35,040 nt of DNA from an uncultured bacterium (GTDB taxonomy: Bacteria; Actinomycetota; Actinomycetes; S36-B12; CAIKAW01), in assembly GCA_903825575.1 (NCBI GenBank), contig CAIKAW010000041.1, positions 1 through 35,040 on the forward strand, given 5' to 3'. Every line of letters starts with the position of its first letter. Position 1 is the stretch's first letter. The notes beneath the pieces were generated by a model. That model was given only the letters and a program-made list of their open reading frames with translations, was not told the DNA's origin and ran no database searches. A program made the position numbers and the translations under genes. Of the stretch, positions 1 to 35,040 are shown one piece after another.

Positions 1-2
1 GA

Positions 3-650
3 GGCCGTCCGCTGAGAGGCACCTTTGCGAACTCGATTGTGTCGTCGTCGCTGCTCGGCAAGATCGCTAAGTCATACGCGCTGGACCATGTCGAAACCTT
101 GACTGGCTTCAAGTGGATCGGCCGCCTGCCCAATCTGCTGTATGGATACGAAGAAGCGTTGGGGTACTGCGTCGACCCTGCCGTCGTTAGTGACAAGGAC
201 GGAGTCAGCGCTGCCTTGCTGGCTGCTGAAGTCGTGGCGTCCCTTGCCGCCGAGGGGCGTCGAGTCGACGATGCCCTCGACGATCTTGCGCGCCAGCATG
301 GTCTGCACGCAACCGACCAACTCTCTATTCGAGTGGCCGACATTCGAGTAATTCCGCCGCTGATGGATCGCTTGCGCCTAGACCCACCCGCGAAGATTGG
401 TACATCACGGGTCGAGTTGGTCGAGGACTTGTCGTTGGGTATCAACGGATTGCCTCCCACGGACGGCCTGCGCTTCTGGCTGGACGGGGGCACCAGAGTG
501 ATCGTCCGGCCGAGTGGGACCGAACCAAAACTCAAGTGCTACCTCGAGGTGATCATCGATGTCGGCAACGATATGGCCGCGGCGAAGACACTGGCGAAGA
601 ATCAGTTATTCGCTTTACGCGAAGCGCTGAAACCGCTGCTTGGTGCGTAG
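3..650 (+). CDS. Phosphomannomutase/phosphoglucomutase-family protein, 3' part (cut by window edge)
   Basis: Open reading frame running in from the left edge, giving the last 215 residues of an alpha-D-phosphohexomutase (family length about 540-560). Visible are the sugar-binding loop of domain 3 (GYEEALGY, codons around 149-172) and the C-terminal phosphate-binding loop of domain 4 (RPSGTEPKLK, bases about 507-536). The phosphoserine and metal-binding domains lie outside the window. In Actinobacteria a mutase of this type (pmmB-like) sits beside nucleoside phosphorylase and deaminase genes and may act as phosphopentomutase, turning (deoxy)ribose-1-phosphate into the 5-phosphate. The deoC, deoA, add and cdd genes further right make that role attractive here, but it is inferred from context. 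A GTG at 39 is only an internal codon, because homology continues upstream of it. It is convergent with the next gene, 7 bases apart, with no hairpin terminator seen between them. Confidence 0.9.
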   Translation, partial: GRPLRGTFANSIVSSSLLGKIAKSYALDHVETLTGFKWIGRLPNLLYGYEEALGYCVDPAVVSDKDGVSAALLAAEVVASLAAEGRRVDDALDDLARQHGLHATDQLSIRVADIRVIPPLMDRLRLDPPAKIGTSRVELVEDLSLGINGLPPTDGLRFWLDGGTRVIVRPSGTEPKLKCYLEVIIDVGNDMAAAKTLAKNQLFALREALKPLLGA

Positions 651-657
651 AACTAGG

Positions 658-2316
658 TCAGGGCTGGAAACTGCGCGAGTAGATCAAGCCGTCGCGGTCT
701 AACCAAATCACGCGTCCGGCCACAATCGGTCCGGCGCTGATACGTTCAGGCAACCATTCTTCAGCCCCCACCCGATAGACCCCCGGGGTCACTTCCACCA
801 GTTCGATCTCTGCGTCAGGTGCCTCGACACCGCCCGGAGCAGCAAGAAACAGTCGGCTGGCGCGCTCATACACGCGCAACGTCGGATACCACGGCGAATT
901 GCACCGATACTGGCCAGCAACCGATGGGGCCGCGGTCTGTTTCGGACGACCGGGTTCGAGCGTGTACCAATCGGGCCCATGGATCCAACCCGCCCCAGTT
1001 TGGTCGCGATCCAGATGAAAGCGGCGCAGCGCCGACACGTCGCTTACGTATCTCCCTTGAGGCGTGCGGAATAGTTTCCCTGCCACACCGTTGTGGGTGA
1101 GAACCACCGGTTCGCCGATTTCCGAGGTGGCTAGTTCGAACAAGTCACGGCTCGAGTGATACCGACCGGGAGCAACGTCGGGATCACCTGTGGCGACGGT
1201 CGGGTCAACTTCCGGGAACGGTGGCAGGGGCTGATTCTCAATCCTTGCAAGGAAATCAGCGTGCCCCAGGCGAGCTAGCTGTTGGGCTTGCAGGTTGTCC
1301 CCGTTCGCATTCGTCAACACGATGATCATCGCGCCAATAGTGCGATCGACAATGTGGAAGGTCGAATACCCGACCATTCCACCGCCATGGGTGAGTAGCG
1401 CATGACCGCCCGCCACTTCGGTATTCATTCCTAGCCCATACCTGCTCGCGGAGATCGTCGGCAACCCAGGAACATCGAGCGCAGGTTCGCCACCTGGGCC
1501 AAGTAGTTCGACAATTCGATGCGGCACCGGAGCCATTTGGGAACCATGCAGGAACAGGCCAAGGAACTTTGCCAGATCCTCAGCGGTAGCCCCGATGTTG
1601 CCGTCGCCGGTTGCACACTCAAACCAAGTGGCACGTGCCAGCGCATCCCCGGGTACCCACGGTCGGTCTTCGCGATCCGGGACATAGCCCTGGGCGTAGC
1701 GGTGGCGATCATCATTCGTGATCGCACCCGAAGATTCGCTCATCCCAAGTGGCGTAAGCACAAATTCCGAAACCAGTTCTGGCAATGACCTTCCGGTGAT
1801 CTCGGCAGCCAACCACCCAGCGAGTCCATAGCCAACATTGGAGTAGTGGAAGTGGGCGGTTGCCGGTGCGCTAGCCGGACTGTTACGCACCTTCCAAATC
1901 TGAGTCAACTCATCCGGCCAAGCATCGGCACCCATGATCAGACCGCCGCTGTGGTTCAGCAGTTGGCGCACTGTCACGCCGGCCGCGTCCGGGCCAAGAT
2001 TCACCCAAGGGAGCAGTTTGCAAACAGCGTCGTCCAAGCTGAAGAGTCCTTGCTCAGCCAGGTGTGCTACGACATATGCCGTGAAGGCCTTACTGATCGA
2101 ACCAATCTGGAAAACCCGATCAGCGCTCATGTCGATATTGCGCTCAAGGTCGGACTTTCCGAAAACGACCTGGGCAAGAACGCCATCAGCGTCAGCCAGT
2201 AGCAGTACGCCACCCGGAAGCGGCGTCCAAGCGCTCAACGTAAGCGCGTAATCGCGAAGTCTGCTTAGACTTTCGATCGCCGCTTTGGTAGCGATTTCGC
2301 GCTGCGAGGAGGTCAC
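658..2316 (-). CDS. Beta-lactamase-fold serine hydrolase (class C / D-aminopeptidase-esterase type)
   Basis: A 552-residue protein of the beta-lactamase/penicillin-binding-protein-like serine hydrolase family. All three active-site motifs are visible: S73-x-x-K76 (nucleophile and base), Y158-S-N160, and H310-G-G312 in the place of KTG. The catalytic domain ends near residue 370. About 180 further residues, predicted to be beta-rich, resemble the extra C-terminal domains of D-aminopeptidase-like members but I cannot name them. There is no signal peptide, so it probably acts in the cytoplasm on an imported substrate, for example a D-amino-acid amide/peptide or an ester. The GTG start overlaps the stop of the LysA-like gene upstream (GTGA), making this the last gene of the long transporter operon. 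The family is functionally broad, so peptidase, amidase and esterase are all possible. Confidence 0.88.
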   Translation of the reverse strand: MTSSQREIATKAAIESLSRLRDYALTLSAWTPLPGGVLLLADADGVLAQVVFGKSDLERNIDMSADRVFQIGSISKAFTAYVVAHLAEQGLFSLDDAVCKLLPWVNLGPDAAGVTVRQLLNHSGGLIMGADAWPDELTQIWKVRNSPASAPATAHFHYSNVGYGLAGWLAAEITGRSLPELVSEFVLTPLGMSESSGAITNDDRHRYAQGYVPDREDRPWVPGDALARATWFECATGDGNIGATAEDLAKFLGLFLHGSQMAPVPHRIVELLGPGGEPALDVPGLPTISASRYGLGMNTEVAGGHALLTHGGGMVGYSTFHIVDRTIGAMIIVLTNANGDNLQAQQLARLGHADFLARIENQPLPPFPEVDPTVATGDPDVAPGRYHSSRDLFELATSEIGEPVVLTHNGVAGKLFRTPQGRYVSDVSALRRFHLDRDQTGAGWIHGPDWYTLEPGRPKQTAAPSVAGQYRCNSPWYPTLRVYERASRLFLAAPGGVEAPDAEIELVEVTPGVYRVGAEEWLPERISAGPIVAGRVIWLDRDGLIYSRSFQP

Positions 2317-3587
2317 TGTGCCAGCACATCCCGCTGAACCAAGTCGGCCAAACTCTCTCGCCGAATAACCTCGCGCGCTATTCCGTCTGTGACTAATACG
2401 ACCGGCGGACGCAACGCCCCGTTGTAGTTGTTGGCCATCGTGTAGCAGTAGGCACCGGTGACCGGCACGGTTATGAGGTCCCCAACCTGAGGACTGGCCA
2501 GTTCAATGCCCTTGACCAAAGTGTCCCCTGATTCGCAGTGGCGGCCGACGACATCGCAGATCTCCGAAGACGCGGTCCGGTCGATGATGCTGGGTGCGAA
2601 GGCGGCCCCATAAAGGGACACCTCCAAGTTGTCACCCATACCGCCGTCAACCGCCACATGAGTACGCATGCCGCGCTTTACGGTGACCACTCGATACACA
2701 GTAACCCCGGCCCGGGCAATCATTGATCTACCTGGCTCGACCATGATGCGCACATCGGTACCAAGGTGTCGATGCACTGCAGTGACAACGTGGTCGGCAT
2801 ACTCGTCGACGCTAGGCACCTGATCGGTGCTCACGTAACGCTCGCCGAGCCCCCCGCCGAAGTCATATACCGGGAACCGCTCCAGCTTTGCCAACGAATC
2901 CACCGCGGCTTGGAACTGGGCAAGGTCAGCGATGCCCGAACCAATATGTGCGTGCAGTCCGCGCAGATTGAGCATTGGTTCACGCCGGATCCGCGCAATC
3001 ACATCGGCAATTTGCCCTGACGGGATACCGAATTTCGAGGCATCGTGACCGGTCATCATCGTTTCGTGCGTCGCAGCGTCGATCTGCGGACTTACGCGAA
3101 GCAGCACCGGTACTGGGGTATTTGCAAGGCGGGCAATCCGCTCGACGTCGTCGAGGTTGTCGACCACGATGTGGCCGACACCGGACGCGATGCCGGCTGT
3201 TATGTCGGCGTCAGACTTGGCGTTTCCGTGCAAGACCATGCGTCTCGGGTCTGCGCCGGCCAATTCTGCAATCGCCAATTCCTGCCAGGCTGCGACATCT
3301 ACGCCACAGCCTTCCTCCGCCAGTACCCGAACAATGCTGGCGGCGGGAAAGGATTTCGATGCAAATAGCACTTCACAATCGGCATGCCGAGAACGAAAGG
3401 CCGTCAGGTAGTCCCGCGCTCGCGCCCGCAGCGCACCTTCGTCAATCAAATACGCGGGTGTTCCGAATGAAGCAGCAAGTTCGGACACCGGGATTCCGCC
3501 AATAACTAGGGCGCCTTCGGCCGATATCGAAGTTCCGTCCGGGTACAGGCTCAGATCAATGGGCGGAGACAACTCGTCGGCTTGCAC
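2313..3587 (-). CDS. Diaminopimelate-decarboxylase-like PLP enzyme (fold type III)
   Basis: A 424-residue LysA-family protein with an alanine-racemase-like barrel. K78 in FASKSF is the PLP lysine; HGN, SKFG, HAHIGS and the glycine-rich GGGLGERY loop bind the cofactor phosphate; EPGRSM and the catalytic CESGD (C351, E352) are present. The start is taken as GTG at 3587, which has GGAGG six bases upstream and lies just past the preceding stop. A longer frame to 3680 would overlap the M20 gene by 73 bases with a non-conserved Arg-rich leader. The usual substrate-binding stretch NPRPALY reads NLEVSLY here, so the arginine is replaced by E322 while Y326 stays. That suggests the substrate is not plain meso-diaminopimelate. 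Being in a catabolic operon with a peptide importer, it probably decarboxylates a released amino acid, and is unlikely to be the housekeeping lysA. Confidence 0.87.
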   Translation of the reverse strand: MQADELSPPIDLSLYPDGTSISAEGALVIGGIPVSELAASFGTPAYLIDEGALRARARDYLTAFRSRHADCEVLFASKSFPAASIVRVLAEEGCGVDVAAWQELAIAELAGADPRRMVLHGNAKSDADITAGIASGVGHIVVDNLDDVERIARLANTPVPVLLRVSPQIDAATHETMMTGHDASKFGIPSGQIADVIARIRREPMLNLRGLHAHIGSGIADLAQFQAAVDSLAKLERFPVYDFGGGLGERYVSTDQVPSVDEYADHVVTAVHRHLGTDVRIMVEPGRSMIARAGVTVYRVVTVKRGMRTHVAVDGGMGDNLEVSLYGAAFAPSIIDRTASSEICDVVGRHCESGDTLVKGIELASPQVGDLITVPVTGAYCYTMANNYNGALRPPVVLVTDGIAREVIRRESLADLVQRDVLAQ

Positions 3588-3607
3588 TAACTGCCTCCAG
3601 TCCCTGA

Positions 3608-4768
3608 TCAGCCGAGGTAATCGGCGATTGCGCCTACCAGCACGTCCACCAGACTTACCACCTCTGGGATCGAGACCCACTCATCGGGGGCATGAAAGTT
3701 TCCACCCAGCGGCCCGAGGAGCACAGTTGGGATCCCGGCATCCTGCAACAAGGCGGCGTCGGTCCAGGCGTTTAGCCCCTCTTGTTCCAGCTTTGTACCT
3801 AGGTGTAGTTGCGCGGCCCGATCCAAACTTGCGAGTAGCTGTTCGTGTCCCCGAGCGAGGAAGGGACTACGGTCTAGGCGCACTACAACATCGGTGGTTA
3901 GGCCTGGCAGGACCTCGCGGGTATGCGCCAAGATTGCTTCGATCTCGCGCACTCGATCAGCCAAGGTTTCTCCGGGCTGAGTGCCGATTTCAATCCCGAG
4001 GACGCATTCGCTGGGGTACGTCGCGTAGTCGGTGCCACCTCGGACCGTGCCGGTGTGAAAGACGGTGCGACCGTTGCGCGGCTCCGGTTCGATCGCAAAA
4101 TGCTCCAGATCCCAGGCGTGGAATCGCGAAAGGAATTCAGCTAAACCCACAATCGCATCGACACCTACGCCCGGAGCCGATCCGTGCGCGGCTTTCCCGT
4201 GGAACTCGACATCGATCCATCCGAATCCTTGGTGCTCGACCACCACCTTGGGCAGCGCGTCGGCTTCGATCACGATTGCCGCGTCAGCCTTGAGACTCTT
4301 CACGAGGACTTCACTACCCAACGACACGCCTTCTTCGTCTGCAACACATGCGATTATCAGATCACCACGCAAGCGAACGCCGGTTGCAATTAACGCTCGC
4401 AGTGCAAGCAGTGCAGCGGCGCAGCAGCCCTTGTCGTCGGCAGCCCCAAGCCCGTAGAGCCGATCTCCATCAAGCCGCGGCACTAATGCAGTGTCGACCC
4501 ATCCGGCATAACCCACAGTGTCCGCGTGCGCATTGATACAAAGTGTTGGACCGCCGCCGGTACCGCGCCAAGTGACCAGCAGATTGAAACGACCTGGAGC
4601 TATTTCGTCCTGAACTATCTCAACCGGTAAGTCGGCGCACCAGTCCGCTAGGAACGCGACCACTTCGCGCTCACCTGCTCCACCTTCCACCAGCCAAGGC
4701 GTGACCGATTCGATTCGCACCAAGTCACTGATGAAATCGATCACTTGTGCTGCGCTTACCGAACTCAC
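3608..4768 (-). CDS. M20-family metallopeptidase / amino-acid deacylase (ArgE/DapE/CPG2 type)
   Basis: A 386-residue dinuclear-zinc hydrolase. Motifs in order: H81-x-D83 in the first metal site, the bridging aspartate D111 in the ADDKG stretch, catalytic/metal-binding E145-E146, the dimerisation-domain stretch FHGKAAHGSAPG, and the C-terminal zinc histidine in GNFHAPDE. Members cleave N-acyl or peptide bonds of small amino-acid derivatives (acetylornithine, succinyl-DAP, dipeptides, carboxypeptidase G2 substrates). No signal peptide is seen, so it should act in the cytoplasm after import. GTG start, with GGAG upstream, overlaps the stop of the ATPase gene (GTGA). Its place between the peptide transporter and a decarboxylase suggests it releases the amino acid that the next enzyme uses. 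Exact substrate unknown. Confidence 0.9.
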   Translation of the reverse strand: MSSVSAAQVIDFISDLVRIESVTPWLVEGGAGEREVVAFLADWCADLPVEIVQDEIAPGRFNLLVTWRGTGGGPTLCINAHADTVGYAGWVDTALVPRLDGDRLYGLGAADDKGCCAAALLALRALIATGVRLRGDLIIACVADEEGVSLGSEVLVKSLKADAAIVIEADALPKVVVEHQGFGWIDVEFHGKAAHGSAPGVGVDAIVGLAEFLSRFHAWDLEHFAIEPEPRNGRTVFHTGTVRGGTDYATYPSECVLGIEIGTQPGETLADRVREIEAILAHTREVLPGLTTDVVVRLDRSPFLARGHEQLLASLDRAAQLHLGTKLEQEGLNAWTDAALLQDAGIPTVLLGPLGGNFHAPDEWVSIPEVVSLVDVLVGAIADYLG

Positions 4769-5751
4769 TGGTTCTCCTCAACAAAGTGACAGGCTGACTG
4801 ATGGCCAACCAGCGTCGTTGCAGTTTCGGTGAGCACTGGATCCACTTCCCGACACTGACTTGGTTCATTTAAGAGCCGATATTTTGGGCACCGCGGATGG
4901 AAGCGGCAGCCCGTGGGAATCGCCGCCGCTGACGGAGTCTCCCCGGGAAGGGTTCGATGGCCGTCGCCGCGGGTAACCTCTAGCAGCGCTTGGGTATACG
5001 GGTGCCGCGGGGCTGCCACCAACTCGGCCGCTGATCCGATTTCGACGATGCGGCCTAGGTACACCACAGCGATCCGGTCAGCCAACACCCAAGCGACCGA
5101 CAGGTCGTGGGTGATGAACAGGTAGGAAATACCCAACCGGTCACGCAGGTCGACCATGAGAGAGAGGATCCCGGCGCGGGCAGATACATCGAGCATGGAC
5201 ACGGGCTCATCTGCAACAACTAGGTCTGGGCGCAGCACAACCGCGGCGGCGATCGCAACTCGCTGGCGCTGGCCCCCTGATAGTTCGTGTGGGTACCGCT
5301 GTGCGAGTCGCTCCGGAGGCAACAACTGCGCAAACTCAAGTGCCTCAAGGACTCGGGTGCGGCGCTCCTCCGCTGGCACTCCATGTATTACCAAGGGTTC
5401 TACAACTGTTTCGTAGACGGTCTGGCGCGGATCTAGGGAACCAAACGGGTCCTGGAAGATCATTTGAAAGCGACGTCGAGCCCGACGCAGCGCCGACCCA
5501 TTAACCGTCGCTAAGTCCACTCCGCCGGAAGCGATTCGACCCGCCGTCGGCGCGACTAGCCGCATGATCGCAGCGGCGATGGTCGATTTGCCGCAGCCTG
5601 ATTCGCCCACCAACGCAAGGATCTCGCCCTTGGCTATCGCGAAAGAAACGCCATCGACCGCACGCACCAGACTCTTGGCCTGGCCACTAGAGCGCCGACC
5701 AGGGAAGTACACCTTCAGATCGCTTACCTCAACGACGGATTCGACCGTCAC
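4765..5751 (-). CDS. Peptide-type ABC transporter ATP-binding protein (OppF/DppF type)
   Basis: A 328-residue ATPase subunit that powers the importer encoded by the following minus-strand genes. Walker A GESGCGKS at residues 49-56, signature LSGGQRQRV, Walker B LVVADEP, and the C-terminal oligopeptide-transporter extension with paired cysteines (GCRFHPRCP) are all present. The open frame extends upstream to 5835, but GTG at 5751 is chosen because it makes a 4-base GTGA overlap with the OppD-type gene and because homology begins there; the extra leader would be an Arg/Cys-rich out-of-frame shadow of the OppD C-terminus. Works as a heterodimer with the OppD-type ATPase. Confidence 0.92.
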   Translation of the reverse strand: MTVESVVEVSDLKVYFPGRRSSGQAKSLVRAVDGVSFAIAKGEILALVGESGCGKSTIAAAIMRLVAPTAGRIASGGVDLATVNGSALRRARRRFQMIFQDPFGSLDPRQTVYETVVEPLVIHGVPAEERRTRVLEALEFAQLLPPERLAQRYPHELSGGQRQRVAIAAAVVLRPDLVVADEPVSMLDVSARAGILSLMVDLRDRLGISYLFITHDLSVAWVLADRIAVVYLGRIVEIGSAAELVAAPRHPYTQALLEVTRGDGHRTLPGETPSAAAIPTGCRFHPRCPKYRLLNEPSQCREVDPVLTETATTLVGHQSACHFVEENQ

Positions 5752-6734
5752 GTGACATCGCCTCCGACAAGATGACAAGCAGCCAGGTGTGCAGTCCCGG
5801 CCACTGGTCGAAGGGTCGGAGCCACCTCGTGGCAAATCGATTCACGCACCGAGCACCGATCGTAGAACCGACAACCTTTGATCGGGATCGAAAGATCAGG
5901 CGGATGCCCAGGCAAAGCCTGCGCCAAGACCCGCTCGCCGGCTAGATCGGGGTGGGCTTTGATCAGCGCTTGGGTGTAGGGGTGTGCCGCGGTGCGCTGT
6001 TCAGTACCCCTACCAAGGATGACTGCAGTTGGCCCCGTTTCGACAACAACGCCGGCGTACATCACGACGACGCGATCACACGTTCGTCGGATGGCGGCAA
6101 GATCATGGGAAATCAGAAGCAATCCGAGCTGCTGCTCGCGCTGAAGATCACCAAGCAGCGACAGGATCTGCGATTGGCTGATGACATCGAGTGCCGTTGT
6201 GGGCTCATCGGCAATCAGAAGTGACGGTCGACAGGCTAGGGCCATTGCAATCATCACACGTTGGCGCATTCCGCCTGAGAACTCATGCGGGAAACTGCGA
6301 GCTCGGCTCGGAGAGACGCCGACGAGCTCAAGCAACTGTGACACTCGCTCTTTGGCGGCCGTCGAAGCGGTGTTCGGTTCATGAGTTCGGATTGGTTCGA
6401 GGATTTGTCTATCGATCCGGTGTACCGGATTCAGCGCATTCATTGCGCCCTGGAAGATGAACGAAACCTTGGTCCAGCGCAGTTCATTTAGGTCGTCCTC
6501 GCTGCGCCCAATCATCTCCTCGCCGAGCAACTGAACGCTCCCAGTCGGAGTCGCATTCGCCGGTAGCAGGCCCGGTACCGCCAGACCCAAAGTCGTCTTG
6601 CCACACCCAGATTCGCCCGCGATTCCAACGGCCTCACCGGCAGCGACACTGATGCTGACTTGGTCCACCGCCCGCAAGGAATCAGCGCCAACTGTGTAGT
6701 CCACGCAAAGGTCTTTGATCTCTAGCAAAGTCAC
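5748..6734 (-). CDS. Peptide-type ABC transporter ATP-binding protein (OppD/DppD type)
   Basis: A 328-residue ATPase. Walker A GESGCGKT at residues 40-47, signature FSGGMRQRV, Walker B LLIADEP and the C-terminal oligo_HPY-like extension (GCRFYDRC) are seen. GTG start overlaps the stop of the permease gene by 4 bases, and its own stop overlaps the OppF-type start in the same way, so translation of the ABC genes is probably coupled. Partner of the OppF-type ATPase in an importer of peptides or peptide-like conjugates; nickel and some sugars are also carried by this family, so family alone does not prove a peptide substrate. Confidence 0.92.
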
Positions 6735-7645
6735 CGTGCACCACGCGACTGTGGGTTGAGGATGCGATCAAGGCTGTGGCCCACCAATGAGAATCCGAGC
6801 ACCAGGATCACGATGCCGATTCCTGGGGGGAGCACGTACCACCAAGCACCACGACTCATGGCGCCGGAAGTGAATGCGAAATGAAGCATCGTGCCCCAAG
6901 ACACATGAACGGGATCACCCAGGCCAAGGAAAGCCAGACTGGCTTCGGAAAGAATTGCACCGGCCAAGACCAAGACCAAATTGGCAAAGATCAAGGGCGA
7001 AACGTTAGGAAAGATGTGCACCCAGATCGTGCGTCGGTCTGTGGCCCCAAGAGATCTCACGCGGAGCACAAGCGGGCGTTCCCGCAGTGACAGCACTTGC
7101 GATCGGATGATTCGCGTGGTCTGCGGCCAACTCGTAAGCCCGATGACCAGACTCGTGATCACCACGCTCTGACCAAGCAGCGCAGCTAAAGCGATGATCA
7201 ACGGCAGAGTTGGCAAGACAAGGAAGAAGTCCGTGATTCGCATCAGCACGTTGTCGCGCCACCCGGCGTAGTAGCCAGAAACCAGCCCCAGTCCAGCGCC
7301 AACGACCATCGCGATCGCAGTTGCCGATAGCCCAACTAGAAGCGAGATCTGACCACCTACGAGCACCTGCCGGAAGACGTCACGACCAAGTTCGTCCGTG
7401 CCGAGCCAATGCCCACCGGAAGGTGGCTGCAGGATCGAATTGGCCGACAAGCCAAAAGACGACGCTGCAAACGGGAAGATCATCGGTCCGACGACCACGA
7501 GGGCAAGGACGACGATGACCAGCACGAGACCGACCCGTCCCATGCGGTCGCCCCAGACAGCACGCCACCACGGGATGCGGCTGCTCGGTTGCAATGTGTC
7601 TTCTCCCGGTTCCACCGGAAGACCAGGACGCTCGTCGAGGCTCAT
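6731..7645 (-). CDS. Peptide-type ABC transporter permease (OppC/DppC type)
   Basis: A 304-residue inner-membrane permease. After a hydrophilic N-terminus of about 30 residues there is a first membrane segment, a periplasm-side region containing GTDELGRDVF (typical of DppC proteins), then about five further membrane segments. The EAA loop that docks to the ATPases is visible as EASLAFLGLG near residue 235. ATG start overlaps the preceding permease stop (ATGA). Confidence 0.92.
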   Translation of the reverse strand: MSLDERPGLPVEPGEDTLQPSSRIPWWRAVWGDRMGRVGLVLVIVVLALVVVGPMIFPFAASSFGLSANSILQPPSGGHWLGTDELGRDVFRQVLVGGQISLLVGLSATAIAMVVGAGLGLVSGYYAGWRDNVLMRITDFFLVLPTLPLIIALAALLGQSVVITSLVIGLTSWPQTTRIIRSQVLSLRERPLVLRVRSLGATDRRTIWVHIFPNVSPLIFANLVLVLAGAILSEASLAFLGLGDPVHVSWGTMLHFAFTSGAMSRGAWWYVLPPGIGIVILVLGFSLVGHSLDRILNPQSRGAR

Positions 7646-8610
7646 GACTGCCTCACCCGTGGATCCAGCGCTCGATACAGCAGATCACTTGCAAAGTTCA
7701 TGATGATTACGGCCACAGCAAAAATTAGGAACGATGCCTCAAGAACCGGATAGTCACGACTGAGCACTGCCTTGTACGAGAGCAAACCCATCCCGGGCCA
7801 TGAGAACACCGCCTCAACTTGGATGGCGCCGCCAAGCACGAGGCCCATGTACAGCGCAGTCGCCGTAACAATTGGCAGAAGCGCGTTGCGGACGCCGTGG
7901 CGCCAAACGATAACTCTGCGCCGCAACCCTTTCGCGCGAGCAGTCACCATGTAGTCCTCGGACATGACATCAACCAGCGAACTACGGGTGATAAGCGCGA
8001 ACTCAGCTACGTTTACTAGCGCCAACGTCAAGGTAGGCAAAATGAGGTGTTTGCCCAGGTCGACAAGATGCCCCAACGAGGTGAACGAATACCCAAGCGT
8101 ATTGATCCCGGAAATCGGAAGCAGATGGAACCAAACTCCACAGATGAAGATCAAGATCATGCCGGTCCAGAAAGTCGGAAGACTCCAAAGCACCAGACTA
8201 CTCACGACCACCGAAGTATCAGTGCGCGAATTGGCTCTGGCGCCTGCGATTACACCGAGCCCTACACCCACCACGATCGTTAGCAACGTGGCCGTCCCGA
8301 GCAACAAGATGGTGTTCCGGATGGCTGGACCCAACACGGTGGTTACTGGCTGTCGATATACGTACGAGAAACCAAGGTTGCCCTGAATTAGGTCCCGTAG
8401 GTAAATCAGGTACTGAATCGGCAGCGATCGGTCCAGCCCGAACAACTGCTTCAACTGCGCGACCGCGGCCGGATCCAAGTGTCCTGCTCGAGCCATCAAA
8501 CGAACCGGATTGCCCGGCAACACGTGGAACAGCAGAAAATTGAACGTCGCGACGGCGTACAAGGTCACCGCAAGAGAGAAGACCTTGCGCGCTAGATAGC
8601 GAACGCTCAT
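7642..8610 (-). CDS. Peptide-type ABC transporter permease (OppB/DppB type)
   Basis: A 322-residue permease with the N-terminal membrane segment followed by the short conserved FHVLPGNP stretch of DppB-type proteins, then about five membrane segments and the C-terminal EAA region (EAVFSWPGMG). It pairs with the DppC-type permease to form the pore. The ATG start at 8610 lies 27 bases after the stop of the binding-protein gene. No strong ribosome-binding site is seen, so expression probably relies on read-through from upstream. Confidence 0.92.
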   Translation of the reverse strand: MSVRYLARKVFSLAVTLYAVATFNFLLFHVLPGNPVRLMARAGHLDPAAVAQLKQLFGLDRSLPIQYLIYLRDLIQGNLGFSYVYRQPVTTVLGPAIRNTILLLGTATLLTIVVGVGLGVIAGARANSRTDTSVVVSSLVLWSLPTFWTGMILIFICGVWFHLLPISGINTLGYSFTSLGHLVDLGKHLILPTLTLALVNVAEFALITRSSLVDVMSEDYMVTARAKGLRRRVIVWRHGVRNALLPIVTATALYMGLVLGGAIQVEAVFSWPGMGLLSYKAVLSRDYPVLEASFLIFAVAVIIMNFASDLLYRALDPRVRQS

Positions 8611-8637
8611 CAGATATCAGGGCTCGAGTAGTCGCGA

Positions 8638-10311
8638 TTAGACCGGGGTCACGCCGAGATAGTTGCTCCGCGTGAAGTTGAAGACCATTCCTCCTGGGAT
8701 GGATACCCAGCCTTTCCAGGTGTCGGTCCGGTAGGCCTGCAACTTGCTTTGGTACCACATCACCAAGTACGCGCACTCGTCGTAGTACATGCGCTGCATC
8801 TGCTGGACAAGCGCTAAACGGGCGGCCGCATCGACGGTCGTCGCCTGTTGTTCGTAAAGTCCGTCATAGGTGGTGTTTGAGTAGTAGACGTCATTGTTGT
8901 TGCCAATCTGACTGGTCAGCGGCACACCAAGGAGGTAGTCGGGGTCCGGAGTGCTCGAGTCCCAGCCCCAGACGAACAAGTCCCAGTTAGGGGCGGCAGC
9001 GTTGTACACCACGTTGCCCATCGTCGTCTCATCAACAGTCTGCAAAGTGAGTTTGATTCCAACCGATGCGGCTGCGCTCACAAACAGCTGGGCTGCTCGA
9101 ACGTCAACATCCGTGGCCTGGATTGCGATCAAGCGGAAACTCAACCGCTTGCCGCCCGGACTGACTCGCATGCCATCAGATCCCTTGCGGTAGCCGGCAG
9201 CATCAAGAAGCGCGTTGCCCTTGGCGACATTGGCATTGAGTTGTTCAGCTGCCGGAATTTGCAGCTGCAGCTCACCAAATGCGGCCGGAAGAAGCACGCT
9301 GCCTGGAAGGCCATGGCCAGCCAAGGCTAATTGCACCAACTGTGATCGATCTAGGCTGCAACTAAGGGCTTGGCGCACGTTCTTATCCAGCAGCAACTTG
9401 TTACCCCCGGACTTCGGGTCGTTCGAGACGTTGATTCCGATGTGGTGGAAGGAGTACGACTCCATCTCGATGGGCTTGACGTTCGCTGAGGACTTCAGGC
9501 CGTCCCAGAGAAGTGGCGGGACCTCCGTCAGGACATCGACATCGCCGGCCACCAGGCTCTGCGTCATGACGTCAGCGCTATCAAAGTGCACCCAAGTCAG
9601 TGCTGAGGCAGATGGTGCGGTACCCCACCACTTCTCGTTGCGAGCAACCGAGACGTACTGCCCGGGCTTCCATTCGGTGAACGTGTAAGGTCCGGTGCCA
9701 ACGGGCTTGGCGTTGGGGTCCTTCTGGATTGCATCCGCACTCATGGTTGACCAGATGTGCTTTGGCACGATCGGAATGATCAACGCAGGATCGAAAGCTT
9801 GCGGACGCTTGAATGCCGCAACCACTGTCGACGGATCGGTCACCGTGACCGAAACTAGGTCGGCTAGATACTGCGCGGCTTGCCCCAAGTTGTTCTTCGA
9901 GATCGTGTCCCACGAGAACTTAACGTCGTCGGCCGAAAATGGTGTGCCATCGTGCCAGGTGACGCCGCTGCGCAACTTGTAGGTGATGGACTTCTGGTCG
10001 GTGCTGTAAGTACCTTCGGTGGCAAGTCCGGGGACGGCATTGCGGTCTGGACCATAGCTGAGCAGCGTGTCGTAGACCAGGGCGATGATCTCGCTAGCCG
10101 CTGAACTCGTGAACGTGAACGGATTCAAGATGTCTGGCTCCGAGGTCCAGCCAACGCGCAGCGTTCCGGTTTTGGCACCGGCGCTCGTCGACGCGGTCGG
10201 TTTGCCCGCCAAGCTTGAGCAACCATCAAGCAGCAATGGGGTAGCCAACACGCCGGCTGTGGCCGCCGTCAGGTTCAGGAACCGCCGCCGAGTTAACCCA
10301 AAATCACGCAC
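8638..10311 (-). CDS. Family 5 (peptide-type) solute-binding protein, predicted Tat lipoprotein
   Basis: Extracytoplasmic binding protein of the OppA/DppA type: SBP_bac_5 features include the N-terminal EPDILNPFTF region, a WHDGTPFSADDVKFSW stretch and the PVGTGPYTFTEW stretch. The leader has a twin-arginine motif (TRRRFLNL) and ends in LLDGC, giving a lipid-modified Cys31 if the GTG at 10311 is used. That GTG has AAAGGA seven bases upstream. An in-frame ATG at 10377 lies just past the kinase stop but has only a distant GGGAG, and would give an unusually long leader (579 residues in all). Asp at -2 of the lipobox is unusual. It follows a kinase and precedes its permeases, and should set the substrate specificity of the whole pathway. 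Confidence 0.88.
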   Translation of the reverse strand: MRDFGLTRRRFLNLTAATAGVLATPLLLDGCSSLAGKPTASTSAGAKTGTLRVGWTSEPDILNPFTFTSSAASEIIALVYDTLLSYGPDRNAVPGLATEGTYSTDQKSITYKLRSGVTWHDGTPFSADDVKFSWDTISKNNLGQAAQYLADLVSVTVTDPSTVVAAFKRPQAFDPALIIPIVPKHIWSTMSADAIQKDPNAKPVGTGPYTFTEWKPGQYVSVARNEKWWGTAPSASALTWVHFDSADVMTQSLVAGDVDVLTEVPPLLWDGLKSSANVKPIEMESYSFHHIGINVSNDPKSGGNKLLLDKNVRQALSCSLDRSQLVQLALAGHGLPGSVLLPAAFGELQLQIPAAEQLNANVAKGNALLDAAGYRKGSDGMRVSPGGKRLSFRLIAIQATDVDVRAAQLFVSAAASVGIKLTLQTVDETTMGNVVYNAAAPNWDLFVWGWDSSTPDPDYLLGVPLTSQIGNNNDVYYSNTTYDGLYEQQATTVDAAARLALVQQMQRMYYDECAYLVMWYQSKLQAYRTDTWKGWVSIPGGMVFNFTRSNYLGVTPV

Positions 10312-10384
10312 AACGAGTTCCTTTCCATCGGATCGCGGCTGCGACCGTCCATTATTTGGCCCACCAGACGTGTTCATATCAGTA

Positions 10385-11872
10385 TCAGCGCTCCCGTTCC
10401 CGACTCGGTACTGCGTTGGCAAAACTCTGCACCTGACTCAATGTTCGGTTGTGCCGCGCGGTCGCCAGATCCCACGGGACACGATCACCGGGTGATATCA
10501 CTAACTCTTCAACCGCAATTGGTTCAAGAACGAGCCCCAGACTTGCGGCGGCGACCATTGCCGCACCCCGCGCTGAGTGTTCGGTGACCGAGGTCGACGT
10601 CACGGTGCGGCCGGTGGAGCTTGCTAGCGCCCTTTGGAAAGACAGGTCGGAGGCACTCGACCCGGCAATCCGGATCGGACCGCTGCCTCCAGCCACTTCA
10701 GCCAGCACATCCAGACAACGTCGACTCTCGAGGACCAGACCAACGACCAATGCGGCCGAAATCTCGGCGCGTCCGTGGTGCAAACCAAGTCCACTGAGAG
10801 TGCCGGTCAGTTCCGGATCCCACAACGCACCTTGCTCGCCCGGGGCAAGGTAAGGCAAGAAGACCGGAACATCCATCGGGTCGACAACCAGACCAAGTTC
10901 TACGATTTCCGGTGCCGTTATGCCGAAGAGGTCAGCCAACCAAGTCAGCGCGCTTCCGGTTGTGAGCAAATCCATCTCCAAGCCCCAGCCATCACCTAAT
11001 GCCAGCGGAGTAACCAAATACCGATGTGATGGATCTACGTGGAGGTGGTCAGAGACACCAAGAATGACAGTGCTAGTCCCGGCAACATAGGCAACTTCCC
11101 CTGGTGAAGTGACGCCGAGTGCAAGGGCTGCCGATACCGAATCGGCCGACCCGAGCACTACGGGGAGCCCGACTGGCAGGTCGAGCATCGCCGCAGCGCG
11201 CGGCGAGAGAGGCGACTGCTGCGTAGTCGCCCGCACCTGCGGAAGTTGCGGCAGCGGGCGACCAGTCCGCAACGCCGTTACCGCCAACACGTCGGCCAGC
11301 CACTCCCCCGACGCCAGCCCAAAGCAGCCGAACCCCGTGGCCGTGCTGGGGTCGGTGAATCTAACGCCGGTCAACCACCAGTAGATGTAGTCGCGGGCGC
11401 CAAGCAACCACGCTGTGTTGTCGGCGCGAGTCGGGTCGACCTCGACGATCCGTTCCCACATTGGCAACAGGTAACGCCCGTCGAGCCACTGCCCGGTGCG
11501 CTCATACAGCCAATCCGAACCGACTGCTTGGCGCAGCGCCGCACCCTGCGCTTCGGCCCGAGCGTCTTCCCACGTCAGCGCCGGTCCGACCGGCTCGCCG
11601 TCGGCATTCGTCGTGACCAGCGTCGGGATCATTCCCGACAGCCCGAGGCTGAGCCATTGGGCGGTGGGCAACTGTGACCGCAGATCGGCAAGCGCAGAGG
11701 CTAGAGCCGTCAACCATTGGCTCGGGTCTTGTTCGGCCGCGCCAGGCTCCGGTCGACTGGTCGGATATCCGACTTGGCACTGTCCGACCACGTCGCCGCG
11801 AAGATCAACCGCAACAGCTTTCAGTCCCGATGTGCCAAGGTCAACGCCTAGCAACAACTGCAGCCCGGTCAC
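10385..11872 (-). CDS. FGGY-family carbohydrate kinase (xylulokinase-like)
   Basis: A 495-residue two-domain sugar kinase. The N-terminal phosphate loop GVDLGTSGLKA holds D11, a W-E-D-x-R stretch lies at 101-105, and D244 in GSADSVSA aligns with the catalytic base of xylulokinase. The C-terminal ATP-binding half has IAGSSASDL and RGAAMVAA. Known members phosphorylate ketoses, polyols and AI-2, usually at a terminal hydroxyl. Here the gene lies in a peptide-transporter operon with a double-SIS gene opposite, so a ketosamine or other amino-sugar conjugate is a reasonable candidate substrate; this is inference. GTG start overlaps the regulator stop (GTGA). Confidence 0.9.
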   Translation of the reverse strand: MTGLQLLLGVDLGTSGLKAVAVDLRGDVVGQCQVGYPTSRPEPGAAEQDPSQWLTALASALADLRSQLPTAQWLSLGLSGMIPTLVTTNADGEPVGPALTWEDARAEAQGAALRQAVGSDWLYERTGQWLDGRYLLPMWERIVEVDPTRADNTAWLLGARDYIYWWLTGVRFTDPSTATGFGCFGLASGEWLADVLAVTALRTGRPLPQLPQVRATTQQSPLSPRAAAMLDLPVGLPVVLGSADSVSAALALGVTSPGEVAYVAGTSTVILGVSDHLHVDPSHRYLVTPLALGDGWGLEMDLLTTGSALTWLADLFGITAPEIVELGLVVDPMDVPVFLPYLAPGEQGALWDPELTGTLSGLGLHHGRAEISAALVVGLVLESRRCLDVLAEVAGGSGPIRIAGSSASDLSFQRALASSTGRTVTSTSVTEHSARGAAMVAAASLGLVLEPIAVEELVISPGDRVPWDLATARHNRTLSQVQSFANAVPSRERER

Positions 11873-12729
11873 GATTTACGCCGTCCGGGCGACGATTCCA
11901 GAGGTACCGCGTTCCAGTCGCCACCGACCCCACCGGGATGCAGTCGCCGCTGTGTCTGGCCAGCGATGGCAAATGCGAAATCGGCTGCCGGATATACCTG
12001 TTCGAAACAGTCGAAAGCGATACCGCGCTTGTCTCGGCTTACCCCACGGATCCGAACCACCTGTGCGTGGGCCGTCAGCCGGAGCAGGGTCCGAGCTTCC
12101 GAAGTCGGATTCACTACCTCAAGAATCTGCTCCTCGAAATCGTCTTCGATCCCGTAAAGCTCGTTGAGCGTTTCATAGAGCGAGCCAGTTGAGTAGGCGC
12201 GATCTAGCCCGGGCGCGAGCGCCACGGGAATTACGGCTCGCTCAATGATCGATGGCTTCCCATCGAGCAATCGAATCCGCCGGACCGCCCAAACGTGATC
12301 GAACTCGGCTAGGCCTAGCGCCTCTGCGATATCAGCAGTGGGCAAACAGCGTTCAATGCCCAGTAGCTGGCTACCGACTCGGGCGCTGGCAGTTGCGTCG
12401 AGCGTACTTCCAAGTTGCCCCACTCGGCCGGGGTCGCTAAGGATCTTCGGTCGAGCTAGGAACGTGCCAAGTCCCTGGTGGCGACGAATTCGGCCCTCAC
12501 GCTCAAGTTCTTCCAAAGCGCGGCGCACGGTGATCAAACTGACTTTCGCCGACTTAGCCAATTCGCCTTGACTCGGCAACATGTCGCCGGGCCCAAGTTG
12601 GCGTTCGATGATGATGCGGTCGATCAGATCAATGACTTCCTCGTACAACAACTTCGACCGACGCGTCCGCCCGGCTATGGGCCGCACCGGCTCGCGTGGG
12701 AACCGACCACCAAGCGGAATGACGGTCAC
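11869..12729 (-). CDS. GntR-family transcriptional regulator with UTRA domain (HutC/NagR/FrlR type)
   Basis: A 286-residue regulator. Residues about 28-95 form the winged helix (LPSQGELAKSAKVSLITVRRAL-like pattern, then GLGTFLA), followed by a UTRA ligand-binding domain (about 105-265) that in relatives binds phosphorylated sugars or amino-acid derivatives. An N-terminal stretch of about 25 residues precedes the helix-turn-helix. GTG start with GGGAG five bases upstream, 30 bases after the aminotransferase stop. As an internal gene of the operon it is the natural local regulator, most likely a repressor released by the pathway substrate or a phosphorylated intermediate. The palindromes at 14165-14182 are its most likely target. 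Confidence 0.92.
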   Translation of the reverse strand: MTVIPLGGRFPREPVRPIAGRTRRSKLLYEEVIDLIDRIIIERQLGPGDMLPSQGELAKSAKVSLITVRRALEELEREGRIRRHQGLGTFLARPKILSDPGRVGQLGSTLDATASARVGSQLLGIERCLPTADIAEALGLAEFDHVWAVRRIRLLDGKPSIIERAVIPVALAPGLDRAYSTGSLYETLNELYGIEDDFEEQILEVVNPTSEARTLLRLTAHAQVVRIRGVSRDKRGIAFDCFEQVYPAADFAFAIAGQTQRRLHPGGVGGDWNAVPLESSPGRRKS

Positions 12730-12759
12730 GTGTGCTCCCGCAGACCTTCGCTCACGCGA

Positions 12760-14115
12760 CTAGCTCGCTTTCGCTTCGTCGGAGATGACGTCGAGTGCGG
12801 CGGCCGCAGCAACGAGGGTTTGATCGATGTCTTCATCGGTGTGCACGAGCGAGACAAAGAGGTTCTCGAACTGCAGTGGGTGGAACAGCACTCCCCGCAA
12901 AATCATTTCTTCGAACCAGCGCGTGAAGCGCGCCTCGTTTGCGTATTGCTCGGCCTCTCGCCAATTTGTGATCTTGTGGTCAGAGAACCACAGCTGGAAC
13001 ACGGTGCCAAGACCTTCGACGGCGGCGGGGATGCCTGCAGCGGCAGTCAGGCTGCGCAAGCCTTCGGCTAAGCGATCCCCGAGTGCCCGCTGCCGCTCAT
13101 AGAGTCCTGGCTCTGCAAGTACGTCCATGGTCGCCGAAACTGCCGCGCACGCCACGACATTCGCGTTGTAGGTGCCCGAATGCGAGTACTTACCTTCGGC
13201 GATCATTCGCATCGCCTCGCGGGTGCCACCTATCGCCGCAACCGGGAATCCGCCGCCCAGCCCCTTGGCTAGCGTGGTCAGATCTGGCATGACTCCGAAC
13301 CACTCCTGTGCACCACCTCTTGCGAAACGGAAACCTGTGATCACTTCGTCAAAGATCAGCATTGCGCCGTATTTTGTGGCCAACTCGCGCAGCAATTCCA
13401 GGTAGCCAGGTTCCGGCAAGATGCAGCCGGTGTTGAATACGGCGGCCTCGGTAAGGATGGCAGCAACTTCGCTGCCCCGTTCAGACATCACCCGCTTAAT
13501 GCTCTCCGGATCGTTCCAAGTCAGCACAATGAGAGTGTCGGCCAGCTCCAGTGGAACGCCCGGGCCGGCAGCTACCGGACGCGGATGATCAGCAGGACCG
13601 GCCTTGGCCGGGTCGACGTGATTGCTCCAATAAACCGTGTCCTGCCAACCGTGATAGTGGCCTTCAAAGCGGATCACGATCCGCCGACCAGTGGTGGCGC
13701 GCGCCAGTCGGACCGCAGTGCCGACGGCTTCGCTGCCCGAGTTCGTAAATCTGACTTGCTCGATGCTCGGCACCGCCTCGACGACCTTCTCGGCTGCTTC
13801 AACCTCAAGTTTGTAGGGCAGCCCGAAGCACGTTCCATACTCGCCAATGGCGTCGGCGACCGCCTTGGTAACGACGGGGTGACGGTGGCCCAAGATCATT
13901 GGCCCAAGCCCGAGGAGGTAATCGATGTACTCGTTGCCGTCCACATCTCGCACGCGCGATCCCCGACCCTCGGCCAAGAAGGGCGGGTAGGGCGACCAGC
14001 CGAACCCGACTGTTCGCGCGCTGCTTCCCGCGCCAGCTGGGATCGTCTTGCTTGCCCGCTGGAATAGCGCTGCTGAGGTCGGAGTCTTGGCCGCGTAGCG
14101 CTCAACGAACGTCAT
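12760..14115 (-). CDS. Class III PLP aminotransferase, HemL (glutamate-1-semialdehyde aminomutase)-like
   Basis: A 451-residue class III aminotransferase. The cofactor lysine is K284 in TLAKGLGGGFP, preceded by the metal-free PLP motifs LIFDEVITGFR and FTNSGSEA; GHYHGW is also present. It resembles HemL-like proteins, but the setting as first gene of a catabolic operon makes a tetrapyrrole role unlikely; an omega-transaminase or aminomutase acting on an amino sugar or amine is more plausible. ATG start with GGGGAAAGG 11 bases upstream. The promoter should lie in the 98-bp region shared with the divergent SIS gene. Confidence 0.9.
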   Translation of the reverse strand: MTFVERYAAKTPTSAALFQRASKTIPAGAGSSARTVGFGWSPYPPFLAEGRGSRVRDVDGNEYIDYLLGLGPMILGHRHPVVTKAVADAIGEYGTCFGLPYKLEVEAAEKVVEAVPSIEQVRFTNSGSEAVGTAVRLARATTGRRIVIRFEGHYHGWQDTVYWSNHVDPAKAGPADHPRPVAAGPGVPLELADTLIVLTWNDPESIKRVMSERGSEVAAILTEAAVFNTGCILPEPGYLELLRELATKYGAMLIFDEVITGFRFARGGAQEWFGVMPDLTTLAKGLGGGFPVAAIGGTREAMRMIAEGKYSHSGTYNANVVACAAVSATMDVLAEPGLYERQRALGDRLAEGLRSLTAAAGIPAAVEGLGTVFQLWFSDHKITNWREAEQYANEARFTRWFEEMILRGVLFHPLQFENLFVSLVHTDEDIDQTLVAAAAALDVISDEAKAS

Positions 14116-14164
14116 TACTTGACTGCCTTTCCCCAGGGGACCCGTACTGGGCCACTCATCATGC

Positions 14165-14182
14165 TAGGTATGTTTCCTATAC
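14165..14182. promoter_or_regulatory. Overlapping palindromes between the aminotransferase and SIS genes; candidate GntR operator
   Basis: Two 15-bp interrupted palindromes overlap: TAGG-N7-CCTA at 14165-14179 and GTAT-N7-ATAC at 14168-14182. A -10-like TATACA (14178-14183) for the plus-strand SIS gene lies within or beside the second. The site is in the only sizeable intergenic gap of the locus and would let one regulator control both divergent units. Binding by the GntR/UTRA protein is inferred. Confidence 0.45.
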
Positions 14183-14213
14183 AATGCTGGCCTGTCAAGC
14201 AGAAGGGCTCGCC

Positions 14214-15272
14214 GTGACGCCATCGCGCTCCTGGCTGGAGTCCGAGATCCGCTCTCAGCCCGAAATACTGGCCACCCGGCTGGCCGGTCAGGCTGCGAAC
14301 ACAAAACTGGCCCACCATTTGCTGCGGCGCCCAGATGTGACCCATGCGGTCATCGCCGCTCGTGGGTCCTCCGACAATGCGGCCAGATATGCCCAGTACC
14401 TGTTTGGCAAAACCCTTGGGCTCAGTACCTATCTGGGCGCCCCGTCCCTATTTACCCAACCGACTCCGCCCTCGCTCACAGGAGCCGCGGTGCTCGCAAT
14501 CTCCCAGTCCGGACAGTCTCCGGATGTGGTCAGCGTCCTTGCCGCTGCCCGCCTGCAGGGTCGCCCAACCATCGCAATCACAAACGACCCCCACAGTCCA
14601 CTTGCCGCCGTCGCCGACGTGGTGATCGATCTGGCCACCGGGCCAGAACTTTCGCTGGCTGCCACCAAGACCTTCACCGCCTCGCTGCAGGCGATCATTG
14701 CAATCGCCGCCGAAGTTGGCGACCAAGAGCTGAGTCAGGGTCTGGCTGCTCTGCCGGCTGCCCTCGACAAGGTCATCGAGCAAGGACTCGAAGAGTTGAA
14801 TCCCGGCCTAGCCACGGCACCGAATCACCCTTTTGATTTCCTAACTACCGTCGGACGGGCCACTGGGTTTGCTGCTGCCTCCGAGACGGCTTTGAAAATT
14901 CGCGAGGTAGCCGGACTGCGTGCCGAGGCATACGCCGTACCCGATTTACTCCACGGACCGATCGCAGCAAACGGACCCGGATCTTCGGCTTGGCTGATCG
15001 CCTCTCCTAGCCAGTCGCCTGAGTATTGGACGCACATCGTCGACCGGCTCACGGCCGCCGGAGTCGCCGTGACAGCGATAGTGCCCGGCCCCAGCCAACT
15101 TCGCGCCGATTTGGTTCACCAACTGCCCGCTGGTCTGGACTCGTCGCCTGCCTGGCTGTTCGATTTCCTGGCTGTCGCCTACGGCCAGATTGCTGCGCTA
15201 CGACTAGGGCTAGCTGCCGGACGTGACGTTGACCATCCGCAAGGGCTGGCGAAGGTCACCCTGACGAGTTGA
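14214..15272 (+). CDS. Double-SIS-domain protein, sugar isomerase/deaminase or deglycase (GlmS C-terminal / FrlB-like)
   Basis: A 352-residue protein with two SIS domains, the usual length for NagB-II-type glucosamine-6-phosphate deaminases and FrlB/AgaS-like enzymes. First domain: ARGSSDNAA (about residues 46-54) and ISQSGQSPD binding the sugar phosphate. Second domain: ETALKIREVAGLRAEAY and LLHGPIA, then the conserved C-terminal DHPQGLAKVT. It lacks the glutamine amidotransferase domain of GlmS. GTG at 14214 is chosen, with AGAAGGG upstream and a -10-like TATACA 30 bases upstream. The frame is open to 13899 but that part lies over the divergent gene, and an ATG at 14184 has no ribosome-binding site and falls in the promoter. 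It probably acts on the phosphorylated product of the FGGY kinase, cleaving or isomerising an amino-sugar phosphate. Confidence 0.88.
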   Translation: MTPSRSWLESEIRSQPEILATRLAGQAANTKLAHHLLRRPDVTHAVIAARGSSDNAARYAQYLFGKTLGLSTYLGAPSLFTQPTPPSLTGAAVLAISQSGQSPDVVSVLAAARLQGRPTIAITNDPHSPLAAVADVVIDLATGPELSLAATKTFTASLQAIIAIAAEVGDQELSQGLAALPAALDKVIEQGLEELNPGLATAPNHPFDFLTTVGRATGFAAASETALKIREVAGLRAEAYAVPDLLHGPIAANGPGSSAWLIASPSQSPEYWTHIVDRLTAAGVAVTAIVPGPSQLRADLVHQLPAGLDSSPAWLFDFLAVAYGQIAALRLGLAAGRDVDHPQGLAKVTLTS

Positions 15273-15798
15273 TCTCGCCCCGTAGTACTGCGTACAGCAC
15301 CAGATCATGACGTGCGGAGCCACGAAACTGAGCACCGCGTAGTACTCCCTCGCGGTGGAAGCCGGCCTTCACAAGCGAACGCTGCTCGGCAACATTTGTG
15401 ACGTCCGTACTCGCTTCAACTCGGTCAAACGCCGTGGCAGCAAACAAGTATTCGGCCAAGAGTCGTTGAGCGACCGCACCCATACCTTGTCCGCGGAAGG
15501 GCGCGGCCAGCGAGATCCCAAAGTTCCAAGCCTGCGAACCAACATTGGGACCGTATGACACCCGGTGCCAAGACATCTCTCCGACTGCTGCGGCAAGGCA
15601 AGTGTTATCCGTAAGGGTTGCGATAGCGGCTGCATCCGCCGCCACCACCACTAATGCCCGTCGCAATTCACCTACGGTTTCAGCTAGCGGCAGCATCGGG
15701 CCCCAGTCGGTCCACTCGTCATCAACCTGAAGCCGCAATGCGCTCGGCCACACCGCAAGAAACCGCCCATCGGGCAGCACCGCAATAGTACTCACCAC
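15256..15798 (-). CDS. GNAT-family N-acetyltransferase (RimJ/RimL-like)
   Basis: About 180 residues with the GNAT fold: a core strand at WNFGISL, acetyl-CoA loop RGQGMG, then a helix and ASTDVTNVAEQRSL with KAGFHREGVLRG, as in RimJ/RimL-type acetyltransferases. The substrate may be a protein N-terminus or a small amine; sequence does not decide. Its start (GTG at 15798, or the next GTG at 15795 giving a GTGA overlap) touches the stop of the PH-domain gene, so the two are cotranscribed. Its 3' end overlaps the end of the convergent SIS gene by 17 bases. Confidence 0.85.
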   Translation of the reverse strand: MVSTIAVLPDGRFLAVWPSALRLQVDDEWTDWGPMLPLAETVGELRRALVVVAADAAAIATLTDNTCLAAAVGEMSWHRVSYGPNVGSQAWNFGISLAAPFRGQGMGAVAQRLLAEYLFAATAFDRVEASTDVTNVAEQRSLVKAGFHREGVLRGAQFRGSARHDLVLYAVLRGEINSSG

Positions 15799-16379
15799 AA
15801 CGCCACTGCGATCACAACACCAAGTACGAGGAAGACGCTCGAGGCAACTGCGGCGACCGATAACTCTGATCTGACTTCGGCTGGCTCGTTTGCGCGACGG
15901 TATTCCGCGGCCAACTCAAGCAGTCGCGCTGCGACCGCCTGCGATCCGGACTGGACAGTTAGAACGGGTCGATGTTCGACCGGCATCACCAGTGACTGGC
16001 CGAAACCAAACAGCGAAGACCCCTTGGGCCGACTGCCGCGACGCCGCGGTACGGCGAAGCAGCGGATCTGGCCCTTGGAGGTATCTAGAAGCAGCACATC
16101 GGTGACGCGCGCATCGCTCAGCGCTGCCCACGGCACTTCGAAATTGCGCAGCGGGTTCTTCACTCGTAGCAGCGCCGATTCTTCTTCGACGGCCGGCCGC
16201 AACCCAAACAAGTACGAACCAGCGGCTATCGCGATAGCGATACCGCCGGCCGCCCAGCGTCGATCCGCGTTGTATCCGGAGCTCCAGACCGCACTTCCGG
16301 CGGTTAACAGCGAAACTGCCAAGAAGAACCAACCCAGCAGGAAGCCGCTACCAGAACGATGTACCTCAAGCCGGCCCAT
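15792..16379 (-). CDS. Small membrane protein with bacterial PH-like domain
   Basis: A 195-residue protein with two N-terminal membrane segments (about residues 13-32 and 43-61), then a soluble region of about 100 residues resembling actinobacterial PH_6-type domains (LLRVKNPLRNFEVPWAAL, then a GQIRCFAVPRR strand). A final membrane segment lies at the C-terminus (about 175-194). Function is unknown; related proteins are cell-envelope proteins of Actinobacteria. ATG start at 16379; no clear ribosome-binding site. It is divergent from deoC across 93 bases. Confidence 0.75.
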   Translation of the reverse strand: MGRLEVHRSGSGFLLGWFFLAVSLLTAGSAVWSSGYNADRRWAAGGIAIAIAAGSYLFGLRPAVEEESALLRVKNPLRNFEVPWAALSDARVTDVLLLDTSKGQIRCFAVPRRRGSRPKGSSLFGFGQSLVMPVEHRPVLTVQSGSQAVAARLLELAAEYRRANEPAEVRSELSVAAVASSVFLVLGVVIAVALW

Positions 16380-16460
16380 CCCACCATCATCTCGATAATG
16401 GGCGCCGCTGGCACGCGCGAGTCGGTTTGTCGACGCCCTTTCCCGAGGCCCACGGGCCGA

Positions 16461-16466
16461 TACACT
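16461..16466 (+). promoter_or_regulatory. -10 box of a probable leaderless deoC promoter
   Basis: TACACT (TANNNT type) ends 6 bases before the deoC ATG at 16473, which puts the expected transcription start at or next to the start codon. No ribosome-binding site lies before this ATG. A leaderless mRNA, common in Actinobacteria, explains both facts. No convincing -35 box is seen. Confidence 0.5.
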
Positions 16467-16472
16467 CGCCCG

Positions 16473-17441
16473 ATGCAGGTCACGCCCTCACTCGCGCCCC
16501 CAGATTCGGCAGCGCTGCTTGGTGTCGGCTCGAGCCAGACCGACTTGCGCAGGTTTCTTCATTCACTTCCCGGGGTCGACCAAGTGGGTGCCGAGGCTCG
16601 GGTCGCCGCACTTGGTACCCGCTCTATCAAGACCACGGCCAAGGCTTACGCGATAGATCTGGCCATTCGGATGGTCGATCTGACCACCTTGGAAGGCAGC
16701 GACACTCCTGGCAAGGTTGCGGCGCTTTGCGCCAAGGCTCGACGGCCCGATCCAACCGACAACTCGGCCCCCTCAGTGGCTGCAGTCTGCGTTTACAACG
16801 ACCTGGTTGGGATAGCGCGCCAGCACCTAGCTGGGTCCGAGGTCCGAGTTGCCGCGGTAGCAACCGCCTTCCCTTCGGGTCGCGCGAGCCGTTCAGTAAG
16901 GCTCTTGGACACCAGCGAGGCCGTTGCAGCCGGCGCCGACGAGATCGACATGGTTATCGACCGTGGGGCCTTTCTTAGCGGCGCTTACTCAAAGGTGTTC
17001 GACGACGTCGTGGCCGTGAAGGCCGCCTGCGGGACAGCCCACCTGAAGGTCATTTTAGAAACTGGCGAACTGCAGACGTATGACAACGTGCGACGTGCAT
17101 CGTGGCTTGCCATGTTGGCCGGTGCGGATTTCATCAAAACTTCTACCGGCAAGATTGCACCGGCGGCAACCCTGCCCGTAACGTTGGTGATGCTCGAAGC
17201 GGTTCGTGATTTTCGAGCGGCGACTGGCCGAATCATCGGCGTAAAGCCAGCTGGTGGAATCCGTACCACCAAGGATGCGATCAAGTACCTCGTGCTCGTA
17301 AACGAAACCGTCGGCGACGACTGGCTAACGCCTGCTCTCTTTCGATTTGGAGCCTCCAGCTTGCTCAACGATCTACTACTGCAGCGGCAGAAGCTCTCAA
17401 CCGGGCATTATTCCGGTCCCGACTACGTAACGTTGGACTGA
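16473..17441 (+). CDS. deoC: Deoxyribose-phosphate aldolase
   Basis: A 322-residue class I aldolase that cleaves 2-deoxyribose-5-phosphate to glyceraldehyde-3-phosphate and acetaldehyde. The Schiff-base lysine is K222 in ADFIKTSTGK, and the second active-site lysine is K258 in GVKPAGGIRT. The N-terminus carries about 60 extra residues compared with the E. coli enzyme, as usual in the longer actinobacterial form. The frame is open back to 16359, but ATG 16473 is chosen because of the -10 box just before it and because the upstream residues are not family-like. The next gene starts 2 bases after its stop. Works downstream of thymidine phosphorylase (deoA) and a phosphopentomutase activity. Confidence 0.95.
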   Translation: MQVTPSLAPPDSAALLGVGSSQTDLRRFLHSLPGVDQVGAEARVAALGTRSIKTTAKAYAIDLAIRMVDLTTLEGSDTPGKVAALCAKARRPDPTDNSAPSVAAVCVYNDLVGIARQHLAGSEVRVAAVATAFPSGRASRSVRLLDTSEAVAAGADEIDMVIDRGAFLSGAYSKVFDDVVAVKAACGTAHLKVILETGELQTYDNVRRASWLAMLAGADFIKTSTGKIAPAATLPVTLVMLEAVRDFRAATGRIIGVKPAGGIRTTKDAIKYLVLVNETVGDDWLTPALFRFGASSLLNDLLLQRQKLSTGHYSGPDYVTLD

Positions 17442-17443
17442 TC

Positions 17444-18889
17444 ATGTCGTTTGAATATGCACCTGCCCCTGAGTCTCGATCCGTCGTCACTATCGAGAGT
17501 TCCTACGGCCTGTTCATCGATGGTGATTTCGTTGACCCGGCGAGTGGCGCCTACTTCAAGACGATCAATCCAGCTACTGAGGAAGTTTTAGCCGAGATCT
17601 CCGAGGCCAATGACGTCGATGTCGACCGGGCAGTTACAGCCGCTCGGCGGGCTTACGAGCGCACTTGGTCAAAACTATCCGGACGCGAACGTGCCAAGTA
17701 CCTCTTTCGGATCGCCCGACTAATCCAGGAACGATCCCGCGAACTTGCTGTCCTCGAGACCTTGGACAACGGCAAGCCGATTCGAGAGGCGCGAGACGTC
17801 GACTTGCCGTTGGTGGCGGCCCACTTCTTCTACTACGCCGGTTGGGCCGACAAACTCGACCATGCTGGCCTTGGCCCGAACCCGCGCGCCCTTGGCGTTG
17901 CTGCCCAAGTTATCCCGTGGAACTTCCCACTGTTAATGCTGTCTTGGAAGATTGCGCCCGCCTTAGCAGCCGGCAACACAGTCGTGCTTAAGCCTGCGGA
18001 GACGACGTCACTGACCGCACTGTGGTTTGCCGACATTTGTCGACAGGCAGACCTACCTGCAGGTGTGGTGAACATCGTTACGGGTGGCGGCGAGACCGGA
18101 AGGGCTTTGGTCGAACATGGCGACGTCAACAAGATCGCTTTCACCGGTTCGACGCAGGTTGGTAGAGCAATCGCAGCAGCGGCGGCTGGAACATCCAAGA
18201 AGCTCACTCTCGAACTTGGTGGCAAAGCCGCCAACATCATCTTCGACGATGCTCCAATCGATCAGGCAATCGAGGGCATCGTTAGCGGCATCTTCTTCAA
18301 TCAGGGACACGTGTGCTGCGCCGGATCGCGGCTACTGGTCCAGGAGAATGTGCACGACGAAGTTCTGGCTGCCCTCAAGCAGCGATTGACGACGCTACGC
18401 CTAGGCGATCCGATGGACAAGAACACCGACATCGGAGCCATCAACTCGTCCGAACAACTTGGACGGATCACCGAACTTGCCAACGCTGGTGATAGCGAGG
18501 GAGCAATTCGCTGGAGTCCGGCCTGTGATCTTCCTGACCGCGGCTTCTGGTATCCGCCGACGGTCTTTACTGGAGTTACCCAGGCGCATCGAATTGCCCG
18601 CGAGGAGATCTTCGGACCAGTGTTGTCAGTGTTGACTTTCCGCACCCCGGCCGAGGCTGTCGAGAAAGCCAATAACACGCCGTACGGACTGAGCGCGGGC
18701 ATCTGGACCGAGAAAGGCTCGCGGATTCTGCAAATGGCACAACAGTTACGGGCTGGTGTGGTCTGGGCTAACACATTTAATCGCTTCGATCCGACCAGCC
18801 CATTCGGCGGCTACAAGGAATCTGGTTACGGTCGCGAGGGCGGTCGGCCCGGCTTGCTTGCTTACCTCACCACGGGAGCCGAACGATGA
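17444..18889 (+). CDS. NAD(P)-dependent aldehyde dehydrogenase
   Basis: A 481-residue ALDH. Catalytic E257 is in LELGGK, and the nucleophile is C291 in NQGHVCCAGSR (first of the two cysteines by alignment with the ALDH2 pattern). FTGSTQVGRAI forms the nucleotide-binding turn and PFGGYKESGYGRE is at the C-terminus. Starts 2 bases after deoC and is translationally linked to the short ALDH gene by ATGA. The obvious substrate is the acetaldehyde released by DeoC, which would yield acetate; CoA-acylating activity is not expected for this subfamily. Substrate is inferred from context. Confidence 0.93.
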   Translation: MSFEYAPAPESRSVVTIESSYGLFIDGDFVDPASGAYFKTINPATEEVLAEISEANDVDVDRAVTAARRAYERTWSKLSGRERAKYLFRIARLIQERSRELAVLETLDNGKPIREARDVDLPLVAAHFFYYAGWADKLDHAGLGPNPRALGVAAQVIPWNFPLLMLSWKIAPALAAGNTVVLKPAETTSLTALWFADICRQADLPAGVVNIVTGGGETGRALVEHGDVNKIAFTGSTQVGRAIAAAAAGTSKKLTLELGGKAANIIFDDAPIDQAIEGIVSGIFFNQGHVCCAGSRLLVQENVHDEVLAALKQRLTTLRLGDPMDKNTDIGAINSSEQLGRITELANAGDSEGAIRWSPACDLPDRGFWYPPTVFTGVTQAHRIAREEIFGPVLSVLTFRTPAEAVEKANNTPYGLSAGIWTEKGSRILQMAQQLRAGVVWANTFNRFDPTSPFGGYKESGYGREGGRPGLLAYLTTGAER

Positions 18890-19746
18890 GCGAGCGCATC
18901 GACGTCCGGCGAACGGCGAAACTTTTCATAGCCGGGGCCTTCCCGCGCAGTGAAAGTGGGCGCACGTATGAGGTAAACGACCATCTGGGCGCCTTCGTCG
19001 CGAACGCGGCCCTTGCTTCGCGCAAGGATGCCCGCGATGCAGTAGTAGCAGCCAGAGCAGCATTCCCGAAGTGGTCTGCCGCAACGGCCTATAACCGAGG
19101 CCAAGTCCTTTACCGCGTGGCCGAACTTCTCGAAGGCCGGGTGGAGCAGTTTGTGTCTGAGGTCCGTGCAGCCGAAGGGGTAACTGCGAAACGAGCAACG
19201 GCCCAAGTCACTGCCGCAATCGATCGTTGGGTTTGGTACGCGGGTTGGGCTGATAAGTACGCGCAAGTCGTGGGCTCAAGTAACCCGGTTGCAGGACCAT
19301 ACTTCAACTTCAGCGTCCCCGAGCCAACTGGCGTCGTCGCCATTCTGGCTCCGCAGGAGTCATCACTTCTCGGACTGGTGAGCACCTTGGCGCCAGTGCT
19401 TGCAAGTGGAAATGCGGCCGTCGTGGTGGCTGCACGTCTGATGCCACTTCCAGCCGTTTCGCTGACCGAGGTGCTCGCAACCAGCGATGTGCCAGCCGGC
19501 GTCGTGAACCTACTAACCGGATCAGCCGACGAGATCGGGCCGTGGCTCGCCTCACATGCCGCCGTCAACGCCATTGACCTCGCCGGCGCTGACGAAGATC
19601 TGGCAATCATCCTCGAGCGTGAGGCTGCCGGCACTCTCAAACGAGTGCTTCGTCCGACCCGCGAAGATTGGAAAACCGACCCGGGCTTGCAGCGACTATC
19701 GCAATGGGTGGAGATCAAGACTGTTTGGCATCCAATCGGTGGCTAA
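18886..19746 (+). CDS. Short aldehyde-dehydrogenase-family protein lacking the catalytic cysteine domain
   Basis: A 286-residue protein matching only the N-terminal, NAD-binding part of ALDH: a PKWSAATAYNRG helix, a GWADKYAQVVGS stretch, EPTGVVAILAP and VPAGVVNLLTG are recognisable. The frame then ends in a tail WVEIKTVWHPIG without any catalytic Cys or KESG-like C-terminal region. The LELGGK glutamate is also missing. It is not a frameshifted fragment of the upstream gene: it has its own N-terminus and there is no leftover ALDH sequence after its stop. A subunit or regulatory partner of the full-length ALDH is a reasonable guess. The start overlaps the full ALDH stop (ATGA) and the stop is overlapped by the next start. 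Confidence 0.85.
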   Translation: MSERIDVRRTAKLFIAGAFPRSESGRTYEVNDHLGAFVANAALASRKDARDAVVAARAAFPKWSAATAYNRGQVLYRVAELLEGRVEQFVSEVRAAEGVTAKRATAQVTAAIDRWVWYAGWADKYAQVVGSSNPVAGPYFNFSVPEPTGVVAILAPQESSLLGLVSTLAPVLASGNAAVVVAARLMPLPAVSLTEVLATSDVPAGVVNLLTGSADEIGPWLASHAAVNAIDLAGADEDLAIILEREAAGTLKRVLRPTREDWKTDPGLQRLSQWVEIKTVWHPIGG

Positions 19747-20509
19747 CGTCGACCTGCACGAGGTTGCCGTTGATTGGTATTTGAACACCTACCGCCTGCG
19801 CGCTTCACGCTTGGTCAGCGAATCGAAATGGTTTGCAGTATTCGACCCGGAGTTTGCCGTTTCACATGACGGCAATCAACTGATCGCCCACGAATGGACC
19901 GATGCCGATCTCGAAGCGAAGGTCGACTCTCTCTTCGCTGAGACACAGATTCGCCACCGTGCGATCACCACCTTTGCCGACATTCCCGTGACTTCAGTCC
20001 TTGCCTTGCACGCCGCGGGTTACGACCGCACCGACTTCGTGCTCATGGCCGCCGCGCCGACCGACCTACGACCGCAATCAAGAGGCATCCAAGTCGAGGC
20101 GCTGTCCGAACCAGAGTCTGCCGACTTTTCAACAGCCACTTGGGCAGTTGAGCGTCCGGGTATGCCGAGTGAGACTGTCGCGGACTTAGTCGCTCGTCGC
20201 TGCCGACTAGATCTCGCGGGAACTGTCCACCGACTCGGTATTCGCGATTCGTCGACAACGGTGGTGGCCGCCTGTGATTTTGTGATTCGCGGCAAGGTGG
20301 CTGAAGTAGATGCTGTTGCCGTCAGCCCGGGCAGTCAGTCCCACGGGCTTGGCGACGCATTGTTGGCCGAATGTATTCGGCTAGCAATGCTCCATGAAAT
20401 CGAAACCGTAGTGCTGACTGCATTAGCCGCCGATTGGCCACGCGACTGGTATGCCAAACGTGGCTTCGCTGAAGTCGGAACAGAGCAGTCGTTCGTCCGA
20501 ATCCTGTGA
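19739..20509 (+). CDS. GNAT-like protein with an unassigned N-terminal half
   Basis: A 256-residue protein. The C-terminal half (about residues 150-256) is a GNAT acetyltransferase domain: a VAEVDAVAVSPGSQSHGLGDALL acetyl-CoA loop pattern and the closing WYAKRGFAEVG strand-helix. The N-terminal half, beginning near VDWYLNTYRLRASR, may be a degenerate second GNAT domain, but I cannot assign it with confidence. The frame is open back to 19556; GTG at 19739 is used because the earlier part overlaps the ALDH-like gene and is not family-like. Its start overlaps the end of that gene by 8 bases, with no separate ribosome-binding site. Convergent with add, 9 bases apart. Confidence 0.75.
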   Translation: MANVDLHEVAVDWYLNTYRLRASRLVSESKWFAVFDPEFAVSHDGNQLIAHEWTDADLEAKVDSLFAETQIRHRAITTFADIPVTSVLALHAAGYDRTDFVLMAAAPTDLRPQSRGIQVEALSEPESADFSTATWAVERPGMPSETVADLVARRCRLDLAGTVHRLGIRDSSTTVVAACDFVIRGKVAEVDAVAVSPGSQSHGLGDALLAECIRLAMLHEIETVVLTALAADWPRDWYAKRGFAEVGTEQSFVRIL

Positions 20510-20518
20510 CAGCAAGAA

Positions 20519-21628
20519 TCAGTGTGGGGCGGTCAATCGGGCGTACGTCGGCTTGATCAGACCATTGATTAGTTCGAGTCGCTCGTCAAAAGGCAGAAAT
20601 GCGCTCTTCATCGAGTTCACTGCGAACCACTGCATATCGGTCAGGCCGTAACCGAACGCCTCCGATAGCTGCACAAACTCCTTGGTCATCGAAGTGCCCG
20701 ACATCAACCGGTTGTCGGTATTTACCGTGACGCGGAAGCGCAGTCGCGTAAGCAGCCCGATGGGGTGTTGGGCAATGCTGGGAGCAGCACCCGTTTGAAT
20801 GTTCGATGTCGGGCACATCTCGAGCGGAATTCGCTTGTCGCGTACATATGAGGCAAGCCGACCTAGCCGAACCTGATCACCATCGACTTCGATGTCGTCA
20901 ATGATGCGGACCCCATGCCCGAGCCGATCGGCGCCGCACCATTGCAACGCCTCCCAAATGGACGGCAGCCCAAAGCCTTCACCGGCATGAATGGTGAAAT
21001 GCATGTTCTCTCGACGCAGATACTCAAAAGCATCCAGGTGGCGAGTTGGGGGGAACCCGGCCTCGGCGCCAGCAATATCGAAACCCACCACGCCACGGTC
21101 GCGGTAAGTGACAGCTAGTTCAGCAATTTCCCGTGACCTCGCTGCGTGGCGCATCGCCGTCAGCAAAGTTCGCACGACGATCGACGATCCGGCCTTCTGG
21201 GCAGCGGCGGAACCTGCTGCAAAGCCGGCAAGCACGGCTTCGACGATCGCAGGCAGAGCCAGCCCCTGTTCAGTGTGCAACTCGGGAGCAAACCGAATCT
21301 CGGCATACACAACGCCGTCAGCCGCTAGGTCCTGCGCACATTCAAACGCGACCCGATACAAATCATCAACCGTCTGCATGACGGCAACTGTGTGGGCAAA
21401 CGTCGTCAGATATCGCTCGAGCGAACCAGAATCAGCCGCCGCCCTGAACCAAGCGCCCAGCGAATCGGCATCTGACGTCGGCAGCCGGCTATAACCCCGT
21501 TCGGCTGCAATCTCAACGATTGTTTCCGGCCGTAGGCCCCCGTCGAGATGGTCATGCAGCAAGACCTTCGGAGCTGAGCGAACGACTGCCTCCGAAAGCG
21601 GCGCAGAAGCTGGTGCGGTCGTGGTCAT
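20519..21628 (-). CDS. add: Adenosine deaminase
   Basis: A 369-residue metal-dependent deaminase converting (deoxy)adenosine to (deoxy)inosine. Metal ligands H25-x-H27 lie in LLHDHLDGG, the third histidine is in IHAGEG, and LGHGVRI and the NTDNRLMS aspartate motif follow. The [11 protein letters not shown] form of the first motif is usual in Actinobacteria. ATG at 21628 follows a -10-like TATGTT by 6 bases, so a leaderless transcript is likely. It is divergent from the dimethylargininase-like gene and belongs functionally with the deoA/cdd/transporter group to its right. Confidence 0.95.
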
Positions 21629-21634
21629 CGCCCC

Positions 21635-21640
21635 AACATA
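21635..21640 (-). promoter_or_regulatory. -10 box of a probable leaderless add promoter
   Basis: On the minus strand TATGTT ends 6 bases before the add ATG, the same distance as at deoC, and there is no ribosome-binding site. The transcript should start at or beside the ATG. No clear -35 box. Confidence 0.5.
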
Positions 21641-21680
21641 CCGGGGCTGGGCAACCTAAGCAGGCTCACTCGAGAACCCC

Positions 21681-21686
21681 TAACAT
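21681..21686 (+). promoter_or_regulatory. Possible -10 box for the dimethylargininase-like gene
   Basis: TAACAT lies about 35 bases before the GTG at 21721, in the 92-bp gap shared with add. It fits the TANNNT pattern only; no -35 box supports it. Confidence 0.28.
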
Positions 21687-21720
21687 AAAGCCAAACTTCC
21701 TACGAGTGGACGGAGCTCCT

Positions 21721-22482
21721 GTGCAGCGAGCACTGGTTCGCCGTCCGGGGCCGCTGCTGTCCGACGGCCTCGTGACGCATATCTCACGGCAGCCAGTGGA
21801 TCCCAACTTGGCGGCCTCGCAATGGCAGGCCTACGTTGCCGCCCTAAATGCCACCGGCTGGACGACAGTTGAGGTACCTGCTGCCGACGACTGTCCTGAC
21901 GCCGTGTTCATCGAGGACACGATGGTGGTCGTTGATGAGTTTGCAATCATCACGCGCCCGGGGGCTGCACAGCGGCGAGCCGAAACTATCGAGGCGGCCA
22001 GATCAATCGCGAATCTCGGCTATCGAATCGCTCGGATCGAAACTCCTGCAACACTCGATGGGGGCGACGTTCTGAAGGTTGGCACTACTTGGTACGTCGG
22101 ACGCGGCGGGCGCACTAACGCCGAAGGGGTCGCAGCCCTGAGACAACTGGTGGCCCCCCTCGGGATAAGCGTGATCGCGGTACCCATGACCAAGGCATTG
22201 CATCTGAAGTCGGCCATAACCGCCTTGCCGGATGGGTGCCTCATCGGGTACGAACCATTGCTAGATGACGCGGGGTTCTTCCCGCACTTCATCAGCATGC
22301 CCGAAGAGTCTGGTGCTCACGTGGTCGTGCTTGACGACACCCGCTTACTCGTTGCCGCAAGTGCGGACCGCTCGGCGCAACGACTTGCCGACCTTGGCTA
22401 CGAGCCAGTCGTCGTCGACATCAGCGAGTTCGAAAAGCTCGAGGGTTGCGTCACATGCCTGTCGGTGCGACTTCGCGGTTAG
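21721..22482 (+). CDS. Dimethylargininase-like / amidinotransferase-fold hydrolase (DDAH family)
   Basis: A 253-residue protein of the guanidino-group-modifying superfamily, typical DDAH length. FIEDTMVV holds the acidic substrate-binding residues, LDGGDVL the central turn, ALHLKSAI the active-site histidine, and the C-terminal GCVTCLSVRL the nucleophilic cysteine (C246 by my count). DDAH hydrolyses N,N-dimethyl- or monomethylarginine to citrulline plus methylamines; arginine deiminase-like activity cannot be excluded. GTG at 21721 has GGAG five bases upstream; an earlier in-frame GTG at 21706 is less likely. It stands alone between add (divergent) and the cupin gene (convergent, 14 bases away). 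Confidence 0.88.
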   Translation: MQRALVRRPGPLLSDGLVTHISRQPVDPNLAASQWQAYVAALNATGWTTVEVPAADDCPDAVFIEDTMVVVDEFAIITRPGAAQRRAETIEAARSIANLGYRIARIETPATLDGGDVLKVGTTWYVGRGGRTNAEGVAALRQLVAPLGISVIAVPMTKALHLKSAITALPDGCLIGYEPLLDDAGFFPHFISMPEESGAHVVVLDDTRLLVAASADRSAQRLADLGYEPVVVDISEFEKLEGCVTCLSVRLRG

Positions 22483-22496
22483 TCCGACGTGCGGTG

Positions 22497-22850
22497 CTAC
22501 TCAGGATCGCGATGGGCCAGATCCGGCCCGAATGCTGGCAGACAGATGGCCACGTACTCTGCCGTTTCGGCAGCGGTAAAACGGACCCTTTCACCGGCGT
22601 ATGTAATCAATGCCTGTCCGGCGCCCACGAGGATCGTGGCCCCATCACATTCGACTTGCACGGTTCCAGACAGCACTAGCGTGATCTCGTCAAATTCGGG
22701 CGTCTGCGCCGGTTCGCTCCAACCTGCGGGGGCAACCATGCGCGCAACCGAGACCGCGCTGCTGTTCGTTCGAACTCGACCCACGTACTCGTCGATGGAC
22801 TTTCCGCCAGGTACGGGAATCCGGTTTGGTTCGGTGATCAGCAGCGGCAT
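22497..22850 (-). CDS. Small cupin-domain protein
   Basis: A 117-residue single-domain cupin. The barrel is visible as an ITLVLSGTVQVECDG motif-2-like stretch followed by GAGQALITYAGERVRF and a closing EYVAICLPAF strand. The canonical metal histidines of motif 1 are mostly absent (APAGWSEPAQTPEFDEI), so metal-dependent catalysis is uncertain. It resembles EutQ-like cupins. ATG lies 1 base after the deoA stop, with GGA upstream, so it is the last gene of the nucleoside operon. Function unknown; a sugar-phosphate binding or isomerase role would suit the context. Confidence 0.75.
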   Translation of the reverse strand: MPLLITEPNRIPVPGGKSIDEYVGRVRTNSSAVSVARMVAPAGWSEPAQTPEFDEITLVLSGTVQVECDGATILVGAGQALITYAGERVRFTAAETAEYVAICLPAFGPDLAHRDPE

Positions 22851-22851
22851 T

Positions 22852-24141
22852 TCAGGATCCGATTCGGTCTAGCACCAGGGGGCCAACTACTACTTGGCTT
22901 GCATGGCCAATCGATACCGCGCCAATGGCTTCCTGTAGCGCACTTTCGAAGCGGGTTTCATCATCGGCATGCAATCGCAGCAACGGGTCGCCTGGTTGCA
23001 CGACGTCGCCCACCCCAACCAGGATCTCAACGCCAGCGCCAGCGCTTACCGCTTCTTCCTTGCGGGCCCGTCCGGCACCGAGCCGCCAAGCCGCAACGCC
23101 GATCGGCATGGCAGCCACATTGGTTACGACGCCAGCGTGCTCTGCCCGCACAACTTCGTTGTGGCGCGCAACCGGCAGCGTTGCATCGGGATCACCACCC
23201 TGGGCGGCGATCATTCGGCGCCAAACATCCATCGCCCGACCATCCGCGAGCGCATCGGCCGGATCGATACCTGACAGTCCGGCCAACTCGAGCATCTCCC
23301 GGGCTAAGACCAAAGTTAGTTCAACGACGTCGGCAGGTCCGCCTCCGGCTAGGACTTCCAGCGATTCGCGCACCTCTAGCGCGTTGCCGGCAGTTCGCCC
23401 GAGCGGCTGATCCATCGCAGTAAGCACCGCCCTGGTGCGTACACCAGCATCTACCCCCAGCGCGACCATCGTCGTGGCCAGTTCCCGTGCCTTATCGAGG
23501 TCCTTCATGAAAGCCCCAGAACCGACCTTCACGTCAAGGACCAGTGCGCCGGTTCCCTCGGCGATCTTCTTGCTCATGATGCTGGACGCAATCAACGGAA
23601 TAGCTTCGACGGTGGCAGTTACGTCGCGCAGCGCGTAGAGACGGCGATCGGCGGGGGCTAGACCGGATCCCGCTGCACAAATCACTGCGCCAACGTCAGC
23701 CAACACTTTGAACATCTCTTCGTTGCTCAAGGCCGCGCGCCAGCCGGGTATTGACTCCAGTTTGTCCAACGTGCCACCGGTGTGGCCCAACCCGCGCCCC
23801 GAAAGTTGCGGTACAGCCGCGCCGCAAGCGGCAACCAAAGGTGCCAGCGGCAAGGTGATCTTGTCTCCAACACCTCCGGTGCTGTGCTTGTCTACAGTCG
23901 GTCTCGTTAGGCGCGAGAAGTCCAGACGTTCACCGCTGCGAATCATGGCATCGGTCCAGCGGCTGATCTCGCGACGGTTCATGCCATTGAGCAAGATGGC
24001 CATCGCGAGTGCGGACATCTGCTCCTCGGCGACAACACCTCGGGTATAGGCATCCACCACCCAATCGATCTGGGCGTTTGAAAGTTCATTTCGATCTCGT
24101 TTAGCTGAGATCACATCAACGGTCGCAAAAGCCTCGCTCAC
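22852..24141 (-). CDS. deoA: Thymidine (pyrimidine-nucleoside) phosphorylase
   Basis: A 429-residue enzyme cleaving thymidine/deoxyuridine to base and deoxyribose-1-phosphate. The phosphate-binding KHSTGGVGDK, the family signature region SGRGLGHTGGTLDKLE, and the VKVGSGAFMKD stretch are all present. Length agrees with the family. The GTG start overlaps the cdd stop (GTGA). It makes the sugar phosphate that the mutase at the left edge and DeoC would process. Confidence 0.96.
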   Translation of the reverse strand: MSEAFATVDVISAKRDRNELSNAQIDWVVDAYTRGVVAEEQMSALAMAILLNGMNRREISRWTDAMIRSGERLDFSRLTRPTVDKHSTGGVGDKITLPLAPLVAACGAAVPQLSGRGLGHTGGTLDKLESIPGWRAALSNEEMFKVLADVGAVICAAGSGLAPADRRLYALRDVTATVEAIPLIASSIMSKKIAEGTGALVLDVKVGSGAFMKDLDKARELATTMVALGVDAGVRTRAVLTAMDQPLGRTAGNALEVRESLEVLAGGGPADVVELTLVLAREMLELAGLSGIDPADALADGRAMDVWRRMIAAQGGDPDATLPVARHNEVVRAEHAGVVTNVAAMPIGVAAWRLGAGRARKEEAVSAGAGVEILVGVGDVVQPGDPLLRLHADDETRFESALQEAIGAVSIGHASQVVVGPLVLDRIGS

Positions 24142-24545
24142 TGAATGGCCCGCGACACGAGATCATCGGGCCCGAAAGCGTCAGGCAGGAGTTCGCGCAG
24201 CGGGCGGATGCCAGTGGTCGAATCAAGTAGCAAGTCGGGGCCACCTTGTTCATATAACAACTGTCGACAGCGTCCGCAGGGCATCAGCACATTTCCGTGT
24301 GCATCGACACAAGCGAAAGCGACAAGTCGGCCTCCTCCGCTGGCGTGCAAAGCAGACACCAAACCGCACTCCGCGCAAAGCCCGACACCGTATGACGCGT
24401 TCTCAACATTGCAACCCACGATGATTCGGCCGTCATCCACAAGGGCCGCAGCGCCAACCTTGAAGTTGGAGTACGGCACGTAAGCACGCGTCATGATCTG
24501 CTTTGCTGCCTCGCGCAGTGCATCCCAGTCAACTTCGGCCATCAC
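24138..24545 (-). CDS. cdd: Cytidine deaminase
   Basis: A 135-residue tetrameric-type deaminase converting (deoxy)cytidine to (deoxy)uridine. Zinc ligand C57 and catalytic E59 are in CAEC, and C90 and C93 in PCGRC complete the site; NVENASYG binds the substrate. The start may be GTG 24545 (GTGA overlap with the permease stop) or the next codon, ATG 24542. It feeds deoA directly. Confidence 0.96.
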   Translation of the reverse strand: MMAEVDWDALREAAKQIMTRAYVPYSNFKVGAAALVDDGRIIVGCNVENASYGVGLCAECGLVSALHASGGGRLVAFACVDAHGNVLMPCGRCRQLLYEQGGPDLLLDSTTGIRPLRELLPDAFGPDDLVSRAIQ

Positions 24546-25801
24546 TTGCCTTGGCCTTTTCGGTAGGGCAAGCCATCGGCAGCCGGCATTCGCAACCGCT
24601 GGCTGGCCAACGACAACACCAGCAATGTTGCCAAGTAGGGAGTCATGTAGGGAACCTGCGACGGTAGATCCTTGGTCGTGAAGAACCAGACGCCAAGCGC
24701 AATGCCTATCACCAAGGAAGCTATGCCTTGTCCGCGCTGTTTGCGAATAAACGACCGAACAGCGAACACCACGAGCAGTAACGCCAGAACTATGAGCAGG
24801 GCATGTACAGCCTCACTGCTACGCAACTGCATCGCGTTCGTGTAGCCGAATAGTGTCGCACCAGCGGCCAGCCCCATTGGTCGCCAGTTCCCGAAGATCA
24901 TTGCAGCCAAGCCGATGAAGCCCTGTCCGGCCGTTTGACCTTCGCGATAGATGCCGGCTTCAACAGTTGCAAGGAATGCGCCACCGAATCCAGCAAGTGC
25001 ACCTGAAATGACCACGGCGACGTACTTGTACCGTCGCACGTTGACCCCAAGAGATTCGGCCGCATATGGAGCCTCACCACACGATCGCAACCGAAGCCCG
25101 AAAGCCGTACGCCATAACACAAACCAGGTGATCGGCAGGAGAAGCACCGCAAGCACGGACACATAGGGCACTTGATACGTGATGGCGCGAATTGGACCGG
25201 CCAAATCGGAGATAAAGAACCAGTGGTGGTGCTCAATCGTACCGAGCCATGACGATAGTCCGGGCACCGTGAAAGTTGGAAGGGCCGGAATTTGGGGTGA
25301 CTGCGTTGTCTGTCCCTTGAATGCAACGGCCGAAAGGTACTGGGTAGCTCCAAGGCCGAGCAGATTCAATGCAACACCCGACACGATCTGATCAACGGCG
25401 AAGGTGACAGTTGCGATGGCGTGCACTAGGCCGCCGAGACCACCGAGGACGATACCGATCAGCAGACCCTGCCAAGGGCCGTAAACGGTGCCGCCCCAAC
25501 CCGCGCCCCAAGTTCCAAGGATCATCATCCCTTCGAGGCCGATGTTGACCACTCCGGAGCGTTCGGACCATAGTCCGCCCAATCCGGCTAGACCGATCGG
25601 GATCGCCAGCCCAATCGCCGCCGACATGGTTCCCGAGGAATCCAGATCAGTCGCCCCGGTAGCCATCCGAATAATCGAAATCAGGCCCAGCACACCAACG
25701 AGCAATGCAACCAAGCGCCAGCCAGTGAAGGCGTTCTTGCGTTGCTGCAGTGCCAAAGGCGACAGCAGTGCACCCGGTGTGGGCAAGGTCGGCAACGTCA
25801 T
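24542..25801 (-). CDS. Nucleoside-type ABC transporter permease (NupC/YufQ type)
   Basis: A 419-residue BPD_transp_2-family permease. About ten membrane segments are seen, with the characteristic RSGVVNIGLEGMM stretch near residues 80-92 and GFGGAFL towards the C-terminal third. The C-terminal end after about residue 360 adds two more hydrophobic segments, longer than many homologues. ATG start overlaps the preceding permease stop (ATGA); its stop is overlapped by cdd. The linkage to cdd and deoA supports nucleosides as substrate. Confidence 0.9.
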   Translation of the reverse strand: MTLPTLPTPGALLSPLALQQRKNAFTGWRLVALLVGVLGLISIIRMATGATDLDSSGTMSAAIGLAIPIGLAGLGGLWSERSGVVNIGLEGMMILGTWGAGWGGTVYGPWQGLLIGIVLGGLGGLVHAIATVTFAVDQIVSGVALNLLGLGATQYLSAVAFKGQTTQSPQIPALPTFTVPGLSSWLGTIEHHHWFFISDLAGPIRAITYQVPYVSVLAVLLLPITWFVLWRTAFGLRLRSCGEAPYAAESLGVNVRRYKYVAVVISGALAGFGGAFLATVEAGIYREGQTAGQGFIGLAAMIFGNWRPMGLAAGATLFGYTNAMQLRSSEAVHALLIVLALLLVVFAVRSFIRKQRGQGIASLVIGIALGVWFFTTKDLPSQVPYMTPYLATLLVLSLASQRLRMPAADGLPYRKGQGK

Positions 25802-26901
25802 GACTGCACCGCGGCTTCAACCGGAGCATGCTCGCTGCCCAAGTGCTTGCCCACCTCACGCTGCTGTTGAACCACGCGATAGCGGCGCACAACTTCGTAC
25901 GCAACGACAACAGCGAGTACCGCGACGCCCTGCATGACCGTGACGATCTCCTTGGAGACACCAGTCAAATCAAGGATCTGGCGAGAACTGTCTAGGAACG
26001 CCCAAAGCAAAGCACCGAATGCCACGCCAATCGGACTATTACGCCCGAGCAATGCAATCGCTACTCCCGTGAATCCCAAGCCAGTCGGAAAGTCCAATGA
26101 ATAACTGTATGAGATGCCAAGCAAGGTCGGGATCCCAACCAGACCGGCCACGGCTCCCGAGAGCATCATCGTGCGAAACACCATCTTCTTCGCGTCCACC
26201 CCGCTCGCAACTGCAGCCGTCGCCGACAAGCCGGAGGCGCGCAGGTCGAATCCGAAGCGGGTTCGGTTCAAGAGATACCAATAGCCGAAACCAACAATGA
26301 CGGCGAGCCCGATCATTCCGTAAACCTGTTCGGAAGCACCTGCAAGCAGTTTGAATCCAGGCACCTGGCCATTCGCCGGTATGGGACGAGTGCCAATGTT
26401 GCTGCTGCCCGCCACCGCAACTGCAAGTAGCGACGGAGTGAGCAGGAATGCAATAACTCCGGTGGCGATGTAGTTGAGCATGATTGTCGAAATAACTTCG
26501 CTGACCCCACGACGCGTCTTGAGGACCGCAGCGATGCTTCCCCAGATAGCTCCAACCACGACCGCGGTCAAGATAATTAGTGCCACGTCTATCACCGGCG
26601 GTAGGTGCAGTACTCCACCGACTGCGGCCGCCACCAAAGCGGCAAGTCGGTACTGGCCATCAACGCCAATATTGAAAAGGTTCATCCGGAACCCGATAGC
26701 TACCGCAATAGCCGACAAGTAGTAGGTGACCGCCAAGTTTACCGTCAGGGTAAGGCTGTCCGGCTTGATTCCGTAGCTTCCCATCGACTTGAACGTCGAC
26801 ACCGGATTGTGCCCCGTTGCGATAAGAAGAATCCAAGTAACAGCGATAGCAAAGACAAATGCCAAGGCCGGCGCTGTCAGACTGATAAAGAACTTCTTCA
26901 C
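25798..26901 (-). CDS. Nucleoside-type ABC transporter permease (NupB/YufP type)
   Basis: A 367-residue permease with an N-terminal membrane segment at residues about 5-27 and seven to eight more. The FNIGVDGQ stretch near residue 76 is the family's ATPase-side motif. GTG start overlaps the ATPase stop (GTGA). Heterodimer partner of the next permease. Confidence 0.9.
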   Translation of the reverse strand: MKKFFISLTAPALAFVFAIAVTWILLIATGHNPVSTFKSMGSYGIKPDSLTLTVNLAVTYYLSAIAVAIGFRMNLFNIGVDGQYRLAALVAAAVGGVLHLPPVIDVALIILTAVVVGAIWGSIAAVLKTRRGVSEVISTIMLNYIATGVIAFLLTPSLLAVAVAGSSNIGTRPIPANGQVPGFKLLAGASEQVYGMIGLAVIVGFGYWYLLNRTRFGFDLRASGLSATAAVASGVDAKKMVFRTMMLSGAVAGLVGIPTLLGISYSYSLDFPTGLGFTGVAIALLGRNSPIGVAFGALLWAFLDSSRQILDLTGVSKEIVTVMQGVAVLAVVVAYEVVRRYRVVQQQREVGKHLGSEHAPVEAAVQS

Positions 26902-28424
26902 GAGGCCACCTTGACGCCTGTCATCGCCGATCCCAACTGCTCCGGGGTGACCGTCGCAGGATCAGCAGTGGCAATGAGTTGTCCGCGCAACAGGACCTGC
27001 AGCGAATCAGAAAGCCCAATGAGTTCGTCGAGATCCGCCGAGATCAGGAGCACCGCCAAGCCCTTCGCTCGGGCAACTCGCAGTTGATCCCAGATTGCGG
27101 CTTGAGCCCCGACATCGACGCCGCGCGTCGGATGCGCAGCGATGAGTAGCACCGGCTCACCACTCATCTCGCGACCCACGATCAGTTTCTGCTGGTTTCC
27201 GCCCGACAACGCCGAGGCCATAACGTCGATACCAGGTGTCCGGACGTCGTACTCACGAACGATGCGCTCAGTGTCGGCACGGGCCCCAGCACGATCGATG
27301 CGGAAGCCCTTGACATTCGGCTCTTCTGTCTGGTGACCGAGCATTCGGTTTTCCCAGATCGGCGCCTCTAGCAGCAGGCCTTGTCGGATGCGATCCTCTG
27401 GAATGAATCCGACCCCGGCTTCGCGCCGACGTCGCGTAGACCAGGGCGTGATGTCTTCGGCATTGAGCATGATTCGCCCCCCGCTGGGTGTCCGCATGCC
27501 CATGATCGTCTCAACAAGTTCCGCCTGGCCGTTGCCCTCGACTCCGGCAATGCCAAGAACCTCGCCGCGGTGAATCACAAATGAAACACTCGCTAGGAGC
27601 TGACGCCCATCGGCGCCAGTCAAGGTCAGGTCAGTGACCTTAAGGACCTCAATGTCGGTGACAGTTGATTCGGAAGTCTGAGGCGAGGGCAGTTCTGACC
27701 CGACCATGAGTTCGGCAAGTTGCCGAGCAGTCACTTCATGCGGCACCACTGAAGCCACAGTCGTGCCCTGCCGCATCACGGTGATGTCGTCGGCGACACT
27801 GAGGACTTCGTCAAGCTTGTGGGAGATGAACAAGACAGTCAATCCTTGCGCCTTAAGTTCGCGCAGTGCCGAAAACAACTCATCGACTTCATGCGGCACA
27901 AGTACCGCCGTTGGCTCATCCAGAATCAAGATGCGTGCACCTCGGTAGAGCACTTTGAGAATCTCCACCCGCTGCCGGTCACCGACTCCGAGATCCTCAA
28001 CCCGCGCATCCGGATCGACATCCAAGCCGTAGCGCTGACCCAGGTCGGAGATCCGCGCTCTGGCTTCAGCAAAGTCGATCCGCCCGCCCTTGGTCGGCTC
28101 GCTGCCAAGGATGATGTTCTCAATTACTGTGAAGTTGTCGGCTAACTGGAAGTGCTGGTGCACCATGCCGATGCCGCGAGCAATCGCGTCGGCGGGCGAA
28201 CGAAGCGTGGCTGGCGTGCCCTCAATGCTGATGGTGCCCTCGTCGGGTTCCTGCATTCCGTAGAGGATCTTCATCAGGGTCGACTTGCCCGCCCCATTCT
28301 CACCCACGATTGCGTGGACTGTGGCTGGCCGAACCAAGATCTGAACGTCCCGATTGGCGACCACACCGGGGAAGGTCTTAGTTATGCCACGCAATTCCAC
28401 GGCCGAGGCCTTGGCTGAATCCAT
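26898..28424 (-). CDS. Nucleoside-type ABC transporter ATP-binding protein (tandem ATPase, NupA/YufO type)
   Basis: A 508-residue fused double ATPase. First half: Walker A GENGAGKST (about residues 39-47), signature-like LGVGDRQRVEIL, Walker B ILILDEPTAVL. Second half: degenerate Walker A VEGNGQAEL, signature LSGGNQQK, and Walker B with AHPTRG instead of DEP/xTRG. The asymmetry is normal for this family, as in RbsA/YufO. ATG start with GGGAG a few bases upstream. It lies 107 bases after the lipoprotein gene, with the hairpin at 28466-28506 in between. Confidence 0.93.
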   Translation of the reverse strand: MDSAKASAVELRGITKTFPGVVANRDVQILVRPATVHAIVGENGAGKSTLMKILYGMQEPDEGTISIEGTPATLRSPADAIARGIGMVHQHFQLADNFTVIENIILGSEPTKGGRIDFAEARARISDLGQRYGLDVDPDARVEDLGVGDRQRVEILKVLYRGARILILDEPTAVLVPHEVDELFSALRELKAQGLTVLFISHKLDEVLSVADDITVMRQGTTVASVVPHEVTARQLAELMVGSELPSPQTSESTVTDIEVLKVTDLTLTGADGRQLLASVSFVIHRGEVLGIAGVEGNGQAELVETIMGMRTPSGGRIMLNAEDITPWSTRRRREAGVGFIPEDRIRQGLLLEAPIWENRMLGHQTEEPNVKGFRIDRAGARADTERIVREYDVRTPGIDVMASALSGGNQQKLIVGREMSGEPVLLIAAHPTRGVDVGAQAAIWDQLRVARAKGLAVLLISADLDELIGLSDSLQVLLRGQLIATADPATVTPEQLGSAMTGVKVAS

Positions 28425-28465
28425 AGTGCTCCCGGCCTCCCTTTTACTCCTCGGCCCAAAGTTTA

Positions 28466-28506
28466 GGGCCCGGCCCCTGACGCTAGTGCGTCAAAGGCCG
28501 GACCCC
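28466..28506 (-). promoter_or_regulatory. Strong intercistronic hairpin between binding-protein and ATPase genes
   Basis: An 18-bp stem closes on a 4-base loop (ACTA on the minus strand, 28484-28487). On the minus-strand RNA the pairing is continuous: the three positions that would be C/A mismatches in plus-strand sequence (28477/28494, 28476/28495, 28469/28502) become G-U pairs. No U-tract follows (UAAACUUU), so it is more likely an RNA-stability or attenuation element that keeps binding-protein mRNA in excess over transporter mRNA than a full terminator. Confidence 0.6.
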
Positions 28507-28531
28507 AACTGTCTTCAGTCAGAAACTTGGA

Positions 28532-29575
28532 TCAGAGAGCGTTCTTCACCGTAATCGTTCCGGCGATGATGTTCTGAGCTGCTGCATCCACTGCCGACTT
28601 GTACGGCGCGTATGCCGCGTTCGACTCAGCCGCACCAACGCCATTGTTCTTCAGGTCGAAGAGCGTCACACCGACGAGCGGTGCGCCGTTTACCGACGCC
28701 TGAATCATGTTGAACACGGCCGTGTCGACACGCTTCAGGGCCGAGGACAAGATGACCGACTGCACGGCCGGGTCGGCCGAGAGGTACTGGTCGCTGTCCA
28801 CGCCAATGGCCAACTTGCCAGCGGCCTTGGCCGCGGTGAAGACACCGCCACCAGAACCACCTGCGGCCGCGTAAACAATGTCTGCTCCAGCATCGAACAT
28901 GCCCTGCGCCGTGATCTTGCCCTTGGCCGGGTCATTGAAGCCACCGAAGTCCGGGGGCTGGGTCAGGTACTTGTCGATGACCTTGACGCTGGGCTTGGTG
29001 TCCTTGACGCCCTGATCGAAACCAGCCTGGAAGGACTGCAGCAGTGGGACGTTTACCCCACCAATGAAGCCAACCGTTCCGGTCTTGGTGGCCGTTGCGG
29101 CCAGAACTCCCATGAGGTAGGAGGACTCATTGGCCGAGAAGATCAAGTTTGCGACGTTAGGTGCCGCATTGCTTGAGTCGTCGATGATCGCGAAGTTCAC
29201 GGCTGGGAACTTGGCAGCCTCAGTCTTTACAGCGCCCGCGTACGCGAAGCCAACTGCAATGACCGGGTTGTAACCATTGGACGCAAGCAGGTCGAGTCGA
29301 GCAGCCTTCTGCTGGTCGGTCTCGCCGGCGACGGCCTGAAGTTCCTTGGTCTGGATGCCGAACTGTTGGGCTGCCTTGTCGAGACCCGCGGCTGCCATGT
29401 CGTTGAACGACTTGTCACCACGGCCACCGATGTCGTAGGCCATACCAACCTTGATGGCGCTGCTCGGCGAGGCCGACGGGGACGTCGACGTCGCGGGGGT
29501 GCTGCTTGAGCTGCAGCCTGCCAGCGCGAGCGCGCCTGCCGCCATGACGGCGGCCATTTTCAATGCCCTGTGCAC
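28532..29575 (-). CDS. BMP-family nucleoside-binding lipoprotein (PnrA/BmpA-like)
   Basis: A 347-residue extracytoplasmic binding protein. The leader has a hydrophobic stretch and lipobox LAGC (Cys21), then a Ser/Thr/Pro-rich linker to about residue 42. The Bmp domain begins VGMAYDIGGRGDKSFND; the aspartate and FND residues match nucleoside-contacting positions in PnrA-type proteins. GTG start at 29575 with AAGGAG five bases upstream, better than any nearby ATG. First gene of the transporter-cdd-deoA-cupin unit. With that context the ligand is most likely a nucleoside. Confidence 0.92.
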   Translation of the reverse strand: MHRALKMAAVMAAGALALAGCSSSSTPATSTSPSASPSSAIKVGMAYDIGGRGDKSFNDMAAAGLDKAAQQFGIQTKELQAVAGETDQQKAARLDLLASNGYNPVIAVGFAYAGAVKTEAAKFPAVNFAIIDDSSNAAPNVANLIFSANESSYLMGVLAATATKTGTVGFIGGVNVPLLQSFQAGFDQGVKDTKPSVKVIDKYLTQPPDFGGFNDPAKGKITAQGMFDAGADIVYAAAGGSGGGVFTAAKAAGKLAIGVDSDQYLSADPAVQSVILSSALKRVDTAVFNMIQASVNGAPLVGVTLFDLKNNGVGAAESNAAYAPYKSAVDAAAQNIIAGTITVKNAL

Positions 29576-29614
29576 AGGTTCTCCTTCCGTAGCGCCGACG
29601 GCGCAACTTGGAGA

Positions 29615-29620
29615 ACCTTA
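29615..29620 (-). promoter_or_regulatory. Possible -10 box for the nucleoside operon
   Basis: TAAGGT on the minus strand, about 40 bases before the binding-protein start, fits TANNNT. No -35 element supports it. Confidence 0.25.
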
Positions 29621-29658
29621 GTCCCCGCCGGTTGCCGTTCTAGCCTTCGACCGGTAAC

Positions 29659-29682
29659 GGTTAGGACCCGTTTGGTCCCACC
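29659..29682 (-). terminator. Hairpin just after the mutase stop codon
   Basis: Minus-strand stem of about 9 bp with one bulge (GGTGGGACC / GGTCCTAACC) and a 5-base loop, starting 3 bases after the mutase stop at 29685. There is no U-tract, so it could be an RNA 3'-end stabiliser or a Rho-type end rather than a classic terminator. Confidence 0.4.
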
Positions 29683-29684
29683 AG

Positions 29685-31262
29685 TCACAAAGTCTGGGTT
29701 GGGACGTACCTGCCCCACACCTCGCGGAGTGCATCGCAGACCTCCCCGACAGTCGCCCGAGCACGCAGCGCCTCGCGCATTGGCGGCAGCACGTTGTCCG
29801 TGCCTTCGGCGCAGCGCCTCATGTCAGCCAACGCCCGGTCAACGGCCCCTTGATCCCGCTCGGCCCGCAGTCGGCCAAGCCGCTGTGCCTGAGTGGCACC
29901 AATGGTGGGGTCGACCCGTAGTGGCTCGTAGGGCTCGCTCTCAGCCAGCACAAACCTATTGACGCCCACCACGACCCGATCCCCTGAGTCAATCTCACGT
30001 GCTACCAAGTAGGCGGAGTCCTCAATCTCGGACTTCTGGAACCCTTGCTCGATAGCCGCTACTGCACCGCCGAAGTCGGCCACCTGCTTCATCAGGCGCA
30101 CGGCGGCCGCCTCTACTTCGTCGGTCAGCGACTCAACGACGTAGGAGCCTGCAAAAGGATCAACAGTCTTAGTGACATCGGTCTCATATGCGAGCACCTG
30201 TTGAGTACGAAGTGCTAACCGAGCTGCCTTTTCAGTGGGCAGGGCGATCGCCTCGTCGAATGAGTTCGTGTGTAGCGACTGGGTGCCTCCGAGCACTGCC
30301 GCCAACCCTTGAATAGCCACCCGCACAAGGTTGACCTCTGGCTGCTGAGCGGTCAGTTGAACCCCGGCCGTCTGGGTATGGAAACGCAACATCTGCGACT
30401 TCGGGTCGCGCGCACCGAACTCGTCGCGCATCACTCGAGCCCAGATTCGTCGAGCCGCCCGGAACTTGGCAACTTCCTCGAGGAGGGTCGTTCGGGAAAC
30501 AAAGAAGAAGGCCAATCGGGGCGCAAACTCGTCGACAGATTGGCCTGACGCGACTGCCGCCCGGACGTACTCGATGCCGTTCGCCAGCGTGAACGCGATT
30601 TCCTGCGCCGGATTGGCACCGGCCTCGGCCATGTGGTAACCCGAGATTGAGATCGTGTTCCAGCGCGGCAACTCGGACTGGCAGTAACTAAAGATGTCTG
30701 TGGTCAGACGCAGCGACGGCGTCGGCGGGAAGATGTAGGTGCCGCGAGCGATGTACTCCTTGAGCACGTCGTTCTGAATCGTGCCGTTTAGTTGGGCGCT
30801 GGGGACGCCCTGTTCTTCAGCCACAAGTTGGTACATCAGCAGTAGAACCGCTGCCGGCGCATTAATCGTCATAGACGTCGACACCCGATCGAGCGGCAGT
30901 CCGTCGAACAGGATCCGCATGTCGTCGATCGAGTCGATCGCAACGCCTACTTTGCCAACTTCGCCGGCAGCCAAGGGATGGTCAGAGTCGTAACCCATTT
31001 GGGTAGGGAGGTCGAAGGCCACGGACAGGCCGGTCGTTCCGGCCTCGATCAGGTGGTGGTAGCGCCGATTAGATTCGGCCGCGGTTCCGAAGCCCGCGTA
31101 TTGGCGCATGGTCCAGGGCCGGCCGGTGTACATGCTCGGGTAGACCCCTCTGGTGTAGGGGTACTGGCCTGGCTCGCCAAGTTGCGTAGCCGCATCCCAG
31201 CCCAGAAGCGCTTCTGGGCCGTACTTAGCCTCGAACGGCAACCCGGATTCGGTCGTCGCCAT
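29685..31262 (-). CDS. Methylmalonyl-CoA mutase-type catalytic subunit without B12-binding domain
   Basis: A 525-residue acyl-CoA mutase large subunit. It has the CoA/substrate barrel ([41 protein letters not shown] with the catalytic YH pair) but ends near the end of the barrel and linker, so the roughly 130-residue cobalamin domain is missing. Y55 and R173 sit at positions equivalent to Y89 and R207 of the Propionibacterium methylmalonyl-CoA mutase, which recognise the substrate carboxylate; isobutyryl-CoA mutase has Phe and Gln there. A separate small B12-binding subunit must be encoded elsewhere; none is in the window. ATG start has GGAGG four bases upstream. Divergent from the sdh genes; its product would feed succinyl-CoA to the TCA cycle. 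Confidence 0.9.
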
Positions 31263-31447
31263 TGGTCCTCCGTGTGCTGCAGTTGCTCCAAGGCTAGTCA
31301 GCCGTAGTCATCGGATCACCCAGCCCCCGCCTGCCTATCAGCGGTGTGACACTCGCCACCTTCGGTTTCGCCCCCGCGCTCGGCAGAATACGATCGGAGC
31401 AGGTTGGCCCGCCGACCGCCGTAAACCGCTGATGAAAGTCGGTACGA
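31263..31447. promoter_or_regulatory. Divergent intergenic region between the mutase and sdh genes
   Basis: 185 bases that should hold promoters in both directions. A TACGAT at 31389-31394 is a possible plus-strand -10 box for the sdh genes, about 55 bases before the anchor ATG. For the mutase I see only the ribosome-binding GGAGG. No clear palindromic operator. Confidence 0.3.
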
Positions 31448-32236
31448 ATGAATTCAGGCATCCAGGCTCCTGGCCGCGCGTCGATCGACGCACGAACGCT
31501 GCGCAAGGACCGCTGGTGGATCCAACCGCTAGTCACGTTCTTCTTCCTGATGTCGTTCATCGTCTTCGCGACGTGGCGGGCCTTCGCGGGGAAGTACTAC
31601 TACCACGCGCCTTACATCTCCCCGTTCTACTCTCCGTGCTTGTCGGTCAAGTGTGTGCCCGGATCCTCGGACTTCACGCCAATCGGCGCTTGGTGGACGT
31701 TGTCACCATCACTGTTGATCCTGATCTTCCCGCTGGGCTTCCGGATGACCTGCTACTACTACCGCAAGGCGTACTTCCGGTCCTTCTGGCTTTCCCCGCC
31801 TGCGTGCGGAGTAGCTGAGCCGCACAAGAAGTACACCGGCGAGCGCCAGTTCCCGCTGATCCTCAACAACGCCCACCGGTGGTTCTTCCTAGCCGGCCTG
31901 GGTCTGAATGTGATCCTGACGTGGGACGCGATCTTGGGCTTCCGCAACGCTCAGGGCCAGTGGGGCCACATGGGGTTCGGGACTCTTGTGCTGATCTTCA
32001 ACGCGAGCATGTTGTGGATGTACAGCCTGTCGTGCCACACGTGCCGGCATGCGTTGGCGGGGCGCCTGAATCACTTCTCAAAGCACCCCGTTCGCTACAA
32101 GGCTTGGACGCTGGTCTCGAAGTGGAACCACCACCACATGAAGTTCGCCTGGATTTCCTTGGGCGGTGTCGCGTTCGCCGACTTCTATGTCTACCTACTA
32201 GCCAGCGGGCACCTCACCGATCTGAAGTTCTTCTAG
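31448..32236 (+). CDS. sdhC: Succinate dehydrogenase membrane anchor, actinobacterial Sdh1 type
   Basis: A 262-residue protein with about five membrane segments. It matches the single large anchor of mycobacterial Sdh1 (Rv0249c type): YSPCLS near residue 63, PLGFRMTCYYYRKAY (C102), LSPPACGVAEPHK (C120), LSCHTCRH (C196, H197, C199, H201), SKHPVRY and NHHHMKFAW. This anchor class is reported to carry a membrane-embedded Rieske-type [2Fe-2S] cluster with two Cys and two His ligands; candidate ligands here are among the C196-H201 group and nearby histidines, which I cannot assign exactly. It replaces the separate SdhC/SdhD heme subunits. ATG start with a weak upstream signal; 60 bases separate it from sdhA. 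Confidence 0.85.
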   Translation: MNSGIQAPGRASIDARTLRKDRWWIQPLVTFFFLMSFIVFATWRAFAGKYYYHAPYISPFYSPCLSVKCVPGSSDFTPIGAWWTLSPSLLILIFPLGFRMTCYYYRKAYFRSFWLSPPACGVAEPHKKYTGERQFPLILNNAHRWFFLAGLGLNVILTWDAILGFRNAQGQWGHMGFGTLVLIFNASMLWMYSLSCHTCRHALAGRLNHFSKHPVRYKAWTLVSKWNHHHMKFAWISLGGVAFADFYVYLLASGHLTDLKFF

Positions 32237-32296
32237 TTCGACCAGTTGACTGCGTCCATCCACCACAAGCGGTAAAACGAAACTCCGAGGGAACAA

Positions 32297-34204
32297 ATGG
32301 CCGAGGTTGAGCGCCACTCATACGACGTGATCGTCATCGGCGCTGGCGGTGCTGGGCTGCGAGCAGCGATCGAGGCGCGCTCGCAAGGGATGCGGACCGC
32401 CATCATCTGCAAGTCGCTGTTCGGCAAGGCCCACACTGTGATGGCCGAAGGCGGCATCGCGGCGGCAATGGGCAACGTCAACTCCAAGGACAACTGGCAG
32501 GTCCACTTCCGCGACACGATGCGCGGCGGGAAGTTCATGAACTCTTGGCGGATGGCTGAGTTGCACGCCATGGAGGCACCGCAGCGGGTCTGGGAGTTGG
32601 AAACCTACGGGGCATTGTTCGACCGCACGAAAGATGGACGCATCAGCCAGCGCAACTTCGGTGGCCACGAGTACCCACGACTTGCTCACGTCGGCGACCG
32701 GACCGGGCTTGAACTCATTCGCACCTTGCAGCAGAAGATTGTCTCCTTACAGCAGGAAGACGAGCGCGAAAGCGGCGATGCGGAGTCGCGTCTGAAGGTC
32801 TTCGCTGAGTTGACGATCACCAAGTTGACGATGGACGGGGAGAGGATCTCCGGGGCATTCGGCTACTGGCGCGAGAGCGGTCGCTTCGTCGTCTTTGACG
32901 CTCCTGCCGTAATCATCGCCACCGGCGGAATCGGAAAGTCTTTCAAGGTAACCAGCAACAGTTGGGAGTACACCGGCGACGGGCACGCCTTGGCGATGCG
33001 CGCAGGTGCGACCTTGGTCAATATGGAGTTCGTTCAGTTCCACCCGACCGGCATGGTGTGGCCGCCCAGCGTCAAGGGAATCCTCGTCACCGAATCGGTT
33101 CGTGGGGATGGTGGAGTCCTTACAAACTCCGAAGGCAAGCGCTTCATGTTCAACTACGTTCCAGAGGTCTTCCGCGGCCAGTACGCCGACACCGAAGCCG
33201 AGGCGGACCGTTGGTACACCGACCCCGAGAACAACAAGCGCCCACCCGAGCTGCTTCCACGCGACGAGGTCGCGCGAGCCATTAACTCCGAGGTCAAGGC
33301 CGGGCGCGGATCACCTCACGGCGGTGTGTTCCTCGACGTGTCGTCGCGATTGCCGAAGGCTGAAATCATGAAGCGGCTGCCTTCGATGTATCACCAGTTC
33401 AAGGAGTTGGCCGACGTCGACATCACGGCGCAGCCGATGGAAGTAGGTCCGACTTGCCACTACGTCATGGGTGGCGTCGAAGTTGAGCCCGATACCGGTG
33501 CGGCCAAGGTGCCCGGTCTGTTCGCGGCCGGTGAAGCTTCCGGCGGCATGCACGGGTCCAACCGGCTCGGCGGAAACTCGCTTTCGGATTTGTTGGTCTT
33601 CGGCCGTCGGGCCGGGGCCGGGGCCGCGGAGTACGTCGGAGCTATCGGTGCGACGCGTCCCGTCGTCACCGAGGCAGAGATCGAGGTTGCATCAGCCGAG
33701 GCCCTGGCACCATTCCGCGCCGAGGGTGGCGAGAATCCGTACACCTTGCACACTGAACTCCAGCAGTCCATGAACGACCTCGTTGGCATCATCCGTCGCG
33801 AGGACGAACTCGAGGCTGCACTAGCCAAACTCGAGGTGCTCAAGGAGCGCTCCAAGGCAGTCTCGGTCGAAGGCCACCGCCAGTTCAATCCTGGCTGGCA
33901 CCTAGCCCTTGACCTGAACAACATGATCACGGTGTCCGAATGCATCGCACGGGCCGCCCTAATCCGCCAGGAAAGCCGCGGCGGTCACACCCGCGACGAC
34001 CATCCGGGCATGAATCCTGAATGGCGTCAGGTAAACCTAATCTGCTCGATTGACGGCGAAGGCGTAGCTGTAAACAAACAAGCACTCTCGTCGATGCGGC
34101 CCGACCTGTTGGCCTTGTTCGACCGGTACGAACTGTCCAAGTACATGACCGAGGCGGAACTCGCCGACCTGCCGGTGCAGGACTCGACCAAGGGGGACTC
34201 CTGA
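32297..34204 (+). CDS. sdhA: Succinate dehydrogenase/fumarate reductase flavoprotein subunit
   Basis: A 635-residue flavoprotein that oxidises succinate to fumarate. GAGGAG at residues 15-20 binds FAD, and H46 in KAHTVMAEGG is the expected covalent FAD site. Substrate-binding HPTGMV and the capping-domain VRGDGG, and the C-terminal RLGGNSLSDLLVFGR with the active-site Arg region, are visible. A GAGGGA ribosome-binding site precedes the ATG. Its stop overlaps the sdhB start by one base (TGATG). Works with the anchor and SdhB in the membrane complex. Confidence 0.97.
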   Translation: MAEVERHSYDVIVIGAGGAGLRAAIEARSQGMRTAIICKSLFGKAHTVMAEGGIAAAMGNVNSKDNWQVHFRDTMRGGKFMNSWRMAELHAMEAPQRVWELETYGALFDRTKDGRISQRNFGGHEYPRLAHVGDRTGLELIRTLQQKIVSLQQEDERESGDAESRLKVFAELTITKLTMDGERISGAFGYWRESGRFVVFDAPAVIIATGGIGKSFKVTSNSWEYTGDGHALAMRAGATLVNMEFVQFHPTGMVWPPSVKGILVTESVRGDGGVLTNSEGKRFMFNYVPEVFRGQYADTEAEADRWYTDPENNKRPPELLPRDEVARAINSEVKAGRGSPHGGVFLDVSSRLPKAEIMKRLPSMYHQFKELADVDITAQPMEVGPTCHYVMGGVEVEPDTGAAKVPGLFAAGEASGGMHGSNRLGGNSLSDLLVFGRRAGAGAAEYVGAIGATRPVVTEAEIEVASAEALAPFRAEGGENPYTLHTELQQSMNDLVGIIRREDELEAALAKLEVLKERSKAVSVEGHRQFNPGWHLALDLNNMITVSECIARAALIRQESRGGHTRDDHPGMNPEWRQVNLICSIDGEGVAVNKQALSSMRPDLLALFDRYELSKYMTEAELADLPVQDSTKGDS

Positions 34205-34965
34205 TGGGTCACAATGCCAAGCTCCGCGTGTGGCGGGGTGACGCGTCCGGTGGTGACCTGAAGGACTACACGGTCGAGGTCAACGAAGGCGAAGTCGTAT
34301 TGGATGTCATCCATCGCCTGCAGGCCACGCAGACCCCGGACCTAGCCGTTCGCTGGAACTGCAAGGCCGGCAAATGTGGATCATGCAGCGCGGAGGTCAA
34401 CGGTCGACCGCGCTTGATGTGCATGTGTCAGATGAATAACTTCGCTGAAGACGAAGTCATTACCATCACGCCGATGCGCGCCTTCCCGGTGATTCGGGAT
34501 CTGGTAACAGATGTTTCCTACAACTACGAGAAGGCCCGCAAGGTTCCCTCGTTCGCGCCGCCAAAGGATCTAGCGCCTGGCGATTACCGTATGCAGCAAG
34601 TTGATGTGGAGCGCAGCCAGGAATTCCGTAAGTGCATCGAATGCTTCTTGTGCAACAACACTTGCCACGTAATCCGCGATCACGAAGAGAATAAGGAGAA
34701 CTTCTCCGGACCTCGATTCCTGATGCGGATCGCCGAGTTGGACATGCACCCACTGGACACGCTGGACCGCAAGAAGATGGCCCAGGAAGAGCATGGTCTG
34801 GGGTACTGCAACATCACCAAGTGCTGCAGTGAAGTGTGCCCAGAGCACATCCACATCACCGATAACGCGCTGATCCCGATGAAAGAGCGCGTTGCCGACG
34901 TTAAGTACGACCCCTTCTTCGCCATCTGGTCGCTGTTCCGCAAGCCGGACAACGCAAAGTCGTAG
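34204..34965 (+). CDS. sdhB: Succinate dehydrogenase/fumarate reductase iron-sulfur subunit
   Basis: A 253-residue protein. Plant-type [2Fe-2S] ligands C53, C58, C61 and C73; then CIECFLCNNTC (C144, C147, C150, C154) and CNITKCCSEVC (C202, C207/C208, C212) supply the [4Fe-4S] and [3Fe-4S] clusters. It passes electrons from SdhA to the membrane anchor. Translation is coupled to sdhA through the TGATG junction. No hairpin terminator follows before the next gene, 14 bases on. Confidence 0.97.
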   Translation: MGHNAKLRVWRGDASGGDLKDYTVEVNEGEVVLDVIHRLQATQTPDLAVRWNCKAGKCGSCSAEVNGRPRLMCMCQMNNFAEDEVITITPMRAFPVIRDLVTDVSYNYEKARKVPSFAPPKDLAPGDYRMQQVDVERSQEFRKCIECFLCNNTCHVIRDHEENKENFSGPRFLMRIAELDMHPLDTLDRKKMAQEEHGLGYCNITKCCSEVCPEHIHITDNALIPMKERVADVKYDPFFAIWSLFRKPDNAKS

Positions 34966-34979
34966 CCCCAAGGAACTGC

Positions 34980-35040
34980 ATGGACGTCGAATTGCGGCCA
35001 GTCCTCGAATCCGACTTGCCGACCTTCTACGCCCATCAAA
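34980..35040 (+). CDS. Probable GNAT acetyltransferase, 5' end only
   Basis: The first 20 codons of a gene running off the right edge. ATG at 34980 has AAGGA six bases upstream and lies 14 bases after sdhB. The start reads MDVELRPVLESDLPTFYAHQ, the usual opening of a GNAT domain (charged strand, then an acidic loop and helix). Too short to be certain. Confidence 0.55.
   Translation, partial: MDVELRPVLESDLPTFYAHQ

What the first reader, a model, noticed from the sequence alone, without database searches (positions are those of the whole stretch)
2610..2624. Substrate-binding arginine of diaminopimelate decarboxylase replaced by glutamate
The family stretch NPRPALY reads NLEVSLY (E322, Y326). 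In mycobacterial LysA the Arg of this stretch (Arg344 by recall) contributes to substrate binding, while PLP lysine, CESGD and the other motifs are intact here. An acidic residue at this place suggests a different, perhaps positively charged or neutral, substrate group. It fits the operon idea that this is a catabolic decarboxylase.
Basis: partly seen in the sequence, partly recalled or inferred. Interest (0 to 1): 0.5.

Follow-up and report, generated by a model that had tools for sequence, protein, structure and literature searches.

The report
Uncharacterised LysA look-alike decarboxylase clade
A bacterial gene that looks like the last enzyme of lysine synthesis carries an acidic residue where that enzyme needs a positive charge; the swap defines a whole uncharacterised sister family of enzymes that probably remove the carboxyl group from imported, positively charged (perhaps mirror-image) amino acids instead.

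Summary
In the LysA-like protein at 2313-3587(-), E322 (2622-2624) sits exactly where M. tuberculosis LysA has R344 and Thermotoga LysA R285, the specificity-helix arginine that holds the distal carboxylate of DAP; the PLP lysine, EPGR, CESGD and Y326 are kept. It is not an oddity of this protein: it marks a clade. Glu/Asp was found in 95 of 95 paralogues and Arg in 36 of 36 actinobacterial LysA sequences; the tree needs one change (SH-aLRT 97), and this is the only column with complete charge reversal. The host genome also has an ordinary Arg-type LysA. NCBIfam's lysA equivalog model still accepts the protein, so this clade is probably misannotated. Neighbours are catabolic (peptide or amino-acid importers, PucR regulators, D-peptidase-like and N-acyl-D-amino-acid-deacylase-like hydrolases) and were absent around 20 of 20 Arg-type LysA genes. 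Best reading: a non-DAP decarboxylase whose E322 + E352 bind a cationic side chain, as the helix acids of L/ODC and ADC do; D-stereochemistry is inferred. The exact substrate is unknown, and the conserved FGGY kinase and aminomutase-like PLP enzyme of the window operon are not explained by plain D-Lys/D-Orn/D-Arg.

The parts
2313..3587 (-). E-type LysA paralogue (424 aa, GTG start), fold-III PLP decarboxylase
   Evidence: PF02784 + PF00278; TIGR01048 377.7 bits (cut-off 297.9); AlphaFold pLDDT 91.8; best structural matches are DAP decarboxylases (4xg1 Z 47.9, 1hkw Z 46.1)
2610..2639 (-). specificity helix, residues 317-326 (MGDNLEVSLY)
   Evidence: helix 317-326 in the model; column = MtLysA 339-348
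2622..2624 (-). E322, in place of the DAP distal-carboxylate arginine (MtLysA R344, Tm R285)
   Evidence: role of Tm R285 from PMC8277567
2727..2729 (-). R287 of EPGR (= Mt R303, Tm R249), retained
   Evidence: R in 83 of 83 E-type and 27 of 27 R-type rows
2523..2537 (-). C351-E352-S353-G354-D355; E352 = Tm E315, the ligand of the distal amino group
   Evidence: PMC8277567
3354..3356 (-). K78, PLP lysine
658..2316 (-). S12 / class-C beta-lactamase-fold hydrolase, D-aminopeptidase-like; overlaps the decarboxylase stop by 4 bases
   Evidence: PF00144; best PDB match alkaline D-peptidase 4y7p
3608..4768 (-). M20 peptidase/deacylase (ArgE/DapE family)
4765..5835 (-). peptide ABC importer ATPase (DppF-like)
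5748..6734 (-). peptide ABC importer ATPase (DppD-like)
   Evidence: translation (ABC ATPase motifs read from the sequence; not run against families); conserved with the operon
6731..7645 (-). peptide ABC importer permease (DppC-like)
7642..8610 (-). peptide ABC importer permease (DppB-like)
   Evidence: order and conservation
8638..10422 (-). SBP_bac_5 substrate-binding protein (ORF as listed; true start probably downstream of 10422)
10385..11872 (-). FGGY carbohydrate kinase
11869..12729 (-). GntR-UTRA regulator
12760..14115 (-). class-III PLP enzyme resembling glutamate-1-semialdehyde aminomutase, mostly 76-81% identical in operons of the same type (55% in L009)
13899..15272 (+). SIS-domain protein, NagB-II-like (domain starts near residue 110); divergent

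Best explanation
The gene belongs to an actinobacterial sister clade of LysA that no longer decarboxylates DAP. It keeps fold, PLP site, catalytic Cys and the acid that grips a distal amino group (E352). On the specificity helix it has replaced the arginine that grips DAP's distal carboxylate by Glu/Asp (E322). [quoted passage not shown] So the enzyme most likely decarboxylates an imported amino acid with a cationic side chain and, by inheritance from LysA and from its neighbours, probably at a D-centre (D-Lys, D-Orn, D-Arg or a derivative), as a catabolic step. Shown: substitution, clade, co-existence with LysA in the same genome, context. Inferred: cation binding, D-stereochemistry, identity of the substrate.
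For: E322 aligned on Mt R344 / Tm R285 / Mj R343; roles of R285, R249 and E315 in PMC8277567. Helix Asp in L/ODC D314, ADC D480 and CASDC D272 against R343 in DAPDC, and an acid next to the Cys (PMC7857480 section 8). Acid in 95 of 95 and Arg in 36 of 36; sole complete charge reversal; one change on the tree, SH-aLRT 97. In a class-wide draw of 296 genomes, 15 carry an E-type gene and all 15 have a second LysA match; the acid was read in 15 of 15 and Arg in the second copy for the 7 of 15 fetched. Neighbours: of 80 E-type loci S12 10, N-acyl-D-aa-deacylase-like 4, D-Ser-dehydratase-like 4, peptide ABC 23, APC permease 20, PucR 16; in 12 E-type loci of the class-wide draw PucR 6, ABC 6, APC 2; in 20 R-type loci none of these. 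Polar-amino-acid ABC operons follow the gene in L162 and L165, the binding protein's best amino-acid family being lysine/arginine/ornithine (below cut-off).
Against: No activity was measured. R287 is kept and might hold a carboxylate alone, though it is kept in DokD too. PMC8277567 found no D-lysine activity with TmDAPDC or any E315 mutant. Y326 is Thr, Phe or Val in other E-type rows, so the clade may hold several specificities. FGGY kinase, aminomutase-like enzyme and SIS protein are not needed for D-Lys/D-Orn/D-Arg catabolism. D-amino-acid-type neighbours are a minority and S12 is absent from the 12 class-draw loci. The neighbour queries were taken from E-type loci, so the R-type zero is partly built in.
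Confidence: 0.5

Rival explanations
1. Substrate is a sugar-linked or hydroxylated amino acid. In the window operon type the decarboxylase, FGGY kinase and class-III PLP enzyme form one route: peptide or conjugate uptake, peptidase release, decarboxylation to a hydroxy-amine, phosphorylation, then PLP-dependent removal or shift of the amine, with the SIS protein handling a phospho-amino-sugar. E322 then hydrogen-bonds hydroxyls or an amine.
For: aminomutase-like gene, FGGY kinase and decarboxylase adjacent in many loci (mostly 76-81% identity for the aminomutase-like protein); GSAM in 15 and FGGY in 13 of 80 E-type loci, 0 of 20 R-type; NagB-II-like SIS protein next to it in the window and in L083/L166; a xylulokinase-like FGGY gene also follows the L165 operon
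Against: most E-type loci have neither kinase nor aminomutase (67 of 80 lack FGGY within 6 kb, flanks full on both sides in 56 of 80); no kinase substrate is known
Confidence: 0.2
2. It is still a DAP decarboxylase (redundant or catabolic); R287 and E352 suffice for DAP.
For: passes the NCBIfam lysA equivalog cut-off; R287 and E352 kept; DAP catabolism through LysA is known in marine bacteria (PMC9602339, passages); peptide import and peptidases would also suit cell-wall peptides
Against: charge reversal fixed across the clade; canonical LysA present beside it in the same genome
Confidence: 0.12
3. E322 is structural: it pairs with an arginine gained in the same clade (R250, Mt position 262: Arg 90 of 95 E-type, Arg 2 of 36 R-type) and the substrate has a neutral side chain.
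For: clade-specific gain of R250
Against: R250 sits after the GGG phosphate loop; proximity to E322 could not be measured; many other positions differ between the clades too
Confidence: 0.1
4. A basic-amino-acid decarboxylase acting on the L-enantiomer (L-Lys, L-Orn or L-Arg), as ODC and ADC do.
For: APC permease, Usp or a fold-I OKR decarboxylase adjacent in several loci
Against: closest relatives are D-centre enzymes; D-peptidase-like, N-acyl-D-amino-acid-deacylase-like and D-Ser-dehydratase-like genes lie next to some members
Confidence: 0.08

Closest known systems
meso-Diaminopimelate decarboxylase LysA (MtLysA 1HKV, T. maritima 2YXX)
   Same: fold (Z 44-48), PLP site, EPGR, CESGD; 41% identity to the LysA of its own genome
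   Different: specificity-helix Arg that binds the distal carboxylate is Glu/Asp; extra gene beside canonical LysA; catabolic neighbourhood
D-ornithine/D-lysine decarboxylase DokD (Salmonella, 6N2H; NCBIfam NF052544)
   Same: fold III; D-basic amino acids as substrates (predicted here, measured there); an Asp may occupy the same helix column (posterior about 0.53, or lower)
   Different: 26% identity in the structural alignment; 135.6 bits against a cut-off of 700; CDGGD instead of CESGD; separate branch of the tree
L/ODC and biosynthetic arginine decarboxylase
   Same: acid on the specificity helix plus acid next to the catalytic Cys (PMC7857480)
   Different: L-enantiomer substrates; remote in sequence (PRK05354 arginine decarboxylase model 50 bits, cut-off 369)
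Engineered TmDAPDC E315X D-amino-acid decarboxylases (PMC8277567)
   Same: distal-site change reshapes D-amino-acid specificity of a LysA
   Different: engineered at the amino-binding Glu (E315); here the natural change is at the carboxylate-binding Arg (R285)

Membership tests
meso-DAP decarboxylase (LysA) | fold-III PLP decarboxylase with Lys-PLP, GGG, EPGR, C-E-SGD | tested here: met
meso-DAP decarboxylase (LysA) | specificity-helix Arg for the distal L-carboxylate | tested here: not met
   E322; Glu/Asp in 95 of 95 clade members, Arg in 36 of 36 LysA
meso-DAP decarboxylase (LysA) | NCBIfam TIGR01048 equivalog cut-off | tested here: met
   377.7 against 297.9 bits; the model does not exclude this clade member
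meso-DAP decarboxylase (LysA) | turnover of meso-DAP to L-lysine | not testable with these tools
   needs protein
DokD D-Orn/D-Lys decarboxylase | NF052544 cut-off 700 bits | tested here: not met
   135.6 bits, 130.4
DokD D-Orn/D-Lys decarboxylase | acid at the R344 column | tested here: inconclusive
   hhalign places DokD D355 (L124 numbering from the trimmed start) on Mt R344 with posterior 0.53, on E. coli R307 with 0.53, on E322 with 0.19, and elsewhere with an E-only profile
DokD D-Orn/D-Lys decarboxylase | activity on D-Orn/D-Lys | not testable with these tools
   needs protein
basic-amino-acid decarboxylases of the alanine-racemase fold (working arrangement) | acid on the specificity helix and acid after the catalytic Cys | tested here: met
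   E322 in helix 317-326, E352 after C351; rule from PMC7857480 section 8
L-arginine / carboxynorspermidine decarboxylases | NCBIfam cut-offs (arginine decarboxylase models 369 and 624, NspC 409) | tested here: not met
   50.4, 49.6 and 35.1 bits

The most novel reading that the evidence does not exclude
The window operon type encodes an undescribed catabolic pathway: peptide-ABC uptake, D-peptidase/M20 release, decarboxylation by the E-type enzyme, phosphorylation by an FGGY kinase and amine removal or 1,2-shift by an aminomutase-like PLP enzyme, for a cationic, hydroxylated or sugar-bearing D-amino acid. The E-type clade as a whole would then be a second natural origin of D-amino-acid decarboxylases, independent of DokD.
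Probability: 0.2. Interest if true: 0.75.

Novelty: new variant of a known kind. Interest (0 to 1): 0.5.

Why it matters
A paralogue clade spread over Mycobacterium, Streptomyces, Microbacteriaceae and candidate Nanopelagicales carries a reversed charge at the residue that recognises DAP, yet the window member passes the standard lysA model, so the lysA label on it is probably wrong and may distort pathway reconstructions. If the prediction holds, it gives a natural route to D-selective decarboxylases of basic amino acids (DokD is the only one met in these searches) and a one-residue rule that can be tested directly. The conserved operon also offers a concrete unknown pathway to solve.

Tried and rejected
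Tried without gain: literature searches for a characterised member or for the pathway (listings and starts of abstracts seen) showed none, but the library lacks most subscription papers and I never searched by accession. The E. coli SpeA alignment to the LysA profile was too weak in the C-terminal part to place its helix Asp. MAFFT placed DokD wrongly at the helix (where it shows a spurious Glu; the 86 Glu include that row), so hhalign was used and its result is called inconclusive. The mycobacterial context with MalQ, TetR and SDR genes (L013 type) says nothing on function. No dimer was modelled.

Considered and rejected: sequencing error or frameshift (open frame, clade-wide trait); pseudo-enzyme (all catalytic residues kept); arginine moved elsewhere (no substitute Arg in that stretch; R287 is conserved in both clades and R250 is noted as a rival); membership in DokD (score far below cut-off).

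Rows dropped: L060 (broken frame) before counting and tree; 64 of 95 E-type rows used in the tree; EcLysA and DokD left out of the group counts. The 27 R-type rows come from genomes of the window's own order and share ancestry; 9 more R-type rows (Mt plus 8) are.

Full report
What is there. On the minus strand at 2313-3587 lies a 424-aa fold-III PLP decarboxylase. The same output, read with PMC8277567 (outline, abstract and passages), identifies the column in T. maritima as R285, which with R249 salt-bridges the distal carboxylate of DAP, while E315 holds the distal amino group. R249 and E315 correspond to R287 and E352 here and are kept. In PMC7857480 (passages and section 8) the same column is Mj R343: the 434-residue 1TWI chain is numbered from 15 and the motif Arg is index 329. 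That section sets R343 against the aspartates that bind basic substrates on the same specificity helix: D314 in L/ODC, D480 in ADC, D272 in CASDC.

It is a clade, not an accident. After adding 20 stretches chosen from a class-wide draw the count is 85 Glu + 10 Asp of 95 E-type and 36 of 36 Arg. Column 344 is the only one in the alignment where charge is completely reversed. A maximum-likelihood tree of 102 rows (64 E-type) makes the E-type one side of a branch, SH-aLRT 97, with one change from Arg to acid (quick method, no bootstrap). The window protein falls in a 14-row subclade (95) with Mycobacterium yunnanensis, M. neoaurum, an Acidobacteria MAG and an Acidocella MAG, the last two suggesting transfer or binning error.

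It is additional to LysA. The window's genome has a second, Arg-type copy (contig C81, L002). In 296 class genomes, 15 have an E-type gene (389 bits or more; the next match is 310 bits) and all 15 show a second match. The acid was read in all 15, and Arg in the second copy for the 7 I fetched or already held. NCBIfam's lysA equivalog accepts the window protein at 377.7 bits, cut-off 297.9, so routine annotation will probably call it lysA.

Surroundings. The window operon (all minus strand) runs: aminomutase-like class-III PLP enzyme, GntR, FGGY kinase, peptide-binding protein, two permeases, two ATPases, M20 peptidase, the decarboxylase, S12 hydrolase; a NagB-II-like SIS gene is divergent. Much of it recurs: the PLP enzyme at mostly 76-81% identity, FGGY kinase and decarboxylase adjacent in Mycobacterium and other genomes. 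Across 80 E-type loci, within 6 kb: peptide/ABC 23, APC permease 20, PucR 16, PLP enzyme 15, FGGY 13, S12 10, M20 7, OKR 7, M17 5, N-acyl-D-aa-deacylase-like 4, D-Ser-dehydratase-like 4 (flanks full in 56). In 12 class-draw E-type loci: PucR 6, ABC 6, APC 2, S12 0. In 20 R-type LysA loci, picked by me from the listed matches: none of these. The queries came from E-type loci, so the contrast is partly built in; even so, LysA genes sit elsewhere. In Agromyces (L010) the gene lies between a PucR regulator and an S12 hydrolase, with an N-acyl-D-aa-deacylase-like amidohydrolase and a D-Ser-dehydratase-like protein. The name N-acyl-D-amino-acid deacylase for the Amidohydro_3 / PRK09061 matches is recalled; the models themselves say only amidohydrolase family. 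In L162 and L165 the gene heads a polar-amino-acid ABC operon whose binding protein matches the lysine/arginine/ornithine subfamily at 124-125 bits, below the cut-off of 256; in L165 a serine/threonine kinase StpK7 model scores higher for the same protein. These are family names, not tested functions.

How it most likely works. The PLP aldimine forms at K78, the catalytic Cys is C351, and decarboxylation proceeds as in LysA (inherited, not tested). [quoted passage not shown] Such a pocket should favour an ammonium or guanidinium group and disfavour DAP. LysA acts on the D-centre of DAP (PMC8277567), and several neighbours are D-amino-acid-type enzymes, so a D-basic amino acid is the first candidate. 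DokD, the known D-Orn/D-Lys decarboxylase, may have an Asp in the same column, but the alignment posterior is only about 0.5 at best. DokD accepts D-arginine slowly (PMC13294871, passages). The AlphaFold monomer (pLDDT 91.8) has residues 317-326 as a helix, and its best structural matches are DAP decarboxylases, then DokD (Z 41-44).

What does not fit. The FGGY kinase, SIS protein and aminomutase-like enzyme have no place in catabolism of plain D-Lys, D-Orn or D-Arg. In the window-type operons the substrate may carry hydroxyls or a sugar. Position 326 varies (Tyr, Thr, Phe, Val), so the clade may be heterogeneous. R250 was gained together with E322 and could be its partner. PMC8277567 reports no D-lysine activity for TmDAPDC or its E315 mutants, so acting on D-Lys is not a small step from LysA.

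Verdict. Observation confirmed; interpretation partly supported and widened: an uncharacterised, probably misannotated LysA sister clade with a reversed distal-site charge. No characterised member turned up in the paper searches, which cover open-licence papers only.

Noticed in passing
window 12760-14115(-): Class-III PLP enzyme close to glutamate-1-semialdehyde aminomutase (passes NF000818 cut-off, fails TIGR00713), conserved mostly at 76-81% in operons of this type, higher than the decarboxylase itself; the genome's next homologue is only 39% identical. Function unknown.
   Followed up: partly
window 10385-11872(-); L165 5012-6541(-): An FGGY kinase recurs beside E-type decarboxylases, also in the otherwise different L165 operon (xylulokinase-like, 371 bits, cut-off 380).
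   Followed up: partly
L047 6750-8249; 7 of 80 E-type loci: A fold-I Orn/Lys/Arg decarboxylase-like protein lies near the fold-III E-type enzyme.
   Followed up: no
L015, L024, L072: An operon like the window's (S12, M20, Dpp; 60-76% identity except S12) lies divergent from a gene followed by another E-type decarboxylase; in L015 that gene is D-Ser-dehydratase/BhcC-like.
   Followed up: partly
G592: L143 and L144: A genome with two Arg-type copies, one (L144, NPRPALY) on a long branch of its own: a further LysA-like lineage.
   Followed up: no
window 10385-10422: The listed ORF of the peptide-binding protein (TTG at 10422) overlaps the end of the FGGY gene by 38 bases; its true start is probably downstream.
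   Followed up: no
window 13899-15272(+): SIS-domain protein resembling NagB-II glucosamine-6-phosphate deaminase, divergent from the operon; an SIS gene is also next to the decarboxylase in L083/L166.
   Followed up: partly
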